This document shows positions 1 through 55,047 of a DNA stretch of 55,047 nt, one piece after another (positions within the stretch are counted from its first letter, which is position 1; each line of letters begins with the position of its first letter). A model generated the notes under the pieces. That model was not told the DNA's origin and searched no databases. It was given only the letters and a program-made list of their open reading frames with translations. This DNA is from Mogibacterium sp. (GTDB lineage Bacteria; Bacillota; Clostridia; Peptostreptococcales; Anaerovoracaceae), in contig JAFWMD010000035.1 of the NCBI GenBank assembly GCA_017510725.1, positions 1 to 55,047 on the forward strand, read 5' to 3'. The position numbers and the translations under genes are program-made.

Positions 1-48
1 ATCGACCAGTACAACAATGATATCTGGCATTTGGAGAAAGACTGCTGA
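1..48 (+). CDS. C-terminal end of an unidentified plus-strand gene (partial)
   Basis: Frame 1 stays open from the window edge to a TGA at 46-48, giving 15 residues that end in WHLEKDC. It is the only frame here that runs cleanly into a stop followed by non-coding sequence, and a strong plus-strand hairpin lies 95 bases downstream. The fragment is too short to assign to a family. It could also be a chance open frame. Confidence 0.35.
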   Translation: MDQYNNDIWHLEKDC

Positions 49-143
49 CCGCAGGGAACAGAATATCGTGCAGAGAAAACCCCCGGAGATCCGTGGTGTG
101 CTACCCGTCAAGAGGACAGTGAAAAATAACAAGTGACTGGATA

Positions 144-180
144 CCGTCAGCTGATGAATGAATCAGCTGACGGTTCTCTT
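144..180 (+). terminator. Intrinsic terminator of the gene at the left edge
   Basis: A perfect 12-bp stem (CCGTCAGCTGAT / ATCAGCTGACGG) closes a 6-base loop and is followed by TTCTCTTT. It lies downstream of the only plus-strand gene in this part, so it most likely ends that transcript. Confidence 0.65.
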
Positions 181-471
181 TATGCTGCAGCCGCAATTGT
201 GCGAAGCTGTCCGATCCGGCAAACCGCTTAATTCCAAGGGTTTGACAGCAGTTATGCATAAAAATGCATAAAATGAATAAAGATTATAACCATCGGCGTG
301 TATTTTTTCCATGGTATGAACTACCACGCCCGAAAATACATGGATATAGAATGAATATTGGTGTATAACGCAGTAATTGCAAGGGTTTCAGAAAAACGTC
401 ATTTTTTCGGAACTACACCTGTTGATGTATTTCCATTGACCAGATGCCCTTTTTAATTTCGGTCCGGACAC
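181..471. other. Gene-free stretch with operator-like tandem repeats and a pseudoknot-like pair of stems
   Basis: No credible ORF is present. At 254-281 three tandem units (ATGCATAAAA, ATGCATAAA, ATGAATAAA) follow each other at about one helical turn and resemble ARG-box half sites. A TTGACA lies at 242-247, but no convincing -10 follows at the right distance. At 295-340 GGCGTG pairs with CACGCC (325-330), while the overlapping TGTATTTT (299-306) pairs with AAAATACA (333-340), an H-type pseudoknot order. No plus-strand gene follows, so a target is not visible. Confidence 0.35.
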
Positions 472-511
472 TAAAAAATGGCGATTTTTGCTAAAATCTG
501 CAAAAATCGCC
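472..511 (-). terminator. Intrinsic terminator of the rlmD operon
   Basis: Read on the minus strand, a perfect 12-bp stem (GGCGATTTTTGC / GCAAAAATCGCC, 8-base loop) is followed by ATTTTTTAG. It lies 37 bases past the rlmD stop codon and should end the long minus-strand operon. Confidence 0.75.
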
Positions 512-520
512 AAATCGTGA

Positions 521-543
521 AAGCCTTGATTTTCAAGGCTTTT
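521..543 (+). terminator. Small hairpin with T-run, plus-strand terminator candidate
   Basis: AGCCTTG (522-528) pairs with CAAGGCT (534-540) and TTTT follows on the plus strand. It could end a plus-strand transcript from the gene-free region, or simply be the first hairpin behind rlmD on the other strand. Confidence 0.4.
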
Positions 544-548
544 GAGCG

Positions 549-2009
549 TTATCTACGTTGTATATTCGCGACTACCTCGATGTGTGATGTCCACGGAAAC
601 TGGTCGACCGGGGTCGCCTCTATAAATTCATAACCATTAGCGGTCAGATATTTGATGTCGCGTGCGAGCGTGCCGGGATCGCATGAGACGTAAACGATGC
701 GATCGGGTGCAGCCTGCACCACTGCGGCGAGCAGAGGCTCGGCGCAGCCGGCACGCGGGGGATCAAGCACCGCTACATCTGCATGCTCGAGTCTTATCTC
801 CGGTTCGCGCTCAACTCTCTCATTTATCTCGTTCCATTTGTAGAGCTTCGCAAGACCCATCATGCCCGGGAGCTCTTCCTCTGCCTTTCCGCATATGTAC
901 CTGGTGTTTATAACACCGTTTATCACCGAATTTCTATTGGCATCAAGCACTGCAGGCTTTACAGATTCAATTCCGATAACTCTGGTCTTTTCGAAAGCTT
1001 CAGGATCCTTTTTTCTGAGACTTTCAAGCAGCCACAGACCTATGGTACCTGCTCCGCAGTAAAGATCCAGAACAGTCTCTCCGCCTTTCAGATCTGCATA
1101 CTCCGCAGCCTTGTCGTATAAGCGCTCCATCTGCTCCGGATTCACCTGATAAAACGACTGCGGACTTATCTCAAAGGTAAGACTCCGGCCGTCTTCCGTT
1201 ATCACCTCTTCATTGATCGTAGGTTTGCCTGCAATAACATGGCACTTGCCTTTATGTATCAGGGCAACAGACTCCAGACTGTAAGCCTGAGTATCTGATG
1301 CAGGATTTCCTTCTTCATCGCAACTTAAGCTGTAAACCGCGTCGTCAAACATCTCAACAAGCTTATCGATTTGCGGTATCTCTTTCTTTTCCGTCTCCAG
1401 CACCGTCATGACCTCGCCCGTACCAAATGCGGTCCGTACAGTCAGCTGCGTAATGCCTTTTACCCCGCTCTTTCTCAGGAACGCCCTCAGAGCATCCGCG
1501 CATACCATCGCAGCGTCCGTTTGCAGCAAGCAGTCATCGACGTCCATCACAAAGTGAGTCTTGCCCTTCACAAAGCCCACTTCTCCATGTGGACCAACCG
1601 CAAACACAGCCTTGTTCCTGTAGTACTTCAGAGTATCAGCCCCTATGATCGCATTCACCTTCGGATCATCGAGCCCGCCAAGTCTGTTCAGCTTAGCCCT
1701 GACCTGCTCTTCCTTTAGCCTCTTCTGCGCCTCATACGAGAGTTCCTGCATGGTGCAGCCTCCGCAGCTGCCTGCGTAAGGGCATTCAGCGGTGATCCTG
1801 TCAGGGGATGCCGAAACGACCTCTGTCATCACAGCTTCTGCCGACGATTTCTTCGCTTTTGTCACTTTGGCCTTTACTGTATCACCCGGCACAGCGCCGC
1901 CGCTCACAAAAACGGCACAGCCTTCGTACCTTCCGAAAGCCCTGCCGTCATCGAGCATATCTTCTATTCTGAGTTCGATTATCTGATTCTTTTCCATCAT
2001 TTTTACCAT
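549..2009 (-). CDS. rlmD: 23S rRNA (uracil-C5)-methyltransferase RlmD/RlmCD-like
   Basis: SAM-dependent RNA methyltransferase of the TrmA/RlmC/RlmD family, which makes 5-methyluridine in 23S rRNA. An N-terminal TRAM RNA-binding domain (about residues 8-65) is followed by a cysteine cluster (CPYAGSCGGC, about 76-85) typical of the [4Fe-4S] site, the SAM motif VLDLYCGAGTIGL, the LDPPRAG motif, and the catalytic cysteine in YVSCDPGTLARD near the C-terminus. At 486 residues it is of normal family length. Several in-frame ATGs sit at the 5' end (MVKMMEK), so the start may be 9 or 12 bases later. It is the last gene of the operon. Firmicute paralogues may modify U747, U1939 or both; which one applies cannot be told here. 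Confidence 0.9.
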   Translation of the reverse strand: MVKMMEKNQIIELRIEDMLDDGRAFGRYEGCAVFVSGGAVPGDTVKAKVTKAKKSSAEAVMTEVVSASPDRITAECPYAGSCGGCTMQELSYEAQKRLKEEQVRAKLNRLGGLDDPKVNAIIGADTLKYYRNKAVFAVGPHGEVGFVKGKTHFVMDVDDCLLQTDAAMVCADALRAFLRKSGVKGITQLTVRTAFGTGEVMTVLETEKKEIPQIDKLVEMFDDAVYSLSCDEEGNPASDTQAYSLESVALIHKGKCHVIAGKPTINEEVITEDGRSLTFEISPQSFYQVNPEQMERLYDKAAEYADLKGGETVLDLYCGAGTIGLWLLESLRKKDPEAFEKTRVIGIESVKPAVLDANRNSVINGVINTRYICGKAEEELPGMMGLAKLYKWNEINERVEREPEIRLEHADVAVLDPPRAGCAEPLLAAVVQAAPDRIVYVSCDPGTLARDIKYLTANGYEFIEATPVDQFPWTSHIEVVANIQRR

Positions 2010-2010
2010 C

Positions 2011-2054
2011 CGGGGACTGTCCCCGTTAGCGCTCTTTATCGGGGACTGTCCCCA
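2011..2054. repeat. Twin REP-like palindromes (CGGGGACTGTCCCC, two copies)
   Basis: Two identical 14-base copies lie at 2011-2024 and 2040-2053 in the same orientation, each a near-perfect palindrome. The second overlaps the last codons of whiA and so encodes the tail NGDSPR; the first sits directly before the rlmD start. Short GGGGAC-type palindromes resemble REP sequences of REP-associated tyrosine transposases. That link is from memory and not proven here. Confidence 0.6.
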
Positions 2055-3070
2055 TTACTGACATTCTCGGCTAGCGTGCGCAGCTTTGCGAAGCGCTTGC
2101 TGATCGCTGCCTTTCCTACTGGCGGTGTCAGCGACTCACCGATTTCGGTCAGGCTCGCCTCCGGCTTATATAGCCTTAGATATGCTGCCTCTTTCAGCTG
2201 CGCCGGCAGATGCCTGAGTCCATTGCTCCAGAAGTCCGATAAAGGATCAGTCAGTTCATCGGCTTCCGGCTCTCTGCCGACTTCTGCAGAAGCTATCTTA
2301 ACCAGCCAGCCACGCTGTTCCTCAGCAGCCAGCAGTGTTCTGTCGACATTAGCATTATCACAGTTTATAATGCGAATGATCTCACCGTGCATGCTCTTGT
2401 TTACGCGTATGCTCTCGAAATCAAGCACGGCGCTTCCGGCACCCATGATGCCAAGCATGTCGCTGATATATGCCGCCTTTTTCATATATACTACGAAGTT
2501 TTCTCCACGTCTCGCAACAGACGCCGCCAGATCATCGAAGGAGCCGATCAGCTTCTTAAGATCCATTGCGCTCTGTTCCTTGTCGAGTACGAATTCAAGA
2601 TGATATCCCTTGCGCGGATCCGACATGGTGCCGCAGCTCAGGAACATTCCCCTCATGTACGACCTTTTGCAGCATTTGGATTTTACGATTGGCGGATAAA
2701 TGCCGTCACTGAAGTAGTCATCGCCTTCACGTATGAGCAGCATGCCTGTTTCACGAAGGATCTGCATCGACTTCTCATCAGGACGGATATTTATGTAATA
2801 AGTGTTCTTTCCTTTTTTGCCCTGGCTTCCCGGCCTGTGTGAGCCTCCGATCGCAAGATCTGCCTTGTTGCGGAAATATGTCTCGATCAGCACCTTGAAA
2901 TGCCTTGCCACAGCAGCACTCTCCGTAGATGCCACAATAGCAAAACTGCCGCCGGTGATCCTGATCGACCCTGATGCTCTCAGGAATCCCGCAATCTCAG
3001 CCAGCATGCAGCATTTCTTGGCGGGCTCTATCCTCGCCAGTTCACTCTTTACGTCTGATGAAAATGACAC
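2036..3070 (-). CDS. whiA: DNA-binding protein WhiA
   Basis: WhiA family, 344 residues. The N-terminus (MSFSSDVKSELARI) and the following two LAGLIDADG-homing-endonuclease-like halves (roughly 1-220) match the family, and a C-terminal helix-turn-helix follows (SLTEIGESLTPPVGKAAISK). WhiA controls sporulation genes in Streptomyces; in low-GC Firmicutes it influences division and chromosome segregation. It lies 15 bases downstream of rapZ. In many Firmicutes the order is rapZ-yvcK-whiA, but no yvcK is present here. The last residues come from a REP-like palindrome, so the C-terminus is probably not conserved. Confidence 0.93.
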   Translation of the reverse strand: MSFSSDVKSELARIEPAKKCCMLAEIAGFLRASGSIRITGGSFAIVASTESAAVARHFKVLIETYFRNKADLAIGGSHRPGSQGKKGKNTYYINIRPDEKSMQILRETGMLLIREGDDYFSDGIYPPIVKSKCCKRSYMRGMFLSCGTMSDPRKGYHLEFVLDKEQSAMDLKKLIGSFDDLAASVARRGENFVVYMKKAAYISDMLGIMGAGSAVLDFESIRVNKSMHGEIIRIINCDNANVDRTLLAAEEQRGWLVKIASAEVGREPEADELTDPLSDFWSNGLRHLPAQLKEAAYLRLYKPEASLTEIGESLTPPVGKAAISKRFAKLRTLAENVSNGDSPR

Positions 3071-3085
3071 TCTGTCCCCTGTTTT

Positions 3086-3958
3086 CTATCTTTTCTTGTT
3101 CTGGAGGTCAAGGTCCCTGTGATAGATCCTCACCCGCAGCCCATCCTTTTTAAATTCTTCGGCAACAGCATTTGCTATTGCCACGGACCTGTGATGCCCG
3201 CCCGTGCAGCCGAAAGCTATGTTCAGATGATACTTTCCTTCATCTATGTAACCCTGCATCATCGACATGAGAAGCGAATGAGCTGAATCAACAAACTCTC
3301 CTGCCAGCTTACTCTTGAAAATGTAGTCCTTTACCTTCTTGTTGTTTCCCGTCAGCTTTTTAAGGCTCGGTACGTAAAATGGATTCGGCAGGAATCTCAC
3401 GTCGAACATTACATCCGACTCTGTAGGTATTCCGTATTTGAATCCGAATGAGCTGATGTTCACTGCAAAAGTCGAAGATCCGGATCCGCCGAAAAACATA
3501 CGGTCAAGTTCAGCAACCATCTCAGGAAGCTTGAGGTTGCTGGTATCCAGCACAAGATCTGCCTTCTTGCGGATCTCCCTGAGCTTTTCTCTCTCGTCTT
3601 CAATGACACTGGCACTTGCCTGCCCTCCGGTCAGAGGATGGTTGCGCCTCACCTCATTATATCTTCTGACGATCTCTGATACAGCCGCTTCCATGTAGAG
3701 CACGGTCAGCTCTATATCTTCTCTGCTCCTCAGTTCATCAATTACATCAATGAGTTCGCCGAAAAAGTTTCCGCTTCTGAGATCAGCCACGAATACCGCT
3801 TTTTCTATGTTGTTCTCAGCTGATGTAGCCATCTCAAGAAAGTTGTTGATGAGAGCCGGCGGCATGTTATCGACACAATAATACCCCTGATCCTCGAACC
3901 AGTCCGCTGCTCTGCTGCGCCCCGCGCCTGACATTCCCGTGATGATGACAACTTCCAT
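3086..3958 (-). CDS. rapZ: RapZ/YvcJ-family nucleotide-binding protein
   Basis: RapZ family, 290 residues. The P-loop at the N-terminus reads GMSGAGRS, with Arg at the usual Lys position of GxxGxGKS, and is followed by GYYCVDNMPP. The C-terminal domain carries the family motifs AFGCTGGHHRSV and HRDL. E. coli RapZ is an RNase adaptor for GlmZ and senses glucosamine-6-phosphate; B. subtilis YvcJ hydrolyses nucleotides and affects competence. The gene sits 5 bases after the PHP gene and 15 bases before whiA. The Lys-to-Arg change may lower nucleotide hydrolysis, though I have not compared relatives. Confidence 0.92.
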   Translation of the reverse strand: MEVVIITGMSGAGRSRAADWFEDQGYYCVDNMPPALINNFLEMATSAENNIEKAVFVADLRSGNFFGELIDVIDELRSREDIELTVLYMEAAVSEIVRRYNEVRRNHPLTGGQASASVIEDEREKLREIRKKADLVLDTSNLKLPEMVAELDRMFFGGSGSSTFAVNISSFGFKYGIPTESDVMFDVRFLPNPFYVPSLKKLTGNNKKVKDYIFKSKLAGEFVDSAHSLLMSMMQGYIDEGKYHLNIAFGCTGGHHRSVAIANAVAEEFKKDGLRVRIYHRDLDLQNKKR

Positions 3959-3963
3959 TTCGC

Positions 3964-4734
3964 TTACCTTTTCTGTATGTTCACGATTCTCTCCGGATCG
4001 ATGCCTGCCTCCATGGCAAGTGAAAGGCTCTCCGCAAAGCGCCCTACATATCTTGGCCTGTGTGCGTCGCTGTTTATGACGAATTTAACATCATACTGTT
4101 TGTAGATCTGAAGGTCGTTTACATCCGGATGCTTGTGTCTGGCATTGATTTCTACCATTGTTCCGGTCTCTTCGCACGCTTTTGCCACTGCGTGCTCATC
4201 GATGAACGCCTTGTCGCCGGGATGTGTAAGCGTCTTTATGTCATTGCTCTTGAGAGCTTTTACGATGCGTGCAGTATTCTGCCGCCTGAGCCTCTCCTGC
4301 AGTATCTTAGGCCAGTGAGGAAGATGGAATGCCATAAAGTTGTGTATCATGTGGCATTTCGGCACATAATGATAGCCTGCGTTCACAAAGTCGAACTTAT
4401 CGAAGTCCTCAGGAGGAATATCCAGGCCATTCGGGGTATCGACGATGTCGGCTTCCACACCCAGATAGATCTTCAGTTTCGGAAAGGATGCCAGAGCCAG
4501 AGAAATATCCCTTCTTATCTGCGGAAGCTTGTGCATATCGATACCATAGAAGTCATACGGTCCGTGATCCGTTATCGCCAGTGAATCGAGGCCTCTTTTC
4601 GCGGCAGCCCGTGCATTGTCTATGACATTGCCTTTTCCGTGATAATATGGTCCCACTTTCGAATGGACCGTATGAGTGTGATGGTCAAATTTAAGCCTGT
4701 ATTCTTTTTTAATATCTTCAATACTTTTTTTCAT
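3964..4734 (-). CDS. PHP-domain phosphoesterase
   Basis: PHP superfamily metal-dependent phosphoesterase, 256 residues. Metal-ligand motifs visible in order: FDHHTHTVHS near the N-terminus, LAITDHGPY, LGVEADI, LTHPGD, EINARH and NSDAHRP near the C-terminus. This set matches YcdX/histidinol-phosphatase-like PHP proteins. The substrate cannot be read from the sequence. It lies 4 bases after murB and 5 bases before rapZ, so it is co-transcribed with wall and regulatory genes; PHP proteins are common beside murB-rapZ in Clostridia. Confidence 0.85.
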   Translation of the reverse strand: MKKSIEDIKKEYRLKFDHHTHTVHSKVGPYYHGKGNVIDNARAAAKRGLDSLAITDHGPYDFYGIDMHKLPQIRRDISLALASFPKLKIYLGVEADIVDTPNGLDIPPEDFDKFDFVNAGYHYVPKCHMIHNFMAFHLPHWPKILQERLRRQNTARIVKALKSNDIKTLTHPGDKAFIDEHAVAKACEETGTMVEINARHKHPDVNDLQIYKQYDVKFVINSDAHRPRYVGRFAESLSLAMEAGIDPERIVNIQKR

Positions 4735-4738
4735 GCTC

Positions 4739-5674
4739 CTAAAGGCTGCAGTTGATCAGCCTTACCTCAGGTTCAAGCATAATGCCCGAATCAGAGTAAA
4801 CTGTCTCTCTTACGTGTCTCATCACCGCCAGCACATCTTCACAGCTGGCACCGCCTATATTGATCACGAACCCTGAATGCTTTTCCGATACCTGAGCTCC
4901 CCCTACGGTATATCCCTTGAGACCGGATTGCTCTATAAGGGCTGCTGCGTATCCGCCCACAGGCCTCTTGAAGGTGCTGCCCGCGCTCGGATAATTGACC
5001 GGCTGCTTGGAATTTCTCCTGAACTGGAGTTCTGCCACTCTTGCAGCTATCTCCTCCGGAGCGTCTTCCGTCAGCTCCATCTCCGCGGAGAGTATGAGTA
5101 TCCCTTCATCCTCTGCCATGCTGTGTCTGTACGAGAACTGCATGTCCTCATTGCTCACAGTGCGGAGATTCGTTCCGTCCGGATCCATCACGCGGACCGT
5201 TCTGACAACGTCTTTGATCTCCCCTCCGTATGCACCGGCATTCATGAACACCGCTCCGCCTATGCTTCCCGGTATTCCACTCGCAAACTCAAATCCGCTG
5301 AGTCCGTTTTCTGTCAGAAAAGCAGAGGTCCTCGACATCAGCATTGCAGCCCCTACTCTCACCCTGCAGGGATCCTCCTCATCGCGTATGATGGATTCAA
5401 ACTCACCGCCGAGCTTTATCATGATGCCCGGATATCCCTCATCCGAAACGAGAAGGTTGGAGCCGTTGCCTATTACCATGTGCTCCGCCCCTGTATCCGT
5501 GACGATTGCGAGCACGTATGCAAGCTCCTCCTCATTGTTTACTGTAACAAATGCCGCGGCCGGCCCGCCTATACGAAATGAAGTGTGCCTGCTCATTGGC
5601 TCATTTCTGAGCACACGATCTTCAGGCACCTTACTGCATATTCTTTCTATTGTTTTAGAGATTGTCTCTTTCAT
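4739..5674 (-). CDS. murB: UDP-N-acetylenolpyruvoylglucosamine reductase MurB
   Basis: FAD- and NADPH-dependent enzyme that reduces UDP-GlcNAc-enolpyruvate to UDP-MurNAc in the cytoplasm. 311 residues. The FAD domain shows SFRIGGPA, GNGSNLLV, GIPGSIGGAVFMNAGAYGGE and SYRHSM. The C-terminal domain holds the proton-donor serine in PSAGSTFKRP and the glutamate in LEPEVRLI. Its length and spacing match the type II MurB of Gram-positives, without the tyrosine loop. It is followed by the PHP gene with a 4-base gap and preceded by the AI-2E-type transporter. Confidence 0.95.
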   Translation of the reverse strand: MKETISKTIERICSKVPEDRVLRNEPMSRHTSFRIGGPAAAFVTVNNEEELAYVLAIVTDTGAEHMVIGNGSNLLVSDEGYPGIMIKLGGEFESIIRDEEDPCRVRVGAAMLMSRTSAFLTENGLSGFEFASGIPGSIGGAVFMNAGAYGGEIKDVVRTVRVMDPDGTNLRTVSNEDMQFSYRHSMAEDEGILILSAEMELTEDAPEEIAARVAELQFRRNSKQPVNYPSAGSTFKRPVGGYAAALIEQSGLKGYTVGGAQVSEKHSGFVINIGGASCEDVLAVMRHVRETVYSDSGIMLEPEVRLINCSL

Positions 5675-5683
5675 TTTTCCTCT

Positions 5684-7153
5684 TTATTCGAGCAGATCCT
5701 TCTTCTTATCCTTGACCTCATCGATCTTGTTGGTCTTTCTGTCGAGTTCACTCACTCTGTCGTTTCGATCAAAAGCAAATCTGTTCTGTGACAGGTCTTT
5801 CTTTTCTTTCCTGAGCCTCGAAAATAAAGACTGCTGTTTTGAATGGTCTGGTTCGAGTTCGACCTCATCATCCTCGAGTCCGTATGCTTCAAGGCTGTAG
5901 TAATACGAGGTGTGCGTATTCTTTTCCTTGCGCTTCAGGTTATTTGTCATCATCTTGTCAGCATATTTGTAGAATACCGCAAACACCGGCACTCCGAGAG
6001 CCATGCCCGGAAAACCGAACAGACCTCCGCCTATCAGTACCGAGACCAGCACCCAGAAGCTCCCGATGCCTAACGCGTTGCCTACGATCTTAGGACCGAT
6101 AACATTGCCGTCGAGCTGCTGTATCACGATTATGATTATTACGAAATAAAGCGCTTCTATAGGCTCCTCGAGAAGCAGGATGAATACCGATGGTATTGCA
6201 CCGATAAACGGTCCGAAGAACGGTATGACGTTGGTCACTCCTACAATTACGCTCAGCATCAGTGCAAACGGAATCGAGCAGATCTTGAGAATTATAAACG
6301 TCAGAACACCGATGATGAATGAATCTATGATTCGCCCAACTATGAATCCGATAAAAGTCTCGTTTACTATCCCGGCAAATTCATACAGGCTCGCCTTGCG
6401 CTTCTGACTGCATGTGGCATTTACCATCTTTCGGGTGATAGCGAACAGCCTCTCCTTGAAGTTGAGCAAATACACCATTATCAGCAGTCCGATAAAGGCG
6501 TTTGCCACATACTTGACTGCCATGATAACGCCGTTGGATATCATGGATGCTATGCTCGCCGCATTGCCGCTCAGGATGTGCTCCTGTATCCACTGCATGA
6601 TCTCGGTGTTCTCCGCATTCGCCAGATTATCGACCCATACTGCGACAAACGGGAAGTGATGCAGATGAATATTGCACCACATGGAGAATGAACTCAGCCT
6701 CTGCGGCATGGTATTTACAAGATTTACCGCGCTCGCAACCACCTGAGGTACAACAAAGTATACAAACAGTCCGGCAACTCCTACCACCACAATCACACAT
6801 ACCAGGGATGCAACAGCTCTCGCTGCACCGAGTAAGGTGCGCTTTTCTTTTTTATCTACTATGAGATCCCCGTCATCGTGAACCATCATTGCACCGATGG
6901 AGAATCCTTTTCTACTGGCTCCGGCCAGCATATGCTGGTAGCACCACTTTACGCAGGCGTTATATACAGGGCAAAGAATAAACGCAAGAATACCGCCTAT
7001 ATAAATAGGCGCAAGTGTATTGTTTATATTTTCAAAGCCGATCGATATGCGGTTCTTGGTGATCCAGTTGTTGAATACTATCAGCAACCCTCCGCACACA
7101 AGTATCAAAAATGCGGCTTTTGCGTATGGACTTTCCCTGAATTTCCTGAACAT
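5684..7153 (-). CDS. AI-2E family transporter-like membrane protein
   Basis: AI-2E/PerM family (once DUF20), 489 residues from the chosen start. About seven or eight membrane segments are visible, starting with AAFLILVCGGLLIVF. The family signature region GVTNVIPFFGPFIGAIPS and a QQLDGNVIGPKIVG stretch lie in the second half. The C-terminal 80 residues are charged and hydrophilic, unlike the short family tail. The start at 7153 has GGAGG seven bases upstream; an ATG at 7180 lacks a site. The substrate is unknown; family members move quorum signals, Na+/H+ or other solutes. It lies 10 bases before murB. Confidence 0.85.
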   Translation of the reverse strand: MFRKFRESPYAKAAFLILVCGGLLIVFNNWITKNRISIGFENINNTLAPIYIGGILAFILCPVYNACVKWCYQHMLAGASRKGFSIGAMMVHDDGDLIVDKKEKRTLLGAARAVASLVCVIVVVGVAGLFVYFVVPQVVASAVNLVNTMPQRLSSFSMWCNIHLHHFPFVAVWVDNLANAENTEIMQWIQEHILSGNAASIASMISNGVIMAVKYVANAFIGLLIMVYLLNFKERLFAITRKMVNATCSQKRKASLYEFAGIVNETFIGFIVGRIIDSFIIGVLTFIILKICSIPFALMLSVIVGVTNVIPFFGPFIGAIPSVFILLLEEPIEALYFVIIIIVIQQLDGNVIGPKIVGNALGIGSFWVLVSVLIGGGLFGFPGMALGVPVFAVFYKYADKMMTNNLKRKEKNTHTSYYYSLEAYGLEDDEVELEPDHSKQQSLFSRLRKEKKDLSQNRFAFDRNDRVSELDRKTNKIDEVKDKKKDLLE

Positions 7154-7211
7154 GCTGTGTCCTCCGGCTTGTCCGTACAATTCTATTATTTTATTTTACC
7201 ACTAATTTGTC

Positions 7212-8543
7212 CTATTCTGCAGGAATAATCACGTAGGCTGTCTTATTTCTTCTTCCCCAGCTGACACATGCTCCCCTGGAGTTCATGTAAAGGTCTACCA
7301 CATTGCCCTTGACAGCCCCGCCCGTATCACATGCATAAGCGTATCCGTATCCTTCAACCCATAGTTCGGAACGAAGACTGACGAAGCGGGGATCCACTGC
7401 ACAGGTACCGAAATGTACACCCATTCCAAGGGCTCCTCGTGCTCCTGCCTTTGCCGTATATGCTGTTGTATTGGCTGTGAAAGTCCTGTCGACGATGTAC
7501 TCGCCTGAATTTCCGGTTCCGGATGTCCCCAGCCTCAGCACACTGTCATGCGGCTCAGTGATCCATTCCTTCAGCTCACGCTCAGTTCCCTTATTCTTTC
7601 CGTTTACATACCTGGTAGTATATGTGAAGATTCCCTCTCCATCGTTTCCTTCACTGGTCTCCTGTACGCCGGACGTGAGTGATGGATCGAGTATCACCTT
7701 ATCCACAGCTTCTATTGTTTCCTTTTTCTCGTCCACATCATAGTGGACCTCATTGACCACTATCGAAGTGCGGTCCGAGACCTTCCTATCGAGAGGCGGC
7801 TTTATCTCGTCATCATCGTCATAACTTATCCCGTTAAGCATCAGGTTCTCCTCAACTGTACCCGGAACAAGCCACAACTTATGCCTTTTGCCGGCAATCC
7901 TTGCATCAGTCTCCGTGGCATGCCTTATCCCGACTGTCATACCGTTCTTTACTGGCATTTCCGGATCCGTATCCATAAGATCGTTTTCACCGGTCTTTCC
8001 GTCTTCAGCCAGAGCGTTCTTCAGGTCTCCCGCTGTTCTGGCCGTGGTAGCATATTCGATGTACTGCGTGCCGCCATAAGTAACATATTCAACACTTACT
8101 GTCTTAGGAATCAGATAGTCCCATGCCTGATATCCTGCAAACAGCACAAGCAGGCTCACTGCAGCAGTAAGCGTCCTTCTGTGCTTATCTCCGAAAAGAG
8201 CCTTTCCTGCCGGTGACTTCGGTACACAGCGTGGCTTAGGATACTTTGAATGCGATACTTTTGCCTTTGGAAGCGGACCGTATTCTTTTTTCTCTTCCGG
8301 CTCCTCTGCAGCCTCGGATTCCTCTTCCTGTTTCGCCTCAGGCTCAGGTTCCGGCTCTGATTCTTCTTCTGGCTCAGATGCATTCTCCGGTTCTTCTGCC
8401 CCGGTATCCGACCACGAAAAAGATATCTTCGCGAGTTCCTCCTCCTCTTCTGCCTTAAGCATCTCCGCCTCGGCGTCATAATCAAATTCAGGAGCTATCC
8501 GCGCAGCCTCTTCCTCAAGCATGGCATATTGGGCCTCGATCAT
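7212..8543 (-). CDS. G5/3D-domain cell-wall protein (YabE/Rpf-like)
   Basis: Membrane-anchored wall protein of the YabE/resuscitation-factor-like group. Order of parts: acidic Glu/Pro-rich N-terminus (about 40-95), a membrane segment after the basic stretch KHRR (about 122-145), a DUF348-type repeat, a G5 domain, and a C-terminal 3D domain with its three aspartates in AVDPRF, CDTGGAVKG and VVDLYM. 3D domains act in peptidoglycan turnover like MltA-type lytic transglycosylases. The ATG at 8543 has no spaced ribosome site. Upstream the frame continues with coding-like sequence to a TAA at 8640-8642, and beyond that to an ATG overlapping the previous stop (TGATG, 8658-8662). Either the start is atypical or the N-terminus is interrupted. 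Confidence 0.82.
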   Translation of the reverse strand: MIEAQYAMLEEEAARIAPEFDYDAEAEMLKAEEEEELAKISFSWSDTGAEEPENASEPEEESEPEPEPEAKQEEESEAAEEPEEKKEYGPLPKAKVSHSKYPKPRCVPKSPAGKALFGDKHRRTLTAAVSLLVLFAGYQAWDYLIPKTVSVEYVTYGGTQYIEYATTARTAGDLKNALAEDGKTGENDLMDTDPEMPVKNGMTVGIRHATETDARIAGKRHKLWLVPGTVEENLMLNGISYDDDDEIKPPLDRKVSDRTSIVVNEVHYDVDEKKETIEAVDKVILDPSLTSGVQETSEGNDGEGIFTYTTRYVNGKNKGTERELKEWITEPHDSVLRLGTSGTGNSGEYIVDRTFTANTTAYTAKAGARGALGMGVHFGTCAVDPRFVSLRSELWVEGYGYAYACDTGGAVKGNVVDLYMNSRGACVSWGRRNKTAYVIIPAE

Positions 8544-8659
8544 CTCCCTGATCTTTTCCCGGATCTGCTCACGCTCAAGCTGTATTGTTTCTCTCTTCAG
8601 TTCCGCTTCGCTCTTTATACCTGTCTCCGCTCTGACTTTTTATGCGTATCCGGTAATCA

Positions 8660-9841
8660 TCACGGACGGATGATTCCTTTTATCTTCTTGTTGCTGATCT
8701 TGTATACATTGCGTACGACTGCGCCAGGCTTTCCGCATCCGATCGCAGCGGTCGGGCCTGCATTGCCTTCAATCGTAATTATGTAGTCTTCTGTAATACC
8801 TTCTACCAGCCCTACATGCATGTTTCTTCCGAAAATGATGATATCTCCGCCTTTTGCACTGCTCTTGCTGACCCACTTATTGTATTTGTTGGCGTATCTT
8901 GAGTAGCTTGGTACATATCCGAGAGGGCCGTATTTCCTTGCTACAGTAATTTTGTCATAAAGGCCCGCGGCATTGTAGACCCACGCAACAAAAGCTCCGC
9001 ACCAAGGAGTACGGTCGGTATCTCTGAACCTTGTCTTGTAGTACCAAACCCAATAAGTCTTGCCTGTCATGATGCCGACATGCGCCTTGGCTACATCTAT
9101 TACAGGACTGCCGTCACCGTCAGGTATTGCAAGAACCCTTGTATGCCCTGCTGCATCAGCTGCATAAGGGATGTTATTTGCAGAGAAGCCATCATTGACG
9201 ACGATCTTTCCGCCCTTCCTTACATAGTATCTGTTGCCGTTCCATGTAACAAATCCCGCTTTTTTGCGCAGCACTCCGGATGCGCTGGAATAGTAAAGAT
9301 ATCCGTTCCACTTATACACACCGGTCTTTATGACACCGTATTTATTGGCACGGTAGTACTTCTTCTTTACCTTGAAGGTCTTGCTGGTTCTTATCTTTCC
9401 GCCTTTTCTGACATAATACCTTTTTCCGTCTACGGTAACGAAGCCGGCTTTCCTGCGGATCTTGCCGCTTGCATACTTATAATAATAGTATCTGCCTTTT
9501 TTGATTATCTGCGGCCTCGCTGCAGGAACCAGTGCCGGACTTTCCACTTCAGCAATCTCCGGCTGAGTATCAACAACCTCTGCAGTGCCATCACCTGGCC
9601 CAGTAGTGCCACCTCCTGTTTCGGAAGTGCCATCTCCGGTCCCGGTACCATCATCACCTGTCCCTGCAGAGCCTTCACCTGTTTCTGCCGATACCTCTGT
9701 CTGCCCTGTTCCCCCGGCATTTTCCGTCTGAGGATCTGTTTCAGAAAATACCGTAGTAAAAGAAAGAACGAACATCAAAAGCAAAGCCAATAATGTCCGT
9801 TTTACATTCTTACCTGTCATAGATTTCATTTCCGTTGCCAT
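8660..9841 (-). CDS. Secreted CHAP-domain protein with wall/glucan-binding repeats
   Basis: Likely secreted peptidoglycan amidase or endopeptidase, 393 residues from this start. A signal peptide (hydrophobic LLALLLMFVLSFTTVF) is followed by a Gly/Thr/Asp-rich linker, then four or five aromatic repeats of about 20 residues with the pattern GxRYYVRKGGKI, resembling choline/glucan-binding repeats. A C-terminal CHAP domain has the catalytic Cys in TPWCGAFVAW, His in MHVGLVEG and Asn in EGNAG. The open frame extends to a TTG at 9913, but that lies within the predicted promoter, so ATG 9841 or ATG 9829 is more likely. Its stop overlaps the ATG of the next frame (TGATG), suggesting translational coupling to the 3D-domain gene. 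Confidence 0.82.
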   Translation of the reverse strand: MATEMKSMTGKNVKRTLLALLLMFVLSFTTVFSETDPQTENAGGTGQTEVSAETGEGSAGTGDDGTGTGDGTSETGGGTTGPGDGTAEVVDTQPEIAEVESPALVPAARPQIIKKGRYYYYKYASGKIRRKAGFVTVDGKRYYVRKGGKIRTSKTFKVKKKYYRANKYGVIKTGVYKWNGYLYYSSASGVLRKKAGFVTWNGNRYYVRKGGKIVVNDGFSANNIPYAADAAGHTRVLAIPDGDGSPVIDVAKAHVGIMTGKTYWVWYYKTRFRDTDRTPWCGAFVAWVYNAAGLYDKITVARKYGPLGYVPSYSRYANKYNKWVSKSSAKGGDIIIFGRNMHVGLVEGITEDYIITIEGNAGPTAAIGCGKPGAVVRNVYKISNKKIKGIIRP

Positions 9842-9890
9842 CCTTCCTGTTGGATCTACGTTTCCGGCAGAGGGTATAATCCGCCATTTC

Positions 9891-9920
9891 CATATAACAG
9901 GACGGATTGACAAGCGTCAA
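9891..9920 (-). promoter_or_regulatory. Promoter of the CHAP protein gene
   Basis: On the minus strand TTGACG (9920-9915) and TATATG (9896-9891) are separated by 18 bases. Transcription would begin near 9884, leaving about 43 bases before ATG 9841. This placement argues against the upstream TTG start. Confidence 0.5.
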
Positions 9921-9953
9921 TCTACATTTTTAAACATTAATATTAAGTTTTAT

Positions 9954-10517
9954 TTATTTTTGAAGAAAAGATTTCCCCGCAACAGCGCTTTCGTCATCTT
10001 TTTCCCCGTTCCATCCGTAGCCAAGAGCATCGAAATGCTCATATGTAGTCACACCAATGGCACTGATACCCTCGTTTACCATGCCATGCCTGGATGTGAG
10101 AGTTTCAATATAAAGTACATACTTCTGCTCTCCTACCGGAACGAAGATTCTTTCGCTTATATCCATCCTGCCATTTTTATCAGGAGCAGATGACAGGCTC
10201 CCGGCACCAAGGGATACTGCATTGTCAAGATCTGCATCCTTCCAGACGGCAAATCCAGCCACGTCTTCTGCACCCTTAGGATCGATCATGAGGTTCCCGA
10301 GTTTCTCTGCGTTTCCCGATTTGAGCGCTTTCATGACTGCTTTAGAGTTTTCTTCGCTGTATTTCGCCATGGAATAGAAATCAGGCTCCGTGATTTTTTC
10401 TTCTGCAACTTTCTTATTATATGTGTTTTTTGCTGTGACTATCGTGACGATAAGGAAAACCAGCGCCAGCAGCAACACCATGATAAGCAGTATTTGATTT
10501 GATTTTTTTCTGTTCAT
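9954..10517 (-). CDS. Membrane-anchored hypothetical protein
   Basis: 187 residues from the ATG at 10517, which has AGGAG seven bases upstream; the earlier ATG at 10547 has no site. One N-terminal membrane helix (ILLIMVLLLALVFLIVTIVT) is followed by an extracellular domain of about 155 residues without a motif I recognise. A short helical stretch (YSEENSKAVMKALKSGN) resembles the start of small extracytoplasmic alpha/beta domains. It is divergently transcribed from the CHAP gene at 10590, and their promoters overlap. No function can be assigned. Confidence 0.7.
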   Translation of the reverse strand: MNRKKSNQILLIMVLLLALVFLIVTIVTAKNTYNKKVAEEKITEPDFYSMAKYSEENSKAVMKALKSGNAEKLGNLMIDPKGAEDVAGFAVWKDADLDNAVSLGAGSLSSAPDKNGRMDISERIFVPVGEQKYVLYIETLTSRHGMVNEGISAIGVTTYEHFDALGYGWNGEKDDESAVAGKSFLQK

Positions 10518-10542
10518 TTTTTTACTCCTGTCCTCTGTATCT

Positions 10543-10583
10543 ATCATATAGCATTTGTGCGCGCTTGTCTAATGATGTATACT
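10543..10583. promoter_or_regulatory. Overlapping divergent promoters
   Basis: Minus strand: TAGACA (10571-10566), 17 bases, TATGAT (10548-10543), driving the hypothetical gene. Plus strand: TTGTGC (10555-10560), 17 bases, TATACT (10578-10583), driving the CHAP gene. The two polymerase sites share most of the same DNA, so the genes should compete for initiation. The plus -10 lies only 6 bases before the ATG at 10590. Confidence 0.5.
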
Positions 10584-10589
10584 TTAAAT

Positions 10590-11204
10590 ATGACAGATGA
10601 AGAAATCAGACGCATATTGCGCAAAAAAAGAAAACGTCAGCTTTTAAAAAGGCGTATCATATCTCTTATCGTAGCAGCTGTCATCGCCGTCGGCGGTGGT
10701 TTTCTTGCAGGCAGGGCCCTCGGAAACAGGACCTATGCCAATGAGATGAAAAAAATAGTCTCGGTCGTAGAAGACAAGCCTATCATTAATGCTGCGATCG
10801 GTCAGCTCGGCAACAAAGGCGGCGAGCCTTTCTGGTCATGGTTCGGATTCAAGAACCGCGAAGAATGGTGCGCATGCTTTGTTTCATGGTGTGAGGACCA
10901 ATGTGGTTTTATAGAGTCCGGATCTGCACCTAAATTTGCATTGGTCAGTGACGGTGCGGATTGGTTCGTTCTTCGTGATCAGTGGCGTCTCATGGGTGAT
11001 ACACCGGAACCGGGCGACCTGATATTCTTTGACTGGGATCAGGACGGAGGGCGCGATCACGTCGGTATCGTAACGGCTGTAGTCGATGACAAAGTTTTTA
11101 CGGTTGAAGGCAACTCCAGCGACCTCTGCAGACAGAAGAGATACTCAATAGACGATCCGGTCATCTACGGATACGGAGTGATCAAGCCTGAACAGAAGCA
11201 ATAA
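10590..11204 (+). CDS. Membrane-anchored CHAP-domain amidase-like protein
   Basis: 204 residues. A basic cytoplasmic start (RKKRKRQLLKRR) precedes one membrane helix (IISLIVAAVIAVGGGFLAG), then an external CHAP domain with catalytic Cys in EEWCACFVSW, His in RDHVGIVTAV and Asn in VEGNSSD. It probably cleaves peptidoglycan. A longer frame starts at GTG 10557, but that codon lies within the -35 region. The ATG at 10590 lacks a Shine-Dalgarno site and lies 6 bases after a -10 box, suggesting a leaderless message. A terminator follows directly. Confidence 0.8.
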   Translation: MTDEEIRRILRKKRKRQLLKRRIISLIVAAVIAVGGGFLAGRALGNRTYANEMKKIVSVVEDKPIINAAIGQLGNKGGEPFWSWFGFKNREEWCACFVSWCEDQCGFIESGSAPKFALVSDGADWFVLRDQWRLMGDTPEPGDLIFFDWDQDGGRDHVGIVTAVVDDKVFTVEGNSSDLCRQKRYSIDDPVIYGYGVIKPEQKQ

Positions 11205-11207
11205 ATA

Positions 11208-11240
11208 AGCTGTGCCTTGTGGCACAGCTCTTTTTTATTT
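11208..11240. terminator. Terminator after the CHAP gene, possibly bidirectional
   Basis: AGCTGTGCC (11208-11216) and GGCACAGCT (11221-11229) form a 9-bp stem followed on the plus strand by CTTTTTTATTTTTT. On the minus strand the stem is followed by TTATTTATT and could also stop the ATP-grasp transcript. Confidence 0.8.
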
Positions 11241-11248
11241 TTTGATTA

Positions 11249-12271
11249 TTATCTCACATGCAGATCCGGTTCTATAGCTTCGAACACCGGAAGAATACCG
11301 GTCTTTTCAGGGGTCTGCGCCGGCAGCTGCCAGAAATCGTGAGCGCAGTAGTTGTTGCCTTCGACTATCGCAGGTCCGTCAGGCGTGATACCTATATCCC
11401 AGCCTACGTATCTGACCTGAGGTACCACAAGAGCAGCTTCCTTGGCGAGCTCGCAGGCTTCCTTGAACATCGGCACCTGATGCCCCATCAGCTTATAGTG
11501 GGTCATTGGATGCTCGTCATAAATGATAGCCATCGATCCGTCACCGCTGACTCCAGGCGAGCAGATCTTTCCGGTCTCGAGATCGACACGTGTGCCAAAA
11601 CCGTAGTTGTCTACCACGCGGCCGTTAAGGCCGAACTTCTGAGTAGCGAAGATGACGTGAGGAACTCTCTGTTTATCAACTACCGTTATGATTCTCAGAC
11701 AGTTCATCGCATAAGGGTAGACCTTCTCGTTGTCAGGATGCTGTTTAAGCACTTCCTCGAGCAGCCAGGAGTCCTCCTGCAGGAGCTCCCTGTACATCTC
11801 ATCGAAGTCTTTATAATCATCGAGATTCTTCTTCATGCAGCCATGACCGCAGGAACCGTCTACAGGCTTGCAGAAGATTATCTTATGCTTCTCGACGAAC
11901 TCCCTCACCTCTCCCTTTGAAGAAGTCTGGAAGTTTATGAAATCCCTCTTGATGTAATCCCTGAACAGATTATTGAAATCTTCCTTGTTATCAAACAGAT
12001 GCTCATAGGTATCATCGTTGAAATGGCTTATGAGCTTCTTATTGCGAAGTCTTGTAAGGAAAGTGTCGCGCTGCTCATCAGTCAGATCCCAGAAACCGAA
12101 TGTGACATAATCAAAATAACCTGCGCCGAACTTTACTGCGCATTTAGCCATATCTGCGGTAATGGCAGCCTTGCTCATTCCCGAAAATTTTGCCGTCCTG
12201 TCAAGGACCTCCTTATATTTATCAAGGCTCATTCCCTTGAGAACTCTTATCATATAACCAGGGCTAAGCAC
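11249..12271 (-). CDS. Sugar-transfer-associated ATP-grasp family protein
   Basis: 340 residues, resembling the ATP-grasp family found with polysaccharide sugar-transfer genes (ATPgrasp_ST). Seen: IIFCKPVDGSCGHGC (ATP-binding loop), SWLLEEVLKQHP, NCLRIITVVD, GYGFGTRVDLETG-like region (YGFGTRVDLETGKI) and the C-terminal metal site VGWDIGITPDGPAIVEGNN. The start is a GTG with AAAGGAGG seven bases upstream. Family members presumably ligate a carboxylate to an amine or thiol, but the substrate is unknown. No glycosyltransferases lie beside it here, so the polysaccharide link is not supported by context. Confidence 0.75.
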   Translation of the reverse strand: MLSPGYMIRVLKGMSLDKYKEVLDRTAKFSGMSKAAITADMAKCAVKFGAGYFDYVTFGFWDLTDEQRDTFLTRLRNKKLISHFNDDTYEHLFDNKEDFNNLFRDYIKRDFINFQTSSKGEVREFVEKHKIIFCKPVDGSCGHGCMKKNLDDYKDFDEMYRELLQEDSWLLEEVLKQHPDNEKVYPYAMNCLRIITVVDKQRVPHVIFATQKFGLNGRVVDNYGFGTRVDLETGKICSPGVSGDGSMAIIYDEHPMTHYKLMGHQVPMFKEACELAKEAALVVPQVRYVGWDIGITPDGPAIVEGNNYCAHDFWQLPAQTPEKTGILPVFEAIEPDLHVR

Positions 12272-12436
12272 GTTGTAACCTCCTTTGGATACTCATATTT
12301 TCATGTAATTCTACAATACATCACGGCAAGTTGCCAGCATGTCGTTCAAAATTAATAATCTGATAGAATTTCAATTGCATATCTTTTTTGCATTAAAGCA
12401 TGCTACAATAATTTGTAAGCATTATGGATCAAATGG

Positions 12437-12613
12437 TGCGCAAAACACTAAGACGAGCGTTGCGCAGGAGACGCAAGGAATGCCGGAGAGAGACCGCAGG
12501 TGAGTGGCTGGAACGAGTCTCGCAAGCGAAGCGTCAGAGCCGTTCCCCGCGAAGCAAGGTCGAACGAGATGGCATTCCCGGTGACGGAGCAGGCGAGTCG
12601 TGGGTTTTGTGCA
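12437..12613. repeat. 177-bp GC-rich imperfect palindrome (MITE-like or structured RNA)
   Basis: Outer arms TGCGCAAAAC (12437-12446) and GTTTTGTGCA (12604-12613) pair over 10 bp with one G-T. Inside, TTGCG / CGCAA forms a small hairpin (12460-12476), and GGAATGCC (12477-12484) pairs with GGCATTCC (12571-12578). GGAACG / CGTTCC can pair further in. The block is clearly more GC-rich than the AT-rich bases on its left. Its overlapping ORFs are Arg-rich and unlike proteins. It could be a non-autonomous mobile element or a non-coding RNA. Confidence 0.5.
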
Positions 12614-12639
12614 GCATATAAGCAAGAAGGATGAAAACA

Positions 12640-13338
12640 ATGGAATTCACTGCTAATGCAAATAAAAACGTTTCAATTGAAACATCTACAGGCGAGTATG
12701 ATCGCTGTGCCATACAGACACACTTTATTGAAATCGGTGAGGACTACATCGAGCTCGTCGAGCGCTATGTAAGACCGCTCTGGCAGGAAGGCGACCTGCT
12801 GGCGATCGCAGAGAAGATAGTCTCGCTCTGCCAGAACAACGTTATTCCTAAAAAGGACGTTAAAGTTACTAAGCTTGCAAAGTTCCTGAGCCGTTTTGCT
12901 ACCCAGCATAATTCGGCAGGCATAGGCGTCGGAGATGTATATAAGATGCAGTACGCCATTGACCTGAACGGAGGAGCGAAAGTATTTTTTGCTGCTGTAT
13001 GCGCCGGCTTCGGCAAACTCGTAGGTAAGAAAGGTATCTTCTACGACATGGTCGGTGAGGAAGTCCGCGGACTGGACGGTTTCTATCCGGATGTATTCCC
13101 TATTTACGGCGAGTACGGCATTCCTCTTCCAAAGAACCCAAACGGCGTCTGTAACGAGATTAAGGAAAAAACGGGTATGTCCTGCATGATCATAGATGCG
13201 AATGACTTCACCCGCGATATCCTCGGAAAAAGCGATGACGTAACGCTCAACGAAGAGCAGCTCTGCGAGATAATCAGAGACAACCCTGCCGGTCAGGACG
13301 ATCAGTGTACACCGTTCATTCTTATCAGAAAGAAATGA
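12640..13338 (+). CDS. Coenzyme F420:L-glutamate ligase-like protein
   Basis: 232 residues, similar to the CofE/F420-0:gamma-glutamyl ligase domain family. Recognised stretches: HFIEIGEDYIELVERYV, DLLAIAEKIVSLCQ, GKKGIFYDMVGEEVRGLDG and the late MIIDANDFTRDILG. In true CofE the enzyme adds glutamate to coenzyme F420 using GTP. Most Clostridia do not make F420, and no F420 gene lies nearby, so this member probably ligates an amino acid to another acid. GAAGG lies nine bases before the ATG at 12640; an in-frame ATG at 12631 directly abuts it. Confidence 0.7.
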   Translation: MEFTANANKNVSIETSTGEYDRCAIQTHFIEIGEDYIELVERYVRPLWQEGDLLAIAEKIVSLCQNNVIPKKDVKVTKLAKFLSRFATQHNSAGIGVGDVYKMQYAIDLNGGAKVFFAAVCAGFGKLVGKKGIFYDMVGEEVRGLDGFYPDVFPIYGEYGIPLPKNPNGVCNEIKEKTGMSCMIIDANDFTRDILGKSDDVTLNEEQLCEIIRDNPAGQDDQCTPFILIRKK

Positions 13339-13351
13339 TCACACTTTAAAA

Positions 13352-13395
13352 ACCAATAAAAAAAGTGTTCAGATATCAGACTGAACACTTTTTTA
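13352..13395. terminator. Bidirectional terminator between convergent genes
   Basis: AGTGTTCAG (13364-13372) and CTGAACACT (13381-13389) form a 9-bp stem flanked by an A-run on the left and TTTTTT on the right. It serves the F420-ligase-like gene from the left and the carboxypeptidase gene from the right. Confidence 0.85.
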
Positions 13396-13414
13396 TTTCT
13401 CTCTGTATCCGGAT

Positions 13415-14164
13415 CTACTGGGCCTGATAATAGTCCTCCATGTTCTCCAGGTACTCTTCAAGGCAAAGCCCGTTGCTCATTATGATTGCAGCATGTTCTT
13501 TGCCTACATATCTGTAATGCCATGGCTCATAAATGATCTCCGTGATATCCTCCTTATCTTTTGGATACCTCAATATGAAACCGTAATCCTGGCAGTGCTC
13601 CATCAGCCACTTCTGAGCCGGCATTTCCTCCTGCTTGTCTATGAGAGGATCTCCCCACCCAAGTGAATCGGCATCTACTATATCTGCCGCAAGGCCGCAT
13701 TCGTGTTCGCTGTGGCCCGGCAATGCAGTGTCTGCCTTGTTTGCGGTGTGATCATACAGGTATTGCTGGGTCTCACGGGTCCTGAATGTGGATATCAGGC
13801 GAGGTGAGTAACCTGCTTCTCTGCAGTCCGCAAGCATTTCCTGAAGCGCTTCGTTTACTCTCTCATCTATATAATACCCGTCCTCGACTTCTACTGTCTC
13901 AATTTCGAAGTCATCAGGCATAGCATTCTGATTGTTTACAAGTATCAGGTACCACTGGTTTTTTTCGTTTTCGATTTTTTCGAGGCGGGCCTGATCTGCC
14001 GCCTCTTCCTCAGCTTGCTTCTGAGCAGCTTCCTCAGCATCTTTCTGCGCCTTCTGCTGTACAATTGCAGAGATCCTGTGTACAAGGAAGAACGCCGCCA
14101 TTACGGCCGCAATTACGAGCAGAATTATGAGGATCATCTGATTACGGATTTTTCTGTTTCTCAC
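13415..14164 (-). CDS. D-alanyl-D-alanine carboxypeptidase (VanY/M15B type)
   Basis: 249 residues. A short cytoplasmic tail precedes a membrane helix (MILIILLVIAAVMAAFFLV) and a coiled, Ala/Glu/Gln-rich spacer (about 38-70). The C-terminal zinc peptidase carries the LAS/M15 motifs: STFRTRETQQYLYD, GHSEHECGLAADIVD (His and Asp ligands) and EPWHYRYVG (catalytic Glu, third His). It should trim terminal D-Ala from peptidoglycan stems outside the membrane. It starts 11 bases after the activase gene, so it may be co-transcribed with an unrelated redox system, or have an unseen promoter inside it. Confidence 0.87.
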   Translation of the reverse strand: MRNRKIRNQMILIILLVIAAVMAAFFLVHRISAIVQQKAQKDAEEAAQKQAEEEAADQARLEKIENEKNQWYLILVNNQNAMPDDFEIETVEVEDGYYIDERVNEALQEMLADCREAGYSPRLISTFRTRETQQYLYDHTANKADTALPGHSEHECGLAADIVDADSLGWGDPLIDKQEEMPAQKWLMEHCQDYGFILRYPKDKEDITEIIYEPWHYRYVGKEHAAIIMSNGLCLEEYLENMEDYYQAQ

Positions 14165-14175
14165 GTGTTTGTTCC

Positions 14176-14949
14176 TCAGGCTTTTTTGCTTCGCTCGCGG
14201 GCGAGCAGTGCTGCGCCGTATGCGCCTGCATACCTGCCGTCAGGCATCGCGAGCGCTTTTTTCCCCAGCTTTTTACTGAGAAGTGACGCAAAGAATTCAT
14301 CATTACTGAAGCCTCCGGTGATGATAATCGTATCCTGAAGCTCCTTTCTCTGGACAAGGGTCGCTACCTTCAGCGCCACGGAGTCTATGACTCCGGCAGC
14401 CAGGTCCTCGCGGCTCCTTCCCTCACCCATATAGTTTATCACTTCAGACTCGGCGAAAACAGTACAAAGAGAACTTATCGAAATAGGTTTTCCTATCTCA
14501 GCCAGTTCAAACAGCTCCTCTATCGTGAGTCCGAGCCTGTTGGCCATTACTTCGATGAACTTCCCGGTTCCGGCAGCACACTTGTCGTTCATCAGAAAGT
14601 CGACCGGCCTGCCATTCTTAACGTTGATGTACTTGGTATCCTGTCCTCCGATGTCAATGATGGTACAGTCGCGTCCGATCATCTCATAACCGCCCCTGCC
14701 GTGACATGTTATCTCGGTCACCACACCGTCGGCATACTCTACGCTGATACGTCCGTAGCCGGTCGCAATTATGTCTGCATCATCGATATCGCCATATTTT
14801 TTTACAAGATCATCCTTAATGATGCCCGCAGTGATCTTGCTGTTCCATCCTGTCGGCAGCACTTCATATACGGGCTCCTTGCCCTCCTCAAGAACGCAGA
14901 CCTTTGACGCAGTTGAACCGATATCTATGCCAATGTATTTTTTAGCCAT
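14176..14949 (-). CDS. Acyl-CoA dehydratase activase-type ATPase (BadF/BcrAD/HgdC family)
   Basis: 257 residues; start at 14949 with GAGG seven bases upstream. ASKHA-fold ATPase of the HgdC/FldI/YjiL group: GIDIGSTASKV at the N-terminus, TIIDIGGQDTKYI, and the two cysteines that share one [4Fe-4S] cluster across the homodimer, in NDKCAAGTGKF and SSLCTVFAESE. ATP hydrolysis drives a low-potential electron onto a partner iron-sulfur protein, here probably the product of the gene at 15289. It overlaps the DUF3343 gene by 8 bases, which indicates tight co-expression. Confidence 0.88.
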   Translation of the reverse strand: MAKKYIGIDIGSTASKVCVLEEGKEPVYEVLPTGWNSKITAGIIKDDLVKKYGDIDDADIIATGYGRISVEYADGVVTEITCHGRGGYEMIGRDCTIIDIGGQDTKYINVKNGRPVDFLMNDKCAAGTGKFIEVMANRLGLTIEELFELAEIGKPISISSLCTVFAESEVINYMGEGRSREDLAAGVIDSVALKVATLVQRKELQDTIIITGGFSNDEFFASLLSKKLGKKALAMPDGRYAGAYGAALLARERSKKA

Positions 14950-15205
14950 ATTTATGCCTCGTATTATCGAATGTATTATTGAGCCCGCTGATCGAAAGAT
15001 ATGCAAGGTTTTCCGCTTCAGCTATCCCTTTTATAGTATCGACATCTTCTCCATGTACAAGAAGAGACACCCCACAGCAGACTGAAAGCTCGCGCGGAGT
15101 CGGGCTGATCTGGGCATACATGCCCTTACCTTTCAGCGACCTGTACATTGCAGTCGCATCCGTATGATTCTGAAACAGTATGTAATAGTGCAGATATTCT
15201 GCCAT
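14942..15205 (-). CDS. DUF3343 family small protein
   Basis: 87 residues from the ATG at 15205, which has GGAGGAG upstream. Family traits: YYILFQNHTDATAMYRSLKG at the N-terminus and the signature PTPRELSVCCGVSL with two adjacent cysteines. DUF3343 proteins are proposed sulfur or selenium carriers and often sit with dehydratase-activase genes in Clostridia; that role is not proven. Here the gene lies between the dehydratase-family gene and its activase and overlaps the latter, so a part in cluster assembly or electron transfer is a reasonable inference. Confidence 0.83.
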   Translation of the reverse strand: MAEYLHYYILFQNHTDATAMYRSLKGKGMYAQISPTPRELSVCCGVSLLVHGEDVDTIKGIAEAENLAYLSISGLNNTFDNTRHKYG

Positions 15206-15288
15206 CAATACAGCTCCTCCAAAAATTATAGGGCGGATGCCCTCCGCCCTATATTCTAACATTTCCTGTTCTTCAGCAAAAGAACGTA

Positions 15289-16557
15289 TTAGCCGAGCAT
15301 CTCGATGAATGCGCCGATTCTCGTCTTGAGCTGCTGAGCATCATTGTCAGTGTAATCTGTCTCGATTCCGAGGAACGGGATTCCCTCTGCCTTGCATCTG
15401 TCTTCGAGTGCTCTGCCTTCAATATCGTAGGTCTGGCAGAACATGAGGCTTACATCGATGACTCCGTCAGCCTTGCTTTCCTTGGCCAGTCTTACTACGT
15501 CGTCGAATCTTGCTGTGTTCGGTGTGAAGCAAGCGCAGTTGATGCCCATGTATCTGTTAGCGATGTTCTGAACCATCTCGTCCAGATCCTTGCCGCTCTC
15601 ATCAACGAAGTTCTCGAAGTATCTTGTACCTGTGCATGTCTCTTCGCAGACTACGATGCCGCCGCTTGTCTCAACGAGGTTATGGAGCTTCCAGTTAGGA
15701 ATAGCCATAGGTGTTCCGGAGATGAGGATTCTCTTCTTGCCTGCTGCAAGATTTACACCGTCTGCAACTCTCTTCTCGAGCTCATCGCACAGCTTGTTGA
15801 CCATTGCTGCAAATCTTTCAGGATCGTCATAGTAAGCGATCTGCGAGATGAGCAGTACGTCGGTTCCGCTGATAGGAACATTTTCTTTCCATCTGAGGCT
15901 GTACAGTCTCTGGAGAGCTGCTCTCTTTGCATTGATCTTCTTGATGTTCTCAGCAAGAGCCTCAGCAGTTACCTTGTTGCCTGTTGTCTCTTCAACTACC
16001 TTGATGAGATCCTTGATTTCATCTGCCCACTTGAGGAAATCCTTTTCTCTCTTCATCTGAGGCAGATCCATGATGTGCATAGGAACGTCAGTGCCGAGGA
16101 TCTCGTAAGCTTTCTTCTTGCCATCGCAGGTATTCTCACCGATGTAGATGTCAGCCAGTCTGTAGAACGGGCAAGTCCTATCGAATCTTGCTCCGAGCAT
16201 TGCCTTGATCAGCGGGCATGTGTTGGCAGGAAGGTATCTTTCACCGCCAGGTACCCAGAACTGCGAACCTGCGCAGAGGCCTGTAGCGATTCCGCCAGCT
16301 GCGAAAATAACTTCGTCAGGTACATAAGCGCAGAATGTGCCGAATACCTTGCCTCCGTTCTTTCTGAATTCTACGAGTTCGGAAGGTCTGAGACCGTGAA
16401 CATCTGCAAGTACCATGTCGAAATAGTCCATTGCTTCAGGTCTGTTCTCCTGTGACATGAATACATCACCGATAGCTCCCGGAAGTACTTCGCAAAGCAT
16501 GTCATGAAGCTCGAGGTTCATACCGAGATCTGCCCACATTTTCTGATTGTCTGCCAT
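15289..16557 (-). CDS. 2-hydroxyacyl-CoA dehydratase family protein, probably a double-cubane cluster reductase
   Basis: 422 residues of the HgdB/FldC/YjiM family. Conserved cysteines appear at 76 (FGTFCAYVP), 114 (NTCPL), 144 (ENTCDGKKK), 304 and 308 (CEETCTG) and 374 (MFCQTYDIE). True 2-hydroxyacyl-CoA dehydratases need two related subunits, but only one such gene is present, next to its activase. That arrangement is known for YjiM/YjiL and for the double-cubane [8Fe-9S] proteins that use ATP-driven electrons to reduce small molecules. I infer the latter class. No CoA-transferase or amino-acid oxidation gene lies nearby to support a fermentation role. Confidence 0.82.
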   Translation of the reverse strand: MADNQKMWADLGMNLELHDMLCEVLPGAIGDVFMSQENRPEAMDYFDMVLADVHGLRPSELVEFRKNGGKVFGTFCAYVPDEVIFAAGGIATGLCAGSQFWVPGGERYLPANTCPLIKAMLGARFDRTCPFYRLADIYIGENTCDGKKKAYEILGTDVPMHIMDLPQMKREKDFLKWADEIKDLIKVVEETTGNKVTAEALAENIKKINAKRAALQRLYSLRWKENVPISGTDVLLISQIAYYDDPERFAAMVNKLCDELEKRVADGVNLAAGKKRILISGTPMAIPNWKLHNLVETSGGIVVCEETCTGTRYFENFVDESGKDLDEMVQNIANRYMGINCACFTPNTARFDDVVRLAKESKADGVIDVSLMFCQTYDIEGRALEDRCKAEGIPFLGIETDYTDNDAQQLKTRIGAFIEMLG

Positions 16558-16654
16558 AATAATTTCTCCCTTATATTAATAACAAAACGCTTAAAAACAT
16601 GTGCCTGCAGGAGCCCTGAAGGCACAGCTCACAATAAAATTCTACTATCACGCA

Positions 16655-16695
16655 AAGAACGGGCAAAATAGATAAAATCTATTACACCCGTTCTT
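16655..16695 (-). terminator. Stem-loop behind the lipoprotein gene
   Basis: AAGAACGGG (16655-16663) pairs with CCCGTTCTT (16687-16695), and inside it an ATAGAT / ATCTAT pair extends the fold. On the minus strand it follows the lipoprotein stop by 22 bases, though the T-run is weak. Further left TTGCCC and TAGAAT, 16 bases apart, may be the promoter of the dehydratase-family gene, overlapping this hairpin. Confidence 0.5.
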
Positions 16696-16717
16696 ATTAT
16701 CTGGTTATTCTATGCTT

Positions 16718-17389
16718 TTAGAGTCCCGATGTAGAGAAGAGTTTTGACCCAAGCTTCTCGCCCTCAGCCTCCGTGCAGCCGTATACGCCTTTCTGCCCTT
16801 CCATAGGTCCGTAGTGAACGACTACCTCTTCTGCCTTATCATACTGGGGATCAGCGATCTTCTTGTTGAGAAGCTCTATTACAATAGACATCACGTAATT
16901 TGTCTGTTCCTCTTCAGACATTCCAAGAATCTTATCAGACTCTGCAGCCACCCGTTCTTCAAGCACGCTATTCAGTTCGTCTTCTATTCCGGTGAATAAC
17001 TGCAGCGGCTCAACGGAAACTGTCACATCATATCCGCCGTCATCAGCAGCAACAGCATCCCCCACTGTATATTTTGCCTTTTCAAGAGCTCCAATCATGA
17101 AGTCCCTGAAATCTTTTGCAACATCTTCGCTCAGATTTGACTGGGAGCTGATACCGGACATCATCTCATCGATCAGATTATCGCGGACCTCCGCTTCCTT
17201 GCCTTCCTCTATATCCGCAAGATTGACCGCATTATCATACTCTCCCGTGCACATGAGGTCGAGTACGGCCTTTACGTATGCCTGAGCCTCCTCCGGAGCC
17301 GGTTTCTTCGGGCCGCAGCCAGAGAACAGGGAAACCGTCATCACCATAATAAGCATTAAAAGCGATAAGCGTTCAAGCCCCTTCTTCAT
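16718..17389 (-). CDS. Hypothetical lipoprotein
   Basis: 223 residues. A signal peptide with the lipobox SLFSGC places the mature N-terminus at Cys25. The rest is an acidic, largely helical domain with no catalytic motif I recognise; DUF5105-like lipoproteins of Clostridia have a similar look (four-helix start, VTVSVEPL strand). It follows the acyl-CoA synthetase gene by 9 bases and is probably in its operon. A role in lipid or envelope biology is only a guess from context. Confidence 0.72.
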   Translation of the reverse strand: MKKGLERLSLLMLIMVMTVSLFSGCGPKKPAPEEAQAYVKAVLDLMCTGEYDNAVNLADIEEGKEAEVRDNLIDEMMSGISSQSNLSEDVAKDFRDFMIGALEKAKYTVGDAVAADDGGYDVTVSVEPLQLFTGIEDELNSVLEERVAAESDKILGMSEEEQTNYVMSIVIELLNKKIADPQYDKAEEVVVHYGPMEGQKGVYGCTEAEGEKLGSKLFSTSGL

Positions 17390-17398
17390 ATCTGTCTC

Positions 17399-19060
17399 CT
17401 ATTTTATTTTACGGCGTTTGATCTTCTGCGTTGTAGTCTTCTCGAATTCTTCTGTCCTGAGATATGTCTGCTTGATGCGCTTATATTTAGGCATCTCGTC
17501 ATTGATCTTCTCAATGTCGGCATCAACTATCGCCTGGATCTCCTCAGGGCTCTTGTCCTTGAGCGCTTCCGCCTCAGGATCGTACACTACATGCGCTACA
17601 AGCCTGTAATCGTCGCCTTCTTCTTCACCCATTACAACGTTTTCTACAACGTAAGGGATCTTGTCGATCAGCGCCTCTATCTCTTCCGGATAGATATTCT
17701 TTCCATTTTTGAGGACTATAACGTTCTTTTTGCGTCCCGTCAGGAAGATATAATCATCTTTGTCGATTCTGGCCAGGTCTCCGGTATTGAACCATCCGTC
17801 AACAAACACTTCCTTGTTAGCCTCTTCATCATCAAGGTATCCCTTCATGATGTTAGGTCCTCTTGCGAAGAGTTCTCCGATGCCGTCTTCATCAGGATTA
17901 TTGATCTTTACCTCAACTCCCGGCATAGCGTGACCGACTGAACCAGGTCTGCGGTAGAAGTAGCTCTCTGAAGCAATAGTAGGAGCTGTTTCAGTAAGGC
18001 CATATCCCTGTACTGTGAGGATACCGAAATCTGTTGTATACTCGAGGATCTTAGGATCGAGTGCAGCTGCTCCGCTGATGAGGAATCTGAGCTTGCCGCC
18101 AAGTCCATCGATGACATCCTTGAACAGCTTGCGCCTTACATCGATGCCTACCTTCATCAGAGCCTTGGAGATCTTGCGGCCGGTCTCGAGCTTCTGGAGC
18201 TTGCCCTCCTTCTCGGCTGTCTTAAGGACCTTATTGATCATCGACTCAATTATGAGCGGCACGCAGAAGAATGCTGTCACGCCGTACTCCTTGAGCTCCT
18301 TCTGGATATACTTGAGTCCGCTGCAGAACACATTTGTGGCTCCATTGCTGATAAACATGAGCACACCCTGGTTTCCGAACGCGTGGTGGAGCGGAAGCAG
18401 AATCATCTCTACATCATCTTCGTAGATAGGCTCGACTTTTCTCATCGCTGCAATGGTGGATGCAATATTGCGCTGAGTAAGCTGCGCAGCCTTTGCATCT
18501 GCCGATGTGCCCGAAGTGAACAGTATGATGTCTACAGCGTGCTTGTCGATCACCTTGAACTCAGGCTTATATTGCTTTACGAGCTTTGCGTGCTCCACAA
18601 GAGCTTCCTGCGAGATTTCTGACATAGGGATCAGTACTTTCGCAGTTACACCGTCCATCTTGCTGATCTTCTCAAAGTCCATCTTGAGAGTCTCGTCATA
18701 AACGATGGCATCCGCCTTGCACTTCACCAGTGAATTCACGATCTCCTCTTCAGGAAGACCTTTATCCAGAGGCACAACAACGCCTACATTGATGACTATG
18801 CCGTAATAGGCCGCCAGCCATGTATATGAATTAGGGCCAATGACTACTATCCTCTTTCCTTTGAGTCCCTTGCTGATCAGATAAGCTCCGATGGAGTCCA
18901 TATCATCTCTGAACTTGCGGTATGTGATCTCCACTTTATTTTTTCTGTCAGGAGTCTTGTAAATGAACGCGGTGTTCTTTCCGTACTTATCTGCAACAAA
19001 ATCCATTATCTCCTTGAGATCCTGGAACTCAATATCATATTTGCATTTATATTTTCTCAT
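17399..19060 (-). CDS. AMP-dependent acyl-CoA synthetase / ligase
   Basis: 553 residues from the ATG at 19060, which has AAAGGGA upstream. ANL superfamily: A3 loop ILFTSGTSADAKAAQLT (a variant of TSGTTGxPKG), A5 motif GYGLTETAPTIA, A7 GWFNTGDLARIDKDD, and A8 LTGRKKNVIVLKNGKNIYP. The C-terminus ends in a basic KIKRRKIK rather than the usual lone A10 lysine context. It activates a carboxylic acid, probably a long-chain fatty acid, as an acyl-adenylate. No carrier-protein gene is adjacent. A terminator-like hairpin behind hydF and a TATAAT at 19080-19085 separate it from hydF. Confidence 0.85.
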   Translation of the reverse strand: MRKYKCKYDIEFQDLKEIMDFVADKYGKNTAFIYKTPDRKNKVEITYRKFRDDMDSIGAYLISKGLKGKRIVVIGPNSYTWLAAYYGIVINVGVVVPLDKGLPEEEIVNSLVKCKADAIVYDETLKMDFEKISKMDGVTAKVLIPMSEISQEALVEHAKLVKQYKPEFKVIDKHAVDIILFTSGTSADAKAAQLTQRNIASTIAAMRKVEPIYEDDVEMILLPLHHAFGNQGVLMFISNGATNVFCSGLKYIQKELKEYGVTAFFCVPLIIESMINKVLKTAEKEGKLQKLETGRKISKALMKVGIDVRRKLFKDVIDGLGGKLRFLISGAAALDPKILEYTTDFGILTVQGYGLTETAPTIASESYFYRRPGSVGHAMPGVEVKINNPDEDGIGELFARGPNIMKGYLDDEEANKEVFVDGWFNTGDLARIDKDDYIFLTGRKKNVIVLKNGKNIYPEEIEALIDKIPYVVENVVMGEEEGDDYRLVAHVVYDPEAEALKDKSPEEIQAIVDADIEKINDEMPKYKRIKQTYLRTEEFEKTTTQKIKRRKIK

Positions 19061-19145
19061 TTTCTGTCCCTTTCTAAGAATTATATGCGTCTTTTTGCGC
19101 ACAATAAGATAAAGTCCTTTTATCTTTATCTCAATATACAGTAAA

Positions 19146-19176
19146 GCGGGCATTTTATCAATGAAACTATGCCCGC
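19146..19176 (-). terminator. Weak terminator behind hydF
   Basis: GCGGGCAT (19146-19153) and ATGCCCGC (19169-19176) form an 8-bp stem with a 15-base loop, 26 bases after the hydF stop. The following minus-strand bases TTTACTG give only a weak T-run. Confidence 0.5.
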
Positions 19177-19201
19177 CAAAAGAGTTTCTTAATCCTTGAT
19201 T

Positions 19202-20449
19202 TTACAGCGTTTCAGCGAGTTCAGGGAATATGCTGAGACTGCGTTTCAGTATACCGTGAACATACGCGATCATGGTGCCGTAGTTGGTGATCGGCACACC
19301 CTGTGCAGTTGTTCTGGATGCGCGGTGTTTCACTTCCCTCTCGTTCAGCATGCATCCTCCGCAGTGCACTACCAGTGCGTAAGGGGTCAGATCGTCAGGA
19401 TAGCCGGTGCCGCTTGCAGTTTCGAAAACAAGATCGTTTCCCGTGAATTCATTGAGCCACTTAGGGATCTTTACAGTACCTATATCACCGCACTGTCTGT
19501 GGTGCGTACACCCCTCAGCGATGAGCACCCTGTCACCGTCTTTCAGGCTGTTTATCGCAGCGACTCCCCTGACAGCATCGTCCAGGAGTCCCTTGTAGCG
19601 GGCCATCAGTATCGAGAAGGAAGTCAGAGGCACATCAGGCGGTACTATCCTGTCGACCTTGCCGAACACCTGGCTGTCGGTGATAACGAGAGCCGGCTTC
19701 GTTCCGATCTTATCCAGAGTATCTGCCAGCTCTGTATCCTGCACGACTACCGCAGTTGCCCCGGTGTCCAGTATATCCCTGATGGTCTGTTGCTGAGGCA
19801 GAATAAGACGGCCCTTTGGCGCTGCCTTGTCGATAGGCACCACCAGAACGATCAGATCCCCGGGGTTTATCTTATCTGCGACAAGCCGTCCTTCTTCGCT
19901 CTGGGGTTTCAGCAATGCGATCCTGTCCTTCAGTTCGTTTATACCATCGCCGGTCATCGCGCTGACGTGGATCATTCCGCTGCAGCTGCCTGCTATGCTC
20001 TGCATCAATCCGGCAGACTCTTCATCTATATTATGGTCCTCGGAATCCTCCGGGATATCACTTTTGTTAAGCGCGATAAGGAAAGGGATGCTCTTTTCCT
20101 TAAATAGTCCAACAAGCTCCGCGTCTACCTTTCTGAAGCCTTCAGTAGTATCTACTACCAAAACAGCTATATCAGTTTTTTCCAGTATCTTTCTGGTCCT
20201 CTGTATGCGGAGTTCTCCGAGGCTGCCCTCGTCGTCAAAGCCCGGAGTATCGATTATCACTACCGGACCGAGTGGGAGTATCTCCATGGACTTGGTCACC
20301 GGGTCAGTAGTGGTTCCCTTCACTTCAGAGACAACGGCGAGGTCCTGCCCTGTTACTGCATTTACCACGCTCGATTTGCCTGCGTTCCTGCGCCCGAAGA
20401 ACCCTATATGTATCCTTTCGCCCGAAGGCGTTTCGTTCATTCCTGCCAT
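19202..20449 (-). CDS. hydF: [FeFe]-hydrogenase H-cluster maturation GTPase HydF
   Basis: 415 residues. GTPase domain: P-loop GFFGRRNAGKSSVVN, switch region KGTTTDPV, DTPGFDDEG and NKSD. A dimerisation domain follows, then the C-terminal [4Fe-4S] site with GCTH and, about 45 residues later, VVHCGGCMLNERE, the CxH...HCxxC pattern of HydF. HydF is the scaffold on which HydE and HydG build the 2Fe unit before transfer to the hydrogenase. Neither hydE, hydG nor a hydrogenase gene is in this window, so they must lie elsewhere. It seems to have its own promoter with a palindrome at the start site. Confidence 0.95.
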   Translation of the reverse strand: MAGMNETPSGERIHIGFFGRRNAGKSSVVNAVTGQDLAVVSEVKGTTTDPVTKSMEILPLGPVVIIDTPGFDDEGSLGELRIQRTRKILEKTDIAVLVVDTTEGFRKVDAELVGLFKEKSIPFLIALNKSDIPEDSEDHNIDEESAGLMQSIAGSCSGMIHVSAMTGDGINELKDRIALLKPQSEEGRLVADKINPGDLIVLVVPIDKAAPKGRLILPQQQTIRDILDTGATAVVVQDTELADTLDKIGTKPALVITDSQVFGKVDRIVPPDVPLTSFSILMARYKGLLDDAVRGVAAINSLKDGDRVLIAEGCTHHRQCGDIGTVKIPKWLNEFTGNDLVFETASGTGYPDDLTPYALVVHCGGCMLNEREVKHRASRTTAQGVPITNYGTMIAYVHGILKRSLSIFPELAETL

Positions 20450-20479
20450 TAAAACAACCTCTCTATATCTGATGAATGC

Positions 20480-20528
20480 GGGATCGATCCCCTGTGACTA
20501 GTGTACCTTCAGGAGGAAAACATATCAA
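20480..20528 (-). promoter_or_regulatory. hydF promoter with operator-like palindrome
   Basis: On the minus strand TTGATA (20528-20523), a 17-base spacer and TACACT (20505-20500) form a fair promoter. The perfect 12-bp palindrome GGGATCGATCCC (20480-20491) lies directly at the expected start site. A repressor bound there would block hydF. The -35 lies in the T-run of the RNA terminator upstream. Confidence 0.45.
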
Positions 20529-20530
20529 GA

Positions 20531-20696
20531 AAGAAAAAGCTGCGGTTATTCATTCACCGCAGCCCCAGTCCCTTTTTCGAAAGAATCAGTTTCTTTCCTG
20601 AGAGATCTTCCGGGTTTCTCGCTCGATGTATGGAGAGGGAGCACCGAAATGCGGCAGCATTATATGGGAAACCCTTTGATCTCTTTGTTTATTATA
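20531..20696 (-). ncRNA. Putative structured RNA with its own -10 box and terminator
   Basis: Minus strand. A TATAAT box at 20696-20691 puts the start near 20684, exactly where AGAGATC begins; this pairs with GATCTCT at 20607-20601. Past a small internal loop, GGGTTTC (20674-20668) pairs with GAAACCC (20618-20612). Within about 50 bases lies a CCG/CGG hairpin. A second hairpin, GAAAGAA / TTCTTTC, follows near 20595-20578. The RNA ends in GCTGCGGT / ACCGCAGC (20563-20539) plus TTTTTC. It could be an independent small RNA or an attenuating leader of hydF. The -35 is poor, and a small palindrome (20709-20722) covers that position. Confidence 0.5.
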
Positions 20697-20862
20697 TTAA
20701 TGTTTTTCTTATTATGAATAATAGGCAAAAAAATAAAAACAGACCACATGTACATTTTTTCTATACCACGCAATCTGTTATTTATAAACCCATCTGTTTG
20801 CAGACTATTGTTAAAAAATTTTTAGTATACCAGAGTGCTGCCGTTGCATGCCGCATACAGTA
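20697..20862. other. AT-rich spacer upstream of the RNA
   Basis: No gene is visible. The stretch holds several A/T runs, a palindrome TATTAT-TC-ATAATA at 20709-20722, and possible 3' untranslated sequence of the GntR gene. No strong terminator was recognised for that gene. Confidence 0.4.
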
Positions 20863-21588
20863 TCAAAGCCTGGTGGTGAAGCTGAACTCAGCCCTGTCAC
20901 ACCGCACATAGCTTTCCGTGTATTCCACAGGATGCCTTTCTGAATCGACCCCTATAAGTTCAAAACTGAATGCCGGATGATCCACAGGAAGTTCCAGATA
21001 TCTGGCCTCCTTAGGAAACAGCCTTACTACGCGAAGCCTTTTGTCATACTTTTCAGGTAAGTAACCTCTGGCATCCATATATTCATGCAGCGACACCATC
21101 CTGAAGTCGAAACTTTCAATATCCGGAAAGATTTTTTTAGGCACATAGGTATACTCTATAGCCAGAGGTTCCTCATTGCCGTAGCTTACACGGTGAAGTG
21201 CAAATACAGGCTCGCCCTCCTGAAGATCCAGCTTTTCTTCAAGAAACCTGTTCCCGGTGATGGTTCCGCTGACCAGCACAACATTGTTTACCTTTATTCC
21301 ATATGAGTGTACAAGTCCCGATATTCCCTTTTTATCTTTCACAGCATCATCGCTGATATTCATCACCCGTTTATATTTCCTGCGGATAAAAGTTCCTTTG
21401 CCTCTGATACGGTATACCAGACCTTCGTCTGCAAGCTTTCTGAGGGCATACTGAATAGTAGAGCGCTTCACAAAATACTTCTCCGCAAGCTCCCTTTCTC
21501 CCGGCAATTGTTCTCCGTCAAGGTAATGGCCGTATTCGTCGATAATCCTTTCTCTGATCTGCTTATATATGCTCGTTTCCTTTGCCAT
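20863..21588 (-). CDS. GntR/HutC family transcriptional regulator with UTRA domain (1)
   Basis: 241 residues from the ATG at 21588 (AAGGGG six bases upstream). N-terminal winged helix with LPGERELAEKYFVKRSTIQYALRKLADEG and a wing ending GKGTFIRR, then a C-terminal UTRA ligand domain (RVSYGNEEPLAIEYTYVP, SFELIGVDSERHPVEYTESYVRCDRAEFSF). UTRA regulators usually bind sugar phosphates or related metabolites. It follows the second GntR gene by 16 bases. It probably controls a neighbouring locus; the sugar genes to the right and the palindrome at 35550 are candidates, but nothing here proves a target. Confidence 0.88.
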   Translation of the reverse strand: MAKETSIYKQIRERIIDEYGHYLDGEQLPGERELAEKYFVKRSTIQYALRKLADEGLVYRIRGKGTFIRRKYKRVMNISDDAVKDKKGISGLVHSYGIKVNNVVLVSGTITGNRFLEEKLDLQEGEPVFALHRVSYGNEEPLAIEYTYVPKKIFPDIESFDFRMVSLHEYMDARGYLPEKYDKRLRVVRLFPKEARYLELPVDHPAFSFELIGVDSERHPVEYTESYVRCDRAEFSFTTRL

Positions 21589-21604
21589 GGTCGCCCCTTG
21601 TCCC

Positions 21605-22324
21605 TTATGCAAAATCCCTTATGTGGAATTCAATGTTGTCAGGCATTACAACGTTGTCAAAATACTCTATAAGTCTGTCCTTTCTGTCGTATATCATTCC
21701 ATCATATCTGATAAGCGGCTCATTTCTGCTTACTCTGAGAAGCTCCGCCTCCATATCGTCGGCATACACCTGTGTGATCCGTTGTTGTACTCTTGAAAGA
21801 GAGAGCCCGTACCTGTTTTTCAGCAGCGAACCAAGGTTATGCTGTTCCAGGTCCTCCCGGCTCATGTCCGGGACATGCTCTGCTACAAGATACGACTTCT
21901 CGAGCGACATAGGCCTACTGCTGTCATATCTTATGCGAAGTATCTGGTAGCAAAGGGTACCTGCCGGTAGCTGAGTGATCTCTGACAGACTTTTATTCAT
22001 GCTTATCACTTCAAAATTCAGCAGAATCGACCTGTTATCGTTCCTGACCCTCTCTATTTCTCTAATGATGGACCGGATATGATTGAGGTTGATTTCTATC
22101 CTTTTGGGAGCCACGAAATACCCACTCCTCGGTTTTCTTATAAGCACACCTTTCTTGACCAATATTTCGAGAGCACACCTGACAGTATCCCTCTGCACGC
22201 AAAATTCCTCGGCCAGCTGTCTCTCGGAAGGCAGTCTGTCCCATTCATTCATACGCTCGTCATGTATCCGCCTTTCGATCTCTCTCGAGATCTCCTCGTC
22301 TTTGAAAAGTATGCGCTTTCTCAT
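21605..22324 (-). CDS. GntR/HutC family transcriptional regulator with UTRA domain (2)
   Basis: 239 residues; start ATG 22324 with AGAGGA upstream. Winged-helix motif LPSERQLAEEFCVQRDTVRCALEILVKKGVL with wing RKPRSGYFVAPKR, then a UTRA domain (SLEKSYLVAEHVPDM, YDRKDRLIEYFDNVVMPDNIEF). It is a distant paralogue of the gene directly downstream; the two share layout but little sequence. A promoter (22352-22380) precedes it, so both regulators are probably made from one message. Two UTRA regulators in tandem could heterodimerise or act on two pathways. Confidence 0.88.
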   Translation of the reverse strand: MRKRILFKDEEISREIERRIHDERMNEWDRLPSERQLAEEFCVQRDTVRCALEILVKKGVLIRKPRSGYFVAPKRIEINLNHIRSIIREIERVRNDNRSILLNFEVISMNKSLSEITQLPAGTLCYQILRIRYDSSRPMSLEKSYLVAEHVPDMSREDLEQHNLGSLLKNRYGLSLSRVQQRITQVYADDMEAELLRVSRNEPLIRYDGMIYDRKDRLIEYFDNVVMPDNIEFHIRDFA

Positions 22325-22351
22325 TGTTTCCTCTTTTTTATTATATAGTTA

Positions 22352-22380
22352 ACAATAAACCGTGAGACCCGAATCGTCAA
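22352..22380 (-). promoter_or_regulatory. Promoter of the GntR pair
   Basis: Minus strand TTGACG (22380-22375), 17 bases, TATTGT (22357-22352). A TATAAT lies a little further downstream. The expected start is about 20 bases before ATG 22324. Confidence 0.45.
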
Positions 22381-22393
22381 GTCTATAGCGCAA

Positions 22394-22422
22394 TTGATTT
22401 TGATCAATGTGGAGAGTATGAT
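22394..22422 (+). promoter_or_regulatory. Promoter of the YwaF-like gene, 6 bases from the ATG
   Basis: TTGATT (22394-22399), 17 bases, TATGAT (22417-22422), then six T and ATG at 22429. The palindrome ATTGAT-TTTG-ATCAAT (22393-22408) covers the -35 and may be an operator. The start site would coincide with the ATG. Confidence 0.45.
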
Positions 22423-22428
22423 TTTTTT

Positions 22429-23268
22429 ATGGAAAACAAGGTGATCGACGTTCTGAATATGACAGCGTGGCGCATGGAAGCACCGCAGCTTTTCGGAGGT
22501 TTTCATGTTACCGCGTCTCTTCTGTCTGCCGCTCTTGCAATATTGGCAGCTGTCATTTTTGCACGCCATGCAAAAAACAAAACGCAGGTATGCAGGATAC
22601 TTGCGGCAACAGGCTGGATACTGATCATTCTGGAAGTGTACAAGCAGTTCTTCCTTTATTATGTAATGAACGGCGGAGCGTTCGATTTCTGGTTCTTCCC
22701 TTTCCAGCTCTGCTCAGTACCCATGTACCTCTGCATTATTCTGCCGCTTTTCACCACAGATACACGCCTCACAATGATGACCTTCATGGGAGGATACACC
22801 TTTGTGAGCGCTGCAGCAGCTCTCATCTTTCCGGAAGATATACTGCGGCCTTATATCACTCTTACGGTTCATGGGTTCGTATGGCATGGATTGCTTCTCT
22901 TCATAAGTCTGTTTATTTTCCTGACAGGCTATACCGATGCCAGCATCCGCGGACTTCGCAGAGCTGCGGTCCTGTTCGGGATCCTCTGTGTTATTGCACT
23001 TGGCATCAATATTGCAGCAGAATCAGTAATGCCTGCCATACGCACGGCACATCCGCTGATAGAGCACGACTGGGCTGCGATGTTCTATCTGAACCCTTTC
23101 CACATATCACCTCAGCCTGTTGTAAGCACGGTACAAAGACGCCTTGGCATTCCTGCAGGCCTTTTGCTGTACATCCTTGCTGTCGCAGCCGTAAGCAGCG
23201 TGGTGATCAGATTGTTCAGATCAGTATTTCAGGAAAATATCTCTAACGTGCTGGATAACAATTTATAG
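22429..23268 (+). CDS. YwaF family (TIGR02206) integral membrane protein
   Basis: 279 residues with about seven membrane helices. Family traits: WRMEAPQLFGGFHVTASLL at the N-terminus, KQFFLYYVMNGGAFDFWFFPFQLCSVPMY-like middle (split here as DFWFFPFQLCSVPMYLC), and a conserved HGFVWHG. YwaF proteins have no known function. The ATG at 22429 has GGAGAG 12 bases upstream, too far for a good ribosome site, and a -10 box overlaps that gap. It converges on the sugar locus and shares a terminator with it. Confidence 0.82.
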   Translation: MENKVIDVLNMTAWRMEAPQLFGGFHVTASLLSAALAILAAVIFARHAKNKTQVCRILAATGWILIILEVYKQFFLYYVMNGGAFDFWFFPFQLCSVPMYLCIILPLFTTDTRLTMMTFMGGYTFVSAAAALIFPEDILRPYITLTVHGFVWHGLLLFISLFIFLTGYTDASIRGLRRAAVLFGILCVIALGINIAAESVMPAIRTAHPLIEHDWAAMFYLNPFHISPQPVVSTVQRRLGIPAGLLLYILAVAAVSSVVIRLFRSVFQENISNVLDNNL

Positions 23269-23275
23269 AGCATGC

Positions 23276-23303
23276 AAAAGGAGGCCCTGAAGCCTCCTCT
23301 TTG
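23276..23303. terminator. Bidirectional terminator between YwaF-like and amylosucrase-like genes
   Basis: AGGAGGC (23279-23285) and GCCTCCT (23292-23298) form a 7-bp stem; AAAA precedes it and CTTTG follows. It lies between the two stop codons. Confidence 0.65.
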
Positions 23304-23326
23304 AATTTATTATTTTCAGTTAATGT

Positions 23327-25135
23327 TTATCTCTCAAGAATCCAGCGGAATCCATACGGCTTCATCAGGCTTCCTCCGGTCCATACATTTACCCACACCT
23401 CATCCGGTGAGAAGTTGAACAGGCCGAGCATGCGCTTTCCTTTATAATCCCTGGCTATTCCAAGCACTCTGTTGTCACCTGTATCTATCGGATATACGTG
23501 AGCATCGGAATGGAACACCTCGTTGAATCTGCGGATCATTACGAGTTCGCGCAGTTCATGGAATATCTTTCCGGTCGGAGTGGAAAGATCTTTTCTTTCC
23601 TCTGCCTTTTCCCAGTCCATCTTTCCTCTGTGTATGTTGCGGCTGTCTGCCCATCTGCCCGGATCATCATGATATCCGTAGTCGTTCAGCATTCCCAGTT
23701 CATCACCGCTGTAGAACACCGGAATTCCTCTGAGCGTAAGCATACATGCGTGGAGCATGACGACAGCATCAATGGACCTCTGCACTAATTCCTCATTATT
23801 CTCATACAGGGCTGCTTCAAGCCCACAGAGAGAAGCTGTTGTACCGCAGAGTCTGGCATCACGCAGCCACTCTGAGTCGTTATAGAGCTCGCCTCTTGCC
23901 GGGCTTCCGTAATACTTGCCGGTGAACCAGTCATTAAGGTACTTCTTATGCGAAGCTTCACCCATGCCGTACTGTGAAAGGAATCCGTAATCGAGTCCCC
24001 AGCCTATATCATCGTGGCATCTGAGATAGTTCTGGAAGATGCAGTTCGGAGGCAGGTTCTCTATCTGCTGCAGCTGATGTCTGAGCAGTCTTACGTCACG
24101 CGTCGCCATGGTGTGCCATATGGAGGCCATGGTGGTGACGTTATATAACATGTCGCATTCAGGCTTCTCTTCCGTTCCGAAGTACGGGAGCACCTTGCTC
24201 GGTTCCATTACGACTTCTCCAAGGAGCAGTACGCTTGGGCATACTATCCTGCAGGATATGTTCATCATACGGACAAGAGTGTGCACCTGCGGCAGGTTGC
24301 GGCAGTTAGTGCCCAGTTCTTTCCATATATACGGAACAGCATCAAGCCTTACTATGTCCACTCCCCTGTTTGCCAGATAGAGCAGATTTTCCGTCATGTC
24401 GTTAAAGACTGTCGGATTTGCATAATTGAGGTCCCACTGGAACGGATAGAAAGTCGTCATGACGATCTTTCCCATATCATCAAAATATGTGAAGTTGCCT
24501 GGAGCTGTCTCAGGGAACACCTGCGGCATAGTCTGCTCGTACTGCCTTGGAATGTCCCAGTTATCATAGAAGAAGTATCTGCTCTGGGCCTCAGGATCGC
24601 CGGCCCTTGCGGCTTTTGCCCATGCATGCTCGTCGCTCGTATGGTTCATTACGAAATCGAGGCAGACCCTTATCCCTCTCTTGTGGCAGTCGCCTGTGAG
24701 TTTTTCGAGATCCTCCATGGTGCCGAGATCGGATCTTACTTTTCTGAAATCGGAAACAGCATATCCGCCGTCACTTCTCGCACTGTCTGCAGGAGTGTCC
24801 AGAAGCGGCATCAGGTGAAGATACTTGACACCGCACTCCCTGAGATAATCAAGCCTGTCTCTGACACCCGGAAGATTGCCAGCGAAATTCTCCGTATAAA
24901 GCATCATTCCCATCATCTTGTTGGAGTGATGCATGTCAGGATGAGCTGAGCGTCTGGCATCTACATTACGGAGTGACGATTTGCGCTCTCTGAAGCTCTT
25001 GCGCAGCATATTGAGGAAGTATTCAAAAGCCTCCTCATCATTGTACAGTTCCATGTAGAGCCATTTGAGCTCATCATAGTACTTCTCCAGTCTTATGTCG
25101 AAATTGCTTTTTTTCTGTCCGGCTTCTTTACTCAT
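23327..25135 (-). CDS. Amylosucrase-like GH13 (subfamily 4) enzyme
   Basis: 602 residues from the ATG at 25135 (AAGGA five bases upstream). Amylosucrases cleave sucrose and transfer glucose to an alpha-1,4-glucan, releasing fructose. Hallmarks seen: RYFFYDNWDIPRQYEQTMPQ, the long PFQWDLNYANP motif, nucleophile Asp in IVRLDAVPYIWKELGT, acid/base Glu in LLGEVVMEPSKV, and third Asp in RCHDDIGWGL. The C-terminal beta domain follows. It overlaps the fructokinase gene by 8 bases, so fructose released would be phosphorylated by its neighbour. A hydrolytic or trehalulose-forming variant cannot be excluded. Confidence 0.85.
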   Translation of the reverse strand: MSKEAGQKKSNFDIRLEKYYDELKWLYMELYNDEEAFEYFLNMLRKSFRERKSSLRNVDARRSAHPDMHHSNKMMGMMLYTENFAGNLPGVRDRLDYLRECGVKYLHLMPLLDTPADSARSDGGYAVSDFRKVRSDLGTMEDLEKLTGDCHKRGIRVCLDFVMNHTSDEHAWAKAARAGDPEAQSRYFFYDNWDIPRQYEQTMPQVFPETAPGNFTYFDDMGKIVMTTFYPFQWDLNYANPTVFNDMTENLLYLANRGVDIVRLDAVPYIWKELGTNCRNLPQVHTLVRMMNISCRIVCPSVLLLGEVVMEPSKVLPYFGTEEKPECDMLYNVTTMASIWHTMATRDVRLLRHQLQQIENLPPNCIFQNYLRCHDDIGWGLDYGFLSQYGMGEASHKKYLNDWFTGKYYGSPARGELYNDSEWLRDARLCGTTASLCGLEAALYENNEELVQRSIDAVVMLHACMLTLRGIPVFYSGDELGMLNDYGYHDDPGRWADSRNIHRGKMDWEKAEERKDLSTPTGKIFHELRELVMIRRFNEVFHSDAHVYPIDTGDNRVLGIARDYKGKRMLGLFNFSPDEVWVNVWTGGSLMKPYGFRWILER

Positions 25136-26081
25136 TGTATTCCTTCTCCATTTCGGCAAGTGTAGGCATTGCAGGTATCGCTCCGTGGCGCGAGCATGTC
25201 AGCGATGCTGCCTTATTTGCATAGCGCACCATGCCAAGCAGCTTTGCCCACGGATCTTCAGATCCGGATACACCCTTCGCGATCTGCATGAGCATAGCTC
25301 CGAGGAACGTGTCGCCTGCACCATTTGTATCAGCTACTTCTACGCTGAATCCAGGAACCGTTGCCGTGTGGCTTCCCATGCGGACGAACACACCATCCGA
25401 GCCGAGGGTCACCATCACAAGGCCGCAGCCGTACTCTGCAAGTGCACGGCTTCCGGCTTCGAAATCGTCTGTTTCTGTCAGCATCACCATCTCTTCGTCT
25501 GACACTTTCAGAATGTCAGCATAAGGCAGCAGCACCTTCATCATCTCGATGGCATGTTCTTCGCTGTTCCAGAGCGCGGCCCTGTAATTAGGGTCATAGC
25601 TTATAACCGATCCGTTCTCCTTCGCGTATTTAACAGCTTCTACGCACGCCTCCTTTCCCGGTGAGGTAGTCATTGAAAGCGAGCCTACATGAAGTATCTT
25701 TGGCAATTCTGCAGTCAGGGCTCCTACAGCTTCATCAACAGTCAGCTGAGTGTCTGCACCTGGTTTTCTGTAAAACGAAAAATCACGTTCACCGGTTGCA
25801 TCTACCGAAACTATCGCCATGGTTGTCGGCTGATCGTCATCATAAAACAATCCACTAATATCTACATTATCTTTCTTCAGCGTGTCTGCAAGACTGCGTC
25901 CGAAAGCGTCATTACCAACCTTGCCGATAAAGCCGGTTGACGCACCAAGTCTTGAAGCTGCAACTGCTACGTTTGCCGGAGCGCCGCCCGGGTATGCAGT
26001 GAATTCTCCGTTTCCGTTTTCGTCAGAACCTCTCTGGGTAAGATCTATCAGAAGTTCTCCGAGTGTAATTATATCTGTCAT
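25128..26081 (-). CDS. scrK: Fructokinase, PfkB family
   Basis: 317 residues; start ATG 26081 with GGGG upstream. PfkB/ribokinase fold: ITLGELLIDLTQ at the N-terminus, GGAPANVAVAASRLG (sugar binding), GKVGNDAFGRSLADTL, and the C-terminal anion-hole and catalytic motif NGAGDTFLGAML. It phosphorylates fructose to fructose-6-phosphate in the cytoplasm. Placed between a GH32 sucrose hydrolase and an amylosucrase-like gene, both of which release fructose or fructose-containing products, so the fructokinase call is well supported by context. Confidence 0.9.
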   Translation of the reverse strand: MTDIITLGELLIDLTQRGSDENGNGEFTAYPGGAPANVAVAASRLGASTGFIGKVGNDAFGRSLADTLKKDNVDISGLFYDDDQPTTMAIVSVDATGERDFSFYRKPGADTQLTVDEAVGALTAELPKILHVGSLSMTTSPGKEACVEAVKYAKENGSVISYDPNYRAALWNSEEHAIEMMKVLLPYADILKVSDEEMVMLTETDDFEAGSRALAEYGCGLVMVTLGSDGVFVRMGSHTATVPGFSVEVADTNGAGDTFLGAMLMQIAKGVSGSEDPWAKLLGMVRYANKAASLTCSRHGAIPAMPTLAEMEKEYNE

Positions 26082-26198
26082 TTGTATTCCCCTTATCATC
26101 TATGCTGTTGCAACATACATATTAATTATACATTGAATCCATTCTTTTTTATACACAGTATTGCCAAACTGGTATATCAATATTGTTTCTATTTTAGC

Positions 26199-27845
26199 TT
26201 ACCCTCTGTTGATATGATATGCTGTTATGTCCATTGCAACGGTACCATCAGCCGAGAATGTGATCCCTTCTGCATCTGCAGGCGTGTAGTAAGTGAGCGA
26301 CATAACCTGCTCGCCGCCGTTAACGAATACTTCAGCACTCCATTTGTCTATCAGTATCCTAAGACTTAGGCTGCCGTCCGCATAAGCCGCCCTGTAGCTT
26401 CTCCTCGCAGTGATCTCGCTGCACTGGCCGCTGTGGCTCCTGTCAATGGTGATCAGCGATCTGGCCGGTTTGTAACTGAGCCTGATGAAGTGATCGTCAT
26501 CCTTCGCAAAATCTATAGTGAACTCTCTGTAAAATGCAGCGCCTACCTCGTGCGGAGCAATTTCCACTTCCAGTTCTATTGACCTGCCGGATATGCCGTC
26601 AAAGCTGCGTTCCTCATCCTTAAGCAATACACCGTCATAATCCAGTCTGTCCTTTCTGTACTCACAGAACTCCCTGACCGGCCACTGGTACAGCTTTCCA
26701 TCCCTGTATTTCAACTCTCTCGGAATGGTCATCTGTCCGAATATATGCGAACCCTCCGGCCCGTGGGCATATCCGTCCGGATTATACAGCGGCAAAGCAT
26801 CCTGAAGTCCCGGCCTTGAAAGATCTTCCTTCGCATCAGCAAATCTGCCATTCTTCGGATCCTGCATCCAGCCAATCATGATATGTCTGCCGTCCGGAGC
26901 TTTCATAACCTGAGGTGCATAGAAGTCGAGGCCGATGTCTACCGGATCATAAGTTCCGTCCGGAGAGAAGGTCTCCGTTTCTTCATTATATTCACCTGCT
27001 ATGCAGCATACGTTGCTCCCCTGAGGAAATCTTATAGAGCCATTCGCTTCATCAGCTTCTGCCTGCATGTCCATAGGGCTGGCAATCAGGATCTGTTTGC
27101 CGTCCAGGTCAAAGAAGTTTGGGCACTCCCACATTACTCCTATCTTACGGTGATCTTCAAACATCACCTTATCGTACTCCCATTTGAAGCAGTCATCGCT
27201 CCTGAACAAAATGAGCTGTGTGCCTTTTTCATGCAGATAATTCCCGTCTTCGCCTATCTCGCCTGTTCTGCCCGCAGCAACAAGTGCTCTGTATGAGCCG
27301 TCTGTTGTACGCCAGATATAAGGATCTCTGAATTCGTATGCATCGCAGTCTTCAGGGAGATCTTCTTCACATATAACAGGATTTCCGGCACTCTTTACGT
27401 ATTCTATGCTTCCGTCGTCCTGCTCCTCAGAAACTGCAACGCACTGTGTCTGAAGCCATCTTCCCTTGCCGAGAGGATCTCTGCTGCTGTCTCCGCAGCC
27501 TGTATACATCAGGAGCTGCCTGCCGTCAGGTAAGGTAATTGCCGTACCTGAAAAGCATCCCGCGCCATCATAATCCGTGTCCGGGGCCATGGCAGCCGGA
27601 AGGTATTCCCAATTAATCAGGTCCTTGCTTACTGCATGCCCCCAGTGCATAGGACCCCAATATGAGCTGTACGGATGATACTGATAGAAAAGATGGTATT
27701 CACCATTATAGAAAGAGAATCCGTTAGGGTCATTGAGCCAGCCTATGCGCGGTGATAGATGAAATACCGGGCGATCTTCTTTTGCAATGAAAGCAGACTC
27801 ACTTTTTTCGAATTCTCTTACATGCTGTAATTCCTTGCTTATCAA
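26199..27845 (-). CDS. scrB: Sucrose(-6-phosphate) hydrolase, GH32
   Basis: 548 residues, GH32 beta-fructosidase. Five-blade propeller motifs: nucleophile Asp in GWLNDPNGF, YHLFYQYHPY, MHWGHAVSKDLINWE, FRDPYIWR, and acid/base Glu in WECPNFFDLDG. A C-terminal beta-sandwich follows (LRILIDKWSAEVFVNGG). There is no signal peptide, so it is cytoplasmic. Since the importer here is an ABC system and no PTS sucrose gene is seen, the natural substrate is probably free sucrose left after alpha-galactosidase action, not sucrose-6-phosphate. Confidence 0.92.
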   Translation of the reverse strand: MISKELQHVREFEKSESAFIAKEDRPVFHLSPRIGWLNDPNGFSFYNGEYHLFYQYHPYSSYWGPMHWGHAVSKDLINWEYLPAAMAPDTDYDGAGCFSGTAITLPDGRQLLMYTGCGDSSRDPLGKGRWLQTQCVAVSEEQDDGSIEYVKSAGNPVICEEDLPEDCDAYEFRDPYIWRTTDGSYRALVAAGRTGEIGEDGNYLHEKGTQLILFRSDDCFKWEYDKVMFEDHRKIGVMWECPNFFDLDGKQILIASPMDMQAEADEANGSIRFPQGSNVCCIAGEYNEETETFSPDGTYDPVDIGLDFYAPQVMKAPDGRHIMIGWMQDPKNGRFADAKEDLSRPGLQDALPLYNPDGYAHGPEGSHIFGQMTIPRELKYRDGKLYQWPVREFCEYRKDRLDYDGVLLKDEERSFDGISGRSIELEVEIAPHEVGAAFYREFTIDFAKDDDHFIRLSYKPARSLITIDRSHSGQCSEITARRSYRAAYADGSLSLRILIDKWSAEVFVNGGEQVMSLTYYTPADAEGITFSADGTVAMDITAYHINRG

Positions 27846-27860
27846 TGGTTTTTCTCCCTG

Positions 27861-30047
27861 TTAAATTCTGGTTATATCTAACTGCTGTGCCGGATAGTCT
27901 CCGGTCAGCTGAGGGAAGGTATATCCGTTCTGCATCAGAGTGCTGCCTCGGCATTCGAACTCGCCTCCGACAGAGTACATCGCATCCGGATCCAGTCCCT
28001 TAAGTTTCACATGTACAAGTGTGTAGTTTGCCTGAGGGTCGGTCACAACAACGCTGAGAACGCAGCGGCTCTTATCTGCGCTCACATGCTCCCAGCAGTA
28101 ATACCTGCTGTTTTCTGCCGGGTCGCTCAGCCTGTATAAACGTCCGCCATGGATCACAGGTTCTATGTCCTTATATCGCTTTATTTGATTCCTTATCTCG
28201 CCGCATTCCTCTGCTGTGAGCTTTGTAAGATCGAGCTCATATCCGAAGGTTCCGGCCATTGCCACAACACCGCGAGTCGATAAAGAGGTTTTGCGGCCTG
28301 TCTGATGATTTGGCGATGCGCTTACATGCGCCCCCATCGATGACGACGGATATCCGAATGATGTGCCATACTGAATGGCAAGTCTTGCTACCGGATCAGT
28401 ATTGTCAGAGCACCAGACCTGAGGAGAATACTGGAGCATGCCTGCGTCAAAGCGTCCGCCACCACCCGCACAGCCTTCGAACAGCACATCAGGGAACTCT
28501 GTGGTCAGTCTGTCATACAGTTTATAAAGGCTCAGGTAATAGCGGTGTGGCACTTCTCCCTGCCTTGCCGACGGGGTCGAATGCGAGTAAACGTCAGATA
28601 TAGGACGGTTGAAATCCCACTTTATATAATCTATGTCATAGTCCCTGAGCAGTCCGGATATGGTGTCGTATAAATACTCATGCACCTCATCGTTTGAGAG
28701 GTCGAGCACAAGCTGGTTGCGTGCCATCATAGGCGCGCGTCCCGGAGCTGTCAGCGCCCATTCAGGATGTGCTTTGTAAAGATCCGAATCTTCGCTTATC
28801 ATCTCCGGTTCTATCCACAGTCCGAACTTAAGCCCCATTCCTTTGACCTTTGAGATCAGGCCTCCCAGTCCGTTCGGCAGTTTATCTGTGTCGACCAACC
28901 AGTCGCCCAGGCCGCCGTTGTCATCTTTTCTGTTTCTGAACCAGCCGTCATCGAGTACAAACATCTCTATGCCAAGATCCTTGGCTATGCCGCAGATCTC
29001 GAGGAGTTTGTCTTCTGTGAAATCAAAGTATGTTGCCTCCCAGTTGTTGACAAGGACCGGTCTGTGGCTCAGTTTATGCTTTCCTCTCACGACGTTGTTG
29101 CGTATGCAGCGGTGATAATTATGCGAAAGCTCAGTAAGTCCGTCAGCGCATGTAAGTATCACTTCAGGAGTATGAAGCGATGTCCCCGGCTCCAGCTCCC
29201 AGCGGAAGCGGTCGTCATTGAGTCCCATCACTACCCGCACGCTCTCAAACTGATCGCGCTCGACTTCGGTTTTGTGATTGCCCGAATACATGAGCATCAT
29301 GCCATAGCATGTGCCGCTGTCTTCGGTGGCATCATGATCACATATGATTATAAAAGGGTTGTGCTGATGACTCGACATTCCACGTCCGGATATCAGGGTG
29401 TGGACTCCATGGAACAGCTTAATGCGCTCCGGCTGGCGCTCCATACAATGCCTGCCGTGGAAGTGTATCATGTCCCAGTTTCCGTACGGAAGTTCAAGGC
29501 ACATGGAGGATGCCTTGCGCAGCCACACCATTTCTGATCCGGCATTGATTATTTCCGCAGATCTCGTTATGACATCAAGATCCTCAAGCACCCCATAATA
29601 CAGCTTTATCCCGATATTTGCCGCGTTATCAATAAGCGTCACTATCAGAGTCTGCGCCTTGCCGCTTTCATCATAAACCGATGGGAGCCCCGGTATGCTG
29701 TACTTTCCGCTTACTATTTCATGGGATACATACTTGAATTCCGCACAGCGGCTTCCGTCAGAGCACGATGCTGCTATGCTGTTCACACGGAAGTCTCCTA
29801 CACCGAAAGATGTGTATTCCTGCGGCATGGAATCCAGGGAATATGTCCTGTCATAACGCATAGCATATGGATTCCCGGAAAATCCCCTGTCATAATAGCG
29901 AAACGCATAAGACAGATCGTCTTGTCCCGGTTTTGGTCCGTAATACATATGCTGAAGATAACCCAGATGGTCTATCTTCATATGGTAACCTGAATTCTTT
30001 GTTTCAAGTATCAGATGTTTTGTTTCTTCTATAAATCGTATGCTCAT
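27861..30047 (-). CDS. Alpha-galactosidase, GH36
   Basis: 728 residues. GH36 enzyme that removes galactose from melibiose, raffinose and stachyose. Motifs: FVLDDGWFRNRKDD, LGDWLVDTDKLP, FGLWIEPEMIS, nucleophile Asp in YIKWDFNRPI, and acid/base Asp in VWCSDNTD, with FEGCAGGGGRFD between. An N-terminal beta-sandwich of about 300 residues and a C-terminal sheet complete the family architecture. The ATG at 30047 follows GGAGAGG; the earlier ATG at 30059 overlaps that site. No signal peptide. It is 15 bases upstream of the GH32 gene, which fits sequential raffinose breakdown. Confidence 0.93.
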   Translation of the reverse strand: MSIRFIEETKHLILETKNSGYHMKIDHLGYLQHMYYGPKPGQDDLSYAFRYYDRGFSGNPYAMRYDRTYSLDSMPQEYTSFGVGDFRVNSIAASCSDGSRCAEFKYVSHEIVSGKYSIPGLPSVYDESGKAQTLIVTLIDNAANIGIKLYYGVLEDLDVITRSAEIINAGSEMVWLRKASSMCLELPYGNWDMIHFHGRHCMERQPERIKLFHGVHTLISGRGMSSHQHNPFIIICDHDATEDSGTCYGMMLMYSGNHKTEVERDQFESVRVVMGLNDDRFRWELEPGTSLHTPEVILTCADGLTELSHNYHRCIRNNVVRGKHKLSHRPVLVNNWEATYFDFTEDKLLEICGIAKDLGIEMFVLDDGWFRNRKDDNGGLGDWLVDTDKLPNGLGGLISKVKGMGLKFGLWIEPEMISEDSDLYKAHPEWALTAPGRAPMMARNQLVLDLSNDEVHEYLYDTISGLLRDYDIDYIKWDFNRPISDVYSHSTPSARQGEVPHRYYLSLYKLYDRLTTEFPDVLFEGCAGGGGRFDAGMLQYSPQVWCSDNTDPVARLAIQYGTSFGYPSSSMGAHVSASPNHQTGRKTSLSTRGVVAMAGTFGYELDLTKLTAEECGEIRNQIKRYKDIEPVIHGGRLYRLSDPAENSRYYCWEHVSADKSRCVLSVVVTDPQANYTLVHVKLKGLDPDAMYSVGGEFECRGSTLMQNGYTFPQLTGDYPAQQLDITRI

Positions 30048-30084
30048 ATCCCTCTCCATGAATGATTAATATACACGAAGATAA

Positions 30085-30130
30085 TATCAAAAAAATAACA
30101 GGACTGCCACTATATAGTGACAGTCCTATA
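30085..30130 (-). terminator. Intrinsic terminator behind the sugar ABC operon
   Basis: AGGACTG and CAGTCCT with inner ACTAT / ATAGT pair over 30100-30127, followed on the minus strand by TTATTTTTTT. It separates the importer operon from the alpha-galactosidase operon. Confidence 0.8.
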
Positions 30131-30165
30131 AATGTTTTAATTAGGTACCGGATCGGTAAAAAATC

Positions 30166-31275
30166 CTACCACTCTTTCCAGAGAAGGCTCTGCTCTGTCT
30201 CCTTGTCGAAGAGCTGGAGCTTGTTAAGATCAAGAGCCATTGTTCCTTCCATTCCTACGTAGAGGTCAACATCGGAAGCAACTCTTGCTGTGCACTGCTT
30301 GCCTCCGAGTGTGAAGTACAGATAAGCTTCTGCGCCGAGGAGCTCACGAACTTCGATCGGAGCCTTGATTGTGCAGAAGTCTTTCTCCTTGCCTCTTCCA
30401 TCGAGGAGGTGCTCAGGTCTGATACCTGCGATAACAGTCTTGCCAACGTAATCCTTGACTGCCTCTGCCTTGTCAGCAGGGAGCTTGATTGGGAATCCTG
30501 CCATATCAAGGAATGTGTCAGCGCCCTTCTTCTCAACAAGACAATCAATGAAGTTCATCTGAGGTGATCCGATGAATCCTGCAACGAAGAGGTTGTAAGG
30601 CTTGTTGTAGAGGTGCTCAGGCGAGTTGATCTGCTGAACGATACCATCCTTCATTACTACGATCCTTGTACCGAGTGTCATAGCCTCAGTCTGGTCGTGA
30701 GTTACGTAGATGATGGTTGTTCCCAGTCTCTCGTGGAGCTTAGCGATCTCAGTTCTCATCTGAACTCTCAGCTTAGCGTCGAGGTTTGACAGAGGCTCGT
30801 CCATGAGGAATACCTTAGGGCTTCTTACGATAGCACGGCCCATGGCTACACGCTGTCTCTGTCCGCCGGAGAGAGCCTTTGGCTTTCTGTCGAGCAGTTT
30901 CTCGAGGTCGAGGATCTTTGCAACTTCGTTTACCTTTGCATCGATTTCATCCTTAGGAACGTTTCTCAGCTTGAGCGCGAATCCCATGTTGTCTCTTACT
31001 GTCATGTGAGGATAGAGAGCGTAGCTCTGGAATACCATCGCGATGTCTCTGTCCTTAGGCTCTACGTCATTCATCAGAACGCCGTCGATTTTGAATTCTC
31101 CTTCGGAGATGTCTTCGAGTCCGGCGATCATACGCAGAGTTGTGGACTTTCCGCAGCCGGAAGGTCCTACGAAGATAATGAATTCCTTATCTTCTACTTC
31201 GAGATTGAAATCGTGAACGGCATGGAATCCGTTCTCGTAGATCTTCTCAATATGTTTTAATGATAAACTTGCCAT
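30166..31275 (-). CDS. msmK: Sugar ABC transporter ATP-binding protein (MsmK/UgpC type)
   Basis: 369 residues. ATPase domain: Walker [13 protein letters not shown]-loop [12 protein letters not shown], signature [14 protein letters not shown], Walker [14 protein letters not shown]-loop [13 protein letters not shown]-terminal regulatory OB-type domain (about 240-369, with AGIRPEHLL) is typical of the MalK/MsmK group. It powers oligosaccharide uptake, here with the two permeases and binding protein upstream. MsmK proteins often serve several importers, so it may also energise others in the genome. Confidence 0.93.
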
Positions 31276-31280
31276 ATTTT

Positions 31281-31904
31281 TTATTCTCCTTCAGTCTCCA
31301 GATTGTAGAATACTCCATTATAAAGCATGGCACACAGGTATCCCGGCAGAGAAAGACCATATATCATGAAGAATGCGGGTGCGGCTTTGTTTAAATAAAC
31401 CAGAATAAGCACCCATACCAGCCATATAGCTATCATACCGGCTGTTTTAGGCAGATTGCCTACAGCAAGCTTGAATGCATTTACAATAGTGCCGCGGACT
31501 GTGTTCTCATACCTTGACTGGAGCGCAAACATATATACAAATGTTGCTACGAGGAACATAGCAATTATCGTGATGACTATCATCATGAGCGTTGCTGTCT
31601 TCGACTCGGATCCATGCAAAGCCCACATGTCTACTGCTGTGACAATGGCTGTCGCCACAACCAGCAGCCCCTCTGGAATGCCCTGCCTGAAATTCTCTTT
31701 GAAGGATGTCCAGAACATTCTCGTTACATATGTCTCGTCTTTTCTCAACAGATGCAGCAATACATGATTCATTGCTGTCATCGCTCCGCCGGCTGTTACT
31801 ATCAGCATTGAGGTGAACACGGTCAGTATATTAAGTACTGCCAGATCCACCAGGCGGGAGAGAAACACCATCAAAGGATTGTTTGAGTCAAAGAATTTTT
31901 CCAT
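31281..31904 (-). CDS. DUF624 (YesL-like) membrane protein
   Basis: 207 residues with about five membrane helices (for instance [19 protein letters not shown] and [21 protein letters not shown], split). The start [22 protein letters not shown] is typical of DUF624. Members lie in many carbohydrate ABC operons, and their role is unknown; B. subtilis YesL sits with rhamnogalacturonan genes. Here it lies between the second permease and the ATPase gene, 5 bases before msmK. Confidence 0.8.
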
Positions 31905-31945
31905 TTGTTATCTGTTTGCCATCAGTTCATATCCCTTCGGATAGC

Positions 31946-32809
31946 TTAACCCTTTACAGCGCCTGCAGTAACTCCTGCAACAATGTATTTCTGCAGGAAC
32001 AGGTACAGGATCAGGATAGGCAGCATTGCCAGCAGCAGCGCAGCCATTATCAGTCCTATATCAGATGAGTATGTTCCGTAGAACGCCTGTGTAGCGATTG
32101 GAATCGTGTAGAGCTCCTTGCTGGTCAGAACCAGGCTTGGCAGGAGGTAGTCGTTCCAGAACGCCATAGCGTCGATGATCGCTACCGTAGCAACTGTAGG
32201 CTTGAGAAGCGGGAATACGACCTTCCAGAAAGTCTGCCATCTTGTGCAGCCGTCAATGAGAGCCGCTTCCTCAAGCTCCAAAGGTATATTTGTATGTATC
32301 GCTCCGTGGAACATGAATGTCGCCATGGAGACCGAAAAACCTGTATGCATCAGAATCAGTGTGATGCGGTGGTTAAGAACGCTGAAAATTCCTCCGTATA
32401 CTGATACCAGAGGTACCATCAGTACCTGGAACGGAATTACCATGGAGGCAACCATCAGTGCAAAAATACCCGAGCAGAACTTCCACTTTCCGTTACGCAC
32501 AATGACGAAAGATGCCATTGCAGATACGAGAATCGTAAGAATAGTTGATAATATAGTAATTATCAGGGAGTTCTTGAATACGACGAAGAAATTCATCTTT
32601 GCCATCGCATTCGGGAAGTTCTGAAGAGTAAATCCGTGCTCACCTACGAGTGACAGCGGATTCGAAACTATATCTGTCTTAACCTTGAATACGTTAATAA
32701 TTACCATTATAAACGGTATAATGAAGAGTATGAACAGCAGGATCAGGACAATGATCATGATCGCATGACTTCTCTTCTTTGCCGCTGCGGCTTTTTCGTT
32801 CTGAGTCAT
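31946..32809 (-). CDS. msmG: Sugar ABC transporter permease (MsmG type)
   Basis: 287 residues with six membrane helices. Binding-protein-dependent permease of the CUT1 family; the EAA loop reads LEEAALIDGCTRWQTFWKVVFPLLKP. Its ATG overlaps the stop of the first permease gene (TAATG), showing tight coupling. It forms the heterodimeric channel with MsmF. Confidence 0.92.
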   Translation of the reverse strand: MTQNEKAAAAKKRSHAIMIIVLILLFILFIIPFIMVIINVFKVKTDIVSNPLSLVGEHGFTLQNFPNAMAKMNFFVVFKNSLIITILSTILTILVSAMASFVIVRNGKWKFCSGIFALMVASMVIPFQVLMVPLVSVYGGIFSVLNHRITLILMHTGFSVSMATFMFHGAIHTNIPLELEEAALIDGCTRWQTFWKVVFPLLKPTVATVAIIDAMAFWNDYLLPSLVLTSKELYTIPIATQAFYGTYSSDIGLIMAALLLAMLPILILYLFLQKYIVAGVTAGAVKG

Positions 32810-33687
32810 TACGCTTCCACCTCTCCTTTCTTACCGATCATAACTTGTGTAACACCTACGATAGCGCAGACAATGAAGAGGATAAGAGCCTCTGCCTGGC
32901 CCATGCCGTAATTCTTGTAGGTGAATGCTGTATTGTATACGTGCATAGCCGCCATTACTGAAGTATTGAACGGCTCGCCCTTTGTTAATGACAGGTTGAC
33001 ATCATATACAACGAAGCATCTTGTTATGCTTAGGAATATGCACTGTACGAACGATGAACGCATAAGCGGGATCGTAACGTTGCGCATTGCCTGAGAAGGA
33101 GTGCAGCCGTCAATCATAGCCGCTTCCTTCAGAGAATCAGATACACTCATAAAACCTGCCACATAAATCAGCATCATGTATCCTGCGTACTGCCATACCG
33201 ATACGAATATGAGACAGAACATGGCACCGCCTGTAGTTGCCAGCGGTGATGTAGCAGGAGCTCCTGTGATCGCGCTTGCGATTGCAACATAAGCTCTGTT
33301 GAAAACAAACTTCCATACGTAGCCAAGTACGATACCACCGATCAGGTTAGGTACGAAGAAGCCTGCGCGGAAGAAATTCTGTCCCTTTACTCCACTCGTT
33401 ACGAGATAAGCAAGTGCAAATGCCAATATATTGATGAATACTACGGCAAATATCGAGTAAATCGCCGTTCTGCCAAGCGCAATCCAGTATGCACTGTCGG
33501 AGAATGCAGCCGCATAATTTGCAAAGCCTACGAAAGGCTTGTTAGCGGAAACACCGTCCCAGCTTGTGAATGTCAGATACAGACCATATATAAAAGGTAC
33601 TATAACGACACAGAAGAACAGGATCGTGCCCGGGCCGGCAAACATCAGAATCTGCCTTAGTTTATAACTAAATGTGTTTCTTTCCAT
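32809..33687 (-). CDS. msmF: Sugar ABC transporter permease (MsmF type)
   Basis: 292 residues with six membrane helices. CUT1 family, first permease; EAA loop LKEAAMIDGCTPSQAMRNVTIPLM. GGGG precedes the ATG by six bases. It follows the binding-protein gene after a 128-base gap that holds a strong hairpin, which may set the usual excess of binding protein over permease. Confidence 0.92.
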   Translation of the reverse strand: MERNTFSYKLRQILMFAGPGTILFFCVVIVPFIYGLYLTFTSWDGVSANKPFVGFANYAAAFSDSAYWIALGRTAIYSIFAVVFINILAFALAYLVTSGVKGQNFFRAGFFVPNLIGGIVLGYVWKFVFNRAYVAIASAITGAPATSPLATTGGAMFCLIFVSVWQYAGYMMLIYVAGFMSVSDSLKEAAMIDGCTPSQAMRNVTIPLMRSSFVQCIFLSITRCFVVYDVNLSLTKGEPFNTSVMAAMHVYNTAFTYKNYGMGQAEALILFIVCAIVGVTQVMIGKKGEVEA

Positions 33688-33731
33688 ATTAACCCCTTTA
33701 AATCACGATCAGTGAATATTTATAAAATTCT

Positions 33732-33769
33732 CCGGTAAGAGACATCCGTGAAAGAATGTCTCTTACCGG
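33732..33769 (-). terminator. Strong intra-operon hairpin between msmE and msmF
   Basis: Perfect 14-bp arms (CCGGTAAGAGACAT and ATGTCTCTTACCGG) close a 10-base loop; the minus strand then reads AGAATTTTAT. It probably acts as a partial terminator or as a 3' stabiliser for the binding-protein message. Confidence 0.65.
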
Positions 33770-33815
33770 AAGATAGATCTGATCAGCTAATAAAGCTAAT
33801 AAGATGATTCCGAAA

Positions 33816-35111
33816 TTAGTGCTCTACAGGTGTAACACTCTTCCAGTAATTCTGGATAGCTGTTGCCAGCTCTTCACGTGTGCACTGATCTGCAAGATAC
33901 TTCTGCATCTCAGCACCAAGTACTGAATAGTGGTCATCAGGGGCATAGTCATAGTTTGGAACGAGGTTGCCTGCGTCAGCAAATGTCTTTACAGCCTTAC
34001 CGAGGTCATCGGAGCATGCTACGTCATTGCTCTTGAATGGGGAAACCATTCCGCATGTGTCGGAGATGAATGTCTTTCCTGCATCGCTTGTTACGAGCCA
34101 GTTCAGGAAATCCTTAGCCATCTGCTGCTTCTCTGCGGATGTGTTCTCACTTCCGTCGATGTAGAAGAACTTCGAACCGCCGCCAACGAGCTTACCTGTG
34201 TAGTCATCCTGGAGGTTCTGAGGAACAGGCATCATTCCTGCGCCTCCGATGTAGTCGTGCTTCTTCATCTCAGCGAAATCCCAGTTGCCGCCGAACATGA
34301 ATGCTACTGTTCCCTCAGCGAGTCCCTGCTCAGAAAGGTCTCTCTCTGCAGCGATCGGGCTTGCCTTGTCCTTGTTGTATGCCTTGAGGACATCGAATGT
34401 ATCCATCAGAGAATTGAACTTCTCATCCTTCATGAGGTCAACTTCGCCCTTGTAGAGGCTCTGAACGAATGCTTCAGGATCTTCTCTCTCCTCATATACC
34501 TGCTGGAGATAGTGAGCTCCGAGAGACCAGTCTTCCTTCATAATAGCTACAGGAGCTTCCATGCCGCCCTTTACGAGTTCATCAAGGAGAGCCTTGAATC
34601 CGTCAAGAGTAGTGATGCTGGCAGGATCGAAGTCCTTTCCTGTGATCTTCTTGATACCCTCTGCGTTGTAGATGATGCCTCTGGCCTCGATGCATGAAGG
34701 GAATCCGAGGACCTTACCGTCTACTGAGATGGCATAATCCGTATCAGCAACCCAATCCTGATCGCTCATGTCAACACCGTACTCCTTGGCGAGCGAGTAA
34801 ATGTCCTTAGCGTCAACCATGTTGAGTGTGTACGGATCCTTAGAAGCATACTTAGTAGCGAGGTGAGCGGATACTGTATCCTGCGAGTAATAAACTTCTA
34901 CAGGGACACCTGTCTCCTCTGTGTACTGCTTAGCCAACGCCTCGAACTGATCCTGGATCTCCATCTTCGAGTTGAAGATAGTGAATCCGCCATCAGCGCT
35001 GCTAGCAGCATCACCACTGTCGCTGCCGCCGCCGCCGCATGCTGCCATTGCGAAGATCATCGCAAAGGAAAGCATAGCAACCAACAGCTTCTTCATTGTA
35101 CTTTTCTTCAT
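33816..35111 (-). CDS. msmE: Sugar ABC transporter substrate-binding lipoprotein (MsmE type)
   Basis: 431 residues. Signal peptide with lipobox MAACGGGG, so it is membrane-anchored outside. CUT1 cluster solute-binding fold: LAKQYTEETGVPVEVYY, GTVAFMFGGNWDFAEM, and GGGSKFFYIDGSENT are typical positions. AGGAGG lies six bases before the ATG. With GH36, GH32 and GH13 enzymes in the locus, the ligand is probably raffinose, stachyose or an isomalto-oligosaccharide. Position after a long untranslated leader suggests regulation at the RNA level. Confidence 0.9.
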   Translation of the reverse strand: MKKSTMKKLLVAMLSFAMIFAMAACGGGGSDSGDAASSADGGFTIFNSKMEIQDQFEALAKQYTEETGVPVEVYYSQDTVSAHLATKYASKDPYTLNMVDAKDIYSLAKEYGVDMSDQDWVADTDYAISVDGKVLGFPSCIEARGIIYNAEGIKKITGKDFDPASITTLDGFKALLDELVKGGMEAPVAIMKEDWSLGAHYLQQVYEEREDPEAFVQSLYKGEVDLMKDEKFNSLMDTFDVLKAYNKDKASPIAAERDLSEQGLAEGTVAFMFGGNWDFAEMKKHDYIGGAGMMPVPQNLQDDYTGKLVGGGSKFFYIDGSENTSAEKQQMAKDFLNWLVTSDAGKTFISDTCGMVSPFKSNDVACSDDLGKAVKTFADAGNLVPNYDYAPDDHYSVLGAEMQKYLADQCTREELATAIQNYWKSVTPVEH

Positions 35112-35575
35112 ATTATTCCTCCTATAAAAACTAAAAACAACTTATTTCCGACACCACAGGGTAGATGGTTTAACCGTCAGCAGTTCCTATGTAATTACCA
35201 CAGGCACCGTGTTATGCGGCGCCGGGATATCGGAGAAGCAGCTGCTTTTCCCCGATACGTCCCCAGTCTCATCGTTCCGGTCGAATCGGTATTGAAATAA
35301 CGCTCCGGTCCCGAACAGGGCATCCGTTATGATGTCGACTTTCAACGGATGAACCGTTGGTTTCAGAACACAAAGCAAATCCCAATCAGTTAAAATGTGT
35401 ATGCACTCACAGCTCACACCTTAAGAAAAAAAATGCAGGATAGGCTTTCTTTTATGAACGGGCTTATAGTACCTGATGATTTTGCAGATAATTACTCCCG
35501 ATTTAAGTTTCTCCTGTCCTGCTTCTCTTATATTACGTTATTACCAAATATATGTAATAAATATTACATATTAAC
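35112..35575 (-). other. Leader region of about 460 nt before msmE
   Basis: Between the predicted start near 35575 and the msmE ATG there is no credible gene. A 76-codon frame (35417-35187) is present but lacks a ribosome site. Hairpins seen: TATCGGGG / CTCCGATA with inner AAGC / GCTT (35228-35257) and CAACGG / CCGTTG (35343-35359). It may be an untranslated regulatory leader or a relic of a lost gene. Confidence 0.45.
35550..35571. promoter_or_regulatory. 22-bp palindromic operator candidate at the sugar operon start
   Basis: Arms ATATGTAATA and TATTACATAT are perfect and separated by AA. The site begins about 10 bases past the -10 box and covers the transcription start. GT and AC spaced symmetrically fit GntR-type operators, and two GntR genes lie in the window; LacI is another option. 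Confidence 0.6.
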
Positions 35576-35581
35576 AAAAAG

Positions 35582-35611
35582 AATATACCAATTTTTAAGC
35601 CTCTATGTCAA
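35582..35611 (-). promoter_or_regulatory. Promoter of the sugar ABC operon
   Basis: Minus strand TTGACA (35611-35606), 18 bases, TATATT (35587-35582). The -35 is perfect and the -10 differs in one base from TATAAT. It lies about 470 bases before msmE and just after the end of the GH13 gene. Confidence 0.65.
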
Positions 35612-35645
35612 CAAATACACCTCTTTGCTTAATTAAAATACATTT

Positions 35646-37250
35646 TTAACATATCATTTTTGCGACAGCGCATTCATATGGACGGTATAGGCCATCTGAA
35701 GTTTTTCTCTCCAGGTTGGCAAGAACGGGCTCCTCGCAGTCAGAAGGAAGTTCAATGACCTGCTCTTTCCCAAAATTGCAAATAACCATCCATTTTTCAT
35801 CGTTCAGCGACCTTATATAGGCAAAGAATTCATCCTCAGGTTTTGATATCACTTCAACATTTCCATCGCGGAGCACATCGTTTCCGGCACGCAGCTTCAG
35901 CAGTTCCTGATAAAACCTGTATACGGATTTTTTGGAGTTAAGGTCATTCTTTACATTTATTTCTTTTGCCCGTGAATGATTTATGAGCCATGGTTCACAG
36001 CCGTCATCTGTGAAGCCGCAGTTTTTGCTGTCGTCCCACGCCATAGGATGGCGCGCATTATCACGGCTTCCGAAATTCACCTTTTCAAGAGCCTCTTCCT
36101 CGCTGAGTGTTCTGCGGTATTTACGATAAGCTCCGAGGCACTCAACATCATCGAAGTCATCAATACTGTCATAATGAGCAGCAGGCATTCCTATTTCCTG
36201 CCCCTGATAGATGAACGGAACACCCTTCAGCAGGTAAAGCATGGTCGCTATGCAAGTGGCAGACTCATACCTTAGTTCCCTGTCATTGCCTATACGTGAA
36301 ATCATCTGCGGCTGGTCGTGATTTTCTATAAACAGGCTGTAAAGCAGATCCCTTTTGTCGGTCTCGTTCTGCCAGTACACAAGATAATCTCTTAAAGCCC
36401 TCAGGCCTTCATCTTTCGGAGTGAATTTATCAGAACGGCCGCATTCCATATGGTCAAAAATGAAGAGCGTTGAAAGCTCGTTGCGATCATGAGCACAGTG
36501 AAGTACTATATCATCTATCTCGTTGGTATGGCCTTCTCCGACCGTAAACAGATGTGCCGTTTTTTCACGGCCGAAAAGCGCGCGTATGTATTCATGAAGG
36601 CGCGGCCCCAGTCCATTCCGGTCGTTTGGAAGATCTTTTGATATGCAGTCTATGACATCTATCCTAAATCCATCGCAGCCCTTATCGACCCAGAAGTCGA
36701 CTACATCCTGCATCGCCTTTACAACAGCCGGATTCTCCCAGTTAAGGTCAGCCTGTCCCACAGCAAATGTATGCAGGTAATACTGCCCCCGCATCTCATC
36801 ATACTGCCAGGCACTTCCCCCGAACGATGATTCCCAGTCGTTTGGAGGCACATCAAACCAATAATAGAAGTCGCTGTACGGGTTATCTTTTCCCTTTCTG
36901 GATTCCCGGAACCATACATGATCAGTCGACGTATGATTAGGCACCAGATCAAGGATGAGTTTCATACTGCGCTTATGCAGTTCATCTATCAACTGATCCA
37001 TGTCAGCCATAGTACCGAATTCATCCATTATGTCGCAGTAATCCGCAACATCGTAACCGTTGTCTTCATTGGGGCTCTTGAAGCACGGACAGAGCCATAC
37101 TGCGTTTGCTCCGAGTTCCTTTATGTAGTCGAGCTTGCTGATTACTCCCTGAAGATCACCTATGCCGTCGCCATTGCTGTCCATGAAGCTGCGCGGATAT
37201 ATCTGGTAGATGACCCATTTCGTAAAATCACTGTATTTGCTGCAAAGCAT
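35646..37250 (-). CDS. Oligo-1,6-glucosidase / dextran glucosidase-like GH13
   Basis: 534 residues. GH13 motifs: YQIYPRSFMDSNGDGIGDL at the N-terminus, DLVPNHTS, nucleophile Asp in GCDGFRIDVIDCISKD, acid/base Glu in FTVGEGHTNEI, third Asp in FIENHDQPQ. This pattern is of the oligo-1,6-glucosidase/DexB/alpha-glucosidase group; the exact linkage cannot be read safely. No signal peptide. It ends the galK-galT-esterase-GH13 series and lies 12 bases after the esterase gene, so it is probably co-transcribed with the galactose genes. Confidence 0.87.
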   Translation of the reverse strand: MLCSKYSDFTKWVIYQIYPRSFMDSNGDGIGDLQGVISKLDYIKELGANAVWLCPCFKSPNEDNGYDVADYCDIMDEFGTMADMDQLIDELHKRSMKLILDLVPNHTSTDHVWFRESRKGKDNPYSDFYYWFDVPPNDWESSFGGSAWQYDEMRGQYYLHTFAVGQADLNWENPAVVKAMQDVVDFWVDKGCDGFRIDVIDCISKDLPNDRNGLGPRLHEYIRALFGREKTAHLFTVGEGHTNEIDDIVLHCAHDRNELSTLFIFDHMECGRSDKFTPKDEGLRALRDYLVYWQNETDKRDLLYSLFIENHDQPQMISRIGNDRELRYESATCIATMLYLLKGVPFIYQGQEIGMPAAHYDSIDDFDDVECLGAYRKYRRTLSEEEALEKVNFGSRDNARHPMAWDDSKNCGFTDDGCEPWLINHSRAKEINVKNDLNSKKSVYRFYQELLKLRAGNDVLRDGNVEVISKPEDEFFAYIRSLNDEKWMVICNFGKEQVIELPSDCEEPVLANLERKTSDGLYRPYECAVAKMIC

Positions 37251-37262
37251 TATTCCATCCCC

Positions 37263-38060
37263 TTATCTGTTAAGTACGGTTTTCAGTCCTCTGTCGATAT
37301 ATTCATTCCAGAACTGCCAGGTATGTCTTCCCGGTCCCTCTTCATAGAAGAAATCAGCCTTTTCTTTCTTCAGGAAATCGCGGAACGTGCGGTTGCTTTC
37401 AAGCAGGTTGTCGTCAACACCTATTGCAAGGTATATGAACGGCGCCTTCTTGCCCTGCTTTTTGATTTTTTTGTAAAGCACTTCGGGATTCATATCGGAT
37501 TTGATCAGCTTTGAAGGACTTCCGAACAGTTCTTTCCTGAACTCCTTAGGGAGCACGCTGCCGACTTCCGAGTCAGGCTTTTTCGCAACATCTCTTACGA
37601 CCAAAGCTGATGAAAGTGCTATACATGCGCTGAACTTATCAGGGTATGTAAGTGCCGTGTGAAGTGAACCGTATCCGCCCATCGAGAGACCGCCTATCAT
37701 GGTGTTTTCTCTTTCCATCTTAATTCCGAATGTCTTCTGTATGTATTCAGGAAGCTCTTCCGCGATAAACTCGCAGTAGTTTCTCCCTTTATATCCCTGA
37801 TCCAGGTAGAAAGAGTTTCCGGTTGTTGGCATAAATATATTCAGGTTGTACTGTATGGCCATCAGCTGCGCCACACCACCGTATAGCCAGTCTGTATCAG
37901 TACCGGTAAGACCGTGCAGCAATATGAGATTCATCGGATCTCTGTCATAATACTTAAGGTCAAAAACTTCCTCCATCGCTACATCGTTAGGCAGCACAAA
38001 GCTGAAGTTTGCATGCTGCATAATTGATTCTGCGTGGAATTCCATTCTTCCGCTTGCCAT
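37263..38060 (-). CDS. Esterase D/EstA-like alpha/beta hydrolase
   Basis: 265 residues, similar to tributyrin esterase EstA and esterase-D-type serine hydrolases. Nucleophile Ser in GGLSMGGYGSL, Asp in IGVDDNLLES, His in GPGRHTWQFW; the oxyanion stretch is LLHGLTGTDTDW. No signal peptide. In a sugar operon it probably removes acetyl or other acyl groups from imported oligosaccharides, an inference from context. A ribosome site (AGGAGG) lies ten bases before the ATG. Confidence 0.8.
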   Translation of the reverse strand: MASGRMEFHAESIMQHANFSFVLPNDVAMEEVFDLKYYDRDPMNLILLHGLTGTDTDWLYGGVAQLMAIQYNLNIFMPTTGNSFYLDQGYKGRNYCEFIAEELPEYIQKTFGIKMERENTMIGGLSMGGYGSLHTALTYPDKFSACIALSSALVVRDVAKKPDSEVGSVLPKEFRKELFGSPSKLIKSDMNPEVLYKKIKKQGKKAPFIYLAIGVDDNLLESNRTFRDFLKKEKADFFYEEGPGRHTWQFWNEYIDRGLKTVLNR

Positions 38061-38083
38061 CTTCTCTTTTCCTCCTTGATTCC

Positions 38084-39592
38084 CTATATGTCACGGCCGG
38101 CAAGGCAGTCGATAAATCTTTCGAATGCCGCTCTTCCTTCTTCCGTTCTCTTGAACACGCCTGCATCTTCGAGTACTCCCGCGAACACTTTTCCTACTTC
38201 ATTTTGCAGTATATCTCCTGCATTCCCGGCATTCATTTCCGGATGCTCCGCTTTGACCGCTTCAGCCCATTCAGCATGCGATGCTGTCGCAGGATCTTCC
38301 GTAAGATCTTTGCCTTCCAGAATTCCTTTCTCTACAGCTGCCAGCTCACCCTTGAGCCTTGCAGGCAGAACAGCCAGTCCCATAACCTCTATAAGTCCGA
38401 TGTTCTCCTTCTTGATATGATGTTTTTCTGCATGCGGGTGGAAAACACCCAGAGGGTTCTCTTCTGTTGTTATGTTGTTGCGCAGTACGAGATCAAGCTC
38501 ATAGGCATCACCCCTTCTGCGGGCAATCGGTGTTATTGTTGAGTGCTTCTCTCCGTCTGTCTCATGGAAGATGAACGCATCAGGATCATCATAGACGCGC
38601 CACTTATTAAGTATCAGCTCAGCAAGGTCGATCATCCTCTCCCTGTCCGTGCCTTTGAGACGGATGACAGACATCGGCCATTTTACTATACCCGCTTCTA
38701 TATCTTCATAGCCCGGTACTGTGAATGATGTTTCGACTTCTGCCCGCGCCATGGCGAACTCGTAATTGCCTCCCTGATAATGATCGTGGCTCAGAACGCT
38801 TCCGCCAACTATAGGGAGGTCAGCGTTCGATCCCACAAAATAGTGAGGGAATACTGTTACGAAACCGAGCAGATTGGTAAATGCCTGCCTGTCTATGTGC
38901 ATAGGTATATGCCTTCTGTTGAACACGATGCAGTGCTCGTTGTAATAAACGTAAGGACTGTACTGCAGGAAGAAGTCCTGCCCTCCCAGCTCAATCGGTA
39001 TGATACGGTGATTCTGTCTTGCAGGATGATCGAGCCTCCCGGCATAGCCCTCATTCTCGGCACAGAGAAGGCACTTCGGATATCCCGAAGCCTTTACTTT
39101 ACCTGCAGCAGCTATTGCCTTAGGATCTTTCTCCGGTTTGGACAGATTTATCGTGATATCCAGCGTTCCGTACTCTGTATCTACAGTCCACTTGCGGTCC
39201 TTTGCGATACGGTCTCTTCTGATGTAATTCGTATCTCCTGAAAACTCATAGTACCAGTCAGTCGCCTCTTTCGGCGAATTTTCATATTTTTTGTAAAACG
39301 CCTCCGTGATCTCTGACGGTCTCGGCATCAGCAGTCCCATGAGCTCTGTATCGAAAAGATCGCGGTATGTTGCAGAATTGCCTTCAATTACACCATGCTC
39401 ATAAGCATAGTCACATATGCCATCCAGTATCTGCTGTATCTGCGGGAGTTCCCCTTCTATATCAACCAGGCCGTCGAAGCCGTCCATGCGCAGGGCTTCA
39501 AGTATCCTGTTTGATGCCCAGATCCGGTCTGAGTCTTCCATCCATTTTTTCCTTACAGCGTATTCAATGAGTTGTGATATCAGCAGCTCCAT
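38084..39592 (-). CDS. galT: UDP-glucose--hexose-1-phosphate uridylyltransferase, Firmicute type
   Basis: 502 residues, the longer GalT type of Gram-positives. It exchanges galactose-1-phosphate and UDP-glucose in the Leloir pathway. Seen: GQDFFLQYSPYVYYNEHCIV, LSHDHYQGGNYEFAM, and the late HPHAEKHHIKKENIGLIE. Start ATG 39592 with AGGAGG. It follows galK by 38 bases. GalE and GalM are not in the window, so epimerase must lie elsewhere. Confidence 0.94.
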   Translation of the reverse strand: MELLISQLIEYAVRKKWMEDSDRIWASNRILEALRMDGFDGLVDIEGELPQIQQILDGICDYAYEHGVIEGNSATYRDLFDTELMGLLMPRPSEITEAFYKKYENSPKEATDWYYEFSGDTNYIRRDRIAKDRKWTVDTEYGTLDITINLSKPEKDPKAIAAAGKVKASGYPKCLLCAENEGYAGRLDHPARQNHRIIPIELGGQDFFLQYSPYVYYNEHCIVFNRRHIPMHIDRQAFTNLLGFVTVFPHYFVGSNADLPIVGGSVLSHDHYQGGNYEFAMARAEVETSFTVPGYEDIEAGIVKWPMSVIRLKGTDRERMIDLAELILNKWRVYDDPDAFIFHETDGEKHSTITPIARRRGDAYELDLVLRNNITTEENPLGVFHPHAEKHHIKKENIGLIEVMGLAVLPARLKGELAAVEKGILEGKDLTEDPATASHAEWAEAVKAEHPEMNAGNAGDILQNEVGKVFAGVLEDAGVFKRTEEGRAAFERFIDCLAGRDI

Positions 39593-39630
39593 TTTGATCC
39601 TCCTGCTTTATCATAATTGCCTGTGTTTTA

Positions 39631-40926
39631 TCAGTCTATAAGTGTGCATCCGCCGACCGGGCGTATGTATGTGACTCTGCAGGCTCCTTCGCCGAGTACT
39701 GAGTCCATTCCTCTCCTGAATTCATCCACCATGTCGAGCGGTACAAAGGCCTGTATTGTGCCTGCGAATCCGCCGCCATGTACTCTGCGCGCGCCGCGTC
39801 CCGCAAGATAGTAGCCCGCCATGGCCAGTGAAAGTGCGACCGGCTGGTCCGCAGGGTCCCTGTATGTGGCTACATTCTGAAGATACATATATGATGAATG
39901 TCCCGAGCTGCTGACCAGTTTGAGGAACTTATCAAACTCATGTTTTTCAAGAGCCTCTACCTGCTGCTCAACACGATTGCAGTCCGTGAAATAGTGTATC
40001 GCGCGCATCACGGCACGGTCTCCCAGCTGCTTTCTGAGTTTCGCGATTGAGCTGTAGAATTCCTTTTCGTCTACCTCGCAGAGGACTTCCTTGCCAAATG
40101 CCTGAGCTACAGACTTCATCTCTGCAGGGACTGCCGCATAGTCTCCTGTGAGGTCAGCGTGATCAGCTCCTGTATCTATTATGCAGAGCGCATATCCGGC
40201 TGACGCAAAGTCGAAATCGACCGAGTGATACTGCGGATTCTCCTTATCCTGAAAATCTATGGCCACTATGCCTCCGAGCGCACATCCCATCTGGTCGAGC
40301 AGGCCTGATGGTTTACCAAAATATACATTCTCAGCATACTGACCGATCTTTGCGATCTCTGCAAGAGGAATGCTGTTGGCACAGAACAGTCCGTTGACCG
40401 TAACGCCTATCAGAACTTCGAAGCATGCTGAGGATGAAAGGCCCGATCCGCCCGGAACATCAGAAGTGACATAGGCATCAAAGCCTTTGACTTCATAACC
40501 TCTCGACGATATGGCAGCCAGAGTACCGCGTATTATTGCCTTTGTCGTATTCTCTTCTTCCTTTACAGGTTCGAGATTACTGATATCCACCGTTGTAAGG
40601 CCGTAGCCCTCCGAGTAGATGCGCACAACACTGCTTCCGTTAGGTGCAGCACAGGCTATTGCATCCAGGTCCACTGAACCGGTGAGTACCTTGCCTCTCT
40701 GGTGATCTGTATGATTGCCGCCTATTTCGGTGCGTCCCGGTGCGCTGTAAACAGAAACTTCGGTATTCTCAGATGCATCGAACTCCTTCATGAATCCGTC
40801 AAGGACCCTGACGATCCTGTCTCTGTAAGGTCCAAGCATATCAACGGGACGGCAGTAGAGACTTCTGAGCATCATGTCATAACTGCCTGCAGAAAGTGAT
40901 GTTTTGATAGATGTGATTGATCGCAT
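39631..40926 (-). CDS. galK: Galactokinase
   Basis: 431 residues, GHMP kinase. Motifs: PGRTEIGGNHTDHQRG (galactose site), VTSDVPGGSGLSSSACFE (ATP-binding loop), and VHGGGFAGTIQAF near the C-terminus. It phosphorylates galactose freed by the GH36 enzyme. AAGGAG lies before the ATG. Only 30 bases separate it from the nuclease gene upstream, with no terminator in between, so galactose genes may be read partly from the xpaC-telA promoter. Confidence 0.94.
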   Translation of the reverse strand: MRSITSIKTSLSAGSYDMMLRSLYCRPVDMLGPYRDRIVRVLDGFMKEFDASENTEVSVYSAPGRTEIGGNHTDHQRGKVLTGSVDLDAIACAAPNGSSVVRIYSEGYGLTTVDISNLEPVKEEENTTKAIIRGTLAAISSRGYEVKGFDAYVTSDVPGGSGLSSSACFEVLIGVTVNGLFCANSIPLAEIAKIGQYAENVYFGKPSGLLDQMGCALGGIVAIDFQDKENPQYHSVDFDFASAGYALCIIDTGADHADLTGDYAAVPAEMKSVAQAFGKEVLCEVDEKEFYSSIAKLRKQLGDRAVMRAIHYFTDCNRVEQQVEALEKHEFDKFLKLVSSSGHSSYMYLQNVATYRDPADQPVALSLAMAGYYLAGRGARRVHGGGFAGTIQAFVPLDMVDEFRRGMDSVLGEGACRVTYIRPVGGCTLID

Positions 40927-40956
40927 AGTACATGCTCCTTTGTAGTAATTTATTTT

Positions 40957-42036
40957 TTATGGCTCGCAGGCGCCGCACGGTGTATATCCCTGGGATGTCA
41001 GTTCCGTTCGTGTCGCTGTAACTGTCTTTTTATTATGCTCCGACATTTCTTTTACTCCGTCGCATGTCGGGTAGTGGAACACTCCGGAGCGTGTATTTAT
41101 AACGTATACTCTTGCATCCTGAGCTGCCTGTTCTTCTGTCGTCACGATGCCCGTTTTATAATCGATTTCGGCATTCGGCGTCACGTTGAAGCAATAGACA
41201 TTGAAGGATATCCCTTCGCCCTTGTCCTCTACCGACCACGCAGTCATCTGCACGCCTCTTGCGACAAGCTCATTACCGGTGAACCACGGTTTCACATAGT
41301 ACAGCACGTGATTACCCGTATTCCATATGTAATGCTCGACTTCCTCCTCAAGGGGTCTCATACCGTCGTAATTGAGGTAATGCGTTCCGGTGATCAGATT
41401 TGACGGATTGGCATTCTCAGCCGAAAGCGCCCACGCTATGAGGTGGCAGCGTTCCCAGTTCTGGGCCTTTGCCCAGCCCGAAGGATGCATGGATGAGATG
41501 TCTCCGCGCTCCTGCCCGTCCTGAGGCATGGTCTCCTCTCCGAGCAGGCCGTAGGCGCATGTGCATCTCCCCTTGTCATCAAGGCTGCCATAGTATTCGT
41601 ATGGCGTAAGCTTGTTTGAATCTACAGTTCCGAAGAGATTGCCCTTCGTTTTCCAGTCACCGCCATCCTTTATGAGACCGCCCCGTTCGTAAACGTCATC
41701 CGGGAATGCAGGGACTCCATCGCTCACTTTCACGTAGTTCTGTCCGTTGTACTCCGGGAGAGATGCAGGATCGATATCTGAAGCTGTATCCCATTCAGCG
41801 GCTTTTATACCGCTGTTTTTATCATCGCTGTTTTCGCCGGTGCTTTCGCTGCCGTTCTCCTGATCGATGGCCTCATATCCGAGCCTGTGCATCAGCGAAT
41901 CCCTTGCGTTCTTCACCAACGGCGCATCAGACATTATAAAGAACGCTGCTGCGATCAGAATTACGAGCAATAGAGCAAGAGCCGGTCTCCGCCGGCTCCT
42001 GTCCCCTGTATTTTTATTCTGACTTTCTTTTGCCAT
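40957..42036 (-). CDS. Membrane-anchored DNA/RNA non-specific endonuclease
   Basis: 359 residues. One N-terminal membrane helix (ALALLLVILIAAAFFIM), an acidic spacer, then a beta-beta-alpha-metal nuclease domain: the catalytic His lies in WERCHLIAWALS, a variant of the DRGH motif, and the metal Asn in THYLNYDGMRPLEEEVE. The C-terminal 45 residues form an Ada-like zinc module (FHYPTCDGV ... GYTPCGACEP). It is probably exported and degrades extracellular DNA, as for EndA-type nucleases. It starts 3 bases after telA. Confidence 0.82.
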   Translation of the reverse strand: MAKESQNKNTGDRSRRRPALALLLVILIAAAFFIMSDAPLVKNARDSLMHRLGYEAIDQENGSESTGENSDDKNSGIKAAEWDTASDIDPASLPEYNGQNYVKVSDGVPAFPDDVYERGGLIKDGGDWKTKGNLFGTVDSNKLTPYEYYGSLDDKGRCTCAYGLLGEETMPQDGQERGDISSMHPSGWAKAQNWERCHLIAWALSAENANPSNLITGTHYLNYDGMRPLEEEVEHYIWNTGNHVLYYVKPWFTGNELVARGVQMTAWSVEDKGEGISFNVYCFNVTPNAEIDYKTGIVTTEEQAAQDARVYVINTRSGVFHYPTCDGVKEMSEHNKKTVTATRTELTSQGYTPCGACEP

Positions 42037-42039
42037 TCT

Positions 42040-43290
42040 TTATTTCTGCTCAGTTCTTGCAGCAGCGATGTCCTCGCCTGTCCATTTAGCATTGGCAGCA
42101 ATGCCGAGCATCTTGTCCTTGAGCTCCTGCTCGATTCTTGCGAGTTCCTTCTCGGCCTCTGCTCTTGCAACCTTGCCGTCTTCCTGAACCTGGATGATCT
42201 CGTCGATAGCGGCGATCAGTTCCTGATTGGTGTGCTGCAGTGTTTCGATGTCTACGATGCCTCTCTCGCTGGCCTTTGCTGTATCAACTGTGCTCTGGTG
42301 CAGAGCCTCGGCATTCTTCTTGAGCATCTCATTAGTAGCCTCTGTGACTGCCTGCTGAGCCTCGATAGCCTTCTGTGTATGGTAGTTGTTGAGCGCAAGC
42401 ACCATCTGAGTCTTCCACATCGGAATAACGTTTACGATAGTTGAGCGGATCTTCTCGGACATGATGGTATCTGAATTCTGTACCATTCTGATCTCCGGAG
42501 CCGACTGCAGGCATACTGTTCTGGAAAGCTCAAGATCATAGATCTTCTTCTCGAATCTTGTGATCATGTCAGCATAGTCCTGAGCTGCCTGTGCGTCCTC
42601 AACGGAACCTGTTTCTCTTGCCTTTGCCTCGAGCTCAGGGAGTGTGACTGTCTTTGCCTTCTCAAGAGCAAGCTTTCCGGCCTCGATGTACATCGAAACT
42701 TCCTTGAAGTAGAGTTTATTCTTGTCATAGAGTCTGTCGAGCTGAACGATATCCTTGAGGAGCTGTTCTTCATGCTCTTCGAGCAGCTTAACGATCCTGT
42801 CGATGTTGGCCTCGGTTGTGGAGTACTGTGTCTTCATTTTTTCGAAGTTTCTCTCCGCACTGCCGAAAAGCTTTCCAAAGAATCCCTTTTTCTCTTCACC
42901 ACCGTTTGACTTGAGCTCAACCAGCAGGGATGTCAGCACTTGTCCGGTCTCTCCCATGTCTTTTGTTCTGACACTCTGAAGTGCTCCGTCAGCGAAATCC
43001 GAAACCTTGCGCTGTGCGCTTGCACCGTAGCTCAGCACTGCGTTGCTGTCTGTGATGTCGATCTTATCTGCAACCGCTCTGATCTGTCTCTGCTCATCAG
43101 GTGTGAACTTAGCGAGCGGATCTTCCTTCTTCTCTTCTTCCGGTGCGAATTCAGGTGCAAAATCGAAAGCCTGAGACATGTCGAGAGCCGCAGCCTGAGC
43201 TGCAACATCCTGTACACTTTCTTTAAGTTCAACTGACTGTTTTTCTGCTGCCTCAACTACAGCTTCAGGGTTAAGTTCAAAATCTGCCAT
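42040..43290 (-). CDS. telA: TelA/KlaA family protein (toxic anion resistance)
   Basis: 416 residues, largely alpha-helical and coiled-coil. Family traits: SYGASAQRKVSDFAD near residue 90 and MVQNSDTIMSEKIRSTIVNVIPMWK (split) around 270-300. TelA was named from plasmid tellurite resistance, but in Firmicutes it more likely acts in envelope stress together with XpaC-like proteins. It follows the xpaC-like gene by 21 bases; the pair is a common conserved couple. Confidence 0.9.
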   Translation of the reverse strand: MADFELNPEAVVEAAEKQSVELKESVQDVAAQAAALDMSQAFDFAPEFAPEEEKKEDPLAKFTPDEQRQIRAVADKIDITDSNAVLSYGASAQRKVSDFADGALQSVRTKDMGETGQVLTSLLVELKSNGGEEKKGFFGKLFGSAERNFEKMKTQYSTTEANIDRIVKLLEEHEEQLLKDIVQLDRLYDKNKLYFKEVSMYIEAGKLALEKAKTVTLPELEAKARETGSVEDAQAAQDYADMITRFEKKIYDLELSRTVCLQSAPEIRMVQNSDTIMSEKIRSTIVNVIPMWKTQMVLALNNYHTQKAIEAQQAVTEATNEMLKKNAEALHQSTVDTAKASERGIVDIETLQHTNQELIAAIDEIIQVQEDGKVARAEAEKELARIEQELKDKMLGIAANAKWTGEDIAAARTEQK

Positions 43291-43311
43291 CTTGTCCTCC
43301 TTTTATAACTT

Positions 43312-44922
43312 TTAGATGTCGAAATCTGAATCCAGCAGGCCCTTGCTCGCAAGCGTAGTCTGCAGCATTTTGATATCCGTGGTGATATCCATGATGTCAT
43401 CCTCATGGAGTTTTTCGAGCAGGTTCTCGGATGCCTCCGTTACGGAGTCGATGAGGCTGATAAGCTGAGTCTTGATCTCATCGGCCTGCTCCTGCAGATA
43501 ATTAGGATTGCTGTTGATCACAGGGGCTCCGGAAGAATCAGTTGTGACTTCTTCCTTAGCCAGCTCTGTGCCGATCTTGCCCATATCTGCGATTTTCTCG
43601 TTGTAGTCGTCAGTCAGGCGTACTACCTCAGGATAGTATTTCTCTCTGAAATCCTTTACCTGCTTCTCAAGTTCAGGTACCGCTTCGACTCTCTCATCTA
43701 TCTTTCTTGTAATCGTTCTGAGAGCCTTCAGCTTGGTCTTGAGCTCTTTGTCATCAGTCATGACGATGAGATCGTCAAGTGATTCAGGTGCAAGGCCTCC
43801 GTCACGTGCCTTTTTGCGCTTCGCTGCTTTCACTTCAGCTGCCGATCTCTCGACAGATTCGATAGGTACACCGTTCCTGGTCATGACAAGCATGCGATTG
43901 TTGATATCTACATAAGCCTGCGGGAAGAAACCATCGGCTATCATGGCCTGAAGTTCGTCAGCTACCTTGTTGAAAGGCTTTCCCACATATGCAGCGAGTT
44001 CATCGATCGAAGTGTTTCCGTTCTTGTTGACCTTAGACTCGTACATTCTGATTCTCTTTGCCCTCGTATTAAGTACCAGCTTCATGATACCTGCAGCTGC
44101 GATCAATACGGCTCCGACTATGGCGACACCAAGTCTGAATTCAGGAGAATCAGTCGATCCGGCTGCCGACATGAGGAATACAAGTCCCGTTACCAGCGAT
44201 GCAACAGTCCACCCTGATTTGCCAAGCCTCTTTTTGTTAAGCTTCTTCTCATTGCGGCGCTGCGTGAACGTGCTGTTCTGGTTTGCAGGAGAGGTCTGCT
44301 GACCTCTGTATGACTGCCTTCCGGGAGCAGTATTCACAGTGCCTGAATTAGGTTTTCTTGTGGTTGTTGTTGTAGTTGTTTTTGTGGTGGTTGTACCGTT
44401 TGCATTCCTTGTAGTGGTAGTTTTAGTTGTTACCGTTTTACCTCCTGACGCAGGCATTCCGCCTGTCCCGAAGAGCTCACCAAAAACGCCGCCGCTTCCG
44501 TCTGCGCCGGTTATTGCATCTCCGATATCCTTAATCGTGCCGGATACTTCCCTTACGACAGGGACTGCACCGTCTGCAGGTATGGCCGTATAGTCGAGCG
44601 AATTGGCAAACATTACAAAGGAAAGGTTCCTTACACCAGCAGGAATGACCAGACGTGATTTGAAAGTTTTCTTCTCTCCGCTTGCCCACTTGCCTGCGTT
44701 TATTGACGCGGTACCGATCTCCATGTTGTTGGTCCTGTCGATAACCTTGATCTTGAACGAGAACTTTTCAAAGTCGAAGCCCGAATTATTGACTACAGAA
44801 AAGCTGTAGCTCAGTCTTCCGTCCTCAAGCCTCGATGTCTTTGTAGTAGCCTTTGCCGCATCCTTGAAGTCGGTTTCGAACCACTCCGCGATTGCCGCAC
44901 GTGCATCTATTGCATTTGTCAT
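43312..44922 (-). CDS. XpaC-like protein with N-terminal Ig-like domain
   Basis: 536 residues. The C-terminal half (about 305-536) matches the XpaC / 5-bromo-4-chloroindolyl phosphate hydrolysis family, a partner of TelA. Two membrane helices lie at about 238-290 (VASLVTGLVFLMSAAG and AIVGAVLIAAAGIMKLVL). The first 115 residues form a beta-rich FxLYD-like domain (SYSFSVVNNSGFDFEKFSFK). A low-complexity Thr/Lys stretch (about 160-205) joins them. AAAGGAA precedes the ATG. This composite layout is longer than usual XpaC proteins of about 200-250 residues. Confidence 0.78.
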   Translation of the reverse strand: MTNAIDARAAIAEWFETDFKDAAKATTKTSRLEDGRLSYSFSVVNNSGFDFEKFSFKIKVIDRTNNMEIGTASINAGKWASGEKKTFKSRLVIPAGVRNLSFVMFANSLDYTAIPADGAVPVVREVSGTIKDIGDAITGADGSGGVFGELFGTGGMPASGGKTVTTKTTTTRNANGTTTTKTTTTTTTRKPNSGTVNTAPGRQSYRGQQTSPANQNSTFTQRRNEKKLNKKRLGKSGWTVASLVTGLVFLMSAAGSTDSPEFRLGVAIVGAVLIAAAGIMKLVLNTRAKRIRMYESKVNKNGNTSIDELAAYVGKPFNKVADELQAMIADGFFPQAYVDINNRMLVMTRNGVPIESVERSAAEVKAAKRKKARDGGLAPESLDDLIVMTDDKELKTKLKALRTITRKIDERVEAVPELEKQVKDFREKYYPEVVRLTDDYNEKIADMGKIGTELAKEEVTTDSSGAPVINSNPNYLQEQADEIKTQLISLIDSVTEASENLLEKLHEDDIMDITTDIKMLQTTLASKGLLDSDFDI

Positions 44923-44959
44923 TTCCGTTCCTTTCGTTCCGAAAAACCCTTTACACTAT

Positions 44960-44968
44960 ATTGTACCA
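44960..44968 (-). promoter_or_regulatory. Extended -10 promoter of the xpaC-telA operon
   Basis: Minus strand TGGTACAAT, an extended -10 (TGnTACAAT), with only a weak -35 seventeen bases upstream. Transcription would start about 30 bases before the xpaC-like ATG. Confidence 0.45.
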
Positions 44969-44985
44969 TAAACTGCCCTGTTTCG

Positions 44986-45597
44986 TTAGAAATCAAGGCT
45001 GAAATCGAGATCGATCTCCTCTCCGTCCTCTGTGATACCAACGACTCCGTACGAATCCCCGTCTTCAGACGGACGTTCCTCGACGGAAACGTATGTATCT
45101 CTGCCGGTAAGATTGTCCCATACCACTGTAATATGATCCTGGATCAGTTCATTGGCACTCAGGGCCGAAAGCGAGCCATCGTCCATGAGGCATATAATAG
45201 TCCTGTAGCCGCCGTTTCCATATCTGACAAGATATACATCCTTCACCTTGCCGCTGTCTTCAAACGGATAGATTGCTTCATCAACGAGCTCGTCGTTCGT
45301 CTCGGCATTCTTCAGAAGATCATCCGTAGGAACGATCCTGAGTGTTCCGTCATCAAAGAGTGTGATCGACTCGATCTGAAGCGGCAGGTCATTTGTCTCT
45401 ACGTTATCAACTTCATCGATAGCTTTTACTACTTCTGCAGCCGGCTCCTCAGCTTCTTCCTGTTCAGTAACTTCCTCCTGCCCGGATGCCTCGACGGGCT
45501 CCTCACCGGATTTTGCTCCGCAGGCAGCAAGCATCATTGCAAGTGCAAGTATAAGCAGCAGCGATATCAGTCCCAATGCTCTCTTTTTTTGTGTCAT
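44986..45597 (-). CDS. Hypothetical lipoprotein
   Basis: 203 residues. Signal peptide with lipobox MLAACG; an acidic Glu-rich linker (about 28-60) follows, then a beta-rich domain of about 140 residues with ITLFDDGTLRIVP and YGVVGITEDGEEIDL. I do not recognise the family. It lies upstream of xpaC in the same orientation, 63 bases apart, but xpaC seems to have its own promoter. TGGTATTAT some 40 bases before the start may be an extended -10. Confidence 0.68.
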   Translation of the reverse strand: MTQKKRALGLISLLLILALAMMLAACGAKSGEEPVEASGQEEVTEQEEAEEPAAEVVKAIDEVDNVETNDLPLQIESITLFDDGTLRIVPTDDLLKNAETNDELVDEAIYPFEDSGKVKDVYLVRYGNGGYRTIICLMDDGSLSALSANELIQDHITVVWDNLTGRDTYVSVEERPSEDGDSYGVVGITEDGEEIDLDFSLDF

Positions 45598-45649
45598 ATA
45601 ATAATCTCCCTAATTAAAAAGTTATCAAGTAATAATACCACAGCATATA

Positions 45650-45680
45650 AAAGCAAAGAAACGGCATAGCCGTTTCTTTG
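45650..45680 (-). terminator. Terminator of the liv operon
   Basis: A perfect 12-bp stem (CAAAGAAACGGC / GCCGTTTCTTTG) with a 3-base loop at 45654-45680, followed on the minus strand by CTTTTATATG. It lies 50 bases after the livF stop. Confidence 0.75.
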
Positions 45681-45702
45681 AGTGATTTTTTGATGAACAT
45701 TA

Positions 45703-45726
45703 GGTGTCAGATCCTGATCTGATACC
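45703..45726. repeat. REP-like palindrome behind livF
   Basis: GGTGTCAGATC and GATCTGATACC are inverted arms of 11 with one mismatch and a 2-base centre, directly after the livF stop. It has no T-run and looks like a dispersed palindrome more than a terminator. Confidence 0.45.
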
Positions 45727-45729
45727 TTG

Positions 45730-46439
<710 letters not shown>

Positions 46440-46443
<4 letters not shown>

Positions 46444-47522
46444 TCACCCACCTTTCCTGCAGCATCAGGTTTTCCGGAAGCAGCTGATTCCAGTCTGCCC
46501 TTTTTGAGAGCTTTCTCGATATCTGCCTTCTCTTTTTCTTCTTCCTCTTCCATCTTGCCGCGGCTTTTTCCGAGGTAAGCCTCGATTACCTTAGGGTTGC
46601 TCTGAATTTCTTCAGGCCATCCCTTGGCAATGACTCTTCCGTAGTTGAGTACCACGATGCCCTCGCATATTCCCATGACCAGGCTCATGTCGTGCTCAAT
46701 AAGGAATACCGCTATCTGGAACCTGTCGCGGATCTCTCTGATGGTATCCATCAGCTCTGTTGTCTCAGACGGGTTCATACCTGCAGCAGGCTCGTCGAGC
46801 AGCAGCAGTTTTGGTTTCGTAGCCAGCGCTCTCATGATCTCGAGCCTTCTCTGTGCTCCATACGGGAGTGATCCGGCTCTGTAGTCGGCAGTCTTCGTCA
46901 TTCCGAAGATCTTGAGATATTTCATCGCCTCCTTGCGGATGCGGAACTCCTCATGTCTGTACTTCGGAGTATGAAGCATTCCATCGATAAGGCCGTAGTT
47001 GGTCGTATGATGAAGAGCTACTTTAATGTTCTCTTCTACAGTAAGCTTGTCAAAAAGCCTGATATTCTGGAATGTACGCGCCATTCCGGCTTTATTGATA
47101 TCTACGGTGCTCATGCCCTTGGTGCTCTTGCCGTCAAAGAAGATCTCTCCTCTTGTAGGCTCGTATACCTTTGTGAGCATGTTGAAAATCGTAGTCTTAC
47201 CGGCGCCGTTAGGGCCGATCAGTCCGCCGATCTCAGTGCGGCCGAGAGTCAGATTGAAGTTATCTACCGCGGTAAGTCCGCCGAAGTCGATGCCCAGATT
47301 CTTTACCTGGAGGATAGGTGCTTTGCCCCTGTCCTTTTCAGGGATGAAGACCTGATCGTTATATGGTTCATCAGGTTCATACTGCTCTTTCGAATCTACG
47401 AAAACGGCTCTTCCGCCAACGTTGTCGTTGTAGTAGATATCCTGTCTGTTTTCATAAGCATGACCGGAGTCGGAGATGTCAATATCGCGGAGATTATCGC
47501 GCTTGTCTTTTTTATCTGCCAT
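46440..47522 (-). CDS. livG: Branched-chain amino acid ABC transporter ATP-binding protein LivG, extended at both ends
   Basis: 360 residues against about 255 for usual LivG. The ATPase core starts near residue 68 (PILQVKNLGIDFGGLTAV) with Walker A GPNGAGKTTIFNML, signature PYGAQRRLEIMRAL, Walker B LLLDEPAAGMNPSE. The first 67 residues are charged and carry Tyr/Asp-rich sequence (DIYYNDNVGGR); the last 40 are Glu/Lys-rich (EEEEEKEKADIEKALKKGR). Neither tail matches a domain I know. The stop abuts livF with a 4-base overlap, and the livM stop lies directly before the ATG. Confidence 0.92.
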
Positions 47523-48665
47523 CTATGCGACCTCCTTTCTGCTCTTTCTCTTTTTTCCCTTACCCTTGCCATCGGACCGGTTTTTGAAAGGATTGACCTT
47601 TGTCCAGATGCCTGTGATCCTTGCCTTTATAGCAGGATTATATGTACATATCATTACCAGGATGAGTACGATGGCGTATGTCAGCATTCTGTAGTCTGCA
47701 AATTGTCTGAATGTTTCAGGCAGAACTGTCAGCAATGCCGCAGCAATGATGCCGCCCCAGATGTTTCCTACTCCTCCGAGTACCACGAATACCAGTATCA
47801 GCACGGATGTGTTGAAGTTGAATTTTATAGGTACCAGCGTGCTGTAGTTGAGTCCGAACAGGCATCCTGCCATGCCGGCAAGAGCAGCACTCACGACAAA
47901 CGCCATGAGTTTGTACTTTCTGACATCAAGCCCGATGGATTCACCCGCGATGCGGTTATCTCTTATGGACATGATCGCACGGCCCTGCTTGGAGTTCTTC
48001 AGATTGAGTACGATGAATACTGTGAAGAGGCACAGCAGGAGTCCCCATGTGAACGTTGCCATGGTCTTGGTACCGGTCGCTCCAATGGCTCCGGTGATGA
48101 TTCTGTCATTGTTCTCAACTCCGTCTATGGTGTGGTTGAATGCGAATCTAAGGCGTCCGTTACCGTCAAATCCGAAGTAAAGGACGTTCATGAAGTTCCT
48201 TATGATTTCGCCGAATGCAAGCGTTACTATGGCCAGATAGTCGCCGCGGAGTCCCAGGATAGGGATACCTATTATAAATCCGGCGATTGAAGCTATGAGC
48301 GCACCGAACAGCATCGAAATGATGATGATCGCAGGCTCAAACGTCATGCTCTGTCCGAGTATGCGCGACATCAGTATTCCGCTGAAGGCGCCTACTGCCA
48401 TGAACCCCGCATGTCCCAGTGAGAGCTCTCCCGATATTCCTACTACGAGGTTGAGGGAAATAGCGAGTGAAATGTACACGCAGATAGGTACAAACTGTCC
48501 CTGCAGATTGTGACCGATAAGGCCTGCTGCTGTAAGGATCTGGAGCAGGACATATCCGCCTATGAGGATGCCGTACGAAATCGAGGCTTCCTTGCGGTAA
48601 TCATTGCCTCTTAATGCGTTTTTGAGCCCTCTGCTGCTTATGTTTTTAAGTATTCTTTCTGCCAT
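47523..48665 (-). CDS. livM: Branched-chain amino acid ABC transporter permease LivM
   Basis: 380 residues with about nine or ten membrane helices. LivM traits: LNLVVGISGELSLGHAGFMAVGA near the N-terminus (ISGELSLGHAGFM), the EAA-like loop SIRDNRIAGESIGLDVRKYK, and a basic C-terminus (GKGKKRKSRKE). One half of the channel for Leu, Ile and Val. It is 7 bases downstream of livH. Confidence 0.94.
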   Translation of the reverse strand: MAERILKNISSRGLKNALRGNDYRKEASISYGILIGGYVLLQILTAAGLIGHNLQGQFVPICVYISLAISLNLVVGISGELSLGHAGFMAVGAFSGILMSRILGQSMTFEPAIIIISMLFGALIASIAGFIIGIPILGLRGDYLAIVTLAFGEIIRNFMNVLYFGFDGNGRLRFAFNHTIDGVENNDRIITGAIGATGTKTMATFTWGLLLCLFTVFIVLNLKNSKQGRAIMSIRDNRIAGESIGLDVRKYKLMAFVVSAALAGMAGCLFGLNYSTLVPIKFNFNTSVLILVFVVLGGVGNIWGGIIAAALLTVLPETFRQFADYRMLTYAIVLILVMICTYNPAIKARITGIWTKVNPFKNRSDGKGKGKKRKSRKEVA

Positions 48666-48672
48666 GGCTCAC

Positions 48673-49557
48673 CTACACTTTCTCACTGATCTTCTTGCCC
48701 AGCAGGCCTGTAGGCTTGACGAGCAGAACGATGATCAGGCATGCAAACACAATGGCATCGGAGAGCTCCGTTGAGATATATGCTCTCGAAAAGATCTCGA
48801 TTATGCCGAGGATGAGTCCTCCTATCATAGCTCCAGGTATGGATCCAATGCCTCCGAAGACGGCGGCAGTGAATGCCTTGATGCCTGGCATGGCTCCTGT
48901 TGTAGGCATGAGTACCGGATATGCCGACAGCATAAGTACTCCGGCAACAGCAGCAAGACCGGATCCGATGGCGAATGTCAGTGAAATGGACTGGTTGACG
49001 TTGATACCCATAAGCTGAGCTGCGCCGTTGTCCTCGGAGACCGCTCTCATTGCCTTTCCGGCCTTCGTTTTGTTTACGAAGAGCGTCAGCAGGATCATGA
49101 TGACGATGTTAGCAAGGATCGTAAAGACAGACTCCATCGTGATGGTAAGCTGTCCGCCTGCAGCATGTATAGGCTTCATGCCCTTAAAAAGGCTTGTGAA
49201 CATCTTAGGGTTGGCACCCCAGATCAGAAGCGCTATGTTCTGCAGAAAGTAAGAAACACCGATAGCAGTAATCAGAACTGCCAGGGAACCGGTTCCTCTC
49301 AGCGGTCTGTAAGCAAGCCTCTCGATAGTGATACCGAGAATAGTGCAGATAAACATTGCCACCAGAAGAGCCAGCCAGCCATTCAGACCCATGTACATCG
49401 TCATTACGAATGACATGTATCCGCCGATCATAATAACATCACCATGAGCAAAATTAAGCATCTTGGAAATACCGTAAACCATAGTATATCCAAGCGCTAT
49501 GATCGCATATACACTTCCCAGGCTCAGGCCCGAAATGATATTTGTCAGTAAATTCAT
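48673..49557 (-). CDS. livH: Branched-chain amino acid ABC transporter permease LivH
   Basis: 294 residues with about eight membrane helices. LivH traits: GLSLGSVYAIIALGYTMVYG at the N-terminus and the cytoplasmic loop MRAVSEDNGAAQLMGINV. It follows livK after a 106-base gap that holds an attenuator-like hairpin. Confidence 0.95.
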   Translation of the reverse strand: MNLLTNIISGLSLGSVYAIIALGYTMVYGISKMLNFAHGDVIMIGGYMSFVMTMYMGLNGWLALLVAMFICTILGITIERLAYRPLRGTGSLAVLITAIGVSYFLQNIALLIWGANPKMFTSLFKGMKPIHAAGGQLTITMESVFTILANIVIMILLTLFVNKTKAGKAMRAVSEDNGAAQLMGINVNQSISLTFAIGSGLAAVAGVLMLSAYPVLMPTTGAMPGIKAFTAAVFGGIGSIPGAMIGGLILGIIEIFSRAYISTELSDAIVFACLIIVLLVKPTGLLGKKISEKV

Positions 49558-49586
49558 GGTTTTTTCTTCCTATAATAATTTGTGTT

Positions 49587-49627
49587 AAAACGCGGCTTCG
49601 GGGTGCCGCACCTGAATGCAGCACCCC
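49587..49627 (-). terminator. Attenuator-like hairpins between livK and livH
   Basis: Minus strand: GGGGTGC (49627-49621) pairs with GCACCCC (49606-49600). Alternatively GCGGC pairs with GCCGC and is followed directly by gTTTT. The two folds exclude each other. Partial termination here would give more binding protein than permease. Confidence 0.55.
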
Positions 49628-49663
49628 TGGGCCAACAACTATACACTTAAGTCAGTCAGTGTA

Positions 49664-50839
49664 TTACTTAACCGGAACGTATACGCCGTTCTCGATGACC
49701 ATAGCATTCGGAGTCTTGTTGACTTCGCCTGCCTCGTTCCACTGCATCTCTGCGCCTGTTACGCCGCTTGCTGTGAAGTCACCTGCGAATACCTTGATGA
49801 GTGCCTCGCAGATATCCTCGTGTGAAGCCGATGCATCGAGTCCAGCCTCGTTCATTGCCTTGTAAACTGCATATACGCAGTCATAAGCGTCAGCTGCGAA
49901 CTGGTTTGGCTCCTCGCCATAAGCTTCCTTGTATGCTGCTACGAACTTCTGTGTAGCTTCATCCTCAGCTGTAGCGATGAACGGTGTCAGAAGCATAACG
50001 CCCTCTGCCAGTTTTGTGTCAAATCCCTCGAGTGTGAGGATTCCGTCCATACCGTCAACTCCGAAGAATGTTGGAGCGTATCCGATCTTGTCTGCCTGGA
50101 TTAGGATGTTCGAAGCCGGTGTGTAGTAGATTGGCAGGAAGACGAAGTCTGCGCCTGCGTTCTTCATGCTGTTGATCTGAGCCTGGAAGTCTGTGTTGGC
50201 ATCATCAGAGAATGCCTCTACTGCTACGAGCTGCTTGCCTGCTGCTTCATATTCTGCTTTGAACTTGTCAAAGATTCCTGCGGAGTAGTCGGAAGCGTTG
50301 TTGTAGATAACGCCAACCTTAGCATCTGCCATGTTTTCGACTACCCAGTCAGCTGCAGCAACACCCTGGTTAGGGTCGGAGAAGCAGAGCTGGAATACGT
50401 TGTCCTTACCCTCTGTAACTGCTACCTGGGAAGCTGAAGGTGTGAGCTCGAATACTCTGTCTTCAAATGCCTTCTCAGAAGCTGCTACGCAGGAACCGGA
50501 TGTTGTGGATCCGATGAATACCTTCATTCCGTCGTCCATCAGCTTGTTGTAAGCGTTAACTGCCTTCTCGCCGTCAGCTTCGTCATCCTCTGCCTGCCAT
50601 GCAAGCTGGATGCCGTCCGGATTAGCTGCGTTGATCTCATCAACTGCAAGCTGTCCGCCGTTCTTTACTGCGTTTCCGTAAATAGCTGCAGGTCCTGTGA
50701 GAGGTCCTGTATTACCGAGCAATACTGCTCCGCCTTCTCCTGCATCTCCGCTTCCGCTTCCGCCGCCGCATGCTGCAAGCATGAACGCCATCATGCAGGA
50801 GAGTGCTACAACTAAGACTTTTGTCCAATTCTTTTTCAT
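49664..50839 (-). CDS. livK: Branched-chain amino acid ABC transporter substrate-binding lipoprotein LivK
   Basis: 391 residues from the ATG at 50839, which has GGGAG eight bases upstream; a longer frame to 50980 covers the leader hairpin and is rejected. Signal peptide with lipobox MLAACGGG. Periplasmic-binding-fold type I: LLGNTGPLTGPAAIYGNAVK at the start and GVIYNNASDYSAGIFDKFK in the middle are typical of Leu/Ile/Val receptors. It captures branched-chain amino acids outside the membrane for LivHMGF. Confidence 0.94.
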   Translation of the reverse strand: MKKNWTKVLVVALSCMMAFMLAACGGGSGSGDAGEGGAVLLGNTGPLTGPAAIYGNAVKNGGQLAVDEINAANPDGIQLAWQAEDDEADGEKAVNAYNKLMDDGMKVFIGSTTSGSCVAASEKAFEDRVFELTPSASQVAVTEGKDNVFQLCFSDPNQGVAAADWVVENMADAKVGVIYNNASDYSAGIFDKFKAEYEAAGKQLVAVEAFSDDANTDFQAQINSMKNAGADFVFLPIYYTPASNILIQADKIGYAPTFFGVDGMDGILTLEGFDTKLAEGVMLLTPFIATAEDEATQKFVAAYKEAYGEEPNQFAADAYDCVYAVYKAMNEAGLDASASHEDICEALIKVFAGDFTASGVTGAEMQWNEAGEVNKTPNAMVIENGVYVPVK

Positions 50840-50928
50840 TTTTCTACTCCCTTTCTCTTCTGAAATAAATGGATCTGACTGAGTTATAGTTGATAGTTGC
50901 CTGTTTGCCTTAGCCCGGGCATTTAATA

Positions 50929-50948
50929 AGCCCGCATTGCTGCGGGCT
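50929..50948 (-). terminator. Leader hairpin between leader ORF and livK
   Basis: AGCCCGCA and TGCGGGCT form an 8-bp stem with a four-base loop (GCAA on the minus strand), followed by TTATTAAAT. Just downstream GCCCGGGC (50913-50920) can pair with either arm, so alternative folds exist. Confidence 0.5.
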
Positions 50949-50985
50949 CCCAAGCTCAGGTTAATGACCTTTGTACTCAATCGCC

Positions 50986-51072
50986 CTACAGCATAACATC
51001 GCCCTCTACCAGTCTTACGACCAGAAGGACGCCGATAATGCCGATGACGATAATGCTTGAGCTAAAGTACAT
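50986..51072 (-). CDS. 28-residue branched-chain-rich leader peptide or small membrane protein
   Basis: ATG at 51072 with a strong ribosome site (AAGGAG, five bases spacing) and TAG at 50986. The peptide begins MYFSSSIIVIGIIGV and continues LLVVRLVEGDVML; 15 of 28 residues are Ile, Leu or Val. It is the first ORF after a consensus promoter and lies about 145 bases before livK. This matches the layout of amino-acid attenuation leaders (ilv, leu). Its middle would also pass as a membrane helix, so a small membrane protein is the alternative. Confidence 0.65.
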   Translation of the reverse strand: MYFSSSIIVIGIIGVLLVVRLVEGDVML

Positions 51073-51081
51073 ATGGTCTCC

Positions 51082-51107
51082 TTTTGTGCACAGGTTTTGT
51101 GTACAGT
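51082..51107. promoter_or_regulatory. Tandem 13-bp operator-like repeats in the liv leader
   Basis: TTTTGTGCACAGG and TTTTGTGTACAGT follow each other head to tail at 51082-51094 and 51095-51107, directly at the transcription start. A related ATTTGTGTACATT lies upstream of the promoter at 51174-51186. These look like sites for a regulator of the liv operon. Confidence 0.5.
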
Positions 51108-51110
51108 GCG

Positions 51111-51139
51111 ATTATAGTATTGTGAAGATTGTGTGTCAA
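51111..51139 (-). promoter_or_regulatory. Consensus promoter of the liv operon
   Basis: Minus strand TTGACA (51139-51134), exactly 17 bases, TATAAT (51116-51111). Both hexamers match the sigma-A consensus perfectly. Transcription should start near 51104. Confidence 0.8.
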
Positions 51140-51220
51140 CCATTTTGTGAAAAAAGTCAATTTTCGAGCCCTAATTTGTGTACATTATACAAAACAATCC
51201 ATTTTTGATTAAAAAAGCAC

Positions 51221-51245
51221 AAAAAACCTCCCAAAAAGGGAGGTT
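51221..51245 (-). terminator. Terminator of the phosphoribosyltransferase gene
   Basis: AACCTCCC and GGGAGGTT form an 8-bp stem with a five-base loop; TTTT runs on behind it on the minus strand. It lies 27 bases after the stop. Confidence 0.8.
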
Positions 51246-51272
51246 AAAATGCTGTATTTTTGTTTTCCCAAA

Positions 51273-51821
51273 CTATTGAGGAGTACCGTCCGAATTGAAG
51301 AGCGGCAGATACTCGAGGAAGGTGATATCTGTGCGGTCAGCTGCCTCGCCTTCTGCGAGCACCGTGAACTTGCCTACGATATTGCCTCCGACTGTCTCTA
51401 CCAGCGTCTCAAGAGCAGCGAGTGACTCGCCTGTGCTGATAACGTCATCAACTATCAGCGTACGCTTGCCCTGAATCTGTTCTCTTTCGTCTCTTCCGAG
51501 GCACAGTGTCTGAACGTGATCAGTTGTGATCGAATTGACCTGGACCTTTACGACATCCTGCATGTAAAGCTTTGCACCTTTGCGTGCTACGATATAAGGC
51601 TTGCCGGACTGGCGTGCCATCTCATAGCACAGAGGAATGCCCTTGCTTTCTGCAGTGATGAGCACATCGAACTCAGGCGCCTGTTTCAGAAGGTCGCGCG
51701 CTGCCGCCTCTGTTACCTCTACATCATTGAACATAATGAAACCTGCGATATACAGGTCGTCTGTGACCTTGCAGAGCGGCAGATGCCTCTCGAGGCCTGC
51801 GATAGTCATCTTATAATCCAT
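51273..51821 (-). CDS. Type I phosphoribosyltransferase (adenine/xanthine type)
   Basis: 182 residues from the ATG at 51821 (AAGGA seven bases upstream); the frame also has ATGs at 51827 and 51878 that lack a spaced site. The PRPP-binding motif is LIVDDVISTGESLAALE, and FDVLITAESKGIPLCYEMAR precedes it. The length and motifs resemble adenine phosphoribosyltransferase and PurR-like PRTases. It salvages a purine base to its nucleotide with PRPP. It is monocistronic: it has its own terminator. Confidence 0.8.
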   Translation of the reverse strand: MDYKMTIAGLERHLPLCKVTDDLYIAGFIMFNDVEVTEAAARDLLKQAPEFDVLITAESKGIPLCYEMARQSGKPYIVARKGAKLYMQDVVKVQVNSITTDHVQTLCLGRDEREQIQGKRTLIVDDVISTGESLAALETLVETVGGNIVGKFTVLAEGEAADRTDITFLEYLPLFNSDGTPQ

Positions 51822-51911
51822 GGTCATTTCCTTTCGATTCTCACTATACTGACAGAAAAATTTTATCACAACGTACAATAGTTTTGTAGCTTTTTTGTTT
51901 TTACCGGATGT

Positions 51912-52688
51912 CTATTCCGCCGGAACCATCTTGCACACGATTATGTATCGCGCATCCTCGAACTCATAAGCGCATGTAGAGAGCATCACCAGGCGATCTT
52001 CTGTAGTCACATTCACATCCGTCGTGTAGCTTGCAAGGCTTTCGATCAGGTCGAGATACATCTGCTTTTCTTCTTCGATCGTGATATTTGTCAGATATAT
52101 ATTGCTGTCCGCCGGCTCGTTGAGGAATGCCCAGATCTCAAGATCAAACACCCCCTCAGGAGTAGTAAGCTTGAGCTTCGGGTTCTTTGCGCAGTACTCC
52201 GGATCCCTGAGCTCCTTAAGGCAGGCGAACATTGTGCCGTCTTTCATATGATGCCCGTATACTATCGTATTGAACTGCCTGAACGGGTACTCCGTGATGC
52301 AGTCCGCAAAGAGCGTTCCGCATCCTCCCCATGTGCGGTCAAAGAGCATACTCAGGTACATTTCGTTGTTCTCGCCCTGCACTATCGGATAGTTAATGAT
52401 CGTATCCTTGTAGTAAAGCCAGCCGATAACATCCGGATTTATCTTACTGAGCGCATCGAAATCTATACCGGTTTCCAGATCTCCGGCTGCTTCGGCTATC
52501 TTACTGTATACAGACCTGTCTGCCCAATAGCCTCTTAACAGGGTAAAGACCCGCCATCCTGATACAAGCATTATGCCTACAAGGCAAAGTATGATGATAG
52601 TCCTGGCTGTTCGTCTTATCCTTTTACCCCTGGATGGTTTTTTCTTTGGTGCTTCGTCCATTATCACATTACGTCCCCGGCTTTGCAT
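51912..52688 (-). CDS. srtB: Class B sortase
   Basis: 258 residues. A basic N-terminus (KKKPSRGKRIRRTAR) precedes one membrane helix (TIIILCLVGIMLVSGW). The catalytic domain shows NPDVIGWLYYKDTIINYPIVQ (as NPDVIGWLYY), catalytic His in TIVYGHHMKDGTMF, Cys in MLSTCAYEF and Arg in DARYIIVCK. Sortases link surface proteins to peptidoglycan. No LPXTG-like substrate is encoded in the window. The ATG overlaps the mutase stop (TGATG); an in-frame ATG at 52661 is the alternative start. Confidence 0.9.
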   Translation of the reverse strand: MQSRGRNVIMDEAPKKKPSRGKRIRRTARTIIILCLVGIMLVSGWRVFTLLRGYWADRSVYSKIAEAAGDLETGIDFDALSKINPDVIGWLYYKDTIINYPIVQGENNEMYLSMLFDRTWGGCGTLFADCITEYPFRQFNTIVYGHHMKDGTMFACLKELRDPEYCAKNPKLKLTTPEGVFDLEIWAFLNEPADSNIYLTNITIEEEKQMYLDLIESLASYTTDVNVTTEDRLVMLSTCAYEFEDARYIIVCKMVPAE

Positions 52689-54187
52689 CAGGCTTCGGGA
52701 ATCTCTATCTCCTTATAATCTTTCATGAAATCATAGATGGCAGCCATCGCTCTGTCAACTCCCCCCGGAGTCTCCGATTCGATATTGAGAGGCATCACAG
52801 GATCGTGCAGTGACATCCTCAGAAGGAACCACCCCATGAATCCGTCTATGATGTAGTTTACTCTCACGCCTTCGTAATTTGGCTCAACCACCTCGAGCTT
52901 TTCTGAGTACTCAGCCCACTTCCCGAAATCTTCAAGCACGCCGGCGCCATATGTTTTGAAGTCTTCTGCCTTGATCTTAAGTCTGACTTCCCTTGACTCA
53001 GCCGGCGACTCCAGCCCTTCAAGAAGAGCCATTATATCCTTGCCCTGAGCCTTGAGTCTTGCTGCGTTTATGACTATCTGTACAGCGAGAAATGCTCCGT
53101 CATCCAGATAATAATTATCCGAATACGCTGCATGTCCAGATGTCTCTATGGCCAGGAAAGCCTGCTCTCCGGCAGCGTTGAGTTCCTTAGCCTTGTTGAT
53201 GACGTTCTTATAGCCTCTCTTGTATCTGAGGTGCTTAAGGCCGAGCTTGCCCTCGATGAACTCGTGGAGTTCATTCGATGTGACGCTGTCGGTAACAACC
53301 GTACCGCCAGGATAGTCCTCTGCAGCCAGGGCTGCAGCAAGTGCTACTATCTCATTACGTGCAATCGGAATGCCTCCGGGTGCTACAGCGGCTGACCTGT
53401 CACCGTCAGTATCGAATATTATTCCAAGATCGGCGTTATTGTCCTTTACTGCCTTGCATATGGCAGCCATTGCCTCCGCATTCTCAGGGTTTGCCGGATG
53501 ATTCGGAAAAGTCCCGTCAGGCTCAAGATAGAGACTGCCGCTGACATCGGCTCCCATTCTCTCCAGCACGTCCTTTGCGAAGAACCCAGCTGCTCCGTTG
53601 CCTGCGTCGACCACTATATGCATGCCTTTAAGATATCCCGGTATGTCTTTAAGTCCCGCAGCGATCATCTGCCTCAGATATGCCGCATACATCATGCTGA
53701 CATTGGTCTTCATATCTTCATAGACCCCGCCGATGAAATTATAACGGCTTCCAAGTCTGAGTATCTCGGCTATGTCTTCCTTGTCCGTTCCACCCTCTGC
53801 CGTAAAGAATTTGAATCCGTTGCGCTCATATGGCAGATGGCTTGCGGTGATCATGATCGCGCCATCGAACTCAAACTGAGGCATTACTGTGGACATGAAC
53901 ATCGCAGGAGTAGTTGAAAGTCCCGCATCATAACCCTCTGCACCCCACAGGCTTATTGCTTCAAGCACACCCTCTTTGAGCATGTCGCCGGAGATACGTG
54001 AATCCTGGCCCACGCATACCTTGAGCATCACAGGGTTCTTCTGAACCTTTTTAGAAAGCCAGTATATAAACGCGCCAGTGATTTGCCCTGCTGTCTCCTT
54101 TGTCAGATTAGGCTCCGGCCCCCCTTCAGTCTGTATGGCGACACCACGGATATCGCTTCCGTTCTGCAGCTTTTTAAAGTCAATCAT
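52688..54187 (-). CDS. Phosphoglucomutase/phosphomannomutase family enzyme
   Basis: 499 residues from ATG 54187 (AAGGAGAG upstream). Alpha-D-phosphohexomutase: NGSDIRGVA at the start, phosphoserine loop MITASHLPYERNGFK (SHLP rather than the usual SHNP), metal loop FDTDGDRSA, and sugar loop ETSGHAAYSD. It interconverts hexose 1- and 6-phosphates and could feed glucose-1-phosphate from the sugar locus into glycolysis or wall precursors. The precise substrate is uncertain. Two near-identical ribosome sites precede it (see findings). Confidence 0.85.
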   Translation of the reverse strand: MIDFKKLQNGSDIRGVAIQTEGGPEPNLTKETAGQITGAFIYWLSKKVQKNPVMLKVCVGQDSRISGDMLKEGVLEAISLWGAEGYDAGLSTTPAMFMSTVMPQFEFDGAIMITASHLPYERNGFKFFTAEGGTDKEDIAEILRLGSRYNFIGGVYEDMKTNVSMMYAAYLRQMIAAGLKDIPGYLKGMHIVVDAGNGAAGFFAKDVLERMGADVSGSLYLEPDGTFPNHPANPENAEAMAAICKAVKDNNADLGIIFDTDGDRSAAVAPGGIPIARNEIVALAAALAAEDYPGGTVVTDSVTSNELHEFIEGKLGLKHLRYKRGYKNVINKAKELNAAGEQAFLAIETSGHAAYSDNYYLDDGAFLAVQIVINAARLKAQGKDIMALLEGLESPAESREVRLKIKAEDFKTYGAGVLEDFGKWAEYSEKLEVVEPNYEGVRVNYIIDGFMGWFLLRMSLHDPVMPLNIESETPGGVDRAMAAIYDFMKDYKEIEIPEA

Positions 54188-54273
54188 ATTTCTCTCCTTA
54201 TCGGCACTATGTCTCTCCTTATTATGCATGACAAGACATATCAGCACCTGATTATTTTACCATAAATAATGCG

Positions 54274-54353
54274 GCAAATATATGTGTTCTGTTCGCCTCT
54301 CTCGGATCTGCCATTGCATCCTCGAGACACGCTCACATCACACATATATTTGC
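54274..54353. repeat. 80-bp element with 13-bp terminal inverted repeats
   Basis: GCAAATATATGTG (54274-54286) and CACATATATTTGC (54341-54353) are perfect inverted repeats around a 54-base core, with a smaller TCTCG / CGAGA pair inside. It lies between the mutase and the V-ATPase terminator. It could be a small mobile element or an operator pair. Confidence 0.45.
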
Positions 54354-54365
54354 TTATTATAGATA

Positions 54366-54391
54366 TAAAAAGCAGGGGCAAATGCCCCTGC
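54366..54391 (-). terminator. Terminator behind V-ATPase subunit K
   Basis: GCAGGGGC (54372-54379) and GCCCCTGC (54384-54391) form an 8-bp stem with a four-base loop followed on the minus strand by TTTTTATAT. It ends the V-ATPase transcript 31 bases after subunit K. Confidence 0.82.
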
Positions 54392-54422
54392 CTCGATTCA
54401 TATATTCTGACTATATGACAGT

Positions 54423-54857
54423 TTAGCCTGCACTGTTGAGCAGCAGCAGACCAAATACCAGTGTGAACAGAGCTACTGTTTCTACGATACCGATAACGAT
54501 GAAGTAGTTAGCAGTACCTTTGCCTGTTGCGCCGAGAGCATCAGATGCAGCAGCTGCGCATCTGCCCTGGAAGAGAGCTGACATTCCGATTGCAAGTCCT
54601 CCGAAGAGACCTACTCCGAGAGCCATGCCGGCATCGCAGTTTGCGCTGTTGATGAAGTTCATCAGCAGGAATCCGTAGATCGTCTGAGTAAGAGGAGCAC
54701 CTGTGAAAGCGATCATAATGAACGGAGCTGGCTTTCCGGCAGCATAGCATTTCTTCCATGCGCCTACCGATGACATTCCGGCAAATCCGGCACCAAATGC
54801 AGAACCAGCAGCAGATAAACCAAGGGCCGCAGCCATACCTATAAATGCAAGATTCAT
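54423..54857 (-). CDS. ntpK: V/A-type ATP synthase subunit K (proteolipid)
   Basis: 144 residues forming two helical hairpins, the 16-kDa K type. The ion-binding glutamate is E126 (GIVETVALF). Thr57 and Gln58 (APLTQTIYG) and Gln97 (ALFQGRC) match the Na+-coordinating positions of Enterococcus hirae NtpK, so Na+ is the probable coupling ion (an inference from remembered positions). It forms the membrane rotor ring. A ribosome site lies upstream, after the subunit I gene. Confidence 0.9.
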   Translation of the reverse strand: MNLAFIGMAAALGLSAAGSAFGAGFAGMSSVGAWKKCYAAGKPAPFIMIAFTGAPLTQTIYGFLLMNFINSANCDAGMALGVGLFGGLAIGMSALFQGRCAAAASDALGATGKGTANYFIVIGIVETVALFTLVFGLLLLNSAG

Positions 54858-54873
54858 AATAATTTCTCCTTTT

Positions 54874-55047
54874 CTATTTGTTTACTTTCTTAAATGGTTC
54901 ATATGGCAGTCCTGTCCACTCGAGGCCTACCTGACCCGAGAACTCGAGTACGTTCAGACGCACGCCGTGAACGACTACCGACAGGAAACACATTATTATG
55001 TTGAGTGCATGGCCTATAAGTACGACCACTACACCGAGGATTATCAG
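54874..55047 (-). CDS. ntpI: V/A-type ATP synthase subunit I, C-terminal part (partial)
   Basis: 57 residues are visible before the TAG at 54874, and the frame stays open to the window edge. GHALNIIMCFLSVVVHGVRL and NVLEFSGQVGLEW match the last helices of subunit I (a-type), with Arg in VHGVRLN being the likely stator arginine region. It forms the static ion channel against the K ring. The gene order I-K, then a terminator, suggests the other subunits lie upstream, beyond the window. Confidence 0.85.
   Translation of the reverse strand: MIILGVVVVLIGHALNIIMCFLSVVVHGVRLNVLEFSGQVGLEWTGLPYEPFKKVNK

Follow-up and report, generated by a model that had tools for sequence, protein, structure and literature searches.

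The liv operon and its leader

The window, i. e. the whole stretch of 55,047 nucleotides that was analysed, is part of a 2.4 Mb genome of Mogibacterium, a genus of the Anaerovoracaceae within the Clostridia. Its closest named relatives are gut MAGs, chiefly from ruminants, that are labelled Mogibacterium sp. or Clostridiales (LivK 73–97% identical). A short leader and the genes of an importer lie together on the minus strand in the order livK-livH-livM-livG-livF and encode a substrate-binding protein (livK, 49664–50839; PF13458, 3.4e-45), two permeases (livH, 48673–49557, and livM, 47523–48665; both PF02653) and two ATPases (livG, 46440–47522; PF00005 and PF12399, and livF, 45730–46443; PF00005). 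The best NCBIfam models for the five proteins, i. e. NF011933, NF008011, NF008450, NF008449 and NF008626, respectively, score below their curated cut-offs, and the substrate class, branched-chain amino acids (BCAAs), is therefore assigned by family only. The upstream neighbour of the leader is an adenine-phosphoribosyltransferase-like gene with its own terminator at 51245–51225. Within the operon, the gap between livK and livH (49558–49663) harbors GGGGTGCTGCATTCAGGTGCGGCACCCC, a GC-rich hairpin of 12 bp that lacks a T-run and resembles the mRNA-stabilising or processing hairpins that are often found 3′ of binding-protein genes.

The leader region opens with a sigma-70 promoter, TTGACA-17 nt-TATAAT (51139–51111, minus strand), that agrees with the consensus at 12 of 12 positions. 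It is the sole promoter-like site in 50500–51500 (on average, 1.2 sites occur in shuffled sequences at the lower threshold of the scan, 9/12), and a comparable promoter can be recognised by eye in the upstream regions of relatives. A Shine-Dalgarno sequence, AAGGAG (51083–51078), then precedes an ORF of 28 codons plus TAG (51072–50986), whose peptide MYFSSSIIVIGIIGVLLVVRLVEGDVML contains Ile, Leu or Val at 15 of the 28 positions. The perfect promoter, the ribosome site and the richness in branched-chain codons had all been pointed out in a first-pass annotation of this DNA and were found as described. The binomial chance of such a content is 2.7e-4, uncorrected for the post hoc choice of the ORF, at a background of 22.1% I/L/V that was derived from 45 window ORFs picked by length, at least one of which is probably spurious. 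An I/V/L-rich leader ORF is present at 28 of the 30 livK loci of the genus, and the two remaining loci (L007 and L010) are truncated at contig ends.

Mutually exclusive helices in the leader RNA

Pairing in the alignment of genus leaders points to two helices that exclude each other. Region 2, GCUGUAGGGC (50992–50983), overlaps the stop codon of the ORF and the codon before it. As the predicted antiterminator strand, it is able to pair with region 3, GCCCGCAGC (50947–50939), in nine pairs with one bulged A. Region 3 is common to antiterminator and terminator, as it also lies in the 5′ arm of the 3:4 hairpin, AGCCCGCA-GCAA-TGCGGGCT (50948–50929), a GC-rich, putative terminator or pause hairpin. 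According to MFE folds, most of the leader ORF and the stop region form a third element, the 1:2 protector hairpin (51051–50980). In addition, GACC (51078–51075), which overlaps the leader Shine-Dalgarno sequence, is able to pair with GGUC (50969–50966) in a helix termed P1, while an outer stem of CCTGAGCTTGGG (50960–50949) and CCCGGGCTAAGG (50919–50908) surrounds the 3:4 hairpin in the predicted folds. The first-pass annotation had placed the hairpin at exactly these coordinates and had let it compete with the downstream GCCCGGGC (50920–50913). The latter assignment was rejected, since CCCGGGC pairs with GCUUGGG as part of the outer stem in the predicted fold and the competitor is GCUGUAGGGC instead.

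The predicted folding energy of the 266-nt leader is −82.0 kcal/mol, compared with −66.9 ± 5.0 for shuffled sequences (z −3.0; 0 of 200 shuffles equal). For regions 2 and 3 (25 + 15 nt around), RNAduplex gives −17.4 kcal/mol, a value that was matched by 17 of 2000 shuffles of region 2. Furthermore, the outer-stem and P1 strands of 36 leaders pair better with their cognate partners than when re-paired among leaders (−13.43 vs. −10.65 and −6.00 vs. −4.91 kcal/mol, respectively), and 0 of 500 re-pairings were as good in either case. P1 itself is paired in only 58.6% of the cells of the genus alignment.

This alignment comprises 38 leaders, without L021, which misaligned in an earlier version, and was fitted to a covariance model that contains 1:2 and 3:4 and lacks 2:3. 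In it, 98.2% of the cells of the 2:3 antiterminator are paired vs. 24–49% in slid controls, and 99.3% of those of the 3:4 hairpin vs. 16–49%. In each of these helices, two pairs carry changes in both strands and yet remain paired, a number that some slid versions of 2:3 also reach and no slid version of 3:4 does. The combined P1 and 1:2 structure is 86.9% paired (slid controls 33–57%) and shows both-side changes in 17 of 38 pairs, with 7.6 ± 1.7 in shuffles; slid controls contain up to 15 such pairs, and one of them has 41 both-side-changed cells vs. 32 observed. All these counts come from related members of one genus, two leaders even from a single genome (G334), and are therefore not independent events. 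The both-side-changed pairs in 2:3, 3:4 and 1:2 agree with the covarying hairpins anticipated in the first pass, with the reservation for 2:3 that some slid versions are its equal.

In L021 and L106, which have diverged furthest among the leaders, the 2:3 helix is built from other letters (AUGCAGG:CCUGCAU). Their region 2 pairs with the main-clade region 3 at −7.0 and −9.5 vs. −11.9 with their own, although that of L106 is slightly better with the region 3 of two other species (−12.2) than with its own. Shuffles of region 2 equal the native value in 30 of 2000 cases for L021 and in 98 of 2000 for L106. Two further leaders, L016 and L017, have a weak 2:3 helix, for which 799 and 586 of 2000 shuffles, respectively, were as good.

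When 29 leaders were combined into a covariance model, it matched 40 of 47 genomes of the genus at E ≤ 1, 37 of these at E ≤ 1e-8, where many of the genomes supplied the leaders and thus match by construction. Inspection showed two weak matches, in G407 (L106) and G028 (L021), to be true leaders; a third weak match lies in G005. Further matches at L064, L067, L072, L073, L075, L097, L102, L106, L107 and L108 precede livK, while the fragments L103, L104 and L105 end at contig ends next to the phosphoribosyltransferase gene. Weak second matches within the genus (L113, L114) were rejected as leaders because they are not associated with liv, as were L109–L112 and L115 outside the genus, where six of the 15 genomes with matches at E ≤ 0.1 were inspected. 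One extra-genus match, G382:C147 (L150; E 0.026), does sit before livK. In the genome of the window, a search for a second copy of the leader recovered the leader and otherwise matches with E values of at least 0.98.

The hairpin and its weak U-tract

The U-tract that follows the 3:4 hairpin, UUAUUAAAU (50929–50921), is weak, with four T in the eight bases after GCGGGC, as had also been remarked in the first pass. The corresponding sequence in the genus is mostly UUAUUAAAUG, and the T count in these eight positions is 3–5 in 36 of 38 leaders and six in L020 and L106; L021 carries a long T-run. For comparison, 8 of the 11 best hairpins 3′ of window genes are followed by 5–7 T in eight bases. 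An ATG (50922–50920) occupies positions +8 to +10 after GCGGGC with the same spacing in 35 of 36 leaders, while the letters of the spacer vary. This fixed ATG may mark a site of polymerase pausing or release. The idea that it starts a second ORF was dismissed, as the frame comprises only three codons in L002 and L012 (inspected by eye). NusA and NusG are known helpers of weak terminators. The hairpin may act by unaided termination, by NusA/NusG-dependent termination or mainly by polymerase pausing. Between the leader hairpin and livK, additional hairpin-forming insertions were seen by eye in L006, L015, L024 and L046.

Stall-dependent folding and the proposed mechanism

The effect of ribosome position on the exclusive helices was computed for 39 leaders by folding the nascent RNA up to the hairpin loop with a 30-nt ribosome footprint forced single-stranded. 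With cut-offs that were chosen after the values were known (0.21, 0.85 and 0.10), the probability of 2:3 is at most 0.21 without a ribosome in 32 leaders, at least 0.85 with the P site at one or more of codons 6–14 in 36 leaders, and at most 0.10 with a ribosome at the stop codon in all 39; 29 leaders combine the three behaviors. In L002, L012, L013, L014, L015, L051 and L052, the antiterminator already forms partly or for the most part with no ribosome present, which in the model would cost these leaders only the shut-off in the absence of translation; in L016, L017 and L009 the antiterminator is weak.

These constrained folds and the clustering of Ile mark codons 7–14 (I I V I G I I G; 51054–51031) as the predicted sensor. 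In the window leader, 2:3 is lost with the P site at codons 15, 16 and 18 (0.01–0.02) and returns at codon 20 (0.85), and in some other leaders the stall that frees the antiterminator also reaches beyond codon 14. The Ile residues of 36 leaders are concentrated in codons 7–14 (154 of 160), unlike those of Val (44 of 188) and Leu (15 of 160). As nearly all Ile codons thus fall where a stall is effective, isoleucine is the predicted main signal, to which valine is predicted to add. Leucine may contribute as well, because the stall at codon 20, with Leu 21 next, likewise frees the antiterminator.

Taken together, the stretch from 51139 to 50908 very probably controls livKHMGF by ribosome-mediated (leader-peptide) attenuation of transcription. 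The ORF, the conserved exclusive helices, their stall-dependent folding, the codon constraint and the presence of a like layout in other genera (see below) were shown computationally; we infer that the ORF is translated, that transcription terminates at the hairpin and that the operon is regulated and responds to isoleucine. According to this proposal, a ribosome would translate the 28-codon ORF close behind RNA polymerase. With charged isoleucyl-tRNA (and valyl-tRNA) at hand, it would arrive at the stop codon and cover GCUGUAGGGC, whereupon the 3:4 hairpin could form and transcription would stop or pause before livK. If charged tRNA-Ile became scarce, the ribosome would stall on codons 7–14 and break the 1:2 hairpin, and the freed GCUGUAGGGC could then capture GCCCGCAGC as the antiterminator, which would let RNA polymerase run into the importer genes. 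With no ribosome on the leader, the 1:2 hairpin would form and the operon would be off. In the full RNA at equilibrium, 3:4 is favoured in most ribosome states of the three leaders that were folded in this way. The model therefore needs co-transcriptional folding, as is the case for other attenuators.

The leader in other genera of the family

For a view beyond the genus, LivH orthologues were sought in 247 genomes of the family. From 31 extra-genus loci with at least 60% LivH identity, 30 were taken, leaving out G333, which begins 254 nt before livH. L152 and L153 were dropped, as they hold too little upstream DNA, so that 28 testable loci remained. An automatic rule asked for a hairpin with at least five T in nine bases, no more than 230 nt from livK and preceded by an ORF of 16–75 codons led by a Shine-Dalgarno sequence. 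It was passed by 22 of the 28 loci from nine genera, all 22 with at least 33% I/L/V, although the ORF that it picked at L168 is an internal one. When L141, L147 and L151 are added by hand (L147 and L151 with an unverified start codon), an I/V/L-rich leader ORF together with a T-run hairpin is found at 25 of 28 loci from ten other genera; L144, L162 and L167 are without this layout. The peptides, for example MNLAIVLSSIIIISIILAVGVLLENSAY, MTVLTNLLIVISIIIIVLGIIKDDICYVVR and MSFYAIISLAVISIITAVITVAGVISDNAYLVAGEHKKSA, range from 28 to 70 residues and look unrelated to that of the window when compared by eye, without alignment, and the ORFs are followed by ordinary T-run terminators. In L147, L149 and L163, the leader ORFs comprise 68–70 codons with about 27–30 I/L/V (the start of L147 being putative) and are thus far longer than classical ones.

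As a control, the rule was applied with the additional demand of at least 33% I/L/V to ATG-started genes of at least 200 codons in the window and at other loci, drawn from 19 sources, among them livK genes of the genus with weak tails. None of the 134 control genes passed, 25 of which had a T-run hairpin. The leaders of the genus itself were not flagged by the rule in the control run either, owing to their weak T tails. The layout with dissimilar I/V/L-rich peptides at 25 of 28 loci, and at none of the control genes, agrees with what the first-pass annotation had expected of an attenuator, namely that the content of I/L/V codons stays while the peptide drifts. Of a longer list of more distant loci, 11 (LivH 52–56%) were taken, of which L169 and L173 pass the rule; L178 fails it and is a candidate by eye that was left out of the counts. 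L169 and L173 were rejected as leaders and left uncounted, since they look by eye like the ends of an upstream membrane-protein gene.

In a strict version of the stall test, 4 of 24 leaders from other genera or distant loci pass, a set that includes L178 and excludes L151, whose start codon was not located. Such a generic test is noisy, because strand 3 also forms local pairs. The layout in other genera is well supported, the fold logic there much less so. Among LivK relatives outside the family (L053–L057, L059 and L060), no similar I/L/V leader ORF was recognised, and hairpins at these loci were covered by the control run. At L055, an upstream gene ends and a weak candidate ORF with a TTG start has 10 I/L/V in 25 codons.

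RNA constraint and alternative explanations

If the leader ORF encoded a small membrane protein that acts together with the importer, with incidental RNA structure, its third codon positions should be free to vary. Nucleotide diversity at codon positions 1, 2 and 3 is 0.200, 0.131 and 0.222 in 36 leaders, compared with 0.211, 0.166 and 0.437 in livK of 36 loci and 0.101, 0.049 and 0.504 in livH of 34 of these. The third positions of the leader are thus constrained like the others, which is not what is seen in a sequence selected for its peptide. Random synonymous recoding of codons 2–24 mostly breaks the protector. The share of recoded sequences that kept it functional (2:3 below 0.2 without a ribosome) was 5/300 for the window leader (L001), 1/200 for L026, 21/200 for L018 and 31/200 for L019. 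Hence, codon choice and not the peptide sets the fold. The hydrophobic core does favour a membrane protein, with a maximal Kyte-Doolittle mean over 19 residues of 2.0–2.6 in 33 of 36 peptides. Yet the peptides of L108, L026 and L102 have charged residues, Pro, Gln or Asn in or near this core (1.46–1.66) and would make poor membrane helices, and the ORFs of L030 and L108 stop early while the downstream RNA is kept. In view also of the unrelated appearance of the peptides from other genera and of the pairs that are changed on both sides, the membrane protein is a highly improbable explanation. Strict conservation of the peptide, which the first pass had named as an observation that would speak against an attenuator, was not found, as charged or polar residues, a proline and early stops occur while the RNA partners are kept. 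Equally improbable is a sensor of nascent-chain arrest or membrane insertion, in which the hydrophobic peptide itself and not hungry codons would stall the ribosome. The hydrophobic nascent chain would fit, and the same RNA switch would serve. Known arrest peptides, however, require a fixed C-terminal motif, whereas here the sequence drifts between genera while the I/V/L content stays, and Ile is nearly confined to codons 7–14.

A third alternative keeps the same sensor of ribosome position and differs in its output, as 3:4 would mainly pause the polymerase or stabilise or process the 5′ end of the mRNA rather than terminate transcription. The weak U-tract, the conserved outer stem around the hairpin and the fixed ATG are in line with it. 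The ATG places U and G at +9/+10 in 35 of 36 leaders, and this U-G step recalls the Y−1 G+1 at the end of hairpin-dependent pauses. On the other hand, six of eight bases are T in the diverged L020 and L106, and L021 has a long T-run. Together with the ordinary terminators of the other genera, these T-runs make termination look ancestral, and a main role in pausing or processing is improbable, though less so than the two peptide-based explanations. We give somewhat more weight, still as a rather unlikely scenario, to a change of output within the genus. Here, the T-run terminator would have been replaced by the hairpin, the outer stem and the U-G step 9–10 nt downstream, and ribosome position would control a pause or a factor-dependent partial termination, which would allow graded uptake of isoleucine. 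A leader-peptide attenuator of the importer genes thus remains the preferred reading.

Relation to known systems and genomic context

Leader-peptide attenuation is textbook knowledge for the biosynthesis of BCAAs. Leader-peptide attenuators are described for ilvGMEDA, ilvBN and leuABCD of E. coli, with a 32-aa peptide containing 15 BCAAs in the case of ilvGMEDA (PMC6123439). The Mogibacterium leader shares with them a short peptide rich in BCAA codons as well as antiterminator and (here putative) terminator hairpins. Unlike those attenuators, it precedes the genes of an ABC importer rather than a biosynthetic operon, has a weak T-run and carries its Shine-Dalgarno sequence in a helix. In Bacillota, ribosome-mediated attenuation is described for Rli60 before ilv-leu of Listeria monocytogenes, with an antiterminator (−10.3 kcal/mol) that, as in the present leader, is weaker than the terminator (−17.1 kcal/mol) (PMC5864092), and for the ilvD leader of Staphylococcus aureus (PMC5794164). 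Both resemble the present leader in the mode of control proposed here, by description and not by sequence, but precede biosynthetic operons, as do further BCAA leader peptides (PMC1262725). The nearest precedent by target type, an amino-acid ABC transporter in Bacillota, is provided by His leader attenuators that were predicted upstream of the his operon and/or the hisZYX transporter in Peptostreptococcaceae and Erysipelotrichaceae (PMC9413887). These differ in having runs of His codons and in serving histidine transport, again as compared by description and not by sequence. The locus most likely works like the ilv/leu attenuators, with which it shares structural and codon features. As the first pass had proposed, the layout of an ilv/leu-type attenuator appears to be used on a transport operon, and the exclusive helices, the codon constraint and the other genera lend support to this.

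Conserved RNAs upstream of liv-type transport genes are also represented by the livK motif of Pseudomonadales (RF01744; PMC2864571) and by the livJ motif of Streptomyces, which is described as a riboswitch candidate (PMC11109978) and, unlike the present leader, not as an I/L/V leader ORF in the accessible part of that source. RF01744, the Leu/phe leader RF01743 and other Rfam leaders gave no gathering-score matches in the window or in 11 related loci; the best matches in the window are sub-threshold, e. g. Trp_leader with 19.3 bits vs. 41 (E 0.28). Control of BCAA uptake by tRNA charging, as proposed here, is further known from Ile T-boxes, which precede ABC and LIVCS transporters in some Bacillota according to Table 1 of PMC2494555, whose columns are garbled in the available version. 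A further study predicted 205 attenuated ABC transporter genes in bacteria (PMC2965389), and its tables could include liv. With this proviso, no leader-peptide attenuator of a liv importer was found in the accessible parts of the open-access literature, and those of PMC6212715 and PMC2704228 contain nothing on the subject.

Throughout this family of gut Clostridia, leader-peptide attenuation seems to be the established means of controlling BCAA uptake. If this holds true, import and not synthesis would be gated by isoleucyl-tRNA charging in these bacteria. The family would moreover constitute a natural series in which the layout persists while the sequences of peptide, RNA and terminator drift, which could be useful for studying the evolution of attenuators as well as the question of the minimal U-tract.

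In the genome of the window, another contig (L134, G000:C37:17000–34000) carries a long ilv-leu operon with two pairs of acetolactate-synthase large and small subunits and a divergent leucine-dehydrogenase-like gene, all named by eye. The 175 nt before its first gene contain no comparable I/L/V leader, the best candidate led by a Shine-Dalgarno sequence having 16 codons with five I/L/V, and no T-run hairpin occurs within 230 nt upstream. The T-box covariance model (RF00230) has no match in the window; both of its matches in this genome lie on other contigs. They score below the gathering threshold and are located upstream of a threonyl-tRNA-synthetase-like gene (L135, G000:C90) and a tryptophan-synthase-beta-like gene (L136, G000:C21), both identified by eye, which makes it probable that T-boxes serve other amino acids in this genome.
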